47,632 bases of DNA from Lachnospiraceae bacterium (GTDB lineage Bacteria > Bacillota > Clostridia > Lachnospirales > Lachnospiraceae). The stretch spans positions 86,173 through 133,804 of the forward strand of contig JAFTKW010000006.1 of NCBI GenBank assembly GCA_017453065.1. The letters are read 5' to 3'. A program made the translations under genes and the position numbers. Below are positions 1 to 47,632 of this stretch, one piece after another (positions within the stretch are counted from its first letter, which is position 1; each line of letters starts with the position of its first letter). A model generated the notes under the pieces. The model searched no databases. It saw nothing but the letters and a program-made list of their open reading frames with translations, and was not told the DNA's origin.

Positions 1-520
1 CTTCTGGGCTACATGCATAGATACCAAATTGGATTGTTCCTTTGCCATTCCACATATGGCATACACGCATCTGGCTAAAATGCACGCCATCTGCAGAGCA
101 CTCAATGCAGTAATCATCCTCTCTACGGCTAAATCTATACCACATAGATTTAATGGAAGCATCGATAGCAGTTGTTGCCCAATCAGAATATCCATTATTG
201 GTCACCACACTACCTAGATGCTGAAACTCTTCATTTTCATATTCGATAGAGCCCTTAAGCCAATTATCGCTATCTAAATACATAACAATTCCGCATTGAT
301 CAAATCTGTGCTTACTTTCAAACTCTGTTTTTACGATAAAAGAAAAATATCTCTCATCCGTTTTCATTTGCAACACAGGTGCATTGTCATTTCTGAAATG
401 ATAGTATGTCCTTTGCCACAAATCTGTGTGTGGCTTTGTAACTATCTCAATCCTCTCATCGGTAATTGAATACTCTTGCGGCTGTCTGATCCACTCTAGT
501 TTGCTTACACTGAATTTCAT
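1..520 (-). CDS. DUF1349 family protein (partial, C-terminus off the left edge)
   Basis: A 173-codon open frame begins at ATG 520, with a GGAGGG-like ribosome binding site at about 525-530, and runs off the window without a stop. It starts MKFSVSKLEWIRQP and contains the pattern of the DUF1349 / concanavalin-A-like lectin-glucanase fold: WQRTYYHF near residue 40, FDQCGIVMYLDSDNWLKGSIEYE in the middle, and FSRREDDYCIECSADG toward the end. Members are soluble beta-sandwich proteins of about 180-200 residues, so probably little is missing. Their biochemical role is not established. It is the last gene of a minus-strand run that includes the NUDIX and nitrilase-like genes. Confidence 0.8.
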   Translation of the reverse strand, partial: MKFSVSKLEWIRQPQEYSITDERIEIVTKPHTDLWQRTYYHFRNDNAPVLQMKTDERYFSFIVKTEFESKHRFDQCGIVMYLDSDNWLKGSIEYENEEFQHLGSVVTNNGYSDWATTAIDASIKSMWYRFSRREDDYCIECSADGVHFSQMRVCHMWNGKGTIQFGIYACSPE

Positions 521-538
521 AAAAACCCTCCTATCAAT

Positions 539-976
539 TTACAAAAACCCTCTCCGTTTGGCCTCGTTTAGCAGTTTTGGCTGAATCAACGGATAGGTCC
601 AATCGTCTACCAATTTGTCTGTAATAAGAATGCTTTCGATTTCGCTATGTAACTCTTTTTCAAAAGAAAAAATCTCTGCCACATAGAGCATCCCAAAACT
701 CTCATCATCAACATGCTCATTTATACGCGTTTTGCCCTTTACTGAGTAGACGCATACTGGCTTGATGTCAAAGCTGATGGCACCTGTTTCTTCCTGCAAT
801 TCTCTTTTTGCAGTCTCAAGTATAGTTTCGCCCACTTCTCTGCGGCCGCCTGGCACCTCATAAGTCTCTCTTTCTCTGTGCTTACAGAAAACCCACTTGC
901 CTTCTGTTTTCGATATAATAACTGCGAACTTCAAAAGTTCGTCCTGTACTTGTTCATGAAATTTAACTTCTACCAA
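539..976 (-). CDS. NUDIX hydrolase
   Basis: This 145-residue protein carries a complete NUDIX box at residues 44-66: G44, E50, R58-E59, E62-E63 and G65 are all in place. NUDIX enzymes cleave nucleoside diphosphates linked to another moiety and bind magnesium through the REXXEE glutamates. The substrate cannot be read from the sequence. The best start is TTG at 976, with TAGGAG eight bases upstream; no ATG fits as well. It lies 18 bp upstream of the DUF1349 gene on the same strand and probably shares a transcript with it. Confidence 0.9.
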   Translation of the reverse strand: MVEVKFHEQVQDELLKFAVIISKTEGKWVFCKHRERETYEVPGGRREVGETILETAKRELQEETGAISFDIKPVCVYSVKGKTRINEHVDDESFGMLYVAEIFSFEKELHSEIESILITDKLVDDWTYPLIQPKLLNEAKRRGFL

Positions 977-1035
977 TTTACTAGCTCCTATAATTTAATG
1001 GGCAACCTACTTTTACATAAAACTTCTCAAGCATT

Positions 1036-1155
1036 TCAACTGATATGTGCCTCTATTTTAATTCCATACTGTGCAACTTGACTTTGGACAGTGTTTAAGA
1101 ATTTCTCACAATTTTGAGATATTTCATACTTGAAATGAATTTCAATGATTGCCAT
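1036..1155 (-). CDS. small hypothetical protein (39 aa)
   Basis: A short ATG frame (starts MAIIEIHFKYEISQNCEKF) with a good GAGGTGA ribosome binding site about 8 bases upstream. It begins 19 bp after the stop of the nitrilase-like gene and ends 59 bp before the NUDIX start, so it sits like an operon member. It has no signal peptide, membrane segment or motif that I recognise. The alternative is non-coding leader sequence for the NUDIX gene. The support is only the ribosome binding site and the spacing. Confidence 0.4.
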   Translation of the reverse strand: MAIIEIHFKYEISQNCEKFLNTVQSQVAQYGIKIEAHIS

Positions 1156-1174
1156 TCCTAGTCACCTCAGTAAA

Positions 1175-1909
1175 TCAAATTGTTACAAGAAGTATGTCTT
1201 CTTTTCCAGAAGGAATCTCTCTACTAATCTCTCCATCGGCAAACAAAGCAGCACCGCCTCGCGCAATCTCATCTTCGTCTTTATCTACACAAACCGAATT
1301 CACATATAATACTTTGCCACCAATCATACCTGCCTGTTCAGCGTATTCATACTTCACGGATGTATTCCATTCGTTATAGTTATAATCTGTATATACAGGC
1401 CAAAATACCACATCTGGAAGTAATCGTTTTACCTCGTCAATGTTTTCGTCAAACCAAAAGTCACCACACAAACCTACGGCTATTTCCTTGCCTAGATAGG
1501 AAAAAGTATGAAAACCGTGTCCTTCACAATATTTTTCATTGGCATGGGGCAATTTCCAGCCCTCAGAAACTCGACGATAAATATCGATAACTTCCCCTAT
1601 ATTATTGATGGTAATCTGCGAACTGTAAAAGCAATCTCCATCCTTTTCAATAAATCCAAAGGATACTGCAATTTCATGTTCTTTGGCCACCTCACAGATT
1701 TCATTGATGATGGCACTGTCCTGACTGACTGCCAGTTTTTTATCATGCTCTATTTCAAAAGTCGGTCCGTAAAATCCTTGCAAAAAAGCTTCACCAAAAA
1801 TAACAATATCTGCTTCATTGGAACATTTGACCATCGTTTCAATGATGACATTCTTATTGTATTGTATATTTTCATTTATAAATCCCATGGATGCCAATGC
1901 ACACTTCAA
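1175..1909 (-). CDS. carbon-nitrogen hydrolase (nitrilase superfamily)
   Basis: This 244-residue protein has the nitrilase fold motifs in order: the general-base glutamate E40 in FGEAFLQGFYG, the second motif at YRRVSEGWK (111-119), and the nucleophile C148 in GLCGDFWF. Family members hydrolyse amide or nitrile C-N bonds in the cytoplasm; the substrate is unknown. It is somewhat short for the family (usually 260-300). The second motif normally supplies a catalytic lysine in YRK; here that position is arginine R113, with K119 a few residues later. The start is TTG at 1909, preceded by GGAGGTGA. Confidence 0.85.
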   Translation of the reverse strand: MKCALASMGFINENIQYNKNVIIETMVKCSNEADIVIFGEAFLQGFYGPTFEIEHDKKLAVSQDSAIINEICEVAKEHEIAVSFGFIEKDGDCFYSSQITINNIGEVIDIYRRVSEGWKLPHANEKYCEGHGFHTFSYLGKEIAVGLCGDFWFDENIDEVKRLLPDVVFWPVYTDYNYNEWNTSVKYEYAEQAGMIGGKVLYVNSVCVDKDEDEIARGGAALFADGEISREIPSGKEDILLVTI

Positions 1910-1934
1910 TCACATCACCTCCGTAACTTTAAAT

Positions 1935-2378
1935 TTATAATTTTCTTTGCAAGTAAATCATATCTACCAACTGAATACCACATTCATATATTGGATGATC
2001 ATAATTATCTGTAAAGAAATCCTTAATGCTATGTGAACGAGCAAATCCACACTTCTCATAAAAAGGAATTGTCAATGGACTATCGCCCGTACCTACTTGC
2101 AAAACAGTATATTGTTCCTTGTATCTATTAACAATAAAGTCAATCAGTTTCTTTCCGTATCCCTTGCCTTGAAAATCTGATTCAGTAGCAATATTTCGAA
2201 TCTCAAGGATACCATTCCCTTCATCTGTAACAATACATTCACTCTTAACCCCACCATCATCTAGAACATACATTGTACCCTTATCAATATATCTGTCTAT
2301 CATGTCTTCCTGTTCATCTGCTAATAGCAACAGTGAAAGAAATTGCTTTTTATTCTTTTTAACCTCTCTTATTTCCAT
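1935..2378 (-). CDS. GNAT family N-acetyltransferase
   Basis: The 147-residue protein has the acetyl-CoA pyrophosphate-binding signature QGKGYGK, preceded by IRNIATESDF, and the C-terminal beta-strand pattern PFYEKCGF typical of GNAT enzymes. It would transfer an acetyl group from acetyl-CoA to an amine; the acceptor is unknown. I chose ATG 2378 (MEIREVKKN) because relatives start there. A TTG at 2414 in the same frame would overlap the upstream gene and add 12 residues. It follows the zinc-ribbon membrane protein closely. Confidence 0.88.
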   Translation of the reverse strand: MEIREVKKNKKQFLSLLLLADEQEDMIDRYIDKGTMYVLDDGGVKSECIVTDEGNGILEIRNIATESDFQGKGYGKKLIDFIVNRYKEQYTVLQVGTGDSPLTIPFYEKCGFARSHSIKDFFTDNYDHPIYECGIQLVDMIYLQRKL

Positions 2379-2410
2379 ATCTGTTATCTCTACAAATTGA
2401 AGTTTCCCAA

Positions 2411-2659
2411 TCAATTATTGAAGTTTTTACCTTTATCTCCACAAAAGCCTTTAACCTTGCAAAACGGACATTTAAGCAAATGTTCATCAAATACATGCGC
2501 ATTAAAGCACATTTGTGTCCATTTCGGTCTAAATATTTCACCACAATTCCTACACACAAAATAATGTTTACTTCCTGCTATACCTGAAAGGATACATACA
2601 ATTAGACCCAGAACCAAACAGATAATAACAACCAAAATAGTTAACCCCAAATCCGTCAT
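2411..2659 (-). CDS. small membrane protein with cysteine zinc-ribbon motif
   Basis: An 82-residue protein: an N-terminal membrane helix (about residues 4-27, LGLTILVVIICLVLGLIV), then a cysteine-rich tail with CRNC, and later CPFC followed by another cysteine, as in a small zinc ribbon. Two CXXC knuckles suggest one bound zinc. The start at ATG 2659 is four bases after the stop of the upstream gene, with AGAAGG as ribosome binding site, so the two are probably translated in tandem. The function is unknown. Confidence 0.65.
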   Translation of the reverse strand: MTDLGLTILVVIICLVLGLIVCILSGIAGSKHYFVCRNCGEIFRPKWTQMCFNAHVFDEHLLKCPFCKVKGFCGDKGKNFNN

Positions 2660-2663
2660 ATTC

Positions 2664-2990
2664 TTACCTTCTATACTTTTTCTCAATCACCGTCACATAA
2701 ACAACCATGGCAATTATAGCCTCTGCCATCACACCTAAGATGGAAATGATAATGAAAGCAGTGGTCTCTTCAGCCAACAGTGGTAGGCCCAACAAAATAG
2801 ACACTATGCCAAACACAATAAACAGCTTGCCAACTGCCGCGTTGTATTTCTTCACATCCGTAACCTCAAACGGTCTTGCATTGGACCAAAAGCCAACTGG
2901 TTTCTTTGAACACAAGGCGGCAATACCCATGATAATCAGCAACACTGCAATCACACTCCATATTACAAATGCCAAAGCCTCTTCTGTCAT
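2664..2990 (-). CDS. small integral membrane protein, 3 TM
   Basis: A 108-residue protein with three hydrophobic helices (roughly residues 6-27, 52-71, 76-99) and a short polar loop, SKKPVGFWSNARPFEVTDVKKYN, between the first two. That loop layout resembles DUF3784/SdpI-like small membrane proteins of clostridia, but I cannot confirm the family. The start is ATG 2990 with a strong AAGGAGGG site. It is followed after 4 bp by the zinc-ribbon membrane protein. The function is unknown. Confidence 0.65.
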   Translation of the reverse strand: MTEEALAFVIWSVIAVLLIIMGIAALCSKKPVGFWSNARPFEVTDVKKYNAAVGKLFIVFGIVSILLGLPLLAEETTAFIIISILGVMAEAIIAMVVYVTVIEKKYRR

Positions 2991-3089
2991 TTCTTTTCCC
3001 TCCTTCTCATGATAAGCCCACTAAAAAACTCCATGATTATACAAACCATTGTAACATAGTAATCCTAAAAGGCTGAGGTTTCTGTCTCT

Positions 3090-3656
3090 TTACCTATTCC
3101 CTCTAACTAAATTATTGAGCATATGAAGTATGTAGCCCAACCCCCATAATATGATCGCAAGCACGATAAGAATTAGAAGCGGGACAATTCCTCTATAATC
3201 CATAAAAATCAGACTAGCAGGAAATGGACATTTCCCACTTGTCTTGAAAAGAATAAATGCAAATGACATATATAACAAAGGATAAGCCACAACCGAAAGA
3301 GTACCCTTCCAATCCATACTTCTTTCGTCACAGAATAAAAACCAATAAAAAAGTATAGCAATCGGATTTATTATGTGTATAAACCAAAATGCTCCTTCCA
3401 AATTTAGTCCAATTACTATTGTCGCGATAAAAATAACAAATATATCAACTAAACATGCCAAATACACACAGGCCGGTAATGAAGTCTCTCTTCTTTGCTG
3501 CCATATAAAGGATATAAAAAAAATAATACCCACCAGTATCCCAGATACAAAGCAATATTCAGTCATATGAGAAATATCTTTATAATATCCTAATATAACG
3601 CTTGTAATAAACAAAATGCTCAAACTCAAATCAACATATTTTCTTATCTTACTCAT
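3090..3656 (-). CDS. Pr6Pr-like integral membrane protein
   Basis: A 188-residue protein with about six membrane helices. The central part (FWFIHIINPIAILFYWFLF, then DWKGTLSVVAYPLLYMSFAF) matches the pattern of Pr6Pr/FAR-17a-like membrane proteins, where a histidine-containing helix is followed by an aspartate and a YPLLY segment. Members are uncharacterised. The gene starts 4 bp after the TetR stop, so the two form an operon, and the TetR protein probably controls it through the palindrome upstream of tetR. Confidence 0.7.
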   Translation of the reverse strand: MSKIRKYVDLSLSILFITSVILGYYKDISHMTEYCFVSGILVGIIFFISFIWQQRRETSLPACVYLACLVDIFVIFIATIVIGLNLEGAFWFIHIINPIAILFYWFLFCDERSMDWKGTLSVVAYPLLYMSFAFILFKTSGKCPFPASLIFMDYRGIVPLLILIVLAIILWGLGYILHMLNNLVRGNR

Positions 3657-3660
3657 TGCT

Positions 3661-4260
3661 TTACCCTTTCAAAACAGTTCTCTCTAAATCAGCCGCCGAA
3701 ATCATTTCATATTCCGATGTAAAAAGCCTCTTCAAGGAATACAAATAAACTACTCCCCAATAGTAATCCGCAAGCTTTATACTCGAACCACCCACCATAC
3801 TTTTTTCTTTCTGTCCCTGTTCTATGATTTGAGACGTACAATTATAAAGTTCTGTTTGATAAGTTGTCTCTTCTGATGAATACGCCTCATTCTTTTCCAG
3901 TAACATTTGCGTATTTAATGCTATCATAGCCGCAAAAGTTTCATCTTCCTCTAGCCGATTAAGCACCGTCTCGGATAACATGTGCAACTTCTTTTTTGCA
4001 GAGATTGGCATGGACACCAATAGTTTCATCTCTCTTAACATCTCATTACTATCTGCAATCTTTAATATCTCTTGAAACAGATTCTCCTTCGATTCAAAAT
4101 ATATATAGATTGTCCCCTGCCCTATTCCAATATTTTTGGACAAATCACTAATCTTTGTCCCTGCGAAACCGTTCCTCGCAAAATATAATAGTGATTTTTG
4201 TAAGATAGTATTTCTCATCTCTTCTCTAATTTCTTGACAACGCTCTTTTGACTTAGGCAT
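3661..4260 (-). CDS. TetR/AcrR family transcriptional regulator
   Basis: A 199-residue protein with an N-terminal TetR helix-turn-helix (residues about 18-60: LQKSLLYFARNGFAGTKISD, then IGIGQGTIYIYFESKENLF). The C-terminal domain, which would bind a ligand, is divergent as usual. It is 4 bp upstream of a Pr6Pr-like membrane protein. A perfect 32-bp dyad starts 13 bp upstream of its start codon and is very probably its own operator. Confidence 0.93.
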   Translation of the reverse strand: MPKSKERCQEIREEMRNTILQKSLLYFARNGFAGTKISDLSKNIGIGQGTIYIYFESKENLFQEILKIADSNEMLREMKLLVSMPISAKKKLHMLSETVLNRLEEDETFAAMIALNTQMLLEKNEAYSSEETTYQTELYNCTSQIIEQGQKEKSMVGGSSIKLADYYWGVVYLYSLKRLFTSEYEMISAADLERTVLKG

Positions 4261-4273
4261 AATCCACCTCTGT

Positions 4274-4305
4274 TTTTATGAATGAATTTTTATTCATTCA
4301 TAAAA
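4274..4305. promoter_or_regulatory. palindromic TetR operator
   Basis: Two perfect 14-bp inverted arms (TTTTATGAATGAAT) are separated by TTTT. The site sits just upstream of the tetR start codon. Dyads of ATGAATGAAT type are common operators of TetR regulators, so autoregulation is the simplest reading. The palindrome is seen; the binding is inferred. Confidence 0.75.
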
Positions 4306-4373
4306 TAACACATATTCTACTTGAAGTAAAGTAATTTTCCTCTAAGAAAGCAAAAGCTAGTGATATAGGTACA

Positions 4374-5372
4374 TTAACTTTCTATCTCCTTAATCCACTC
4401 CAAAAGTACACTCATCTGCTTCTCGTACCTTTGAAGTTCTTGGATGGTTGTCTTGGTTTGATTGAAACCTTCCTGCTTGTCCTGCAATCCTGAACCTTCT
4501 ATTCCTAACGCTCTCTTTACACTGTATTCCAGCCAGCCCAGCATTCCGTCGTAACTACATTTTAGTACCGCTTGCCAGTCCACTCCACAGATATTTACGC
4601 TTTTTGTATATGCTGTCATCAAGGATACAAACTTATCTTTGTCATACTTTCCTTCTGCATTTCCTATCCAATAGTTCAGCACTTCTACCAGTTCCTGATA
4701 AGGGTTCACATATCCTGCAGACTCCCAGTCGATGACATACGCCATATTGTCCTTCCAGAGCACATTCTTAGGGTCCAAATCTCTATGGCTGATGACCTGA
4801 TACTGTGACAACTTGCTCCAGTTGCTCACTACTCCTTCATCCCACTTTACGATATCAGATAGATTCTCATTCAAAAGTTCATAGCACTCTTCATGCTCGC
4901 CCTTTGCCTTCTCAAGATACAACTTCCAATTGTACGTTTCTCTGCCAGCCTCTTCTTTGACTACACGGGGCACATGAATGTTCGCTGCATGGATTCTCCC
5001 TAAAATCGTTCCAATCTGTGCACAATGCTCCTTGGTAATCTCAGGGGCAAAGACAGAAAAGGCCTTGAGCCAATCAAATATTATGTAATATGAGCCCTCA
5101 TGCTCTATCACATGCTTTCCATCAAAACTCTTCGCAGCCACTAGCGGAATAATCCCCTTAAGTTGATTTGCCACAAGTTCTGAGTTAACCATATTGGATA
5201 AAGCAGCACTTCGTTTCATGATATCAGGATTCAGTATCTTGATGGCATACTCTCCCTGGTCGGTAACCACTTGATACATCTTGTGCAGCAACCCACCTGT
5301 CACTTTGATAGGCTCTTGTAATGGCGTGCCCAAATTATATATTAAACATATCTTCTCAATTCCAGTTTTCAT
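4374..5372 (-). CDS. aminoglycoside phosphotransferase-fold kinase (APH family)
   Basis: A 332-residue protein with the APH/choline-kinase fold: a glycine-containing N-lobe (VTGGLLHKMYQV), the catalytic loop ISHRDLDPKNVLW (Brenner motif HXDXXXXN), and the metal-binding VIDWESAG. Such enzymes phosphorylate small hydroxylated substrates with ATP. The neighbourhood does not point to a substrate, and antibiotic resistance should not be assumed. I chose ATG 5372 because GAGGTGG precedes it; an ATG 12 bases upstream lacks a ribosome binding site. It stands alone between tetR and tRNA-Gly. Confidence 0.85.
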   Translation of the reverse strand: MKTGIEKICLIYNLGTPLQEPIKVTGGLLHKMYQVVTDQGEYAIKILNPDIMKRSAALSNMVNSELVANQLKGIIPLVAAKSFDGKHVIEHEGSYYIIFDWLKAFSVFAPEITKEHCAQIGTILGRIHAANIHVPRVVKEEAGRETYNWKLYLEKAKGEHEECYELLNENLSDIVKWDEGVVSNWSKLSQYQVISHRDLDPKNVLWKDNMAYVIDWESAGYVNPYQELVEVLNYWIGNAEGKYDKDKFVSLMTAYTKSVNICGVDWQAVLKCSYDGMLGWLEYSVKRALGIEGSGLQDKQEGFNQTKTTIQELQRYEKQMSVLLEWIKEIES

Positions 5373-5507
5373 ACTCCACCTCATTCCAATACAATCATTG
5401 TATTGCTCTTACAACCCTACCGTCAACCAAATGCTTGCTCTAAAACATGCAAAAAATGCCTTGTTTTAAAATGTGTAAATTTTACAAAAAATTTTTAAAA
5501 TTTAGTG

Positions 5508-5536
5508 TTGACAAACCGATTGACCTATTGTATATT
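5508..5536 (+). promoter_or_regulatory. sigma-A promoter of tRNA-Gly
   Basis: A consensus TTGACA (5508-5513) and TATATT (5531-5536) with a 17-bp spacer lie about 30 bp before the mature tRNA 5' end. Confidence 0.85.
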
Positions 5537-5566
5537 AATACTTGCTTGTTGAAGCAACACATACAT

Positions 5567-5638
<72 letters not shown>

Positions 5639-5642
5639 CTCA

Positions 5643-5680
5643 ATAAAAAAAGGACATCCAATTGGATGTCCTTTTTTTAT
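5643..5680 (+). terminator. intrinsic terminator of tRNA-Gly
   Basis: A perfect dyad (AAAAAAAGGACATCCAA and its complement) is followed by seven T. The A-tract on the left makes it potentially bidirectional. Its right arm is the beginning of the duplicated 76-bp segment. Confidence 0.9.
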
Positions 5681-5739
5681 TGAGACCACAAGACGAGTAG
5701 CAGAGAAATTGCGTTCGCGGTCGATGTTTGCACGCAGTG
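5664..5739. repeat. 76-bp direct repeat, copy 1
   Basis: This segment starts with GGATGTCC and a T-tract and ends with TTGCACGCAGTG. It recurs at 5910-5985 with a single difference (A5699 becomes G). The left end is the right arm of the tRNA terminator. Confidence 0.95.
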
Positions 5740-5909
5740 TAAACTCGAGGCATACTTGCTTGCAAGTATGCTGTTCGACTCCCCGTCGGATATCTCTTTT
5801 TTTGTTAGACTGTGAGATGTTGGTTCTCACTCGCCTGCGGGCAAGTTTGGGCAAAAGCACAAACTTGATAGAGACTTTGCTTGCAAAGTCTCTTGTTCGA
5901 CTCCCCGTC
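5740..5909 (+). repeat. tandem hairpin modules between the 76-bp repeats
   Basis: Two modules, 122 bp apart, share the same 3' end. Each has a perfect 10-bp hairpin with a TT loop (5750-5771 and 5871-5892), then a small CGAC-TCCCC-GTCG hairpin (5776-5788 and 5898-5910), then a T-tract (5797-5803 and 5918-5924). The 10-bp stems differ in sequence yet pair perfectly in both copies, around a shared TGCTTGCA core. The second module also has GTGAGA/TCTCAC and CAAGTTTG/CAAACTTG stems. No convincing reading frame exists. Structured RNA or a mobile intergenic repeat are both possible. Confidence 0.7.
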
Positions 5910-5985
5910 GGATGTCCTTTTTTTATTGAGACCACAAGACGAGTGGCAGAGAAATTGCGTTCGCGGTCGATGTTTGCACGCAGTG
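5910..5985. repeat. 76-bp direct repeat, copy 2
   Basis: This is the second copy of the segment at 5664-5739, with 75 of 76 bases identical. It ends 9 bp short of the stop codon of the secreted-protein gene at 5995. Confidence 0.95.
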
Positions 5986-5994
5986 GTGCCGATA

Positions 5995-6828
5995 TTAAAA
6001 CTCACACAAATAATAGTACCAACTTGCACCGGCAAGAGAAGGAAAAGGAATATACACATTTAAGATTCCTTCCTCATCCAGATACATGGGAAGGTCTATT
6101 GTAGTTACTGCCTTGGCTTCTTCTATTATGTCTTTATACCCTTCTTTGATCTCTTCCGATAAACCTTCCGAAATCTCTTTGAAATACGCCAATTCCATTT
6201 CGCATGCCTTTTCTACGAAATCCTCTTCTGACATTCCCCGGAAACCTAAAAGATCTTGATTGCGCAATTCTTTATCATTCTTAAAGTCATAGCTGTAAGC
6301 ATAATAATTCATAACATCATTATCATATGGTACGGAAACGAGAATCGCTACAATATCTCCATACTTCATTACCTCATAGGTAATGGCGCAATTTATCAAA
6401 GAGCCACCCATGGACATAAGTTCAAACTCCCCCTCAACCAGAGGATAAATATCATCAACTATCCTTTGATTCACCATTTTCGCACTTTCCGAATCCGCAT
6501 TAAACTGTGGAATCTTGTACGAATAACTTGCTATATTATTCACACTGTCCGTATAAATACCAGAGACAAACAAAATATCCATAATTTGTGGATCGTCTGT
6601 CTCCATTAATTCTAATTTTAATGTCATCTCTTGTGAGTTATCATCTATATCCTCTGGTTTAGTTGTTGGTTCCTGCGTAGGCACTGCTACAGGCACATCC
6701 GTAGATACCTCATTCGTGTTTGCCGCATCCCCTGTTATGTTAGCGGAACCAAAGAAACAAATCCCCCCTCCTGAAATACATAAAAACAAAATAATAGTTA
6801 AAATAATAAACTTCGATTTCTTTTTCAT
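5995..6828 (-). CDS. secreted or membrane-anchored protein, DUF3298-like
   Basis: A 277-residue protein with an N-terminal signal/anchor (about residues 7-27, FIILTIILFLCISGGGICFF), a low-complexity Thr/Pro linker (residues about 35-65), then an extracellular domain of about 200 residues. The domain pattern, including YSYKIPQFNADSESAKMVNQRI, resembles DUF3298/DUF4163 proteins of the RsiV type, whose roles are mostly unknown. It is monocistronic. Its 3' end abuts the repeat block downstream of tRNA-Gly. Confidence 0.6.
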   Translation of the reverse strand: MKKKSKFIILTIILFLCISGGGICFFGSANITGDAANTNEVSTDVPVAVPTQEPTTKPEDIDDNSQEMTLKLELMETDDPQIMDILFVSGIYTDSVNNIASYSYKIPQFNADSESAKMVNQRIVDDIYPLVEGEFELMSMGGSLINCAITYEVMKYGDIVAILVSVPYDNDVMNYYAYSYDFKNDKELRNQDLLGFRGMSEEDFVEKACEMELAYFKEISEGLSEEIKEGYKDIIEEAKAVTTIDLPMYLDEEGILNVYIPFPSLAGASWYYYLCEF

Positions 6829-6907
6829 TTAGACTTCCCCTTTTCTTGCGATAAACATTACCTTATAATATTACATCATTGATAGCTATTGTTAAAGGAG
6901 GATTTTG

Positions 6908-7054
6908 ATGCAAATCGTAGGAGTTATTGTATTCGTTTTATGCTTTCTCTTTATCGCCTTTCTTGGCGTTATCATTGACTTTTTGTTCACCACAGTAATA
7001 GAAAAATATTCCCCGAAAAAGAAGCGGGCGAAACCAAACTGCTACCATTCCTGA
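6908..7054 (+). CDS. small single-pass membrane protein (48 aa)
   Basis: A 48-codon frame (starts MQIVGVIVFVLCFLFIAFLG) with a near-perfect AAAGGAGG ribosome binding site six bases before ATG. One hydrophobic helix (residues 2-31) is followed by a basic tail, EKYSPKKKRAKPN. This is a typical membrane micropeptide layout. TATAAT at about 6863 may be its -10 box. It is the only plus-strand protein gene in the first 18 kb. A terminator lies about 95 bp downstream. Confidence 0.65.
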   Translation: MQIVGVIVFVLCFLFIAFLGVIIDFLFTTVIEKYSPKKKRAKPNCYHS

Positions 7055-7148
7055 TGAATTCAAGCCCTTGGTCATTCCACTTTCCAAAATCATAAAGATT
7101 AAAAAAAGCAGAGCCATGCTTTTGCCAGCTGTTGTAATTCATGTAAAC

Positions 7149-7182
7149 AAAAAGACATCTACACAAAGTAGATGTCTTTCTT
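7149..7182. terminator. bidirectional terminator between the 48-aa gene and the GH3 gene
   Basis: The perfect 12-bp arms AAAGACATCTAC (7151-7162) and GTAGATGTCTTT (7168-7179) flank a 5-nt loop, with an A-rich left side and T-rich right side. It lies directly after the GH3 stop codon on the minus strand. Confidence 0.85.
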
Positions 7183-7183
7183 A

Positions 7184-8611
7184 TTAATTCTCTGTATTTT
7201 CAGTACTTTCACTATTCTCTGCACTTTCGCTACTCTGGATTTCTTCCTCAAGGTCTGCCACCATGTGAGCATATTTGATGCGGTAGATACGTCTTAAAGA
7301 ATCGTTGATTCTTTCTTCTGAAATTGTTCCATCCTTCACTGCCTGCAGGACTGCTTCATAAGCCATCTTGTAATCCTCAGGCATCAAAATCATATCACAA
7401 CCTGCTTTGATAGCCTTGATAGATGCTTCTGCTGAATCATAGTATTCGGAAATGGCCTTCATGTTCATCGCATCTGTGATAACAACGCCCGTAAAGCCCA
7501 GCTCGTTTCGCAGTATATCGGTAACTACCGTTTTAGAGAATACACAAGGTTCCAAGTTGTTCTGTGTAAGCTCTGGAGCAGCCACATGGGAAATCATGAT
7601 GAAATCAACCCCGCTCTCGATACCAGCCTGGAAAGGCATGAATTCGATTTCTCTAAATTCATCCGCTGTGCGATATGTAACCGCCTGTCCTTTATGCGTA
7701 TCGTCTGTGGTACTTCCAATTCCAGGGAAATGTTTTAGGCAAGCACTGACTCCACCATCTTCCATGCCGAGCACCGCAGAAGCCACCATGGACCCTACTA
7801 GTTCATGGTCATCACCATAGGCTCTGTCTCCAATAAAGCTGTCCTTTACATTGTTGATATCTGCAACAGGCGCAAAGTTTAAGTTAAATCCATAATGCGA
7901 CATATAGGATGCAATAGTTTCCCCTGCTGTATAAGCATTGGCCGCATCACCTGTCTCACCAATATCTGCTGCCGTACCAACATTTGTAACCAATTTCTTT
8001 TTCGCCAGACGACTTACACTTCCACCCTCTTCATCAATGGCTATAAATAGCGGATAGCGACTATACAAATTTGTATTACTAATCATCTCCAGCAACTGCT
8101 CAGAGTTCTTGATATTTTTTTCAAAATAGACAAGTCCACCAACTGGATTTGCTTCCAAAGCGGTCTTGGTTCCCTCTCCTGCCTTGATAGCGGTTCCTAC
8201 CCCTGTAATCGCTTCAGGTGTAACGATAAAGAGACCTGCCACTTTATCTTCCAAAGGCATCATGCCAATAGCTGCATCTACTATCTCATTCAACTTTTCT
8301 TCTGGAGTTGGTTCAGGCTCTGGCTCTACAGTTGGCTCTGGTTTCGAAATCTCTGGTTCATTTTGAATCAGTTCCTCTACTTGAGACTGCATCACACTGT
8401 TTGATTCTTCCTCTTGAGGAGGCACTTCAGGTGCAGAGCCAAAATAGTTCCAAGTCAAATAGCCACCAGAAGCCACGATAACAAACACTAACACCAATGT
8501 TACATAAGCCATAATCTGGTTGCGAATACGTCTCTTTTTACGAAGCTGCCTTCTTTCCGCCAACAGTTCTCTATCATTCAATTGTGTTTCTTTTACTTCT
8601 TTGTTTCCCAT
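7184..8611 (-). CDS. nagZ: glycoside hydrolase family 3, NagZ-like beta-N-acetylhexosaminidase
   Basis: A 475-residue protein with a membrane anchor (about residues 32-53), a Glu/Pro-rich linker (to about 105), then a GH3 N-terminal barrel. Diagnostic motifs are FIAIDEEGGSVSRL, KHFPGIGSTTDDTHKG (the NagZ-type histidine loop), MISHVAAPELT and VVITDAMNMKAI, where the aspartate is the expected nucleophile. There is no C-terminal GH3 domain, as in NagZ. It should trim N-acetylglucosamine from peptidoglycan fragments; the anchor places it outside the membrane. The acidic Ser/Glu tail is unusual. The start has GGGAG seven bases upstream. It stands alone between two terminators. Confidence 0.88.
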   Translation of the reverse strand: MGNKEVKETQLNDRELLAERRQLRKKRRIRNQIMAYVTLVLVFVIVASGGYLTWNYFGSAPEVPPQEEESNSVMQSQVEELIQNEPEISKPEPTVEPEPEPTPEEKLNEIVDAAIGMMPLEDKVAGLFIVTPEAITGVGTAIKAGEGTKTALEANPVGGLVYFEKNIKNSEQLLEMISNTNLYSRYPLFIAIDEEGGSVSRLAKKKLVTNVGTAADIGETGDAANAYTAGETIASYMSHYGFNLNFAPVADINNVKDSFIGDRAYGDDHELVGSMVASAVLGMEDGGVSACLKHFPGIGSTTDDTHKGQAVTYRTADEFREIEFMPFQAGIESGVDFIMISHVAAPELTQNNLEPCVFSKTVVTDILRNELGFTGVVITDAMNMKAISEYYDSAEASIKAIKAGCDMILMPEDYKMAYEAVLQAVKDGTISEERINDSLRRIYRIKYAHMVADLEEEIQSSESAENSESTENTEN

Positions 8612-8758
8612 GAATCGTCTCCCACGGCTAATTATAGGATTGAGATGTTGTAGCCACTATCGGCAAAAAACACCATATATTGTAATCATAACCTATTTTA
8701 CACTATATTTCTACATGAAATTCTTAGAAATTTATAAAGAGTTGCGCACCAAGCAAGA

Positions 8759-8788
8759 AAGGCAGACGAGAAAAATCTCGCCTGCCTT
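8759..8788 (-). terminator. terminator of the threonine-branch operon
   Basis: Stem AAGGCAG-A-CGAGA with its complement (one A/C mismatch) around a short A-rich loop, followed on the minus strand by T-rich sequence. It lies 20 bp after the lysC stop. Confidence 0.75.
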
Positions 8789-8808
8789 CTATAATAAATA
8801 TACTCCTC

Positions 8809-10128
8809 TTATAACTGTGCTACTACGAAAATATTGTAGATTGCTTGAATTGCTGTTTCGAAATCTTCATTTGCCACACCGATGATGATGTTGAGCTCAG
8901 AAGATCCCTGGTCAATCATCTTTACATTGACATTGGCATGTGCAAGAGCAGAGAAAATTCTACCTGCTGTACCACGAGTAGATTTCATGCCTCGACCTAC
9001 TACTGCAATCAATGCCAAATCAGATTCGATATCGATGGAATCTGGGTTTGCCAGTCTGTGAATACCAGCAACTACCTTCTGCTCCTTGTGAAGGAACTCA
9101 TCCTGGTGAGCAAATACAGTCATGGTATCGATGCCAGATGGCATATGTTCAAAAGAAATGCCATTTTCTTCAAAGGACTGAAGCACCTTTCTACCAAAAC
9201 CAATCTCTGTGTTCATCATATCTTTTTCAATATTGATAGAACAGAAGCCCTTCTTACCCGCAATACCTGTGATGACATATTTGGACTTCTGGCATGTGCT
9301 ACCTACAATCCAAGTTCCTTTGTCTTCAGGCTTGTTGGTGTTCTTGATGTTGATTGGAATGCCTTCCTGGCGAACTGGGAAGATTGCGTCTTCGTGAAGT
9401 ACGCCTGCACCCATGTAAGCAAGCTCACGCAGTTCTCTATATGTGATTACTTCAATGGCTTCTGGATTTGGAATGATGCGTGGATCTGCAATCAAAAATC
9501 CAGATACATCTGTCCAGTTTTCATATACATCTGCCTTTACAGCCTTTGCAACGATAGAACCTGTTACATCAGAACCACCTCTGGAAAAAGTCTTAACTCT
9601 TCCATCAGAATAGGCTCCATAAAAACCTGGCACTACTGCATTGTCAAGTTTGCTAAGTCTATCAGACAGCACCTCGTTGGTAAGTTCTGCATTGAAAACA
9701 CCATTGTCATCAAAGAAAATCACTTCTGCAGAGTCGATGAAGTTAAAGCCAAGATAATTCGCCATGATAATACCATTTAAGTATTCACCACGAGAAGCTG
9801 CATAGTCGCTTCCTGCTTTATCCTTGAACTGTTTCTCGATGGTTTTAAACTCATCTTCCAAAGAAAGCTCCAAGTGAAGGCCATCGATAATCTCCTGATA
9901 ACGAGCCTTGATTGCTTCTAATTCTTTCTTGAAATCCTTTCCTTCTTCTGCCAAAGCATAACAGCCATAAAGCATATCAGTCACCTTGGTGTCTGCGCTA
10001 AATCTTTTTCCTGGCGCGGAAGGAACCACGAATGAGCGCTCCTTGTCTGCACGGATAATATTGCCTACTTTGATGAACTGCTCGGCACTTGCAAGTGAAC
10101 TTCCGCCAAACTTAACTACTTTTTTCAT
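8809..10128 (-). CDS. lysC: aspartate kinase
   Basis: A 439-residue monofunctional aspartokinase: N-terminal KFGGSSLAS substrate/ATP loop, YAASRGEYLNG, FSRGGSDVTGSIVA, and two C-terminal ACT domains (from about residue 300, with GIAGKKGFCSINIEKD and VAVVGRGMKSTRGTAGRIF). It phosphorylates aspartate, the first step to threonine, methionine and lysine, and the ACT domains give feedback control. ATG 10128 has AGGAG upstream. It is the last gene of the ACT-hom-apgM-lysC operon. Confidence 0.95.
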   Translation of the reverse strand: MKKVVKFGGSSLASAEQFIKVGNIIRADKERSFVVPSAPGKRFSADTKVTDMLYGCYALAEEGKDFKKELEAIKARYQEIIDGLHLELSLEDEFKTIEKQFKDKAGSDYAASRGEYLNGIIMANYLGFNFIDSAEVIFFDDNGVFNAELTNEVLSDRLSKLDNAVVPGFYGAYSDGRVKTFSRGGSDVTGSIVAKAVKADVYENWTDVSGFLIADPRIIPNPEAIEVITYRELRELAYMGAGVLHEDAIFPVRQEGIPINIKNTNKPEDKGTWIVGSTCQKSKYVITGIAGKKGFCSINIEKDMMNTEIGFGRKVLQSFEENGISFEHMPSGIDTMTVFAHQDEFLHKEQKVVAGIHRLANPDSIDIESDLALIAVVGRGMKSTRGTAGRIFSALAHANVNVKMIDQGSSELNIIIGVANEDFETAIQAIYNIFVVAQL

Positions 10129-10147
10129 AACATATCTCCTGGTTAAT

Positions 10148-11350
10148 TTATTTCTCAAACAAATGGTCAATCAATGTGTGACCCTGTGCCACTCGCACAT
10201 AAGTTTCCACTGCTTCTCTCTCATTGTAATTCCAATTCTCCGCCTTAGGAGCGGTGCTGTCGTAGAGCATATATGGAACATCCTGTGCAGTATGTGTGCG
10301 AAGTCTGATTGGGGTTGGATGATCGGGGAGTACCAAAAGTCTAAAATCCTCACCCGCTTTTTCAAGTCCTTCTATCACTGGGCCAATCACTCGGCCATCC
10401 AAATATTCAATAGCCTTGACTTTACGCTCTACACTTCCCTGATGGCCCATCTCATCTGGAGCCTCCACATGAATGTATGCAAAATCAAAATCCTTGTTTA
10501 CAAGAGCATCTAAAGCCGCTTCTACCTTGCCTTCATAGTTGGTCTCCAGACCGCCTGTTGCACCCTCTACGTTTGCAACCTCCATACCAGCGCCCACGCC
10601 GATACCTTTCAGCAGGTCAACTGCAGAAATCATTACACCCTTTTTTCCTGTCTTTTCTTCAAAAGAAGAAAGCATAGGTTTGGTTCCTGCTCCCCAGAAC
10701 CAACAGCAGTTGGCTGGATTTAAGCCTTTCTTTTTACGTTCAATATTGATCGGATGATTGACTAAGATATCATAACTTAATTCCATCATCTTGGCAAATA
10801 CTTCTGTAGTTGGCTTGTACTGGTCAATCACCTGGCCAAGTACATCATGTGGCTGTGTCAATTCTACAACGCGACCTTCATTCCAAATCAGGCAGTGTCT
10901 GTAACTAGTTCCTACGTAGAACTGAAATTCTTCGTTTGCCAGCTGATCCGCAACTGCTTTCAGCAGTACAGCACATTCCTCAGTGCTAATCTCCGAAGAA
11001 CTATGGTCTATGATGGTTCTCTGCCAAAAAGGTACATCCTCCTCAGACAATGTAACGATATTACATCTAAGAGCAATATCGGTATCCTTCATCGACACTC
11101 CAATGCTGAGAGCCTCAAGTGGAGAACGACCAGAGTAATAAATCTTTGGGTCATAGCCCATTACAGACAGGTTCGCTGTGTCAGATCCCGGTTTCATTCC
11201 ATCTGGAATGGTATGTACCATACCAAGCTCTGACTTTTTACTGATGGCATCCATCACCGGAGTATTGGCATACTCAAGAGGGGTTTTGCCACCCAAACTC
11301 TCGATAGGTTCATCTGCCATTCCATCTCCAAGCACAATCACATACTTCAT
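10148..11350 (-). CDS. ApgM-family protein, probable homoserine kinase
   Basis: A 400-residue alkaline-phosphatase-superfamily protein with the metal-site motif VLGDGMADEP at the N-terminus, the nucleophile loop GSDTANLSVMGYDP (serine in GSDTAN), EAPDEMGHQGS and VLPDHPTP. This is the archaeal-type cofactor-independent phosphoglycerate mutase family (COG3635). The subgroup encoded beside homoserine dehydrogenase is annotated as a proposed homoserine kinase (TIGR02535). The position here between hom and lysC, with no thrB in the window, supports that role. Its ribosome binding site is weak, so it may depend on translation from upstream. Confidence 0.85.
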   Translation of the reverse strand: MKYVIVLGDGMADEPIESLGGKTPLEYANTPVMDAISKKSELGMVHTIPDGMKPGSDTANLSVMGYDPKIYYSGRSPLEALSIGVSMKDTDIALRCNIVTLSEEDVPFWQRTIIDHSSSEISTEECAVLLKAVADQLANEEFQFYVGTSYRHCLIWNEGRVVELTQPHDVLGQVIDQYKPTTEVFAKMMELSYDILVNHPINIERKKKGLNPANCCWFWGAGTKPMLSSFEEKTGKKGVMISAVDLLKGIGVGAGMEVANVEGATGGLETNYEGKVEAALDALVNKDFDFAYIHVEAPDEMGHQGSVERKVKAIEYLDGRVIGPVIEGLEKAGEDFRLLVLPDHPTPIRLRTHTAQDVPYMLYDSTAPKAENWNYNEREAVETYVRVAQGHTLIDHLFEK

Positions 11351-11408
11351 ACTATCACACTATGAATCCAGCAGGCTCCTCATCCCGCCAGGCTCACATC
11401 TCCTCAAT

Positions 11409-12623
11409 TTATTCTTCTACACGAATTCTTCCATAAGCATAATCAGAAAGAGACGCATATTTGGTAGCAAATTCTTTTTCGGTCATCTCTGGAGTGATAA
11501 ATGCGAATTCATCTTCAATCCACTCCACTCTAACTGGCTTGATGTCGCCAAACAACTGCTTTGCAAGATTTTCTCCCTTGTTGTCCATACGAACAAAGAA
11601 CTTGCGGCTAGTATCGTCAATGCTTACCAAGTTTGCCTCTTTGGCATCCCAGAAGCACATAATCACCTTGCCCATATGTCTCGCACAGTCGATGACATCA
11701 GATACAACTGCACTGGCCGTTGGCAGTTTACCCGCTCCTCTTCCATAGTACATAGAGTCGCCAAGCATGTTACCTCTCACAAAAACAGCATTAAATACGC
11801 CATTTACCATCTTAAGTGGATGGTCTGCAGGAATCAAGCATGGAGAAACCATAGCCACAGCCTTGTCCTCTTCCAGAGCCTTACTCATAGCAAGAAGCTT
11901 GATAGACATGCCAAGCTTCTTTGCAAATGTGAAATCCTTTGCTGTAATCTTGGTAATTCCTTCTGTATAAATCTTGTCTGAATCTACATGCTGTCCAAGC
12001 ATCAGAGAAGAAAGAATGGCAATCTTACGGCATGCATCGTGACCTTCCACATCAGCCTCTGGATTGCGCTCTGCATAGCCTTTGTCCTGGGCCTTTTTCA
12101 GAACGGATTCAAAGTCAGCACCTTCATTTTCCATCTTAGACAAAATATAGTTTGTAGTACCATTTAAGATACCTGTAATCGCTTCGATTCTTTCTGCTGT
12201 AAGAGAATAGTTAAGTGGTCTGATGATTGGAATACCACCACCTACACTGGCTTCAAACAGATAGTTACAATTGTTTGCCTTTGCAAGTGCGATCAGTTCT
12301 GGTCCATGAGCAGCCACCAATTCTTTGTTGGAAGTACAAACGCTCTTGCCTGCTTCTAGGGCCTTCTTGGTAAATGTGTATGCTGCACCAACACCGCCCA
12401 TAACTTCACAGACGATACCCACCTCAGGGTCATTTACAATCACATCAAAATCGTGAACCACTTTATCTTCATATGGGTCTCCAGGAAAATCGCGAAGATC
12501 CAAAATGTATTTCACATCCAACTCATCCCCAGCCTTCTTGTTGACCATATCCTTATTCTTTTCGATTACCTCTACAACACCGCTTCCCACTGTGCCGTAT
12601 CCCAAAACTGCTACGTGAATCAT
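11409..12623 (-). CDS. hom: homoserine dehydrogenase
   Basis: A 404-residue protein: the NAD(P)-binding GYGTVGSGV at the N-terminus, TSNKELVAAHG, the substrate-domain motif EASVGGGIPIIRPL, GILNGTTNYILSKM, and DVEGHDACRKIAILS. It reduces aspartate semialdehyde to homoserine. The C-terminal regulatory ACT region is short and divergent. The start is ATG 12623 with GAGGAAA upstream. It follows the PheB-like ACT gene after a 118-bp gap and precedes the apgM gene by 58 bp. Confidence 0.96.
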   Translation of the reverse strand: MIHVAVLGYGTVGSGVVEVIEKNKDMVNKKAGDELDVKYILDLRDFPGDPYEDKVVHDFDVIVNDPEVGIVCEVMGGVGAAYTFTKKALEAGKSVCTSNKELVAAHGPELIALAKANNCNYLFEASVGGGIPIIRPLNYSLTAERIEAITGILNGTTNYILSKMENEGADFESVLKKAQDKGYAERNPEADVEGHDACRKIAILSSLMLGQHVDSDKIYTEGITKITAKDFTFAKKLGMSIKLLAMSKALEEDKAVAMVSPCLIPADHPLKMVNGVFNAVFVRGNMLGDSMYYGRGAGKLPTASAVVSDVIDCARHMGKVIMCFWDAKEANLVSIDDTSRKFFVRMDNKGENLAKQLFGDIKPVRVEWIEDEFAFITPEMTEKEFATKYASLSDYAYGRIRVEE

Positions 12624-12741
12624 ATCTATTTCCTCGTTTCCATTTATTTCTTGTATATCTAAAGCTCCCCAGCTTAATTATCTTTGGCATTGCTTTGCCC
12701 TACATTTCTGTTTTCGCTCAGAAACCTTTTCGTCCCTGTTC

Positions 12742-13185
12742 TTACTCCTTGGCAAGTACCTTGACGCGATGCACACCCTTCTGCTGCTCCAAGGAACCAA
12801 TCATCTGTGATACATTTCCTGTATCCCTCAGTATCTGAATACTAAGGCTTAGAGATGCCATACCATTGATCGGTATACTCTGATGGATGGTCAATATATT
12901 GCCTCGATAGTCTGCGATAGTTTTCAGTACATCGGACAGAAGCCCCGGCTCATCGTCCATCTGGAAGGTCAATGTAATGGTTGTGCCCTGTGCGTTGTCA
13001 TGAAACTGAAAAATGTCATCCTTGTATTTGTAGAAGGAACTACGACTGATTCCCACTGCGTCTGTAGCTTCCTGTACTGTCATTACTTTTTCCGTCTCCA
13101 AAAGTCTCTTCGCTTCTACTACTTTCAGTAGCACCTCTGGGACAGCTTTTTCCTTCACGACGAAATATGTAGTTGTCTCTCCCAT
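12742..13185 (-). CDS. ACT domain protein, PheB/UPF0735 family
   Basis: A 147-residue protein with an N-terminal helix-turn-helix-like segment (TVQEATDAVGISRSSFYKY, residues about 37-55) and a C-terminal ACT domain (about 70-145, starting ITLTFQMDDEPGLLSDVLKT). The ACT domain would bind an amino acid. Members are regularly encoded just upstream of hom in clostridia and are thought to regulate the pathway. It is the first gene of this operon, with about 190 nt of leader before it. Confidence 0.88.
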   Translation of the reverse strand: MGETTTYFVVKEKAVPEVLLKVVEAKRLLETEKVMTVQEATDAVGISRSSFYKYKDDIFQFHDNAQGTTITLTFQMDDEPGLLSDVLKTIADYRGNILTIHQSIPINGMASLSLSIQILRDTGNVSQMIGSLEQQKGVHRVKVLAKE

Positions 13186-13376
13186 GCTACACCTCTTTTC
13201 GTTATTTCAATTAATTGTCTGCGCTTGGATTTGAATTGTGTCTAAGTGGCTTGAATTGTTTAAATCCTCTCTGATTTACTTCCCTTCATCCATTCTCTCG
13301 CCTGCGCACATGTGTCCTTACCCAAAATACATTGTCCATGTTTTGTCTTTCCTTGAAAGACACATGTCTTTCCACG
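13186..13376 (-). promoter_or_regulatory. 190-nt leader of the threonine-branch operon
   Basis: This leader runs from the predicted start site (about 13376) to the ACT gene. It begins with a perfect 7-bp hairpin, GAAAGAC/GTCTTTC (13355-13372), at the very 5' end of the transcript. I saw no T-box consensus, lysine riboswitch pattern or threonine-rich leader peptide. A 17-codon ATG frame lies inside but encodes nothing suggestive. Confidence 0.45.
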
Positions 13377-13382
13377 GAAGAT

Positions 13383-13411
13383 ATTCTAGCATAGTAAAGT
13401 GTTAAAAGCAA
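13383..13411 (-). promoter_or_regulatory. sigma-A promoter of the ACT-hom-apgM-lysC operon
   Basis: On the minus strand, TTGCTT (13406-13411) and TAGAAT (13383-13388) are separated by 17 bp. The predicted start is near 13376. Confidence 0.75.
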
Positions 13412-13475
13412 CCCTTAAATTGTCTATATCGATGTATTTTTTTGCATACATTTTGTGCATTTTAACTAAGTACGC

Positions 13476-13503
13476 AAAAAGCCCCCGGCAATCCGCCGAG
13501 GGC
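13476..13503 (-). terminator. terminator of glyA
   Basis: A GC-rich stem (13481-13503, GCCCTCGGC against GCCGGGGGC with one mismatch) is followed on the minus strand by TTTTT. Confidence 0.88.
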
Positions 13504-13524
13504 ATCTGTAATTCTATATTAAGA

Positions 13525-14763
13525 TTAGTCTAAAGGATATTTGTCTGTCAGTTTCTGGATGATGGCTCTAGCCTCTTTAACCTTGTCCTCGCCACCCTTG
13601 ATTACAAGAGCGATAGCCTCTGCCACCTGATCCATATCCTCTGTGTTAAGTCCTCTAGATGTAGCTGCTGGAGTACCAAGTCTGATACCGCTGGTTACAA
13701 ATGGGGACTGAGGATCGTTAGGAATGGTGTTCTTGTTTGCTGTGATATGAGCAGCATCCAAAAGTTTCTCAACTGCTTTACCAGTGAGACCAAATGGAGT
13801 CAAATCAACCAGCATCAAGTGATTGTCTGTTCCACCAGATACAATCTTGATTCCTCTGTTCATAAGACCTTTGCTGAGTGCCTGTGCATTGTCAACAATA
13901 GCCTGCTGATAAGCCTTGAACTCATCAGAAAGTGCTTCCTTGAAGCATACAGCCTTTGCAGCAATGACATGCATCAAAGGACCACCCTGAATTCCAGGGA
14001 AGATTGCCTTGTTGAAGTTGAACTTGTCAGCCGCTTCCTTATTGCAAAGAATAAGTCCGCCTCTAGGTCCACGAAGTGTCTTGTGAGTAGTGGTTGTAAC
14101 CACATCTGCATAAGGAATTGGGCTTGGATGAAGACCTGCTGCCACCAAACCTGCAATGTGAGCCATGTCAACCATAAGTACAGCGCCAACCTTATCAGCC
14201 ACTTCTCTGAAACGCTTGAAATCAATTGTTCTAGCATAAGCAGAAGCACCTGCAATAATCATCTTTGGCTTTGCCTCCAAAGCGATGCGCTCTAATTCGT
14301 CATAATCAATAAATCCTTCATCATTTACGCCGTAAGGAACGATGTTGAAATACTTACCAGACATATTAACTGGACTTCCGTGTGTCAAATGTCCGCCATG
14401 ATCCAGATTCATACCCATGATAGTATCGCCAGGCTGACATACTGCAAACTGCACTGCCATGTTTGCCTGCGCTCCAGAGTGTGGCTGTACGTTTGCGTAA
14501 TCGCAACCGAACAGTTCCTTCGCTCTCTCGATGGCAAGAGTTTCTACTACGTCTACGATTTCACATCCGCCATAGTATCTCTTTCCTGGATATCCTTCCG
14601 CATATTTGTTGGTAAGTGGGCTTCCCATAGCTGCCATAACAGCTTTGCTTACCCAGTTTTCTGATGCAATCAATTCGATGTGACTGTTCTGTCTCGCCTG
14701 CTCGTCTTCAATAGCCTGAGCGATTTCTAAATCCACAGCCTTTACCTCGTCTAATGAATACAT
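13525..14763 (-). CDS. glyA: serine hydroxymethyltransferase
   Basis: A 412-residue PLP enzyme with [15 protein letters not shown] near the N-terminus, [22 protein letters not shown], and the PLP lysine in [16 protein letters not shown]. It converts serine plus tetrahydrofolate to glycine plus methylene-tetrahydrofolate, the main one-carbon source. ATG 14763 (MYSLDEV) follows AGGAGGAAGG; a TTG-type extension of 15 residues is not supported. It has its own promoter and terminator, so it is monocistronic. Confidence 0.97.
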
Positions 14764-14834
14764 ATCCTTCCTCCTCGCTAATCCTCTTTTCTCAAAATAG
14801 TTTCTCACATTAAAGCGCTAAACATTTGTGCTCA

Positions 14835-14862
14835 ATTATATCATAAAAAAAGGGGATTGCAA
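14835..14862 (-). promoter_or_regulatory. sigma-A promoter of glyA
   Basis: On the minus strand, TTGCAA (14857-14862) and TATAAT (14835-14840) are separated by 16 bp. A weak 5-bp hairpin before the T-tract overlaps it and may end the upstream transcript. Confidence 0.7.
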
Positions 14863-14884
14863 GTCATTCTTGCTATTTTATTTC

Positions 14885-16810
14885 TCAATACACATCTCCT
14901 GTTGAAGATTGTTCCTCTTCCTCTGGCATTTCTGGCATACTTGGCATTTGAGGCATCTGTCCTTCCTCCCAGCCTTCCGGTGGGGTCATGCCTTCTGGCA
15001 TTTCCGGCATACTTGGCATCTGTCCTTCCTCCCAGCCTTCCGGTGGGGTCATTCCCTCTGGAGGAGTAGCGTTCTCGTCACCACGGTTTCCTCTGCCGCC
15101 TCCGAAGCCACCGTTTCCTTTGCCCTGGTCGTCTCCTCCAAAGCCGCCAAATTTACCGCCTCCAAAATCGCCAAAGCCACCGAAACCGTTTCCACCGTCA
15201 GAATAAAAGTTACCAGAAAGTGTAATCTCCATCTCCTGCTCGCCGCACTTTAAAGTATAGGTTCCATCCGCCACCATATCTGGGCAGGAAACTAGCACGG
15301 AGTTGTAAGCATCCGTTGGAGTATAGGATAGAAGTTCCTGACCCTCTTTGTCAACCAGACTCAACTTCTCTCCTGCTACAGCCTGCGTATTCATGTTATA
15401 AAGAATGAAACACTGTGATGACTCCTGTGAAAAACCTGTCGCCATACCAGATGCGCCCAATGCCACCACAACGCCTCCTGTCACAATGGCTTCCGTGCCA
15501 CAGTCCAGCGCGCCATCTGCGCCTCTAGGAGAACTGTTGACATAAACCTCTCCGCCAGTGACATAAAAACTACCATTGGAGTCAATACCATCGCCTCCTG
15601 CAGACACTGTAATCGCGCCGCCGTTAACAGCAATCTTACAATTGGCATCTGGAATCATAGAGCCCTTTCCGCCTCCTGCGTCGCCGCTAAAGCCACCAAA
15701 ACCGCCTTTCTGGCCTCTTCCCCAGCCAGCGTCTTCTGTGGTGTCTGTGGTGTCTGTGTTCTCTGCGTCCGACGCAACCTCTCCGCTAGTTTCATCAGTA
15801 GAGCCATAGGCAGCATTCAATCCATCGTCTGATGCCACTATGGAGATTTCTCCGCCATTTATTTCAATTACTTTCGCTTCCAAGCCTTCGTAGCAATTCA
15901 AAATATCCATTTTACAGTCGTTGATCAGAAGTCCACTTTCACCGTGTACCCCATCATCCTCTGCCTGAATAGAAAAAGTGCCGCCGTCAATAACAACATA
16001 GCCTTTTTCTTCCTCTGTATCATTGGAGGATTTGATGGCATCTGAGCCAACCTTTAAGATAAAGTTTCCACTAGTGATGCAAACAGAATCTTTTCCCTGA
16101 AGTCCATCCTTGACCGCTTCCACTTCATAGTTTCCGCCTACAATTGCCAAATCATCTTTACTGCGGATACCGTCACCATAGTTGCCCTTTACCACCAGGC
16201 TACCTGTTCCATCGAAGGTCAAATCATCCTTGCTGAAAATAGCCGCATTTGGTTCATCCTGGCCCTCTTCTTCGTATACATAAACGGTTCCGTCTGACAC
16301 TTCATTTACAGTGCCCTCGGCTAAAGTAATATATATTCTATCGCTCTGCGCACCGTAAATGGCACCGCTATCTGCACAATGAATAGAGACCCCATTCAAT
16401 ATCAGATGCACCTTGTCTTCCTTGTCTGCGTTTACCTGCACCTGTCCTTCAAACTCTCCAGACAGTACATAGTCACCAGCACTTCCGATGCAGAGCACAC
16501 CATTTGCAAGAGAAAGGCCATTTGTAGCCGTTTCTCCCACCTCTATATTTGCAGCAACATTTCCGATAGATGAAATCAATGCTTTGGTTCCATCCAGTTC
16601 TACATAAACTGCCTTGTCATAATCCGCTTCTTTGGTTTTGATATTGGCTATTGCCTCCGTAATCTCACCGCTAAGCACGCTGCCGTAGCTGTCGTTACTT
16701 ACTCCCTGCTGGTGAGACGTTGTGATTTCGTTATCCTGTGCCCCGCATCCGGTCAAAACCAGAGCAAAGGTCATGCACAAAGCCACCCCCGAAATCCATT
16801 TATTTCTCAT
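14885..16810 (-). CDS. DUF4353 carbohydrate-binding-domain lipoprotein
   Basis: A 641-residue lipoprotein: signal peptide with lipobox LTGC (cysteine 22), then a right-handed beta-helix-like body rich in repeated turns such as KDDLTFDGTGSLVVKG, DDGVHGESGLLI and ASDDGLNAA (DUF4353). A Gly-rich stretch GGFGGFSGDAGGGKG interrupts it near residue 370. The C-terminus is a Gly/Phe- then Pro/Glu/Met-rich tail with two repeats built on TPPEGWEEGQMP. It should sit on the outer face of the membrane. It is last in an operon with VTC and DUF4956 genes, a partnership seen in many Firmicutes, where CotH-type or DUF4353 proteins accompany them. Its substrate is unknown. Confidence 0.85.
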   Translation of the reverse strand: MRNKWISGVALCMTFALVLTGCGAQDNEITTSHQQGVSNDSYGSVLSGEITEAIANIKTKEADYDKAVYVELDGTKALISSIGNVAANIEVGETATNGLSLANGVLCIGSAGDYVLSGEFEGQVQVNADKEDKVHLILNGVSIHCADSGAIYGAQSDRIYITLAEGTVNEVSDGTVYVYEEEGQDEPNAAIFSKDDLTFDGTGSLVVKGNYGDGIRSKDDLAIVGGNYEVEAVKDGLQGKDSVCITSGNFILKVGSDAIKSSNDTEEEKGYVVIDGGTFSIQAEDDGVHGESGLLINDCKMDILNCYEGLEAKVIEINGGEISIVASDDGLNAAYGSTDETSGEVASDAENTDTTDTTEDAGWGRGQKGGFGGFSGDAGGGKGSMIPDANCKIAVNGGAITVSAGGDGIDSNGSFYVTGGEVYVNSSPRGADGALDCGTEAIVTGGVVVALGASGMATGFSQESSQCFILYNMNTQAVAGEKLSLVDKEGQELLSYTPTDAYNSVLVSCPDMVADGTYTLKCGEQEMEITLSGNFYSDGGNGFGGFGDFGGGKFGGFGGDDQGKGNGGFGGGRGNRGDENATPPEGMTPPEGWEEGQMPSMPEMPEGMTPPEGWEEGQMPQMPSMPEMPEEEEQSSTGDVY

Positions 16811-16846
16811 TTCTTTTCCTCTTTTCTACTAGAAACTCTTTCCTGC

Positions 16847-17521
16847 TTACAGTTCTTCCTTGTCCTCTGGAACATAATTGCAAACTACTGGCAGATTGCC
16901 ATTTCTGCAACGAATTGCATCCATAAACTTCTTCAAACTCTCGTCTGACTTCAAAGCTACCTGGTAATGAATTTCAAACAAGCTTCCCATATTGGCTGTT
17001 TTTACCTTGATCAAACGATGCTTAGTTGTATATTCGGCAAATAAGTCATCAAATATTCCATCAAACTCCAAATCTTCTGGAAGCGTAATCTTTAAATCAC
17101 GCAAGCTTCCTTTGGAATTTCCAAAGTTTAGCGTCACCATCAAAATCTGTGCCAAGCCAATCAGAACTACCATCAGCACCGCAATGCCCAAATATCCTGT
17201 TCCGGTTGCAAGTCCCGTGGCCATAGCCAAGAAAATATTGGCAATCTCTCTTGAATTTCCTGGCACAGAACGGAAACGCACCAGATTGAACGCACCCATA
17301 ACTGCCACACCTGTTCCAAGGTTTCCGTTGACAAGCAAAATTACCGCCTGCACCACTGCTGGCAAAATAAGCAACGTCAAAATAAAGTTCTTACTATAAT
17401 TGTTGCGGTACATATGTATGCAACCAATGACTGCTCCCAAAACTAAGGATGCAAGTACGCAAACGATATAACCCCCCATAGAGGAATTTGGTGTGGATAT
17501 ATTCCAAAAATTATCTAACAT
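16847..17521 (-). CDS. DUF4956 membrane protein
   Basis: A 224-residue protein with about four membrane helices in the first 140 residues (VCVLASLVLGAVIGCIHMY, ILTLLILPAVVQAVILLV, then two around FLAMATGLATGTGYLGIAVL) and the conserved stretch FNLVRFRSVPGNSREIANIFLA. A soluble C-terminal domain of about 80 residues follows. This is DUF4956, which is nearly always next to a VTC-domain gene. Its start overlaps the end of the VTC gene by 11 bp. The function is not known; a channel or scaffold for the VTC polymerase product is speculation. Confidence 0.85.
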   Translation of the reverse strand: MLDNFWNISTPNSSMGGYIVCVLASLVLGAVIGCIHMYRNNYSKNFILTLLILPAVVQAVILLVNGNLGTGVAVMGAFNLVRFRSVPGNSREIANIFLAMATGLATGTGYLGIAVLMVVLIGLAQILMVTLNFGNSKGSLRDLKITLPEDLEFDGIFDDLFAEYTTKHRLIKVKTANMGSLFEIHYQVALKSDESLKKFMDAIRCRNGNLPVVCNYVPEDKEEL

Positions 17522-18215
17522 GTTTTCTCTCCTTTAACATTTTTTGTTTGTAATAAGTTCCATATTTTGAAAAAGACGTAGGATAAATCTTGTGCTTTGA
17601 CAAAAGCCTTGCCAGCCAAAATGGAAAACTGTCCGGAATCTTAATTTCCATAACCATCTGATCTTCTGGTAAGAGCAAGCTTCCCTCTGTATCTTCCGCC
17701 AAATCTAACCGTTCTTCCCTGTAACGAATTGCCCGGTCGAATGTAATTCTAAGCCGGTCATCTTCCTTTCCCACATAGGCCTCTCTGTCATAGGCAATGT
17801 ACACCTTAGGTATGACCTGATACCGCCTGAGGAACCAATCCAGTTCCTGTCCTATCTGTCCGCCATTTTCCAGTTTTGCATTTCCCTGCACATAATCTAC
17901 AGCAACCGAAAGAGGCATCTGCTTTCTTCGCTTATAAACAATCCCGTCACTCTTTTTCTTGATTTCTAGAAATACTTTTCCGTCCTCCTGCACCCTTCCG
18001 TAACTTCGAAGCCGAAGTTTCTCTTTGTAAAAGGGTTTGGATATAGACTTTTGGATCAATTCGTAATGAGACGTATCATAATATATGTTACAAATCGTGT
18101 AATTGGCATATTTGTCTTCCACTATGTATTCTTGCAAATCACTCAAAAAAGCCTCGTATTGAGACTGGCTGACCAAATATTTCTTTTCATATCTTTTGAA
18201 TGTTTCCTGAGCCAT
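17511..18215 (-). CDS. VTC-domain polyphosphate polymerase-like protein
   Basis: A 234-residue protein of the VTC/CYTH-like triphosphate tunnel fold. Charged strands in order: FKRYEKKYLVS (basic N-terminal motif), CNIYYDT, KLRLRSYG, VFLEIKKKSDGIVYKRR, LRITFDRAIRYR, VMEIKIPDSFPFWL and a final KYGTYY. These supply the tunnel arginines, lysines and glutamates. Yeast Vtc4 with this fold makes polyphosphate from ATP; in bacterial VTC-DUF4956 operons the product has not been shown to my knowledge. It lacks SPX and membrane domains, so it is cytoplasmic. It is the first gene of the three-gene operon. Confidence 0.88.
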   Translation of the reverse strand: MAQETFKRYEKKYLVSQSQYEAFLSDLQEYIVEDKYANYTICNIYYDTSHYELIQKSISKPFYKEKLRLRSYGRVQEDGKVFLEIKKKSDGIVYKRRKQMPLSVAVDYVQGNAKLENGGQIGQELDWFLRRYQVIPKVYIAYDREAYVGKEDDRLRITFDRAIRYREERLDLAEDTEGSLLLPEDQMVMEIKIPDSFPFWLARLLSKHKIYPTSFSKYGTYYKQKMLKERKHVR

Positions 18216-18311
18216 GTCTTCTCCTTCCTATCCAAAGTACCACTTGATAATATATCGCAAATGTGTTTAAATTCCGTTCATTTTGTGAAGTTTCTGTGAA
18301 ATCATAAAGCG

Positions 18312-18340
18312 TTGCTTTTTTCATTTTTTATTGTTAGAAT
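18312..18340 (+). promoter_or_regulatory. sigma-A promoter of the lipid kinase gene
   Basis: TTGCTT (18312-18317) and TAGAAT (18335-18340) with a 17-bp spacer. These hexamers are identical to those of the threonine-branch promoter. Confidence 0.75.
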
Positions 18341-18372
18341 AAATCTATGTACAAAAGTTTAGGAGAAATACT

Positions 18373-19284
18373 ATGTACCACTTTATTGTAAACCCTGCCT
18401 CTCGTTCGGGCAAAGGGGAAAAGCTTTGGAAAGAGACTATCAAACCTATCCTCGAGCAGAAAAAGGTCCAGTATGAAGTTCATTTTTCAAAAAAACCTGG
18501 CGACTTGATTGAGCTTGCAAAGGAATACGGCAAAAATAAGGCACACCTTGTGGTTGTTGGTGGAGACGGCACTGTCAATGAAGTATTGCAGGGCATCTCC
18601 AATCTTGATGATGTATACTTCAGTTACATCCCTACTGGTTCCAGCAACGACTTGGCTAGAGACTTGGAATATCCCAAGGACAAGGAACAGGTTCTGGCTG
18701 GCATCCTCAATCAGCCTATGGACTTTTTGATGGACGTAGGACAGTTAACTACCTCCAAAGGCGATCGTGCTTTTGCTGTCAGTTGTGGAATTGGTTTTGA
18801 CGCCGCAGTATGCTACGGCACTCTGCACTCCAAGGTCAAATCTACTTTCAACAAGCTTGGGTTGGGCAAACTCACCTATTTAGGAGAAGCCCTCAAGAAC
18901 CTATTATTTTCCCGGCGCGCTGTATGTGATATTGAATTAGACAATGGTCGCTTTATTCGCACCAAGCGCACCTTGTTTGTTGCAGTTATGAATCACCGAT
19001 ATGAAGGCGGTGGCTTTAAGTTTTGTCCAGCTGCGGATGCGCAGGATGGCATCCTCGATGTATTTGTAGCCAGTGGACTTCCTAGCTTACTCATCTTGTT
19101 TGCTCTTCCAACAGCATTTTATGGCAAACACCTTATTTTCCCTGGTATGAACGCTTATCAGACTACCAGTGTCAGAGTCAAATCCTCTCGTCCTATGTGG
19201 GTGCACACTGACGGCGAAGTACTCTCTCAGGAAAAAGAAATCAAAGTGAATTTGAAAGACCAAAAATTGCATTTTATGTATTAA
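18373..19284 (+). CDS. diacylglycerol kinase-family lipid kinase (YegS/DgkB type)
   Basis: A 303-residue protein: FIVNPASRSGKGEKLW at the N-terminus, the nucleotide loop VVVGGDGTVNEVLQGI (residues about 56-71), IPTGSSNDLARDL, and the C-terminal FVASGLPSLL and VHTDGEVL motifs of the DAGK catalytic family. It probably phosphorylates diacylglycerol or a related membrane lipid with ATP. ATG 18373 has TAGGAGA upstream. It is transcribed away from the VTC operon, with the PAP2 gene following on the same strand. Confidence 0.92.
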   Translation: MYHFIVNPASRSGKGEKLWKETIKPILEQKKVQYEVHFSKKPGDLIELAKEYGKNKAHLVVVGGDGTVNEVLQGISNLDDVYFSYIPTGSSNDLARDLEYPKDKEQVLAGILNQPMDFLMDVGQLTTSKGDRAFAVSCGIGFDAAVCYGTLHSKVKSTFNKLGLGKLTYLGEALKNLLFSRRAVCDIELDNGRFIRTKRTLFVAVMNHRYEGGGFKFCPAADAQDGILDVFVASGLPSLLILFALPTAFYGKHLIFPGMNAYQTTSVRVKSSRPMWVHTDGEVLSQEKEIKVNLKDQKLHFMY

Positions 19285-19328
19285 AATTAAAGAATTTATT
19301 AAGATGTATTAATAGTTTCAAAAAGTGG

Positions 19329-19356
19329 TTGTTTTTTTCATTTTAAATAGTATACT
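19329..19356 (+). promoter_or_regulatory. candidate promoter of the PAP2 gene
   Basis: TTGTTT (19329-19334), a 16-bp spacer, and TATACT (19351-19356), 43 bp before the start codon. Confidence 0.5.
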
Positions 19357-19399
19357 CATCCTCGTTGAAGCACAAATGCTTTACTGAGGGAGAGTATAT

Positions 19400-20083
19400 A
19401 TGAATAAATTAAAAGACCTATTTACCAAGTACAAACACATCGTACCACTAATCTTGTATAGCATACTTTTTCTATCTTGGTTTGGGTATCTGGAACTTAC
19501 TGTTACCAAACAGTACCGTGTCATACACATGTCTATGGATGACCACATTCCTTTCGTAGAGGTGTTTATCATTCCTTACCTACTGTGGTATGGCTATGTA
19601 GCAGTTGTCATTGCCTACTTCTTTTTTACACACAAAGACAACTACTATCGCATTTGCCTTTTTCTGGCAATCGGAATGACCATTTTCCTAATCATCTCGA
19701 CGCTATGGCCCAATGGACATCACCTTCGTCCTTATGTTATGCCAAGGGACAACATTTTTACATATTTGGTTTCACATTTGTATACAACGGATACTTCCAC
19801 TAATTTGTGGCCAAGCATTCATGTGTACAACTCTCTTGGAGCACACATAGCGGTTATGCAAAGTGAAAGACTTTCCAAGAACAAAGCCATCTGCTGGGCA
19901 TCTGGAATCCTCTGTGTTTCCATTATCCTGTCCACTATGCTCATCAAGCAGCATTCTGTGTTTGATGTTATCACAGCCTTTATCATGGCTACTGTACTTT
20001 TCGTCATAGTTTACAAATGCGATATCATTAATGCTTTTCGCAATTTCAGACCTTCACGTAGCAAAAAACCTCAGGTTAGTTAA
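19400..20083 (+). CDS. PAP2-family membrane phosphatase
   Basis: A 227-residue protein with about six membrane helices. The PAP2 active-site motifs 2 and 3 are visible: LWPSIHVYNSL (serine-histidine motif) and STMLIKQHSVFDVI (histidine and aspartate of motif 3). A basic LRPYVMPRDN segment sits near the place of motif 1. It would remove phosphate from a lipid phosphate or transfer a phosphoryl head group at the membrane. Lying just after a lipid kinase gene, it may act on the same pool in the opposite direction; this is inference. Its stop codon is inside the downstream terminator. Confidence 0.82.
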   Translation: MNKLKDLFTKYKHIVPLILYSILFLSWFGYLELTVTKQYRVIHMSMDDHIPFVEVFIIPYLLWYGYVAVVIAYFFFTHKDNYYRICLFLAIGMTIFLIISTLWPNGHHLRPYVMPRDNIFTYLVSHLYTTDTSTNLWPSIHVYNSLGAHIAVMQSERLSKNKAICWASGILCVSIILSTMLIKQHSVFDVITAFIMATVLFVIVYKCDIINAFRNFRPSRSKKPQVS

Positions 20084-20095
20084 CCTGAGGTTTTT
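20064..20095. terminator. bidirectional terminator between convergent genes
   Basis: Perfect 15-bp arms AAAAACCTCAGGTTA around GT. It ends the PAP2 gene on the plus strand (its stop codon lies within the stem) and the SfsA-MutY gene on the minus strand. Confidence 0.95.
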
Positions 20096-20097
20096 AA

Positions 20098-21852
20098 TTA
20101 AAGATTGTTTTTCCCCTGTTTAATATTCAAATAATCGGTGTACGCACTGAATGCGGATGGGATAGGATACTTCTCCTGAGTCTCTTTAGGGCCCACAAAT
20201 ATCCAGTCAGAAACCTCCACCTTCGTCAGTTCATCCACTCGCACCTGATAACCAATCATATGCCACTCTTTGTGGCTAAAAATGTGCTTCGACTCGCTAA
20301 GTGGTGTAATGCGTATAGTTTCCAAACCAATCTCTTTTAAGTATTTGAGCACAGAGCTTTTCTTTAGATGCCCCTCCAAAAGTGGAAATTCATATAAGCC
20401 TGCAAGCAATCCCTTGTCAGGACGTTTGTGTAAGGCAACTTTATCTTCATCCAAAAGAATCAGTACTGTTTTGTCTTCTATCCTTCTTCCTTTTTTGGGT
20501 GCTTTCTTTGGATAGTCCAACATGGTGCCATCTATGTAAGATTTACACAAATGATTTAGCGGACATTCGGCACATTTAGGAGCTCCGTTTGGGAGGCACA
20601 CAGTGGCGCCAATTTCCATCATTGCCTGATTGAAGTCCCCCGGTCTATCTAGTGGCATCACATCCTTAAGTTCCGCTTCTATCTGAGTCTTTACCACGCC
20701 ATTTGCAATATCCCTATCATCTTTACGAAGTCTGGAAAGTACTCTGAGCACGTTGCCATCTACCGCCGGGTATGGCTTTCCAAAGGCAATGGACGAGATA
20801 GCGCCAGCGGTATAGCTTCCAATACCTTTTAACTTCAAAATCTCATCATATTCTGCGGGCATCTCTCCGCCATATTCTTCCATGATCTGGATGGCTGCCT
20901 TTTGCAGATTGCGAACTCTATTGTAATATCCCAGTCCTTCCCACAGTTTTAATAGCGTATCTTCCTGAGCGTTTGCAAGGGAAGGAATATCTGGAAGCTT
21001 ACTTCTAAATCTCTCAAAGTATCCCTTTACCGCCTCAACCCTTGTCTGCTGTAGCATGATTTCCGAAAGCCACACATGATAGGGCGTCGGTTCCTCACGC
21101 CAAGGCAAAATGCGTCTGTTTTGGTTGTACCAAGCAAGCAGAGGTCTTACCATATCATAGGTTCCATCTTCTCGAAGTCTAACCTCTACAGGCTGGTCCA
21201 AGGTCATAGACTCTGGCGTCACCTGGCAGTCATAAGCAAGTACCTTAACTCCTGCGTGGGCGGCCTTTTCCAATGCACTTGCAAAATCTGGATGCATGGA
21301 CCAGTGAGGCGCAAAATATTTTGCCCCCTTCATCTGTACCACAAACATTACATAGGCATCATAGCCTTGCATCACTGCCTTAACAAGTTCCTCCAAATGC
21401 TTTACCGCCCTTTCAGACGGAGCATCTGGGAATCGCAGGATTCCATCCTCCTCCAAGGTTACACCCTTTACCTCCATAAAGAATTTGCACTGCTTGGTTT
21501 CTCCATAAAAATCGAATCTGGAATTGCCAAAGGTCTTCTCTGGGCATAGCAAACACAAGTCAGCGAAGAAGTCGCTCTCTTCAAGCCATTCCTTTACCGC
21601 CTTGTTGGGGGCCTGTGAATCCATGTTGAAAAGTACATCACCTTTCATCACCGCCACTAGGTCGTATGGAGTTTTGCGCTCGGGATTCTGCCCTTTTTCC
21701 AGATAGACCGTTGCGCCAGGCTTTAATAGTTCCCTGCATCTTCCCGTATTCTTTACATGCACGGTTTCCACATTTCCGTCTATCTCAACATGGGCTATAA
21801 AACGATTGGGGCGGTCAACAAACCGCCCTCTTACTATTTCTGAATATTTCAT
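20098..21852 (-). CDS. mutY: SfsA-MutY fusion: sugar-fermentation-stimulation nuclease domain plus A/G-specific adenine glycosylase
   Basis: A single 584-residue frame joins two normally separate proteins. Residues 1-226 are a full SfsA: RGRFVDRPNRFIAHV, NTGRCRELL and a PD-(D/E)XK site with D114 (RFDF), E127 and K129 (MEVKG). Residues from about 228 are a full MutY: catalytic E264 in LSEIMLQQT, helix-hairpin-helix LKGIGSYTAG (341-350), D365 in VDGNVLRV, an iron-sulfur set at C419, C427, C430 and C436, and a NUDIX-like C-terminal domain for 8-oxoG recognition. MutY removes adenine opposite 8-oxoguanine. SfsA binds DNA and is a putative nuclease. No stop or internal start with a ribosome binding site separates them. 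Confidence 0.92.
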   Translation of the reverse strand: MKYSEIVRGRFVDRPNRFIAHVEIDGNVETVHVKNTGRCRELLKPGATVYLEKGQNPERKTPYDLVAVMKGDVLFNMDSQAPNKAVKEWLEESDFFADLCLLCPEKTFGNSRFDFYGETKQCKFFMEVKGVTLEEDGILRFPDAPSERAVKHLEELVKAVMQGYDAYVMFVVQMKGAKYFAPHWSMHPDFASALEKAAHAGVKVLAYDCQVTPESMTLDQPVEVRLREDGTYDMVRPLLAWYNQNRRILPWREEPTPYHVWLSEIMLQQTRVEAVKGYFERFRSKLPDIPSLANAQEDTLLKLWEGLGYYNRVRNLQKAAIQIMEEYGGEMPAEYDEILKLKGIGSYTAGAISSIAFGKPYPAVDGNVLRVLSRLRKDDRDIANGVVKTQIEAELKDVMPLDRPGDFNQAMMEIGATVCLPNGAPKCAECPLNHLCKSYIDGTMLDYPKKAPKKGRRIEDKTVLILLDEDKVALHKRPDKGLLAGLYEFPLLEGHLKKSSVLKYLKEIGLETIRITPLSESKHIFSHKEWHMIGYQVRVDELTKVEVSDWIFVGPKETQEKYPIPSAFSAYTDYLNIKQGKNNL

Positions 21853-21861
21853 ATCTGTTCC

Positions 21862-22794
21862 TTACTTCTTGTCTGACTCTGCCTTCTTGCACTTCTTGCG
21901 ATAAGGCACTCTAGCAGATGGAACTACTTGGGAAGCGGCATTGGTATGTACCTTCTGGTCATCGAAAAAGATGTCTGCGCCAAAGGCCTCCAAAATATCT
22001 CTTTTGCTAACACCGCCCAAGAAAAAAGCTTCATCTACACGCACATTCCAGGCTCTCAAGGTGCGAAGCACTCTTTCGTGAGCCGGTGCACTTCTGGCTG
22101 TAACTAATGCCGTGCGAATAGGCGCCTGTTCCGCGGGAAACTCCGCCTGCAATCTGGAAATCATCTTTAGGAAACTGGCAAAGGGTCCTTCGGAAAGGGG
22201 ATTCTCTGCATTTTTCTTTTCCTCTTCTTCAAAAGCTGCCAAGCCTTTTTCCTGGTAAACCATCTCTGATTCCTCCGAAAAAAGAACAGCGTCACCGTCG
22301 AATGCAATTTTGATTGGTGATCTAGGAGCCTCTGGATCAAAATCATATTTGTTGTCTGTACAAATAATACCTGCTGCAATGCCAGCATCTATAGCTGACT
22401 GCACATCATCCTCATGAGCAGACAAAAACAAATTTGTTCTGAAGGCTTCCAGATAGGGAGCTAAGCATCCGCCGCTTGACAGAACCGCTCTCGTGATATC
22501 CAACCCATAGTGATTGATGGAGTTGAACATACGAAGTGAGGTATCTGGACTGTTGCGCGACATAACAATGACCTCCACTCTCCCCTCATGTCCGGGCAAT
22601 TTGTTAATGTCAAGCAAAGATCTCACCAGCCCAAAGCCTGTGCCAGGCTTCATGACCTCATTCTCATGCTGTACCTGATAATTTTTGTAGGCCTCTACTC
22701 CCTGAGTTTCAAATATTTGGTTTTCCGTGGTCATATCAAACAGCGCTCTGGACGAAACGCCAACTACCAGTCTATGTTCTAAATCGTATGCCAT
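21862..22794 (-). CDS. 5'-nucleotidase, cN-I family (PF06189)
   Basis: A 310-residue cytosolic 5'-nucleotidase-like protein: LVVGVSSRALFDM at the N-terminus, VIVMSRNSPDTSLRMFNS, the haloacid-dehalogenase-like aspartate motif IAFDGDAVLFSEES, then TALVTARSAPAHERVLRTL and FLGGVSKRDILEAFGADIFFDDQ. The family dephosphorylates nucleoside monophosphates. A basic tail (RKKCKKAESDKK) ends it. It starts 9 bp upstream of the SfsA-MutY gene, so the two are co-transcribed, possibly linking nucleotide salvage with DNA repair. Confidence 0.88.
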   Translation of the reverse strand: MAYDLEHRLVVGVSSRALFDMTTENQIFETQGVEAYKNYQVQHENEVMKPGTGFGLVRSLLDINKLPGHEGRVEVIVMSRNSPDTSLRMFNSINHYGLDITRAVLSSGGCLAPYLEAFRTNLFLSAHEDDVQSAIDAGIAAGIICTDNKYDFDPEAPRSPIKIAFDGDAVLFSEESEMVYQEKGLAAFEEEEKKNAENPLSEGPFASFLKMISRLQAEFPAEQAPIRTALVTARSAPAHERVLRTLRAWNVRVDEAFFLGGVSKRDILEAFGADIFFDDQKVHTNAASQVVPSARVPYRKKCKKAESDKK

Positions 22795-22839
22795 ATCCTA
22801 TTCCTCCCGGGCGAAGCACTCGCCTACATAGGATAAGCC

Positions 22840-23436
22840 CTAATAAAGACGATTGCGCTCGTATTTTTCCAATGTAATCAAGCAGCTCTTCAGTTCCTCG
22901 TATTTGTCCTCCAAAGTCTCCTCTGAAAGTTCTACATCCATAGCCACTGCCATCGTATTGAGCATATGATCTGTAATTTCTCCTGCGAGAGAAACCAGTA
23001 TCTCCAATCTCTGCTCATGTGTGTCTGCATCCAAAAACCTAAGTACCCCTGGTTCCACCTGTTCTAACACTTCGTCGCTGTAGACAGGGGCATCTGGCGC
23101 CACCTTGCTTGATGCAAAAGCAGTTGGTGCTGGCACTGGTGCGGTTGGTTTGGTGGATGCCGTGTGGAGCTCCACAGGTTGGCTGACAGCCTGCTGTAGC
23201 TTCTCTCTATCCACTAACTCAAATCTCATCCGCTGGGTAGCATCTGGATACTTAACTTTATCCACTGGTTCTAAAAACATGTCCAGCGGTCTTGCGTATA
23301 TGCGAAAATCTCCATACAAAGCCTGATATACCACCATCTGCTCTCTGGTCTCAGAATGCTCTGCAATAGCAACTATCTGATAAAGATTCCCCTTAAAATG
23401 TCTGTAAATATCGGATACTCTTGGTGTCTTTGACAT
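22840..23436 (-). CDS. DUF1653-domain protein
   Basis: A 198-residue protein. The first 70 residues hold a DUF1653 domain: YRHFKGNLYQIVAIAEHSETRE, VVYQALYGDFRIYARPLDMF. An Ala/Pro/Thr-rich linker (about 95-125) and an acidic helical C-terminus (ETLEDKYEELKSCLITLEKYERN) follow. DUF1653 proteins are small, of unknown role. It is 45 bp upstream of the 5'-nucleotidase gene on the same strand. Confidence 0.85.
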   Translation of the reverse strand: MSKTPRVSDIYRHFKGNLYQIVAIAEHSETREQMVVYQALYGDFRIYARPLDMFLEPVDKVKYPDATQRMRFELVDREKLQQAVSQPVELHTASTKPTAPVPAPTAFASSKVAPDAPVYSDEVLEQVEPGVLRFLDADTHEQRLEILVSLAGEITDHMLNTMAVAMDVELSEETLEDKYEELKSCLITLEKYERNRLY

Positions 23437-23512
23437 ATGCTTTGGACTCCTTTATTTTTCAAAATTTATACTCTACATTATAATCCCAAACCAAAGCTTT
23501 GTCATTCCTTTC

Positions 23513-23884
23513 TTATGAAATGGAAAGAAACTCCTGCTGAAAAAAGCACTCTGGAAGTTCGAAAGCAAGTGCCAAAATCTGTGCCTTCAAAATAGACTTT
23601 TCTGCATCTGTCAAAGCAGTGATTGCATCGTGATGAACTGTGATCGTGTAGTACATGGTATCGCCGTCCTTCACATAGTTCAGCATAACACCACTATTTT
23701 CATATCCGCTGTTGGTCAAAAGCGTCTTTACATCTGAAATATAAGTCTGCTCTAACTGTCTAAGAACCGCCCTGTCCACTTTGTCCTGACCATATTCTCT
23801 GCTGGTCACTGTTCCCTTGATACCTAATGCCAAAACAAGGATGAGCACTACTGTTCCTACCAAAAACTTCACATTCTTTTTCAT
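23513..23884 (-). CDS. hypothetical secreted or membrane-anchored protein
   Basis: A 123-residue protein with one N-terminal hydrophobic segment (residues 7-24, FLVGTVVLILVLALGI) and an exported domain of about 95 residues with two likely helices (DRAVLRQLEQTYISDVKTLL and ITALTDAEKSILKAQIL) around strands. I recognise no family. The ribosome binding site AGGAGGAAG is strong. It may be co-transcribed with the DUF1653 gene 76 bp downstream. Confidence 0.65.
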   Translation of the reverse strand: MKKNVKFLVGTVVLILVLALGIKGTVTSREYGQDKVDRAVLRQLEQTYISDVKTLLTNSGYENSGVMLNYVKDGDTMYYTITVHHDAITALTDAEKSILKAQILALAFELPECFFQQEFLSIS

Positions 23885-23997
23885 AATATCTTCCTCCTTT
23901 TGTTGATAAATATTGTCTCTGCAAGTATAACTTGCAGGTGGTTGTTTTCTTTATCTGAGGTAAGAATATCATAGTCAGAGTCCAATTTTCAGGACTT

Positions 23998-24101
23998 TGA
24001 ATGTGCTCGACAGAGCGAGACTCGCACGAATCTCGCTCTGATGAGCGGTCGGCGAATGCCATTTCATGCAAGCATGATGGCGCTCGCCTCGTCGCCATCA
24101 C
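23998..24101. repeat. hairpin-rich intergenic repeat, shared core at 24081-24101
   Basis: This stretch has a 9-bp stem AGAGCGAGA/TCTCGCTCT (24011-24038) and a second stem (GCCA/TGGC and TCATGC/GCATGA with a TT bulge). It ends in a 21-bp core beginning CGCTCGCCTCGTCG. The core recurs at 29784-29804 with 19 of 21 bases matching. It lies directly after the LCP gene terminator. No reading frame is credible. Confidence 0.65.
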
Positions 24102-24132
24102 AAAAAAACCCCGAAGTTTTCCACCTCGGGGT
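24102..24132 (-). terminator. terminator of the LCP gene
   Basis: Stem ACCCCGA (24108-24114) with TCGGGGT (24126-24132). On the minus strand it is followed by a run of T (24102-24107). Confidence 0.9.
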
Positions 24133-24146
24133 CTCTTTCATTTTCC

Positions 24147-25199
24147 TTATTCTGGATACTTCATATCAGGGAAGTATTTTGCGATCTTGTCACGAATATA
24201 CTGTGAGTTGGTCTGTACAGTCTCAGATGCCTCATGATGTGCATCGTCAAACAAGAACTCATGCAACCATTCCACGTTCTTAACCAAGTCAAGTGCAAGT
24301 ACACAGTCACCGTCTGAACCAAGTTTACCAGTAGAACGGTAATCGGAGTTAGGGAATCCACCCTCATCAACTACTTTGTACTTCGCCAAATCTGGTACCA
24401 ATTCCAACATCTTCTGAATATCCAAAGATGTGTATACCACTCCAGATTCTGCAACTTCGTTTACTACCTTAACCAAAGTCTCAACATCAGCTTCCTTTGC
24501 CTTTTCAATCATAGCTTTGATTACTTCTCGCTGACGCTCTGCACGTTTGAAGTCTCCGCCAGTTGTATAACGAATACGGCAATATGCTACAGCCTGAAGT
24601 CCATCCAAAAGCTGATAACCTTCTTCTTTCACAGGTGTGTAGTCACAATCCAAGTCTTCCGCCATAGTGAACTGATAGTTGTTCAGGTGAACAATCTCAC
24701 TCTTGCTTACGTCAATCATTACACCGCCAAGAGCATCCACCGCATCTCTAAGCCCTTCAAAACCTACAGTAACAAAGTCCTGAATATCAAGGTCAAGGTT
24801 CTGGTTGAGCATGTTGATGGCCTGCTTTGGTCCACCATACATGTAAGCTGCGTTACATTTCTGATATTTGTCTGTACTCAAATTCAGATAAGTGTCACGA
24901 TATACGGATACCAGTTTGATATCTCCTGTATCCTGATTAATAGAAGCGATAATCATAACGTCACTTCTTGTTTTTTCTTTAATTCTTCCGCCTCTAGAGT
25001 CAACACCAAACAAAGCGATATTCAAATATCCCTTCATTTCTTCGTCCTCTTTTACAGGCTCGTTGATTTCAATATCCGTATCCGTAAATTCTACTCTTGG
25101 AATACTGGTTTTACCGAAATCTCTAAACATATAAAGTGCTACTAACATAGCTACGATTACGGCCAATTCGAGAACAATGATAATGACCTTTTTCTTCAT
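24147..25199 (-). CDS. LytR-CpsA-Psr (LCP) family protein
   Basis: A 350-residue protein: short cytoplasmic N-terminus, one membrane helix (about residues 4-24), then an extracellular LCP domain from about 58. Family motifs are NIALFGVDSRGG, TRSDVMIIASINQDTGDIKLVSVYRDTYL, DALGGVMIDV and AVAYCRIRYTTGGDFKRAERQREV, whose arginines bind the polyprenyl pyrophosphate. LCP enzymes attach teichoic acids or capsular polymers to peptidoglycan. The start has AGGAGGAAG. It is monocistronic, with its own terminator. Confidence 0.93.
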   Translation of the reverse strand: MKKKVIIIVLELAVIVAMLVALYMFRDFGKTSIPRVEFTDTDIEINEPVKEDEEMKGYLNIALFGVDSRGGRIKEKTRSDVMIIASINQDTGDIKLVSVYRDTYLNLSTDKYQKCNAAYMYGGPKQAINMLNQNLDLDIQDFVTVGFEGLRDAVDALGGVMIDVSKSEIVHLNNYQFTMAEDLDCDYTPVKEEGYQLLDGLQAVAYCRIRYTTGGDFKRAERQREVIKAMIEKAKEADVETLVKVVNEVAESGVVYTSLDIQKMLELVPDLAKYKVVDEGGFPNSDYRSTGKLGSDGDCVLALDLVKNVEWLHEFLFDDAHHEASETVQTNSQYIRDKIAKYFPDMKYPE

Positions 25200-25263
25200 C
25201 GCTGCTTCCTCCTAAACGTAATATATACATAATAACACAAATAGGATATGCAAAATTTGTATC

Positions 25264-26139
25264 TTAATCGTTGGCATTTTGTATCATAGTTGTATCATCT
25301 CCCTCTTCGATCTGATACATATCATACAGGGATTGACCTCTAAAATACTCCCAAAAAACGTCAAATCCAAAGATAATTGCTCTTTGATTCAGCTTGGTTT
25401 TGTCTTCTCTTTCATCCCACCAGCCAAAACTTCCTGCATCCTCTATTTTGAATATTTTTTCTTTGTATACATCTTCTGCGTTTTCAGCTTCATAATAAGA
25501 CATGCAAGCCATCATGTAGGTACCATCGACCTTGGTCAGTTTGTCCACCAACCACATATCAGACAACGCACTACCACCTAGCTCTGCATAATAAATTTTG
25601 TAGTTTTCTGCATCCAGCAAAAAATCAACCTGATACTTCTCATAATCATTGTAGGAAACACGCCAGAGAGCCATATCTCCATACTCTGTAGTATTGCTTC
25701 CCAGCAAGAAATAATCCACCTGCAGATTTCCAATTTCAGCATTAAAATCCACATTTTGGACTTCCTGCGGCAAAACGCCCCAACTCACCGCCCAGGCAAT
25801 TTCTTCCTTTAGCCTGTCAATCAAGTCTCCGTTTTTAAGCTGATCGCTATCTAAATTCAGGTACATACTCATACCGCCTTCGCTGACCAAGTTGGTGACT
25901 ATGGCAGTTCTATCCAAAACCGTCAGTATCAGTTCTCCTGACAGAGCCACTTCATCTCGCTGTGTATAGATGACACGTCCAATGGTATTTCTATCTAGCT
26001 GGTAGCCGTAGAACTGTGGAAGCAAAAATGTTCCCAGTATCAAAATACCTACCATAATAAAGCACATGGTATAATTGAGAATCAATCCAAAATCAATTGG
26101 CTTTTTTCTATCTACGAGAGGATTAAATTTCCAGTTCAT
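25264..26139 (-). CDS. hypothetical membrane-anchored protein of the two-component operon
   Basis: A 291-residue protein with one N-terminal membrane helix (about residues 24-43, YTMCFIMVGILILGTFLLP) and a large outside domain rich in aromatic and acidic residues. I recognise no family. Its first 17 bases overlap the 3' end of the histidine kinase gene, which implies translational coupling. A sensory partner or a target of the two-component system is plausible but inferred. It lies last in the operon. Confidence 0.75.
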   Translation of the reverse strand: MNWKFNPLVDRKKPIDFGLILNYTMCFIMVGILILGTFLLPQFYGYQLDRNTIGRVIYTQRDEVALSGELILTVLDRTAIVTNLVSEGGMSMYLNLDSDQLKNGDLIDRLKEEIAWAVSWGVLPQEVQNVDFNAEIGNLQVDYFLLGSNTTEYGDMALWRVSYNDYEKYQVDFLLDAENYKIYYAELGGSALSDMWLVDKLTKVDGTYMMACMSYYEAENAEDVYKEKIFKIEDAGSFGWWDEREDKTKLNQRAIIFGFDVFWEYFRGQSLYDMYQIEEGDDTTMIQNAND

Positions 26140-27565
26140 CTTCTAATTCCTCCTCTCCAGCAGGAAGCCATACACTAATTGTAGTGCCTTCTCCCAGACT
26201 ACTCTTGATTTCCCATCTACCCTGATGTATTTCTACTATTTTGTTACACAGTGTCATACCTAGACCTGCTCCACCCTGCTTTCTGGCTCTGGATTTGTCC
26301 ACCATATAAAAGGCTTCTGTAATCTTGTGAATCTCATCTTCTGGCATACCACAGCCATTGTCTTTGACTTCCACATGATAGTAGTCCCCATCTTGATGAC
26401 CTTCTATCCAAATAGCACCACTTTGGGCCAATGCTTTTCTGGCATTGTCAATCAAATTTAAAAACAATGACAGAATCAAGTCATGTTCTCCAAGAATATA
26501 GCCTTCCTGCAAATCGCAATGGAACTGTATTTTCTCTTTCTTTATCACTGGTCGGATAATATGATCCAATTCTTCGCCAAGAGAAAGTGTATCCAAGTTG
26601 CGTTTTACAATCTCTTGTTTGCCAACAACAATCAATTCCAGCAATTTGAAGGACAAACTCTCCAAACGCTTTCCCTGTGTGTAAATATAATTCGCCGCTT
26701 CTGCCGTCTCTTCCTGATTCATCTCCATACGTCGCAACATGTCTGAATATCCTATTATTGACGTAAGAGGTGTCTTTAATTCATGAGCAAAGGATGCCGT
26801 GAAATCTTCTTGCCTGCGCACTGCATCCGTCAGCTCCACCATTTTTTCCTCTAAGGAATCTGCCATGTTATTGAAATCTTCGGACAAAAGTGCAATTTCG
26901 TCCTCCCCAATAACCTTGGCTCTACTGTCGTAGTTACCTTCAGCAAACTTTTTGGTAGTCTCGGAAAGTGTCACGATAGACTTCGTAAGCATGTGAGAAG
27001 TAATAAAGATAATCACTGCTGTAAGACCAATGAGCGTAAACATGATTGCTCTGTAAGCACCATAGAAGTCTTCTCTGTCCTGATACACGCCGGTAATATC
27101 TTTGGCTGTCTCTAAGTAATACACTTCCCCGCCAACCTGGCTTCGGCACATAAAGTAAAGCACATACTGTTCCCCGGAAGTTACGATTTCATAGGCACAG
27201 TTGTCTTCCTCAGACAAAGCATCCAAAAGTTCATTGGCCAACATGCTTTCTCCTACCTCATTGCTAGAGAACACCGTATGCCCTTTTTCATCAAAAATAG
27301 TATAGGTATATTCATTTTGATTCAAGTTTGTCAAAATCTCTTTGACCATCTGCAACAAAATTTCATCTCTTTGGTAACTGACAGGTAGCGTTCCCACATT
27401 CATCTCAAATGCATACTGGAACATTCTATTCTCTCGATTTCCCTCCTCGATTTCCTGCTGAAATGCAGAGTTGAAGGACTGGGAAATCGCCCAAATACCA
27501 AAAATACTAAATATAATAGTCAAAAGAGCTGTAAATGAAAAGAAAATTTTCCAGAAAAATTTCAT
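26123..27565 (-). CDS. sensor histidine kinase (HAMP, class I)
   Basis: A 480-residue kinase: membrane helix at 7-28, an extracellular sensor of about 140 residues, a second helix at about 172-192, then HAMP, the phospho-acceptor H261 in SFAHELKTPLTS, the N box NLIDNARKAL, the G1 box DNGCGMPEDEI and the G2 box GGAGLGMTL. It would phosphorylate the response regulator encoded 6 bp upstream. The signal is unknown. It overlaps the next gene by 17 bp. Confidence 0.94.
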   Translation of the reverse strand: MKFFWKIFFSFTALLTIIFSIFGIWAISQSFNSAFQQEIEEGNRENRMFQYAFEMNVGTLPVSYQRDEILLQMVKEILTNLNQNEYTYTIFDEKGHTVFSSNEVGESMLANELLDALSEEDNCAYEIVTSGEQYVLYFMCRSQVGGEVYYLETAKDITGVYQDREDFYGAYRAIMFTLIGLTAVIIFITSHMLTKSIVTLSETTKKFAEGNYDSRAKVIGEDEIALLSEDFNNMADSLEEKMVELTDAVRRQEDFTASFAHELKTPLTSIIGYSDMLRRMEMNQEETAEAANYIYTQGKRLESLSFKLLELIVVGKQEIVKRNLDTLSLGEELDHIIRPVIKKEKIQFHCDLQEGYILGEHDLILSLFLNLIDNARKALAQSGAIWIEGHQDGDYYHVEVKDNGCGMPEDEIHKITEAFYMVDKSRARKQGGAGLGMTLCNKIVEIHQGRWEIKSSLGEGTTISVWLPAGEEELEDELEI

Positions 27566-27571
27566 ACTACT

Positions 27572-28234
27572 TTACGCTTCTCCTACGTTAAGACGATATC
27601 CTACTTTGTAAACAGCTACGATGTGATCCTCCCAGTGCAATTTCTTTTTCAGTCTCTGCACATGCAAGTCCACAGTTCTACTTTCGCCCATATATTCACT
27701 TTCCCATACATTTTCGTAAATAATATCGCGATATAAAGCTACGTTTTTGTTTCTGATAAACAAAAGAAGCAATTCAAATTCTTTCAAGGTCAGCATAATC
27801 TGCTGTCCATTCTGAACTACTGTTCTGGACTGCACATCCACTTCAATGTCCAGCACCTTAAGCACTTTTTCACCCTTGTTGTATCTGCGAAGGACAGTCT
27901 CTACTCTGGCCAATAGTTCTGCTATTTCAAATGGTTTGGCAATGTAATCTTCCGCTCCACTGCGCAGGCCCTTGACCTTGTCATCTACCTTGTCCATAGC
28001 AGTGATAAAAATAACTGGAAGTTCCAGGCTTCTGGCATATTCCATCAGTTCATATCCATCGATGCCAGGCAACATAATATCCAAAAGAGCCAAGTCAAAA
28101 TTGTTCTCAGCCATCAGATCTGCCGCTGTATTTCCATCAAATGCACACTTGCACTGATACCCAGCCTTGGTCAGGTTCATTCTAATTAGATTGGAAATTG
28201 GTTCCTCGTCTTCAACTATCAAAATCTTAATCAT
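27572..28234 (-). CDS. OmpR-family response regulator
   Basis: A 220-residue protein: receiver domain with acidic pocket E8/D9/E10, phospho-acceptor D52 in LALLDIMLPGIDGYE and K104-region motif YIAKPFE, then a winged-helix DNA-binding domain (LTLKEFELLLLF, ESRTVDLHVQRLKKKL). It is the first gene of the operon with the kinase and the unknown membrane protein. Confidence 0.95.
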   Translation of the reverse strand: MIKILIVEDEEPISNLIRMNLTKAGYQCKCAFDGNTAADLMAENNFDLALLDIMLPGIDGYELMEYARSLELPVIFITAMDKVDDKVKGLRSGAEDYIAKPFEIAELLARVETVLRRYNKGEKVLKVLDIEVDVQSRTVVQNGQQIMLTLKEFELLLLFIRNKNVALYRDIIYENVWESEYMGESRTVDLHVQRLKKKLHWEDHIVAVYKVGYRLNVGEA

Positions 28235-28276
28235 CTTTCGTACCTCCTCCTAAGAAAGAAATTATGCAAAAGACAT

Positions 28277-29257
28277 TTATGCTCTCAGCACTGACATAAT
28301 CAGCACTTCAACACTCATTACATCATTCATGCGCCCGGTTTTTACTGCTTCCTCCGCCTCAACGCACTGATTTACTGCTCTCTTTAATTCGTCCACTTTA
28401 AACCTTGCCGCCTGTGAAACGTTCTTCCCTGCCACAAAACTAGGGATTCCCAATCTCTCCCCAATGCGCTTGTTGTCAAATCCTTTGGATTTCAGTTCTT
28501 TCACCTGGAGCAACATGTTACATTGTCTGGCAATCAAAAACAGAATTCGCATGGGTGGTTCCTTCAGCGCCAACAGTTCATAATACAGATCCAGCGCCTT
28601 CGTCTGTTTGCCCTCCGCAATCGCGTTGATCATCTCAAAGATATGGCTGGTCACACGGTTAGTACAGATGGCATCGATATCTTCCACTGTAATCACTTCG
28701 CGGTCCAAACAATAGCACACAAGTTTTTCCAGCTCCATGCGGATATTTTCCATATCTGTTCCAGTCTTGGACAAAAGGTAATTCGCAGTATTTTCTGAGA
28801 TCTTTTTGTCTTCCTTCTTCAATATAGAAGCAACCCAACGTTTCAAAGTTGTTTCATCCTGCTCCTCAAATTGTGCTAAATGACCCTGATTTTGAACTGC
28901 TTTGTACATTTTGCTTCTTTTATCTACCTCCTGCTCCACAAAAACAAAGCAAGTGGTAGGCGCAATCTGCCCCATATATTCCGCCAATTGTTCGCCACCT
29001 GATTTAAACAAACCACTATTTTCAACAACAATTGTTCTGCGGTCTGCAAAAAATGGCATTGTTTCTGCCAAATCAATAATCTCTCCCACAGAAATGTCCT
29101 TGCCCTCAAAGTAATGAAGATTCATCGCATCTCCGTCACCCAGCAGAGCAGCAGACAATTTGTCTTTATATTGCTTACGCAGGTAAGCCTCCTTACCGTA
29201 CAATAAATACACTTGTCCAAAATTTCCTGTTTTAATGTCCTCATTAATGCGCTGCAT
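28277..29257 (-). CDS. holA: DNA polymerase III subunit delta
   Basis: A 326-residue protein, normal for HolA, with VYLLYGKEAYLRKQYKDKL at the N-terminus, the AAA-like middle (FFADRRTIVVENSGLF, TTCFVFVEQEVDKRSKMYK), KTGTDMENIRMELEKLVCY and the C-terminal clamp-loader collar helices. The delta subunit opens the sliding clamp during loading. It is 42 bp downstream of a response-regulator start region but reads in the same direction; whether it shares a transcript is not clear. Confidence 0.93.
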   Translation of the reverse strand: MQRINEDIKTGNFGQVYLLYGKEAYLRKQYKDKLSAALLGDGDAMNLHYFEGKDISVGEIIDLAETMPFFADRRTIVVENSGLFKSGGEQLAEYMGQIAPTTCFVFVEQEVDKRSKMYKAVQNQGHLAQFEEQDETTLKRWVASILKKEDKKISENTANYLLSKTGTDMENIRMELEKLVCYCLDREVITVEDIDAICTNRVTSHIFEMINAIAEGKQTKALDLYYELLALKEPPMRILFLIARQCNMLLQVKELKSKGFDNKRIGERLGIPSFVAGKNVSQAARFKVDELKRAVNQCVEAEEAVKTGRMNDVMSVEVLIMSVLRA

Positions 29258-29293
29258 GTTTTTTCTCCTTATTTTCCCATCATAACCTTTTCC

Positions 29294-29716
29294 CTAGGCA
29301 TTGACAAGAAGCCCCCAGACTTCCATGGTGATTTTTTCGTGAGAAGTCCCTTCAAACTCTTCGATATATTTGCATGTCATCCCCAAAGTCTCCGGATTGG
29401 CGTCCAGAAAACGGTCTCCTGGATATCTGCGATTCCATCGAAAAATAATCATTTCTTCTATTTTATCTTTCACTTGCAGTAGGCTCTCATTTTCCACAAA
29501 GCAATACTCTCCCACTCCCGCTTTGTCCAAAAATAGGTTATCCACGCGCATCCACTGCTCTACACACTCAAATTGTTTTGCTGTATATTCATTCATCCAC
29601 AGTTTGCTTTCTTTCGTCAAATCCAAAATCCTGCTTCTAAGTGCCATATCCTGGCTCTGTCTGCGGTTGTTAAACATCATTCCGTTTTGGTCGTCCAATA
29701 CCACTATCACTTTCAT
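29294..29716 (-). CDS. conserved hypothetical protein next to holA
   Basis: A 140-residue soluble protein (starts MKVIVVLDDQNGMMFNNRRQ). Features are a short N-terminal strand, NNRRQSQD, a middle segment WMNEYTAKQF, AGVGEYCFVENE, IFRWNRRYPGDRFLD, and a C-terminal EEFEGTSHEKITMEVW. I know similar sequences from Lachnospiraceae, where some carry a ribonuclease Z label, but no metallo-beta-lactamase metal motif is visible, so I do not use that name. It is 36 bp upstream of holA. Confidence 0.7.
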   Translation of the reverse strand: MKVIVVLDDQNGMMFNNRRQSQDMALRSRILDLTKESKLWMNEYTAKQFECVEQWMRVDNLFLDKAGVGEYCFVENESLLQVKDKIEEMIIFRWNRRYPGDRFLDANPETLGMTCKYIEEFEGTSHEKITMEVWGLLVNA

Positions 29717-29783
29717 ATATTTAGCCTCCGTAACATATTCAGTTTAAACGATAAACCCGCTTTTTTAAACCCCCAGTTTCTGT

Positions 29784-29804
29784 CGCTTGCCTCGTCGCTA
29801 TCAC
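29784..29804. repeat. second copy of the 21-bp intergenic core repeat
   Basis: Begins CGCTTGCCTCGTCG and matches 24081-24101 at 19 of 21 bases. As in the first copy, it lies near the terminator of the neighbouring gene, here the DUF47/PiT operon. The adjacent TATCACAGCGTGATA (29800-29814) is a 15-bp palindrome. Confidence 0.65.
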
Positions 29805-29827
29805 AGCGTGATATCTCCTCATCGCAA

Positions 29828-29861
29828 AAAGAGCTGACTGGAAATCTCCAATCAGCTCTTT
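29828..29861 (-). terminator. terminator of the pit-DUF47 operon
   Basis: Arms AAAGAGCTGA (29828-29837) and TCAGCTCTTT (29852-29861), extended inside by further pairs around an ATTT-type loop, with a T-run on the minus strand. Confidence 0.88.
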
Positions 29862-29890
29862 CGTTCATACGCCAAGTAAAAAATATGATA

Positions 29891-30511
29891 TTAGGTGTTC
29901 TTAATGATAATCTGCTCAATGATGTCTGCTGCATTTTCGCAAAGGTCACAGCAGTTTTCAAGACTTTCATAAATAGCCTTGTGTCCGATAAGAACCTTGC
30001 TTTCTGTTTCAGTTCCAAAAAGATTGTGAACTGCTTCAAGGAATACTTCATCCGCTTCACTTTCAATTGTGTTTACTTCGATGAGCTTCTTACGAAGGTT
30101 CTCAGGTTTCTTAAAGTTTTTCAGTTCTTTTGCAGCTTCATACAAAGCTTTTACGCACTTGTTAATAATCTTGGAAAGTTCAGGCGCTGCAGCTGGCAAT
30201 CTGTCAATGTGATACATATAGAAATCCAATACCACTTCATCCAAAGCGTCTGTTACTTCATCAATAATCTGTACCAGACAGAGAATATCTTCCTGATCGA
30301 TTGGGGTAATAAATTCTGCAGAAAGTTTTCTCAAAATATCGTGATGCACTTCATCAGCTCTGTGCTCGATATCATGCATTTTTGTGCGCTGTTCTGTCAG
30401 ATTTGCCTCAGAATAGTTGCAAAGGATTTCCTGCAAATAATCAGAAGCCTCTACACACAACTCCACCTGCTGTTCAACCATTTTAAAATAATCATTTTTA
30501 ACTTTTGCCAT
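29891..30511 (-). CDS. DUF47 (PhoU-like) phosphate transport accessory protein
   Basis: A 206-residue all-helical protein of the DUF47/TIGR00153 type. It has the metal-binding repeats of PhoU relatives: HDIEHRADEVHHDIL near residue 50 and VNTIESEADEVFLEAV near residue 150, each with an EXXXD pattern. It follows the PiT transporter by 24 bp. The pair is a standard unit, and DUF47 proteins are thought to control PiT activity. Confidence 0.92.
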   Translation of the reverse strand: MAKVKNDYFKMVEQQVELCVEASDYLQEILCNYSEANLTEQRTKMHDIEHRADEVHHDILRKLSAEFITPIDQEDILCLVQIIDEVTDALDEVVLDFYMYHIDRLPAAAPELSKIINKCVKALYEAAKELKNFKKPENLRKKLIEVNTIESEADEVFLEAVHNLFGTETESKVLIGHKAIYESLENCCDLCENAADIIEQIIIKNT

Positions 30512-30535
30512 TTCTTTTCTCCTTGTCCTATGTCT

Positions 30536-31588
30536 TTAACCGAATAACATCAAAAAGAGTTTTGCCATTACAAAGCCTAAAAGGCCACAACCTGGGAAAG
30601 TACATACCCAAGTCAAAATCAGTTCCTTTACCACGCCCCAGTTAACATTGCTCATTCTGCGGGCAGCACCAACACCCATGATAGAAGTGGTTTTGGTATG
30701 TGTGGTACTTACTGGAATACCAGTAAGAGAAGACAACAACAGACAAAGTGTTGCAGAAAAGTCTGCTGCAAATCCCTGATAAGGTTTCAATTTAACCATA
30801 TCCATTCCCACGGACTTAATAATTCGATAACCACCAATGGAGGTTCCAAGTCCCATGACAAGGGATACAACAATCATAAGCCAAAATGGAGGTGTTCCCT
30901 CATATGCACCAGTAGAAGTTCCCTGTACAAGTGCATTTCCAAGCAAAAAGATTGCCATAAACTTCTGTCCGTCCTGTGCGCCATGCATAAATGCCATTGC
31001 GGCACCACCTGCAACCTGTGCACCGGAGAAGAATTTTTCACATTTCATACGGTTCTGGTTGCGGAACATGAAGACTGTCAATTTTGCTGATATGAAACCC
31101 ATCACGAAACCAAGAAGTGTAGAAAGAACGATTCCATAAAGAACCTTAATCCATTCCTCGCCTCTAAGTCCACCAAAATTACCCTGTACCGCTACTGCTG
31201 CACCTGAAATACCAGCAATCAACGCATGGCTTTCACTGGTAGGAATACCAAAATACCAAGCTGCTGTAGCCCAAATTACGATGGCTGCCATTGCTGCGCA
31301 AAGTGCAATCAAAGCAGCATTGGAATCAGAACCAAAATCAACCATATTATAAATAGTAGTAGCAACAGATGCATTAATTGACGTCATTACAAAAACGCCT
31401 AGGAAGTTGAATATCGCCGCCATAATGATGGCTTTTCTAACTTCAATCGCCCTTGTGGAAACGCAAGTGGCAATTGCATTTGGCGCATCTGTCCATCCAT
31501 TTACCAGAATAACACCCAATGTCAACAAAGTTGACACCAAGAGCATGGGATTTTGTAGCATCTGGCTTAAAAAATCCATTAGTGCCAT
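30536..31588 (-). CDS. pit: inorganic phosphate transporter, PiT family
   Basis: A 350-residue membrane protein with about ten helices and the two PiT signatures: GWTDAPNAIATCVSTRAI near the N-terminus, and TGIPVSTTHTKTTSIMGVGAARR near the C-terminus. WYFGIPTSESHALIAGISGAA and AFMHGAQDGQKFMAIF are also typical. It co-transports metal-phosphate with protons or sodium. The upstream region has three Pho-box-like hexamers. Confidence 0.95.
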   Translation of the reverse strand: MALMDFLSQMLQNPMLLVSTLLTLGVILVNGWTDAPNAIATCVSTRAIEVRKAIIMAAIFNFLGVFVMTSINASVATTIYNMVDFGSDSNAALIALCAAMAAIVIWATAAWYFGIPTSESHALIAGISGAAVAVQGNFGGLRGEEWIKVLYGIVLSTLLGFVMGFISAKLTVFMFRNQNRMKCEKFFSGAQVAGGAAMAFMHGAQDGQKFMAIFLLGNALVQGTSTGAYEGTPPFWLMIVVSLVMGLGTSIGGYRIIKSVGMDMVKLKPYQGFAADFSATLCLLLSSLTGIPVSTTHTKTTSIMGVGAARRMSNVNWGVVKELILTWVCTFPGCGLLGFVMAKLFLMLFG

Positions 31589-31694
31589 AATATATCTCTC
31601 TTTCTCTCTAGTATACTATTGTATAACCATATTGAATGAAGGAAATCCAAATTTCTCCATCTTGTAACATCATAACACATTTCTTTTTCAAATG

Positions 31695-31722
31695 GACAAA
31701 AGATATGTAAAAAGTATGTAAA
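31695..31722 (-). promoter_or_regulatory. Pho-box-like direct repeats upstream of pit
   Basis: On the minus strand, TTTACA (31717-31722), TTTACA (31706-31711) and TTTGTC (31695-31700) are spaced exactly 11 bp apart. PhoP boxes of Firmicutes are TTAACA-like hexamers at 11-bp phase. The site lies about 105-135 bp before the pit start codon, upstream of a TATGAT -10 candidate. Confidence 0.55.
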
Positions 31723-31741
31723 AATTTTTTTACAACAAAAA

Positions 31742-31772
31742 AGAACGTCCCAACCCTGGGACGTTCTCTTCT
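31742..31772 (-). terminator. terminator of the oad operon
   Basis: Perfect 11-bp arms AGAACGTCCCA (31742-31752) and TGGGACGTTCT (31757-31767) around ACCC, with T-rich sequence on the minus-strand 3' side (T-run at 31734-31741). Confidence 0.9.
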
Positions 31773-31791
31773 TATTCATAGCATTGAATAC

Positions 31792-31923
31792 TTATTTATC
31801 TTTCTTGGTGCCAAGCTTTGCCATGATCCATACAAAAATCATAATAACGACCAAAGCAACAAAGATTCCCAGCATACCCTTCCACATAATCTCTAATGCT
31901 TGCATAACAACTTCCATATTCAT
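31792..31923 (-). CDS. OadG/gamma-like small membrane subunit
   Basis: A 43-residue peptide (starts MNMEVVMQALEIMWKGMLGI) with one membrane helix (residues about 16-36) and a charged tail, KLGTKKDK. A short single-span peptide encoded right after the beta subunit of a sodium-pumping decarboxylase fits the gamma/OadG-type subunit, and the helix start WKGMLGIFVALVVIM resembles that family. It starts 19 bp after the oadB stop. The terminator follows. The extreme shortness leaves some doubt. Confidence 0.7.
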   Translation of the reverse strand: MNMEVVMQALEIMWKGMLGIFVALVVIMIFVWIMAKLGTKKDK

Positions 31924-31942
31924 AACAGAACCATCCTTTCTC

Positions 31943-33094
31943 TTATAAGAACTGAGATACCAAACTGATTACAAGTCCACCTGCTACTACAGATGCAATC
32001 TGACCAGATACGTTAGCACCTGCTGCGTGCATGATGAGGATGTTTGTAGGATCTTCCTCCATAGCAAGTTTCTGCACAACACGAGAAGACATAGGGAATG
32101 CAGAGATACCAGCACCGCCAATCATAGGGTTGAACTTTTTCTTCAAGAACAGGTTCATGAACTTCGCAAGAAGAACACCACCGATAGTATCCATTACGAA
32201 TGCGAACAAACCGATTACCATGATCATGATTGTTTCCCATCTTACGAAATCTTCTGCCTTCATACTGAAGGAGATTGTGATACCAAGCAAAAGTGTTACC
32301 AAGTTAGCAAGCTGGTTCTGAGCTGTGTCAGACATAGTTCCAAGAACACCACACTCACGAATCAAGTTACCGAACATCAGGAATCCAACCAATGCTACAG
32401 ACTGAGGAGCTACAAGACCTACGATAATTGTAACTGCGATTGGGAAAATAATACGCATAGTCTTTGTAACAGACTCTGGCTTGTATTCCATATGAATACA
32501 TCTTTCCTTCTTAGTAGTAACAAGCTTGATTGCCATAGGCTGAACGATTGGAACCAAAGCCATGTAAGAATATGCCGCAACTGCAATAGCACCAACATAT
32601 TCAGATTTAAGTACCTGAGATACCAAAATAGCTGTAGGACCGTCTGCTGCACCGATGACACCGATGGAAGCAGCATCCTTAATGTCAAATCCTAATACTG
32701 CAGCCAAAAGGATAGCTGCAAAAATACCAAACTGTGCGCCTGCGCCGAACAGGAACATAGAAGGTTTGGAAAGAAGTGGTCCAAAGTCAATCATCGCACC
32801 AATACCAATAAACAACAGAATTGGCATTGCCTCAGATGCATTGATACCTACCTCAAATAACCATTCAATAATACCATGTGCTTCTACACCACCTACCATC
32901 TGGTTAAGTACACCAGAAAGTGGAAGGTTAACCAAAATAGCACCGAAGCCCATAGGAAGCAATAAAGAAGGTTCATACTCCTTCTTGATAGCCAACCAAA
33001 TCAATAGGACACCAACAGCGATCATTACTAAACTTTTCCAACCGCCATTTTGAAAATCGCACAGTGCTAGAATACCCTCCAATAAGTACTCCAT
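31943..33094 (-). CDS. oadB: sodium-translocating decarboxylase subunit beta
   Basis: A 383-residue membrane protein with ten or so helices and strong beta-subunit signatures: GIGAMIDFGPLL, GAADGPTAILVSQVL, SYMALVPIVQPMAIKLVTTKKER, LLLGITISFSMKAEDF and the C-terminal IGGAGISAFPMSSRVVQK, NILIMHAAGANVSGQIASVVAGG. The beta subunit drives sodium export with the free energy of decarboxylation. The biotin carrier and carboxyltransferase (alpha) genes are not nearby, so whether it serves oxaloacetate, methylmalonyl-CoA or glutaconyl-CoA cannot be told. RBS GGAGGAAA precedes the ATG. Confidence 0.94.
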   Translation of the reverse strand: MEYLLEGILALCDFQNGGWKSLVMIAVGVLLIWLAIKKEYEPSLLLPMGFGAILVNLPLSGVLNQMVGGVEAHGIIEWLFEVGINASEAMPILLFIGIGAMIDFGPLLSKPSMFLFGAGAQFGIFAAILLAAVLGFDIKDAASIGVIGAADGPTAILVSQVLKSEYVGAIAVAAYSYMALVPIVQPMAIKLVTTKKERCIHMEYKPESVTKTMRIIFPIAVTIIVGLVAPQSVALVGFLMFGNLIRECGVLGTMSDTAQNQLANLVTLLLGITISFSMKAEDFVRWETIMIMVIGLFAFVMDTIGGVLLAKFMNLFLKKKFNPMIGGAGISAFPMSSRVVQKLAMEEDPTNILIMHAAGANVSGQIASVVAGGLVISLVSQFL

Positions 33095-33138
33095 AACATT
33101 TCCTCCTTCATAATAAAAAAAATTTCAAATCAAAGCCA

Positions 33139-33147
33139 ATTATAGCA
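33139..33147 (-). promoter_or_regulatory. extended -10 promoter of oadB
   Basis: On the minus strand, TGC followed by TATAAT forms an extended -10 box. No good -35 is present, which fits a promoter needing an activator. The 28-bp palindrome begins about 25 bp upstream. Confidence 0.6.
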
Positions 33148-33172
33148 CATAAAGCCAAAATTTACTATATCG

Positions 33173-33200
33173 ACTTATGTAAAATAGATTTTACATAAGT
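33173..33200. promoter_or_regulatory. perfect 28-bp palindrome between divergent promoters
   Basis: Two 13-bp arms ACTTATGTAAAAT and their complement are separated by AG. Its centre is about 54 bp from the predicted start sites of both oadB and the P-type ATPase, so one regulator could act on both. The regulator is unidentified. Confidence 0.75.
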
Positions 33201-33204
33201 AAAC

Positions 33205-33233
33205 TTGTTAATATTTCAAAATTACGCTAGTAT
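33205..33233 (+). promoter_or_regulatory. candidate promoter of the P-type ATPase
   Basis: TTGTTA (33205-33210) and TAGTAT (33228-33233) with a 17-bp spacer, directly next to the palindrome. Confidence 0.55.
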
Positions 33234-33281
33234 AAGGTTGGGTAATTCTTTTTATAATGATTATCGAAAGGAGAAACTATA

Positions 33282-35918
33282 TTGAAACATTATTGTGAAG
33301 ACATTGCCAAAGTTTTGACCGAAACAAAGAGCTCTTCCGAAGGTTTATCTACTCAGGAAGCAGAAGCTCGCTTGGCGGCAAACGGCAAAAACAAACTGGC
33401 AGAAGCCAAAAAAGATTCCCTGCTTAAGCGTTTTGTAGATCAGCTGATGGATCCAATGATCTTGATCCTTTTAGCAGCAGCCGCTATCAGTGGAGTTCTC
33501 GCTGTGGTAGAGGGGGAAAGTTTTGCTGATGTAATCATCATTCTTGCAGTTGTAATTGTAAACGCTGTGCTTGGTGTTTATCAGGAAAACAAAGCAGAAA
33601 AAGCAATCGAAGCATTGCAGGAAATGTCTGCTGCTACATCTAAAGTATTGCGTGACGGCAAAATTCAGACCGTTCACAGCGAAGACTTAGTTGTAGGTGA
33701 CATCGTATTACTGGAAGCAGGCGACGCAGTTCCTGCAGACGGTAGATTAATTGAAAATGCCAGCCTCAAAGTTGAGGAGGCAGCTCTTACAGGTGAATCC
33801 GTACCTGTAACCAAATTTATTGACATTATCAACTTAACAGATTCTTCCAAGGACGTTCCTCTTGGCGATAGAAAGAACATGGTTTACATGGGCTCCACTA
33901 TCGTATATGGCCGTGGTAAAGCAGTTATCACAGCTACAGGAATGGACACTGAAATGGGTAAAATCGCAGACGCTCTTGCTCAGGCTGAAGAAGGACAAAC
34001 TCCTTTACAGATTAAGCTCAGTCAGCTTTCCAAGATTCTTACTTGGTTAGTTCTTGGTATCTGTGTTGTTATCTTCTTAGTACAAATTCTCCGCTCTGGC
34101 GGACTTTCATTTGAAGGAATCATTTCTTCCTTTATGATCGCTGTTTCCTTGGCAGTTGCCGCTATCCCTGAGGGATTGGCAGCCGTAGTAACGGTTGTAT
34201 TGTCCATCGGTGTTACCAACATGTCCAAGCGAAATGCTATCATCCGCAGATTGACAGCGGTTGAAACTCTTGGTTGTGCGCAGATTATCTGCTCCGACAA
34301 GACAGGTACTCTTACACAGAACAAGATGACAGTAGTTGACCACTTCGGCGAAGACGAAAAATACCTCGCACAGGCTATGGCACTTTGCAGTGACGCTGAA
34401 TTGGTTGATGATGACAACGTAAACGGTGAACCAACTGAAGCTGCTCTTGTTATCTGGGCTAACAAATTAGGTCTTGCTAAACCACAGTTGAAAGAAGCAT
34501 ATCCTCGTAGCGGCGAAGCTCCTTTCGACTCCGGACGTAAGTTGATGTCTACAGTACATCCTAAAGATGGCAAATACATTCAGTTCACCAAAGGTGCACC
34601 AGACGTTATTCTGGATCGTTGCGTTACCTACTTGAAAGATGGACAGCCTGTTCCTATGACAGATGAATATCGTCAGGAAATCTTAAAAGCCAACAAGGCT
34701 ATGGCTGACAAGGCTCTTCGTGTTCTTGCATGTGCACAGCGCATCTGGGATAGTGAGCCTGAATACGAAGCTGATGTTTTGGAACATGAACTTTGCTTCG
34801 TAGGTTTGAGCGGCATGATTGACCCTGTTCGCCCTGAAGTTAAAGACGCTATCACCGAATGTAACGGTGCTGGTATTCAGGCTATCATGATTACAGGTGA
34901 CCACATCGATACCGCTATCGCAATCGCAAAAGAGCTTGGAATTCTTAGTGCAGAAGGTGGCAGAAGAGCCATCACAGGTTCTCAGCTCAACGAAATGAGT
35001 GATGAAGAATTCGCAAAAGAACTCGCTAACATTGGTGTATATGCTCGCGTTCAGCCTGAACACAAGACTCGTATCGTAAACGCTTGGCGTGATGCCGGAT
35101 ATGTAACAGCCATGACAGGTGACGGTGTAAACGATGCTCCTTCTATTAAATCTGCTGATATCGGTGTAGGTATGGGTATCACAGGTACAGACGTTACCAA
35201 GAACGTTGCAGATATGGTTCTTACCGATGACAACTTTGCAACTATCGTAGGTGCTGTTGAAGAAGGCCGTCGTATTTATGACAACATCCGTAAAGCAATT
35301 CAGTTCCTGCTTGGTTCCAACATGAGTGAAGTTATCAGTATCTTCGCTGCAACTCTGCTTGGATTTACTATTTTGAAACCAGTTCATCTTCTTTGGATCA
35401 ACTTGGTTACAGACTGTTTCCCAGCTCTTGCACTTGGTATGGAAAAAGCAGAGCCAGACATCATGAGACGTAAACCTCGTGAAGCAAAAGCAGGCATCTT
35501 CTCTGGTGGTATGGGCGTTGATATCGCTTATCAGGGATTCATGGTATCTGGTCTTGTACTTCTGTCCTACTTCATTGGACACTTTATGGAATCTGGTGTT
35601 TGGGAGATCACCAACAGTCCTGACGGAACAACTATGGCATTCTTAACCATGTCCATGGCTGAAATCTTCCACAGTTTCAACATGCGTTCACAGCGCGGTT
35701 CTATCTTCCGCCTCCGTGGACAGAACAAGGTTCTTGTTTGGGCCGCAGTATTTACTTTGATTGCTACTACATTGGTATGCGAAGTTCCTGTACTTGCAAA
35801 CGCATTCGGCTTCACAGCTATCAACTTCACAGAGTACATCATCGCAATTGTTTTAGGCCTAATGGTTATTCCAATCGTAGAAATCGTAAAATTCATTCAG
35901 CGCAAGTTGGAAAAATAA
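33282..35918 (+). CDS. calcium-type P-type ATPase
   Basis: An 878-residue P2-type ATPase, full length. In order: cation ATPase N-terminus, actuator TGES (VEEAALTGESVPVTK), M4 motif AAIPEGLAAVVTVVLSIG, phosphorylation site D339 in CSDKTGTLT, nucleotide-binding FTKGAPD, hinge MTGDGVNDAPSIKSADIGVGMG, and the M5-M6 stretch NLVTDCFPALALGMEKAEPD. The M4 PEGL and M6 NLVTD motifs are those of SERCA/PMCA calcium pumps. The start is TTG 33282 with AAAGGAG upstream. It is monocistronic, divergent from oadB. Confidence 0.94.
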   Translation: MKHYCEDIAKVLTETKSSSEGLSTQEAEARLAANGKNKLAEAKKDSLLKRFVDQLMDPMILILLAAAAISGVLAVVEGESFADVIIILAVVIVNAVLGVYQENKAEKAIEALQEMSAATSKVLRDGKIQTVHSEDLVVGDIVLLEAGDAVPADGRLIENASLKVEEAALTGESVPVTKFIDIINLTDSSKDVPLGDRKNMVYMGSTIVYGRGKAVITATGMDTEMGKIADALAQAEEGQTPLQIKLSQLSKILTWLVLGICVVIFLVQILRSGGLSFEGIISSFMIAVSLAVAAIPEGLAAVVTVVLSIGVTNMSKRNAIIRRLTAVETLGCAQIICSDKTGTLTQNKMTVVDHFGEDEKYLAQAMALCSDAELVDDDNVNGEPTEAALVIWANKLGLAKPQLKEAYPRSGEAPFDSGRKLMSTVHPKDGKYIQFTKGAPDVILDRCVTYLKDGQPVPMTDEYRQEILKANKAMADKALRVLACAQRIWDSEPEYEADVLEHELCFVGLSGMIDPVRPEVKDAITECNGAGIQAIMITGDHIDTAIAIAKELGILSAEGGRRAITGSQLNEMSDEEFAKELANIGVYARVQPEHKTRIVNAWRDAGYVTAMTGDGVNDAPSIKSADIGVGMGITGTDVTKNVADMVLTDDNFATIVGAVEEGRRIYDNIRKAIQFLLGSNMSEVISIFAATLLGFTILKPVHLLWINLVTDCFPALALGMEKAEPDIMRRKPREAKAGIFSGGMGVDIAYQGFMVSGLVLLSYFIGHFMESGVWEITNSPDGTTMAFLTMSMAEIFHSFNMRSQRGSIFRLRGQNKVLVWAAVFTLIATTLVCEVPVLANAFGFTAINFTEYIIAIVLGLMVIPIVEIVKFIQRKLEK

Positions 35919-35964
35919 CTTCTGCAACATATTACTTATTTAGCAGATATGAATCAAATATCAA

Positions 35965-35998
35965 GCCCTCCATCATTATTACGATGGAGGGCTTTTTC
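35965..35998 (+). terminator. terminator of the P-type ATPase gene
   Basis: Arms GCCCTCCATC (35965-35974) and GATGGAGGGC (35983-35992), followed by TTTTTCTT. Confidence 0.92.
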
Positions 35999-36004
35999 TT
36001 CCCC

Positions 36005-36808
36005 TTATGCATCAACAAATGCCTTCTTAATAAATTCATCAAGCAGTCGCGTATTCAAAGGTCTCTTACCGGATTCATATGTAAAAAACAGATTAACGCC
36101 TATGTATATTCCATTTCTTGCATACATATCTAATTTGCTCATCATCATTTCTACATAACTTTCATTGTCAAGCATTCCAAAATGCTCTAAATAAACCTCC
36201 TTTCTTTCAGGTAGCTTTAAAATCGTAAAATCTGGATATACTGTTAGATTCCCATCTAATAGCAATGGGCACTCGTATCGATAGGGAATTCCTAAAGAAT
36301 ATAACTTGTCCGCAATAATTTTCTCTGATTTTGAGCGAACCCTTTCACCCTTTTCTGTTATAAGTTCTAAAGCATTGTCTCCAAAAGGCTTCCCTTGATA
36401 CTCCATATCTTCCCACTGTCTCACAAACTCTTTATTAGGTAGGATTGCATCTCTCAACAGTCTTCGTCGATAACAATTCAATTTCTCATATATCCTCTCT
36501 AGTTCAGTCTCATTATATACAACAAGAAATCGTTCAATTGCCCTCATCCTTTCTTCTGCAACATTCAAAAGTTGAGTATCATAATCTCTTTGCACAATCC
36601 TATGCGCTATTTCAACATCCTTTTTCTTTATATATTTCCCATTCCCTTTTCTCTCTCCTTTTGCCTTTATATAATATTCCACTCCACTTCTCTTATTTGC
36701 AATTCGCAAAAAACCCTGAGGTGCTTTTTTTATCCTTTCACGGCTAATCCGCACCTGGTTTTTCAATCTCTGCATCTCTTTTGTTAATATTCTTACTACA
36801 ACATTCAT
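36005..36808 (-). CDS. PD-(D/E)XK-like nuclease-domain protein beside the 53-bp array
   Basis: A 267-residue protein. Residues 1-130 are basic and helical (IRERIKKAP-type and RMRAIERF/NETELERIYEKL coiled stretches). The C-terminal half has a restriction-endonuclease-like order of motifs: RVRSKSEKIIAD (E162), a GIPYRYECPL strand, YPDFTIL (D193) and VYLEHFG (E208, followed by H209 where a lysine is usual). Similar domains occur at the ends of some helicases and as stand-alone proteins in gut Clostridia, with no assigned role that I know. The start is ATG 36808 with AAGGAG seven bases upstream; an upstream ATG six codons earlier is less likely. The array lies immediately upstream. Confidence 0.7.
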   Translation of the reverse strand: MNVVVRILTKEMQRLKNQVRISRERIKKAPQGFLRIANKRSGVEYYIKAKGERKGNGKYIKKKDVEIAHRIVQRDYDTQLLNVAEERMRAIERFLVVYNETELERIYEKLNCYRRRLLRDAILPNKEFVRQWEDMEYQGKPFGDNALELITEKGERVRSKSEKIIADKLYSLGIPYRYECPLLLDGNLTVYPDFTILKLPERKEVYLEHFGMLDNESYVEMMMSKLDMYARNGIYIGVNLFFTYESGKRPLNTRLLDEFIKKAFVDA

Positions 36809-36870
36809 ACCAAAACTCCTTCTCATAGTTCATCCTATTTATTGTTATTTCGCCTTATATGCTCTACCTA

Positions 36871-37192
36871 AGTCGGTTCATCTTTCTTCTTTTCCCACTG
36901 ATCTCTCACAATCATATTCTTAGTGGGTATATTTTTTCTTCATCTCCCTACTGATTATTACTTTTCCATCCTCGAGTCGGGATAATTGTTTTTTCTTTTC
37001 CAACTTATTGAAACTCCTTCTATCTCTAGTTGGAAACTCAAATTCACAATTTCCTACTTCAAGCCCTTTTTTACTTCACAAGTCGGAAAAACTCTATCAT
37101 ACTCTCCAACTCTAATCTTTCAAAACTGGCTCTAGTCGGTAATCACTCTTTTTTCATACCGACCGGAAAGAATCTTTTACGCTAGCAGTTGG
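36871..37192. repeat. array of alternating inverted half-sites, 53-bp period
   Basis: Direct half-sites AGTNGG start at 36871, 36922, 36975, 37028, 37081, 37134 and 37187. Inverse half-sites CCNACT start at 36894, 36947, 37000, 37053, 37106 and 37159 (the last reads CCGACC). The inverse sites are exactly 53 bp apart throughout; the direct sites are 53 bp apart except the first interval (51). Inside a unit the inverse site precedes the direct one by 28 bp, leaving 22 nt between them, and 19 nt separate units. These 22- and 19-nt segments differ between units but are pyrimidine-rich on the plus strand. An extended consensus, AGTNGGAAAA, fits many sites. The array fills the comEC/nuclease-gene gap. 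Confidence 0.9.
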
Positions 37193-37263
37193 AAAATCAG
37201 ACAAAACACGATATCTTCCATTAATAAAGTTCCCTTTTCATCAGTATCCCTCTCCTATGTCCC

Positions 37264-39639
37264 TCACCACTGCTCTTTCCAACGCCGAATTCTTAGTTCT
37301 TTCCCCACCTTCATCTGGACTGCGCCGCACTCCGGTGTTGTCAGCACAATGCTTCCATCCGCATAAAGCCTCTCTAGTGTCTCCTTATGCGGATGGCCAT
37401 ACCAATTGTCTTCACCGCAAGATATAACCGCCACATCTGCATCTATCACATCCAAAAAGCCCTCCAAGGTGGAATACCTCGAGCCGTGATGAGCCACTTT
37501 TAGCACATCTACATGTGAAATTCCTCTCATTTTCAACTGCTCTACCAGAAGACGTTCTCCACGCCCTTCCACATCCCCAGTCAACAGGACGGAATACTCG
37601 TTCACCGTCACATAAAGGACTAAAGAATATTCATTGGCACTATCCGCCTGTCCGTAACCCACCGGTGGGTGCAGACACAAGAAAGTAAGCCTCTCCTGCC
37701 ACAGATTCTCATCCCAAAACATCTTTCCTGCCCATGGACTTAAACTTTCTTCTGCCCAGTTCATGCCTTCGGAAAGATAGTACACAGGTATTTTGTAGCT
37801 TTCAGCTAACGCTTCTATCTCTATGTACGCCTCCTCTTTAACCTCTTTCTTCACATCTGGCAATAGAATTCTTTTAACCCTATCTCCATACCCAGCCTCC
37901 AGCACACTCTCTAGTCCATTGCAATGATCCGCATCCGGATGAGTAATAATCCACCCCTCTATCTCTCTTACTCCTTTACTCTTCAGAAAAGGGGCAATGG
38001 TGTATTTCCCCACGTCGCTTTCAGAACTGCTCCCTCCGTCAACCATGTAAACTTTCCCCGTGCTAGAACGCAGAAAAACACCATCTCCTTGACCCACATC
38101 CAAGAAACAAATTTCAGTTCCAAAATTGACCGGAACAGTCATGGTAAAAATGCCAATCAAAATTAATTTAAAACATCCCTGTCGGGTAATCCTTTTTCCC
38201 CATAAAATCAGCGTTCCTAGCACCAATACATAAAATAACACCTGAAATGTTGACACGCCTCCCACTATGCATCTGCTCCCCGGAAGAGTCAAACTCAACT
38301 TCGCCAAACTGGAGTACAAATTTAAGACCAACTTGGTCAATGCACAAATTATGGTGCTTACGCTCCACGGAGACACAACAATTAGTGTTATTCCCAGCAC
38401 AAACAGCGTCGGAAGTAATGGTATCACTATCAAATTTAGCACCATACTGTAAGGAGCTATCTCATAAAAAGCCAACGCCATTATAGGCAACGTCGTCACA
38501 GTTACAGAGAAGCTAACCAACAATGCTTGTTTCACTCCTTTTAAGACTCCAAACAGAAATTTTGCCATCCCCTCTCTGTATCTATCGCCCTTTCCGTCTC
38601 CTTCAAGCAGCGGCAAAATGCACCCAATTCCAATCATAGCCCCAAAAGATAGTAAAAAACCCGACTGATACAAATACAACGGGTTCTGGACTACCATCAA
38701 GCACAGCAATACTCCCAAAGAGGTCATCGTATCATAACTTCTCTCCAGAAGTATCCCCAACATTCGAATCACAAACATGCCTGCTGCGCGGAAAGCACTA
38801 GCGCCTGCATCTGTAAAAACACCATAAGTAACAATTATACATATCCCCAATATTGCCGAAGCCCACAGTGGTATGCCCAGTCGTCTAAGCAATTTATAAA
38901 AACTCATGCCCACGAGAGACATATGTAGTCCCGAGATAGCCAAAATATGTGAGATGCCACTTTGCTGATAAAGACCTTTCATGCTTGTATCCAATCGATC
39001 CTTACTTCCAAACAAAATTGTGCTAAGCACAGACCCCTGCTCTTTACCCAAACGTTCCTCCAAAATAGCAGACCAGCTACATTTACACCTCCACATATAT
39101 TCCCGCACAAAACTATGACTTTGGCTAACCCAACACAAGGTTCCATCATACATGCGCATACCTATTCCCATACTGGCATAGTACAACCTGCTATTAAATT
39201 CTCCAGGATTGGTAGGAAGATCAAAATCGGAAAGTATTCCTTCTACCAAGACATAGCTGCCCATGGCTGGTTCTTCCCCATCTAAATGCACCATGACTTG
39301 TGTTCCTAATCTGCCATTGTCCCAGTTTGACTTCTCTATTAAATTTTCTAAAGATTGTTTTGAAATAATATCCCAAGAAGTTGGGTAATTGAAAACCTCC
39401 ATCGAGGCCTTTGACTCGCGCACAATTGCTTCCACAGAGCAAATTGTCACATTAGATAAAAAAAGAATGGACGATTCCCGCCCGTTAGATATTCGGTATT
39501 GCTTAGCTGCCACCTGACCATATACATAGACCTTCTGTCCCGCCACGTCGTGGTTTTTCAGTTCGGGCGGAAACAGGGCCTGCCACAAAGCGATCAGGCA
39601 GACCACCCAAGCGCATACCGCCAAAAGTGGTCTTTTCAT
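37264..39639 (-). CDS. comEC: DNA internalization competence protein ComEC/Rec2
   Basis: A 791-residue protein of full length. An N-terminal membrane helix and DUF4131-like outside domain (with LVEGILSDFDLPTNPGEFN) precede the competence domain of several helices (QQSGISHILAISGLHMSLVG, GASAFRAAGMFVIRM). The C-terminal metallo-beta-lactamase-like domain has ICFLDVGQGDGVFLRSS, ITHPDADHCNGLESVLE and VAHHGSRYS. ComEC forms the channel for single-stranded DNA uptake and may degrade the other strand. The start has AAAGGCG upstream. It follows the GerMN gene by 17 bp. Confidence 0.95.
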   Translation of the reverse strand: MKRPLLAVCAWVVCLIALWQALFPPELKNHDVAGQKVYVYGQVAAKQYRISNGRESSILFLSNVTICSVEAIVRESKASMEVFNYPTSWDIISKQSLENLIEKSNWDNGRLGTQVMVHLDGEEPAMGSYVLVEGILSDFDLPTNPGEFNSRLYYASMGIGMRMYDGTLCWVSQSHSFVREYMWRCKCSWSAILEERLGKEQGSVLSTILFGSKDRLDTSMKGLYQQSGISHILAISGLHMSLVGMSFYKLLRRLGIPLWASAILGICIIVTYGVFTDAGASAFRAAGMFVIRMLGILLERSYDTMTSLGVLLCLMVVQNPLYLYQSGFLLSFGAMIGIGCILPLLEGDGKGDRYREGMAKFLFGVLKGVKQALLVSFSVTVTTLPIMALAFYEIAPYSMVLNLIVIPLLPTLFVLGITLIVVSPWSVSTIICALTKLVLNLYSSLAKLSLTLPGSRCIVGGVSTFQVLFYVLVLGTLILWGKRITRQGCFKLILIGIFTMTVPVNFGTEICFLDVGQGDGVFLRSSTGKVYMVDGGSSSESDVGKYTIAPFLKSKGVREIEGWIITHPDADHCNGLESVLEAGYGDRVKRILLPDVKKEVKEEAYIEIEALAESYKIPVYYLSEGMNWAEESLSPWAGKMFWDENLWQERLTFLCLHPPVGYGQADSANEYSLVLYVTVNEYSVLLTGDVEGRGERLLVEQLKMRGISHVDVLKVAHHGSRYSTLEGFLDVIDADVAVISCGEDNWYGHPHKETLERLYADGSIVLTTPECGAVQMKVGKELRIRRWKEQW

Positions 39640-39656
39640 ATTCGCCTTTCTTATTC

Positions 39657-40580
39657 CTACTTTGATTCAATCAAATCTAAATTTCTTTCAAAAATAGTGG
39701 TAAAACTATATTTCTCTCTGTATGTGATTTCAGAAACTCCATCTATCAAAAACTGCACTTTCTTTACATTGCTCAGCTCCGTCAAAGAATTGACTATAGA
39801 ATAAAGCACAACCTCTGCCGTTCCATTGTAAATCTGAGTTGTAAAAGTAGAGTCCAAATTCACATAACAGATTCCGTCCTTCACAGACACGCTTACAATC
39901 TTGGTTGATGGATTAATCAAGGCATAAGCCCCGCTCATACCACTGTCAGGACCTTTGATTAGTTCCTCCAGCACCAATTTTTCCATCGGAATGATAGTAT
40001 TGTAATCCAATGTTCTAGTGGTTGATACCAGCTTGTCACCCGCTTCGTTGCCAAAATACAGTCTCAGTCGAACCTTTTCATAAATATTGGTTGTATCTCC
40101 TGCATTGTCAATAAATTGACCTGCAGACATCATTCCAACCAAATTCCCTAAACTATCCTTAAGAGGCTCCCCTTCCACAGTCAAGGACAAAAAATTGATC
40201 CCTTTGATTTGAGTAAAGCTCCTCACCAAGGCTGCCCTAACCAGAATCTCCTTGGTAGCTGTCATGTTTTTGTAATCAGCCGTCAAATCCATCTTTACAC
40301 AGCCGTCCTCTATCTGGTAGTTGTTCACCTTGAATTCTAGTGCCAGCGGTGGCTGATACTCTAGTTTATCAGGCAAAGTAGATAGTTTCGCCATCACTTC
40401 CTCCACCTGTGCTTCTAACGTATCCGTCTCCAACACATAGCTATGTGCTTCTACCTTCATTCCAGACTTGCTTAAAAAATACAAATCTATACTTTCGCCA
40501 TCTGCCTGCGGTGCATCCTGCCCACAACCCGCAGTTCCCACCATCAGCAGCGCCAATAAAATACTAAGAAATCTTTTCAT
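39657..40580 (-). CDS. GerMN-domain lipoprotein
   Basis: A 307-residue lipoprotein: signal peptide with lipobox GTAGC (cysteine at about 19), then two GerMN domains (IDLYFLSKSGMKVEAHS at the start, VRLRLYFGNEAGDKLVSTTRTL in the middle, CYVNLDSTFTTQ near the end). GerM-like proteins occur in sporulation and cell-wall contexts. ATG 40580 follows GGGAG; a TTG five codons earlier is an unlikely start. It is between the histidine kinase and comEC genes, in the same direction, as in other Firmicutes where GerMN/LpqB-like proteins follow WalRK-type pairs. Confidence 0.88.
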   Translation of the reverse strand: MKRFLSILLALLMVGTAGCGQDAPQADGESIDLYFLSKSGMKVEAHSYVLETDTLEAQVEEVMAKLSTLPDKLEYQPPLALEFKVNNYQIEDGCVKMDLTADYKNMTATKEILVRAALVRSFTQIKGINFLSLTVEGEPLKDSLGNLVGMMSAGQFIDNAGDTTNIYEKVRLRLYFGNEAGDKLVSTTRTLDYNTIIPMEKLVLEELIKGPDSGMSGAYALINPSTKIVSVSVKDGICYVNLDSTFTTQIYNGTAEVVLYSIVNSLTELSNVKKVQFLIDGVSEITYREKYSFTTIFERNLDLIESK

Positions 40581-40597
40581 TGAAATCTCCCGCAATA

Positions 40598-42088
40598 TTA
40601 ACCCACAATGTGTGTCAGTGGTATCTTTACCACAAAAATCGTTCCTTCTCCCACCTTACTGCTGACAGTAATGGTTCCTTTATGCATCAACACAGCGTTC
40701 CTTGTGATAGCTAGACCCAGTCCTGTTCCAGCCACTTCTCTGGCATGGGATTTGTCCACACGATAAAATCTCTCGTAAATCTGTGCCAAGTCATCTTCTG
40801 GGATTCCGATTCCAGTGTCCTGCACTTCAATCGTAAAAAACTGATGGTCCGCATTGAGAGAAATCTTGACCAAACCATGTTCCTTATTGTACTTAATTGC
40901 ATTGTCTACCAGGTTCGAAATAATCAAGGTCATCTTCACCTCGTCCACATCAGCAATTACCGTTCTGAAGCTTTCAAACAAAACTTCTACATCTCTTTTT
41001 CTAGCCAAAGGACGTAACCTTTTTAGGATCAGTTCTGTCAGTTCATTCATATTAACGGCAGATACATTGAGATCTGCTGCTGTTTTGTCCATTTTAACTA
41101 GGGCCAACAAATCATTGATAATCTGATTCTCTCTGTCTATTTCTGCACCAATATCCTCCATAAATTCCCTATATATTTCTGCAGGAGTATCAGGATTTGA
41201 CAAAAGTGCATCCGACAAAACCTTCATAGAGGTTAAAGGTGTTTTCAGTTCGTGGGACACATTGGACACAAACTCCTGTCTGGACTCATCCAACATCTTC
41301 ATTCGTCCAAGTAATTGGTTGAAAGCATCCACGATATGCACTGTTTCAGAGTAATCTGGCACCGCGACCATTTTGTCCACATGGCCCTCTTTTACTCCCC
41401 TAATGGATTGAGTGATTTTTTCAAAAGGTCTGGTCAAAAATTCTGCCAGAACGAGTGCCAGTCCAATAATAAAAACAAGCATCACGCCTTGCAATATAAT
41501 TGCATTGCGCTCCAACACCTCCCTGGTAGACACAATACTTTCATTTGAAATGCTGGTAAGCATCACTCCCCTTACCACCGTTGTTTCTTTTTCACCTTGC
41601 GGTGTCAATTCTATTACTTTTTCTGTAATCGGAGTGGTCATCTCTATATAGCCCAAATCCGGAAGATAGTTAGAGGTACTCTCACCGTTAAAGCAACGAA
41701 TAACCCCCTCCGAAATCATAATCTTCCCTTGACTAAGCCCATACGTATCCTTCACAACCTTGAAGTTTCCTCCAACAATCTGTACACGCCCATCGTACAA
41801 ATTTGATAGCATTTCCAATTCTGCATTGATAGTTTCAGAGGTACTGCTCTCCAAATAATTGTAATAAATCAAATGATTCGCTAAAATCTTCAACTGATTT
41901 TGCACTGTATTGACACGCAACCCTACCGAGCGCTCTTCATAGTTGGATACTATCACATTACACATGAGGATGCTTGGAATGGTTCCCACTACCAAAATCA
42001 ACACAAACAAGCGCACCTTTAAGCTGCGCAAGTTCCATAAATGTTCAAGCAGTTTTTTCCATTTTTCCTGCAACCACTGTTTCTGCAT
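40598..42088 (-). CDS. sensor histidine kinase, WalK-like
   Basis: A 496-residue kinase: membrane helix at about 26-46, an extracellular sensor of 150 residues, a second helix at about 197-217, HAMP (FLTRPFEKITQSIRGVKEGH), phospho-acceptor H279 in VSHELKTPLTS, N box NLVDNAIKYN, G1 box DTGIGIPEDDL and G2 box GTGLGLAI. No PAS domain is evident, unlike WalK of bacilli. It is 9 bp downstream of the response regulator gene. Confidence 0.93.
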   Translation of the reverse strand: MQKQWLQEKWKKLLEHLWNLRSLKVRLFVLILVVGTIPSILMCNVIVSNYEERSVGLRVNTVQNQLKILANHLIYYNYLESSTSETINAELEMLSNLYDGRVQIVGGNFKVVKDTYGLSQGKIMISEGVIRCFNGESTSNYLPDLGYIEMTTPITEKVIELTPQGEKETTVVRGVMLTSISNESIVSTREVLERNAIILQGVMLVFIIGLALVLAEFLTRPFEKITQSIRGVKEGHVDKMVAVPDYSETVHIVDAFNQLLGRMKMLDESRQEFVSNVSHELKTPLTSMKVLSDALLSNPDTPAEIYREFMEDIGAEIDRENQIINDLLALVKMDKTAADLNVSAVNMNELTELILKRLRPLARKRDVEVLFESFRTVIADVDEVKMTLIISNLVDNAIKYNKEHGLVKISLNADHQFFTIEVQDTGIGIPEDDLAQIYERFYRVDKSHAREVAGTGLGLAITRNAVLMHKGTITVSSKVGEGTIFVVKIPLTHIVG

Positions 42089-42097
42089 GATATATCC

Positions 42098-42784
42098 CTA
42101 CATATTCCAGAAATAATAACCTACTCCCCATTTGGTGTGCACATACTTGGGCTCACCTGGGTTCTGTTCAATCTTCTCACGGAGTCGGCGGATATGCACA
42201 TCCACCGTGCGCACGTCGCCTGGGTAGTCCGGCCCCCAAACCGTATGAAGCAAACTCTCTCTGCCAAAAACCTTATTTGGATTGCTTATCAACAATTCCA
42301 ACACTTCAAATTCCTTCGCCGTGAGCGCAATCTCCTGACCAAGTACATAGACTCTGCGACTTTCTAAATCTAATTTCACATCTCCATTTTCCAGGAATCT
42401 GACTTTATTTGCTTCCTTAGGTTCGATTCGTCTCAAAATTGCTTTGATACGAGCCTTAACCTCCAAAATATTGAAAGGTTTGGTCATATAGTCATCTGCG
42501 CCGTAGTCCAGGCCCAAAATCTTGTCCATATCGTCGCCCTTGGCTGTCAGCATAATGATTGGAACATTGCTAAACTCGCGAATCTGCTGACACACTTCAA
42601 AGCCATTTAACTTAGGTAGCATCACGTCAAGCAGTATGATATCGTACGCATTCTCTCGCACCAGAGCCAATGCTTCCTCTCCATCATAAGCCACATCCAC
42701 TTCCATACCATCCTGCTCTAAACTGAAGCGAATTCCTTTTACAATCAATTTTTCATCATCTACAACCAAAACTCTCTTAGACAT
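42098..42784 (-). CDS. OmpR-family response regulator, WalR/PhoP-like
   Basis: A 228-residue protein: receiver with D9/D10 and phospho-acceptor D53 (IILLDVMLPKLNGFE), YMTKPFN, and a winged helix (LTAKEFEVLELL, DVRTVDVHIRRLREKIE, KWGVGYYF). The sequence is close in pattern to WalR/YycF of Firmicutes. ATG 42784 follows GGAGGGG; another ATG six codons earlier has no ribosome binding site. It leads a run with the kinase, GerMN, and comEC genes. Confidence 0.93.
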   Translation of the reverse strand: MSKRVLVVDDEKLIVKGIRFSLEQDGMEVDVAYDGEEALALVRENAYDIILLDVMLPKLNGFEVCQQIREFSNVPIIMLTAKGDDMDKILGLDYGADDYMTKPFNILEVKARIKAILRRIEPKEANKVRFLENGDVKLDLESRRVYVLGQEIALTAKEFEVLELLISNPNKVFGRESLLHTVWGPDYPGDVRTVDVHIRRLREKIEQNPGEPKYVHTKWGVGYYFWNM

Positions 42785-42815
42785 ATGCCCCTCCACAGTC
42801 ATTGATAAAACTTAT

Positions 42816-43472
42816 CTATCGAACTGTTATTAAGTCTTTTATTTTCTCATAAATAGCAGCCTTGATACCGCTAATCTTTTGGATATCTTCAATGGAGGCG
42901 AATGGTCCATTGCTCTCTCGATATGAAACGATATCCCTGGCACGTTTTTCCCCTATGCCAGGCAAATCCTTAAGTTGCTCCAAAGTCGCGGTATTGATAT
43001 TGACCAACTGATTTGGAGCATTTGTCTTTCCTTTGCCCGCTGCATTGCCAGTCTGAGTTGACAAAGTAATGTTTCCATCGGAAAACGCGTTCTCATTTCC
43101 TTCCTCCAAAACCATTCCCGTCACATAAATTTGGCTTCCATCCTGCAAAAAATCCGCAAGATTTAGTGCCGTTTCGTCTGCCCCTTTGGCAAACCCACCA
43201 GCAGCCATCAGACCATCATAAACTCTACTTCCTTCCGGCAGTTCGTATATCCCAGGTATCTGAACGTATCCGCATATATGTACCCACAGGGTTGGGATTT
43301 CCTCCCCTGTTTCTGCAACGCTTTCACAAGTTTCTTCCACTTCATACACCTGTTCCTGGATCAGCATCTCCTCTATGGTCTGCCCTTGACCGTCACAGCC
43401 ACATAGCCATAGTGCGCCCAGACACAAAATGCCAAAAAGCATTTCTCTATTCCATTTGACTTCTTTGTTCAT
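42816..43472 (-). CDS. comEA: ComEA-like helix-hairpin-helix protein
   Basis: A 218-residue protein: signal/lipobox-like N-terminus (LWLCGC, cysteine about 26), an acidic stretch, a SLBB domain (VHICGYVQIPGIYELPEGSRVYDGLMAAGG), a polar linker, and a C-terminal double helix-hairpin-helix of ComEA (VNINTATLEQLKDLPGIGEKRARDIVSYRESNGPF is its core). ComEA binds incoming double-stranded DNA and passes it to ComEC, which is encoded about 3.2 kb further on. ATG 43472 follows AAAGGAG. Confidence 0.92.
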   Translation of the reverse strand: MNKEVKWNREMLFGILCLGALWLCGCDGQGQTIEEMLIQEQVYEVEETCESVAETGEEIPTLWVHICGYVQIPGIYELPEGSRVYDGLMAAGGFAKGADETALNLADFLQDGSQIYVTGMVLEEGNENAFSDGNITLSTQTGNAAGKGKTNAPNQLVNINTATLEQLKDLPGIGEKRARDIVSYRESNGPFASIEDIQKISGIKAAIYEKIKDLITVR

Positions 43473-43559
43473 GCCGTAGCTCCTTTCAAAACAAAAGGAG
43501 TGCCTCTCTACGCTGACTGAATTCATTGTATGCTAATCCACTGGTTTTTACAAGAGATT

Positions 43560-43991
43560 TTACTTCCACTTAAAAATCGTTATGCCAGCCACTGCAAGCG
43601 CCAATCCCAATACTTTTCTCCACTCAAAAGGCTGTTTGTCTGTCCCAAAAAGGCCAAACAGTTCTATTAGATATGCCACCGCAATCTGGGCAACTACTAT
43701 CAGCAACACCGCCTTTGCCGGTCCCAGCATCTCCATGCTTTTGATGACCGTATAAGTAATAAACGCACCAATACATCCACCCAACAGCAAATACTTTGGC
43801 TCCACCTTCCAAACAGCGGCCATGCTGGAGCGATCTGTAAATGCCCATATAAAAAGGCAGAGCAAAAATGCGCTACCTTGCACAAAGGTATTTGCCGTCC
43901 ATACAGAAGAAGCCTTCGTTACCTGCGTGTTAAAAACCCCTTGAATACTCATCAGCGCGCCAGACAAAAGTGCAATTAAAAAACCGACCAT
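43560..43991 (-). CDS. DMT-superfamily membrane protein (DUF606/YdcZ)
   Basis: A 143-residue protein with five membrane helices: VGFLIALLSGALMSIQGVFNTQ at the start, LGGCIGAFITYTVIKSMEMLGPAKAVLLIVVAQI in the middle and VLGLALAVAGITIFKWK at the end. This is the DUF606 half-size drug/metabolite transporter fold. Substrate unknown. The ribosome binding site GGAGA lies at the base of a CTTATC/GATAAG hairpin (44000-44017), which may limit translation. Confidence 0.82.
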   Translation of the reverse strand: MVGFLIALLSGALMSIQGVFNTQVTKASSVWTANTFVQGSAFLLCLFIWAFTDRSSMAAVWKVEPKYLLLGGCIGAFITYTVIKSMEMLGPAKAVLLIVVAQIAVAYLIELFGLFGTDKQPFEWRKVLGLALAVAGITIFKWK

Positions 43992-44049
43992 AGTAATCTC
44001 CTTATCTTTTTTGATAAGTATTTCCTACAAGCCGGTTTTTATTCTTGCT

Positions 44050-45453
44050 TTATTGTAACTGTAGCGCTATTTGATCTGCCAGCGCCTTCAGCTGAGTGTC
44101 GATATCCTCTCCGCTCCAAACCTTCGCCAAAGTGATTTCCAACTGAAGCCAGAAGTTTTCTGTCTCTAAAAGTTTTGGAAGTGAAACGGAAGTTTCATAC
44201 TCTGTCATGAACGCATTTAAATTGGAATTGGACTGATTTTCTCCATAGCATGCAGAAAGTTTTCCTGCTCTGCTATACAGTTTTTCCAAATACATCGTAG
44301 TTAAGAAGGTGGCAAAGTCGTTGGCCAGTTCTTTGTGTTTGGAGTATCCATTGATAGCCACACAGTTCGTTACTGCCATCGTACTTCCGTCCAACTGCTC
44401 ACTCAGTTTAGGCATTGCAATAATACCGTAATCATAAGTAAATGTGCCCTCTGTCTTCGCAGTCTCCAATATTTCAACTGCATCAGGCTTTACGATGGTA
44501 AATACCAGTTTGCCTTCTATGAACTCTTGCAGGATTCCATCCATAGTTACGTCATCCGCATCAATAGAGAAAAACTGATTTAAGTTCTGGAATATCTGCA
44601 AGCATTGCTTGGTTTCGTCATTGTAAATATTGATTTGCTCTTTGTCATCTCCGTTGGGACCGCCAACGTTCATATATGCACCAGCAAAATAGTAATTATA
44701 AAATACATCAGAAACATCCCACTTAAGCACCGCTTCTACAACATCAGGAGCGTCGTAGTTGTCTGCAAACGCAAGAAGTTCATCAAGGGTCGTTGGAATA
44801 CCAGCTTCCAACTGCGCCTGGGAAATCACAAGTTTGCCATCGGTATCCTCATAATTGGGGTCCTCTGGATCTACGATTGCATCATCTGTAAACTCCACAT
44901 CTACATCTTCTCCGCTTTCACCTGCCATCTGAGCAGCGGTCCACTCCTGAAGATATGTCTTATTGTACAAAAGAGCGCTGGTCTCAAAATAGTAAGGATA
45001 AGCAACCAATTTGTCCTTGTAGGTAACAGCAGACAAAGCACTTTGAGGGAAATGGGTATCACTCAGCACGCCCAATGTGTCTTCAACCTCATCAGCTAGA
45101 CCAGCCAAATATGCCTTACCCAAAGCATCATTGTCAATAATATAGGCATCTGGCATCTGTGTCTCTGTCATAGTAGCTTCGTTGATGGTTTCTAAGTAGT
45201 TGCTCGCTGAAACCAAAACCGGTATCACTCGTACATCTCTTTCCTCGCCAAATGCAACTGCTGCGCTGGCAATCAAATCAGACATCTCCTCATCGGAATA
45301 CCAAAAGTAAATGGTTTCCTTCTTAGGAGTATTGTCTACAATTATATCCACCGGTTCTTCCTGCATCTTTAAACCAGAAAGGCCCACGATGCTGATTCCT
45401 ATCAGCACGCAGGCTATTAAAACTATTGCTAAAAGTCTTTGCTTCAGACTCAT
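44050..45453 (-). CDS. extracellular solute-binding protein-like
   Basis: A 467-residue protein with an N-terminal membrane segment (LLAIVLIACVLIGISIVGLSGL) but no lipobox cysteine, then a periplasmic-binding-protein fold of type 1 (TIYFWYSDEEMSDLIASAAVAFGEERDVRVIPV, DAYIIDNDALGKAYLAGLADEVEDTL, AYPYYFETSALLYNKTYLQEW, VAINGYSKHKELANDFATFL). This resembles sugar-binding proteins of ABC importers. No permease or ATPase gene is near. ATG 45453 follows GGAGGTAT, 18 bp after argD. Confidence 0.8.
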   Translation of the reverse strand: MSLKQRLLAIVLIACVLIGISIVGLSGLKMQEEPVDIIVDNTPKKETIYFWYSDEEMSDLIASAAVAFGEERDVRVIPVLVSASNYLETINEATMTETQMPDAYIIDNDALGKAYLAGLADEVEDTLGVLSDTHFPQSALSAVTYKDKLVAYPYYFETSALLYNKTYLQEWTAAQMAGESGEDVDVEFTDDAIVDPEDPNYEDTDGKLVISQAQLEAGIPTTLDELLAFADNYDAPDVVEAVLKWDVSDVFYNYYFAGAYMNVGGPNGDDKEQINIYNDETKQCLQIFQNLNQFFSIDADDVTMDGILQEFIEGKLVFTIVKPDAVEILETAKTEGTFTYDYGIIAMPKLSEQLDGSTMAVTNCVAINGYSKHKELANDFATFLTTMYLEKLYSRAGKLSACYGENQSNSNLNAFMTEYETSVSLPKLLETENFWLQLEITLAKVWSGEDIDTQLKALADQIALQLQ

Positions 45454-45471
45454 ATATACCTCCATCCACGG

Positions 45472-46656
45472 TTACGCGAGGCACTGGTCCAAAATCTCTA
45501 TCATCTGGTCCACGTCCTCTTTAGTAATGATAAGGGGTGGAACGAAACGTATAATATCAGTTCCGGCATTGATTAAAATAAGTCCTTTGTTCAAGGCTTT
45601 ATTTAATATATCTGAAACAGGCCCCTTACATACCAGGCCCTGCATCAATCCCATACCTCTGCGAGTCAGCACATAATCATGCTTTGAAACCAGTTCATCC
45701 AGTTTCTGCTCGAGGTAAGGTGCAACTTCACCCACATGTTCTATTATATGTTTCTGGGCAAATAAATCAAGCACTTTGTTGATTGCTGCGCAGGCAAATG
45801 GGTTGCCACCGTAGGTAGTTCCATGATCTCCAGCAACTAAGGAATTTGCTGCCACTTTTTCTGTCATCAAAAAAGCTCCCACTGGAACGCCACAGCCCAA
45901 AGCCTTAGCGGTGGTCATAATGTCTGGCTTCACTCCGTAGTGTTGCCAAGCAAACATTTTTCCTGTACGTCCCATACCGCACTGAATTTCATCCAAAATC
46001 AGTAAAATATCTTTTTCATCACAGAGAGCACGCACCTTACTTAGGAATTCATCAGTCGCAGGATAAATTCCGCCTTCTCCCTGAACAGTCTCTAGAATAA
46101 TAGCACAAGTTTTGTCACTAACAAGTGCAGCCACGCTGTCAAAATCATTCATCTCGGCAAACTTAATATTGCCAATACCGGGTTCAAAAGCCTCTCTGTA
46201 TTTAGGAGTACCTGTTACAGACAAAGCGCCCATGGTTCTGCCATGGAAAGAATGATTCATGGCAATAATCTCATGGTCTGTAGTACCATCTTTTAGATAA
46301 GCATACTTTCTCGCTGCTTTAAGTGCACCCTCTACCGCTTCCGCTCCAGAGTTAGTAAAAAACACTCTATCCATACCGGAAACTTCTTTCAATTTGGTTG
46401 CCGCTTCAATCGCTGGCACATTGTAATAGTAGTTGGAGGTGTGAAGCAGCTTGTCAATCTGTGTCTTGAGGGCATCATTGTACTCCTGCTGCCCATAGCC
46501 CAGCGCAAATACAGCTATTCCTGACACAAAATCCAAATACTCTTTTCCCTCGATATCGTAAAGGTGAACTCCTTCTCCCTTGTCCAATACCACTTGAAAA
46601 CGATTGTATGTATGAAGCAGTACACTTTCTGCCTGCTCAATATATTTTTTCATCAT
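45472..46656 (-). CDS. argD: acetylornithine aminotransferase
   Basis: A 394-residue class-III PLP aminotransferase: LDFVSGIAVFALGYG, FTNSGAEAVEGALKAARKY, SFHGRTMGALSVTG, the aspartate loop LLILDEIQCGMGRTGKMFA and the PLP lysine in DIMTTAKALGCGVPVGAF. It makes N-acetylornithine from N-acetylglutamate semialdehyde and glutamate. It follows argB by 34 bp. The ArgD/GabT ambiguity of the family is settled by the arg neighbours. Confidence 0.95.
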   Translation of the reverse strand: MMKKYIEQAESVLLHTYNRFQVVLDKGEGVHLYDIEGKEYLDFVSGIAVFALGYGQQEYNDALKTQIDKLLHTSNYYYNVPAIEAATKLKEVSGMDRVFFTNSGAEAVEGALKAARKYAYLKDGTTDHEIIAMNHSFHGRTMGALSVTGTPKYREAFEPGIGNIKFAEMNDFDSVAALVSDKTCAIILETVQGEGGIYPATDEFLSKVRALCDEKDILLILDEIQCGMGRTGKMFAWQHYGVKPDIMTTAKALGCGVPVGAFLMTEKVAANSLVAGDHGTTYGGNPFACAAINKVLDLFAQKHIIEHVGEVAPYLEQKLDELVSKHDYVLTRRGMGLMQGLVCKGPVSDILNKALNKGLILINAGTDIIRFVPPLIITKEDVDQMIEILDQCLA

Positions 46657-46690
46657 TAGATGTCACCTTCTTTTATATGATGTTATCTTT

Positions 46691-47581
46691 TTAGATATTG
46701 TCCCCTTCATCATCAGAGATAATTGCTGTACCAATACCCTCATGGGTAAAGATTTCCAAAAGAAGTGTATGTGGAATACGTCCGTCCATAATATGTACTC
46801 TGTTTACGCCATTGCGAATGGCAGAAATACAGTTGGTAAGTTTTGGAAGCATACCTCCACCGATAAATCCACTATTCAAAAGTTCTTCTGCCTGAGAGGC
46901 TGTCAATCTGGATATAAAGCTGGACTTATCCTGAATATCTCTATAAAGACCTTCAATATCCGTCAGGAATGCTAACTTCTCAGCTCCCACTGCTCTTGCA
47001 ATTGCACATGCAGCATCGTCTGCATTGATATTGTAGGTCTGGAAATTCTCATCCAAACCGATAGGTGCTACGATTGGAAGGAAATCTTTTTCCAAAAGAT
47101 CAAACAATACCTTAGGATTTACATTTGTAATCTCACCAACAAATCCAATATCTTCGCCACCTGCGTATTTCTTTTCTACCTGCAGAAGACCGCCGTCTTT
47201 GCCACTGATGCCCACTGCTTTAACACCAAGTTCCTGTACCATAGTAACCAGATTTTTGTTCACTCTGCCGAGTACCATCTCAGCGATTTCCATGGTCTCT
47301 TCATCGGTCACACGAAGACCATTTACAAATTTCGCCTCTTTACCCGCTTTTTCCACCCAGCGGCTAATCTCTTTACCACCACCATGCACAATGATCGGCT
47401 TAAAACCTACCAATTTCAGCAAGGTCACGTCTTTAATTACGTTCTTCTGAAGTTCTTCGTTGGCCATAGCGCTTCCGCCATACTTTACCACGATAATCTT
47501 TCTATTAAAGTGCTGAATATAAGGAAGGGCTTCGATAAGCACCTCTGCTTTCGCTAAGTTTTTGTTGATATTGTCCTGCAT
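46691..47581 (-). CDS. argB: acetylglutamate kinase
   Basis: A 296-residue amino-acid kinase: [71 protein letters not shown] and [19 protein letters not shown]. It phosphorylates N-acetylglutamate, the committed step of ornithine synthesis. Some members are inhibited by arginine through an N-terminal helix, which is present here ([16 protein letters not shown]). The start is ATG 47581 with GGAG upstream, 12 bp after argJ. Confidence 0.96.
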
Positions 47582-47592
47582 AATTTTTCTCC

Positions 47593-47632
47593 TTAACTGC
47601 GATAATCCGCATTAATTTTAACATAATCGTAG
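47593..47632 (-). CDS. argJ: ArgJ C-terminal end (partial, rest off the right edge)
   Basis: The 13 codons before the stop at 47593 read [12 protein letters not shown], the conserved C-terminus of bifunctional glutamate N-acetyltransferase/ornithine acetyltransferase (ArgJ). Its position upstream of argB fits the argJ-argB-argD order. Only the tail is visible. Confidence 0.85.

Follow-up and report, generated by a model that had tools for sequence, protein, structure and literature searches.

REP/BIME sequences are regularly spaced, alternating repeats served by a solitary cognate RAYT (TnpA-REP) gene that often lies beside an array; the segments between the repeats are unrelated, cognate repeats track the enzyme and REP copies usually exceed 100 per genome (PMC2817692, in the part of that article drawn on here). 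TIGR systems consist of a tandem array of two alternating repeats, locus-specific in sequence, beside one effector gene, with repeats of 8–12 nt, spacers of 9 nt (up to 12) and a Nop-domain protein, and CRISPR direct repeats measure 25–36 nt (PMC12045711, again for the portion cited here). Here we describe an array of alternating inverted half-sites in a window of 47,632 nucleotides (the whole stretch of DNA that was analysed) from a Lachnospiraceae bacterium, where it lies between the gene of a predicted PD-(D/E)XK nuclease and comEC (Table 1).

Table 1. Features of the nuclease and array locus, in window coordinates.
Feature	Position	Strand	Basis
Predicted PD-(D/E)XK nuclease, 267 aa	36005..36808	-	AlphaFold2, conserved residues, PADLOC, Foldseek/VIA
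Shine-Dalgarno-like AAGGAGT of the nuclease gene	36815..36821	-	Read from the sequence
Alternating inverted half-site array, 13 sites, period 53 bp	36871..37192	.	Sequence and scan
Lone gene-proximal half-site AGTCGG, 23 bp to the next half-site	36871..36876	.	Site listing
Dyad unit CCCACT-N22-AGTGGG	36894..36927	.	Genome pattern search and site listing
Dyad unit CCTACT-N22-AGTCGG	36947..36980	.	Genome pattern search and site listing
Dyad unit CCAACT-N22-AGTTGG	37000..37033	.	Genome pattern search and site listing
Dyad unit CCTACT-N22-AGTCGG	37053..37086	.	Genome pattern search and site listing
Dyad unit CCAACT-N22-AGTCGG	37106..37139	.	Genome pattern search and site listing
Dyad unit CCGACC...AGTTGG (half-site-N22-half-site)	37159..37192	.	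Unit and site listing
comEC, conserved upstream neighbour of the subfamily	37264..39639	-	Pfam Competence, 2.1e-49

Twelve exact AGTNGG or CCNACT sites and a thirteenth with one mismatch (CCGACC, at 37159) alternate along the array. The six inverse sites, with which the dyad units of Table 1 begin, are spaced exactly 53 bp apart, and a direct site follows each of them at exactly 28 bp (6/6); only the step nearest the gene is irregular (36871 to 36894, 23 bp), the other direct–inverse gaps being 25 bp. The 22- and 19-nt segments in between all differ from each other. The original prediction, made from this stretch of DNA, had described the number of sites, their spacing and the variability of the segments in just these terms, and all three were confirmed. 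When the window was scanned up to its last 132 bases in 94 overlapping 1-kb stretches, more than five alternating elements occurred in two stretches only, both over the array (12 and 7 elements), the other 92 holding three to five; shuffled upstream regions of homologues reached at most five (36 plain and 67 dinucleotide shuffles). Across the window genome the exact CCNACT-N22-AGTNGG unit is confined to this array (five matches), with three further matches of N21 or N23 spacing. Avoidance of the exact unit elsewhere in that genome was considered and dropped, the counts (none at N22, three at N21/N23) being too few. Among 44 units of the comEC-linked subfamily, half-site columns carry 0.69–2.0 bits and all other columns at most 0.95, a profile of little weight because the units were chosen by half-site match and the result is partly one of construction.

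The product of the neighbouring gene is predicted, from sequence and structural model, to be a PD-(D/E)XK nuclease of an unnamed family. Its AlphaFold2 model (75 sequences; mean pLDDT 95.6) consists of a helix (2–28), a beta-hairpin (33–48), a long helix (62–100), small helices and a C-terminal nuclease domain (about 150–265). All 75 aligned sequences share E162, D193 and E208; the core fold and acidic active-site residues by which the PD-(D/E)XK superfamily is recognized are present in model and alignment, and the active site is intact at the sequence level. A PADLOC PDC-S68 model matches residues 146–270 of a 273-aa reading of the protein (4e-27), and Foldseek and VIA group the C-terminal domain with Bax1, Vsr and other PD-(D/E)XK enzymes; Foldseek against the PDB gave no match to the model at E 0.001. 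The window protein has no Pfam family above cut-off and no NCBIfam match, and over 75 members no Pfam family was found in more than one, with no match to a transposase. Pfam likewise returned no Nop domain in the window proteins or the 75 members, the model being a helical arm joined to a PD-(D/E)XK-like domain, and no cas genes were found among the seven window proteins scanned.

A search of GTDB contigs returned at least 554 confirmed encoded relatives, the best 80 of which are mostly from Lachnospiraceae and other Clostridia. Counting the window genome in both cases, the nuclease was matched in 26 of 99 drawn genomes, often several times in each (some of these matches being the domain only, inside long proteins), and in 36 of 101 genomes of a wider draw from the genus. 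Viral contigs contained no relatives, phage records gave three matches (one of them across more than 80% of the protein) and plasmid records 11 (none covering 80%), and an origin from phage or plasmid was rejected on these counts. The phage record MT839528.1, an unannotated 4.2-kb faecal 'Bacteriophage sp.' contig that may be bacterial DNA, encodes a 33%-identical homologue (380–1153; 96% of the query). Eighteen loci, the window included, have comEC adjoining the nuclease, and because this neighbour is kept the comEC-side subfamily is mainly vertically inherited. Three further paralogues (L002, L003 and L004) lie on contigs C8 and C12 of the window genome: the upstream signal of L002, which contains an internal TAG, is weak (six elements in one scan, a different seven-element one in another), and L004 has an array of 13 elements with a period of ~51 bp downstream of the gene. 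Four loci (L025, L027, L028 and L029) contain the same nuclease domain inside open frames of ~1130–1320 aa, the stretch scanned before the match being inside the locus's own frame.

Arrays are common beside these relatives. Of 80 named loci, 78 had a usable upstream flank, and alternating inverted half-sites numbered at least six in 60 of these, at least eight in 50 and at least ten in 49. Downstream flanks of the 78 loci, which are a fairer background than shuffles for such counts, gave at least six elements in eight and at least ten in two. Four of the eight downstream matches have the typical period and look like true arrays (L071, L102, L131 and L140); the remaining four hold 7–9 elements at odd periods of 35–45 bp, and three of the 60 upstream matches, with six elements each, also have odd periods (30, 58 and 44). 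Arrays of at least ten elements lie ~1 kb or less from the gene in 51 of the 80 loci and nowhere else in the 412,615 bases covered. The largest comprise up to 30 half-sites, the last half-site lies a median of 76 bp from the gene or match start, and half-site sequence changes between protein lineages. The placement of the array directly upstream of a nuclease-like gene, as first claimed, is correct for the window and usual among relatives, and does not extend to L071, L140 and L131, where an array is downstream of the gene. In L071 none was found upstream, and because its array sits between the nuclease gene and a gene that we take from its sequence to be holA, a promoter-only role cannot account for this locus. 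In L131, AGTGGG arrays flank the nuclease gene, one ~1.7 kb upstream (8 elements) and the other 1.1 kb past its start (16 elements).

The mean periods of 71 arrays fall at 51.2–54.0 bp (n = 56), 61.4–64.0 bp (n = 8), 74.0–74.8 bp (n = 5) and 83.8–84.0 bp (n = 2), that is, at five, six, seven and eight turns of 10.5 bp. Rayleigh R at 10.5 bp was 0.91 for all 71 arrays and 0.875 (p ~1e-5) for the 15 outside the five-turn class alone, these values, like the Mantel statistics below, being inflated because related sequences are not independent. The best-fitting pitch of those 15 is 11.05 and not 10.5 (R 0.899), which counts against the reading that we favour below. The test covered 128 loci with a detector that permitted any period from 28 to 100 bp, and yielded 74 arrays of at least eight elements, or 71 after removal of three duplicates; for L071, L131, L140, L102 and L004 the downstream flank was taken after an array had been seen there. 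Excluded were L084, L129 and L101 of the named loci and L001, L002, L007, L022, L025–L029 and L043 of the first set, and L059, L061, L062 and L064, with frames shorter than 230 aa, were skipped; L070 (seven elements) fell below the cut. Of the skipped loci, L064 has 13 elements at 63 bp, and L059 has ten elements with an odd period of 55 bp and a nearly palindromic motif, which counts against phasing. Two downstream flanks outside the 71 are also odd (L091, 8 elements, 45 bp; L101, 9 elements, 41 bp).

Comparison of comEC-linked relatives shows one spacing constant at 29–30 bp and the other at 24, 35 or 45 bp (L081, L083, which has a diverged half-site, and L070). Since the first is fixed and the second is not, the dyad appears to be the unit and the linkers to vary by whole turns, a rule that RNA guides would not follow. 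Linkers have drifted in the window array, L017 and L032, and whole units are near-identical tandem copies in L034, L058, L037, L020 and L033; the variable segments, being either drifted or tandem copies, are therefore best read as linkers and not as acquired spacers. Compensatory change between paired half-sites was not found (z 0.16 and −0.67), complementarity being 1814 of 2022 positions versus 1813.4 expected on re-pairing, and 2099 of 2334 versus 2101.7. In L182 (G046:C1, ~96.4–97.1 kb) the linker types alternate, which suggests higher-order repeat units of ~104 bp.

Half-site and protein diverge together. Over the 71 arrays, half-site similarity follows protein identity with a Mantel rho of 0.29 (p 0.005, the floor for 199 permutations). 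The share of pairs whose half-site similarity exceeds 0.7 is 0.00 of 341 below 30% protein identity, 0.01 of 1566 at 30–40%, 0.03 of 321 at 40–50%, 0.27 of 178 at 50–60% and 0.41 of 71 at 60–80%, and all eight of the eight pairs above 80% exceed it. With overall identity controlled, hairpin columns 29–60 predict the half-site better than the rest of the protein (permutation p 0.002). Among the top 20 predicting columns, ten are in the nuclease domain and five in the hairpin, the two best (172 and 75) being outside the latter, so a role of the hairpin as the half-site reader is a suggestion only. In the model, the 39-residue arm helix (~58 Å at 1.5 Å per residue) would span the 14 bp (~48 Å) from the dyad centre to a half-site.

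In several genomes cognate arrays are found at additional loci as well. The exact three-half-site CCNACT/AGTNGG pattern has matches in 7 of 101 genomes, and arrays beyond the nuclease-linked ones were found in G057, G058, G120, G030 and G055. A reversed control pattern has one match in 11 of the 101 genomes, so a single match is no evidence, and that of G007, at a contig end and with no nuclease, may be due to chance. Three other patterns were each run on the same eight genomes, with one control match overall: GCAAGC has matches in G046 and G018, AGGCAA in G011 and at related sites of G018 and G046, and AAGCCC in the single-contig genome G006, at the nuclease array and at three further loci. 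Of 40 array loci (L159–L198), 39 lack nuclease homology in the stretch examined, several of these stretches ending at contig ends, and one is a nuclease locus; L178 has three half-sites only, and L164 and L166 may be opposite ends of a single array. In the window genome the CCNACT-N22-AGTNGG unit forms one array only, which counts against dispersal.

A CCGAC-type nuclease (identity of at least 46%, a threshold chosen after the data were seen) is present in 6 of 101 genomes, in two as fragments at contig ends. CCGAC arrays occur in five of these six versus two of the other 95 (Fisher p 1.6e-6). The two genomes with arrays and without the nuclease are G007 (59% complete) and G058, where many CCGAC arrays and no CCGAC-type nuclease were found in a 73% complete genome; G008 carries the nuclease, at a contig end, and no CCGAC arrays. 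In three of the four half-site families, best-match linker identity was higher within than between arrays of one genome, at 0.76 versus 0.65, 0.86 versus 0.70 and 0.83 versus 0.54. In the CCGAC family, linkers resemble those of the same array no more than those of other arrays (0.69 versus 0.70), a further result against the reading favoured below. All these identities exceed the random level (0.42–0.44), so the arrays look related by descent.

Several arrays of G058 share a left flank of up to ~190 bp and a right flank of ~245 bp within a repeat of ~650 bp, and as this repeat has its own ends, another enzyme may have moved those arrays. The MITE-like repeat carries the arrays of L159, L161, L162, L164, L165 and L167, and its flank includes a conserved stretch, shared with G057 (L168), whose core (CAATTGAAC..GTTCGATTG) resembles a hairpin. 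The other dispersed arrays inspected have intergenic flanks beside different genes. GCAAG-type arrays L187–L191 (G018) and L184–L185 (G046) end on one side in a variant half-site (GACTGCCT/AGGCAGTC or a near match) and on the other in an ordinary one; from this variant at one end, they may have polarity and a defined terminus.

One intergenic position recurs, behind a gene presumed from its sequence to be rpsI. A CCGAC array without nuclease is found there in G058 and a different array in G048, and the nuclease module occupies the position in L127, L128, L136 and L141. In a comparison of 20 of the 47 matching genomes, G054 and G055 (with a nuclease at or near the spot) standing outside the 20, 19 had no array of at least six elements behind rpsI, G052, represented by 160 bp only, among them; G048 is the twentieth. 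The position (L160, L208, L127, L128, L136 and L141) holds an array only, an array with a nuclease, or nothing. It looks like a favoured site, and the differences fit variable occupancy; because the downstream genes differ, no insertion boundary or target duplication was defined.

Our preferred reading, which we hold to be an even call, is that a dimer of the nuclease binds the cognate phased arrays, probably cuts or nicks them, and so drives their amplification and spread. The array would be a series of helically phased, double-stranded DNA recognition sites for the adjoining nuclease, with the 34-bp dyad CCGACT-N22-AGTCGG as the working unit. One dimer would occupy each dyad, with the half-sites read by the tips of the beta-hairpins on its two arms and the PD-(D/E)XK domains placed near the dyad centre; as the units repeat at whole helical turns (five in the window), the dimers would face one side of the DNA and could touch. 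The nuclease would most likely act in trans on all cognate arrays of a genome, nicking or cutting inside the units, and repair after cutting may amplify and homogenize the arrays and occasionally copy them into new intergenic sites. More broadly, and somewhat more tentatively than an even call, these loci may form an undescribed class of dispersed repeats. Its solitary PD-(D/E)XK nucleases, often several per genome, would each read their own half-site by arm and hairpin and build, homogenize and spread phased arrays along the chromosome. Such a class would be a second, independent counterpart of RAYT and a natural ZFN-like two-half-site nuclease, with its specificity diversified over hundreds of proteins.

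The chief rival to amplification and spread is a static host scaffold, in which the nuclease binds the arrays without moving them, the arrays keeping it inactive or organizing the chromosome, and acts on other targets, such as incoming or damaged DNA, after its release. Half-sites and phasing are indeed kept at a fixed locus, beside comEC, the active-site residues are invariant and PADLOC models of defence candidates match the nuclease domain with their C-terminal part. The presence of arrays with diverged linkers at other loci, together with tandem homogenization, nevertheless requires a process of propagation, which a scaffold does not supply, and the neighbours identified on inspection, comEC and rpsI among them, are ordinary genes; we therefore consider this explanation possible but rather unlikely. 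An autoregulatory operator, by which the array solely controls transcription of the nuclease gene, with either the nuclease or a separate repressor as its ligand, would suit the upstream position of most arrays and their short distance to the gene. The number of half-sites in the largest arrays speaks against it, as do arrays downstream of the gene and cognate arrays at nuclease-free loci, and such an operator is improbable. Autoregulation alone was rejected, since arrays can be downstream and at unlinked loci.

A similarly low probability attaches to the idea that another protein reads the half-sites, with the nuclease as a frequent neighbour, or that a transposase of another family carries the arrays about. 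The MITE-like flanks shared by some arrays of G058 and G057 are in its favour, as is the scatter of the best half-site-predicting columns over the nuclease; the confinement of large arrays to the vicinity of the gene in the named loci and the way in which half-site similarity tracks the nuclease, and its hairpin columns more so, argue the other way. The original prediction had left open whether the conserved sites formed a protein-binding scaffold or an array of guide-like RNAs. Its first half gained from the helical periods, the absence of compensatory change, the agreement of half-site with protein and the arrays elsewhere. The second, a CRISPR-like or TIGR-like array with the variable segments as guides, can point to conserved alternating sites around variable segments and to an array strand that folds better than shuffles (z −3.52), as inverted repeats do anyway. 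Linkers are tandem copies in several relatives, periods obey DNA helical turns, covariation is absent and, across the window, Rfam reported a tRNA alone at gathering score with no family over the array, where the best sub-threshold match is to a CD-box snoRNA family (E 0.25). Many CRISPR spacers match nothing. The comparison of variable segments with phage that the original prediction had called for was made for the six 22-nt segments, none of which has an exact match in viral contigs. Guide RNAs are thus very improbable, and we rejected this explanation on the tandem linkers, the helical quantization, the lack of covariation and the lack of an exact viral match for the six segments.

A large unnamed nuclease family appears to carry a readable DNA specificity code. 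Because the likely target is often written many times beside the protein, this code is testable by computation and in vitro, and the family could yield new site-specific two-half-site nucleases. The loci also caution against taking every alternating array next to a nuclease for a guide-RNA locus.

Among systems with repeats beside an enzyme gene, type III toxin–antitoxin loci (ToxIN) produce a tandem-repeat RNA antitoxin that is cut by its own endoribonuclease; the DNA phasing and the downstream arrays seen here speak against that type. Phased operator or centromere arrays such as ParR/parC have several binding sites in phase close to the gene whose product binds them, whereas the present sites are linked to a nuclease, differ in half-site between lineages and have copies at other loci. 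The C-terminal nuclease domain is shared with the PDC-S68 defence candidates of PADLOC, but those models are ~1200 aa long. As in CRISPR-Cas, repeats and variable segments adjoin a nuclease gene, but sites of 6 bp with alternating orientation are much shorter than its repeats, and the segments are drifted tandem copies. TIGR-Tas likewise has a tandem array of two alternating, locus-specific repeats and one effector gene; its array is processed into 36-nt RNAs, and 6-bp half-sites with 22/19-bp segments differ from its repeats and spacers. The original prediction that neither CRISPR nor TIGR fits is therefore borne out by repeat length, spacing and the absence of Nop and cas matches. Among the titles and openings of abstracts listed in a search of mainly open-access journal literature, none described a PD-(D/E)XK protein with such arrays.

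The nearest likeness is to REP/BIME and RAYT, and here the statement that no equivalent has been described needs amending: a partial equivalent in logic exists (PMC2817692, as far as the part cited here goes), although enzyme and site differ. In both, the repeats are alternating, regularly spaced and intergenic, a solitary nuclease-type gene has its own repeat and often lies beside an array, and the segments between repeats are unrelated. Cognate repeats are dispersed in genomes that carry the enzyme, though not universally (the window genome has one array, and G058, G007 and G008 are exceptions). Unlike RAYT, a Y1 tyrosine transposase of the IS200/IS605 type, the enzyme is here a predicted PD-(D/E)XK nuclease with a helical arm. 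Each REP contains an imperfect palindrome that complementary mutations preserve, whereas half-sites of ~6–8 bp are here phased by whole turns without complementary change, and one to about ten array loci were listed per genome versus the usual more than 100 copies of REP (PMC2817692, same part). Because the RAYT enzyme and the palindrome are absent, and the defining features of TIGR-Tas and CRISPR likewise, we file the system under no known family. The comparison suggests that the pairing of dispersed repeats with an enzyme of their own has also evolved around an enzyme that does not resemble RAYT, and points to a system that would work like REP–RAYT with an unrelated enzyme and site.
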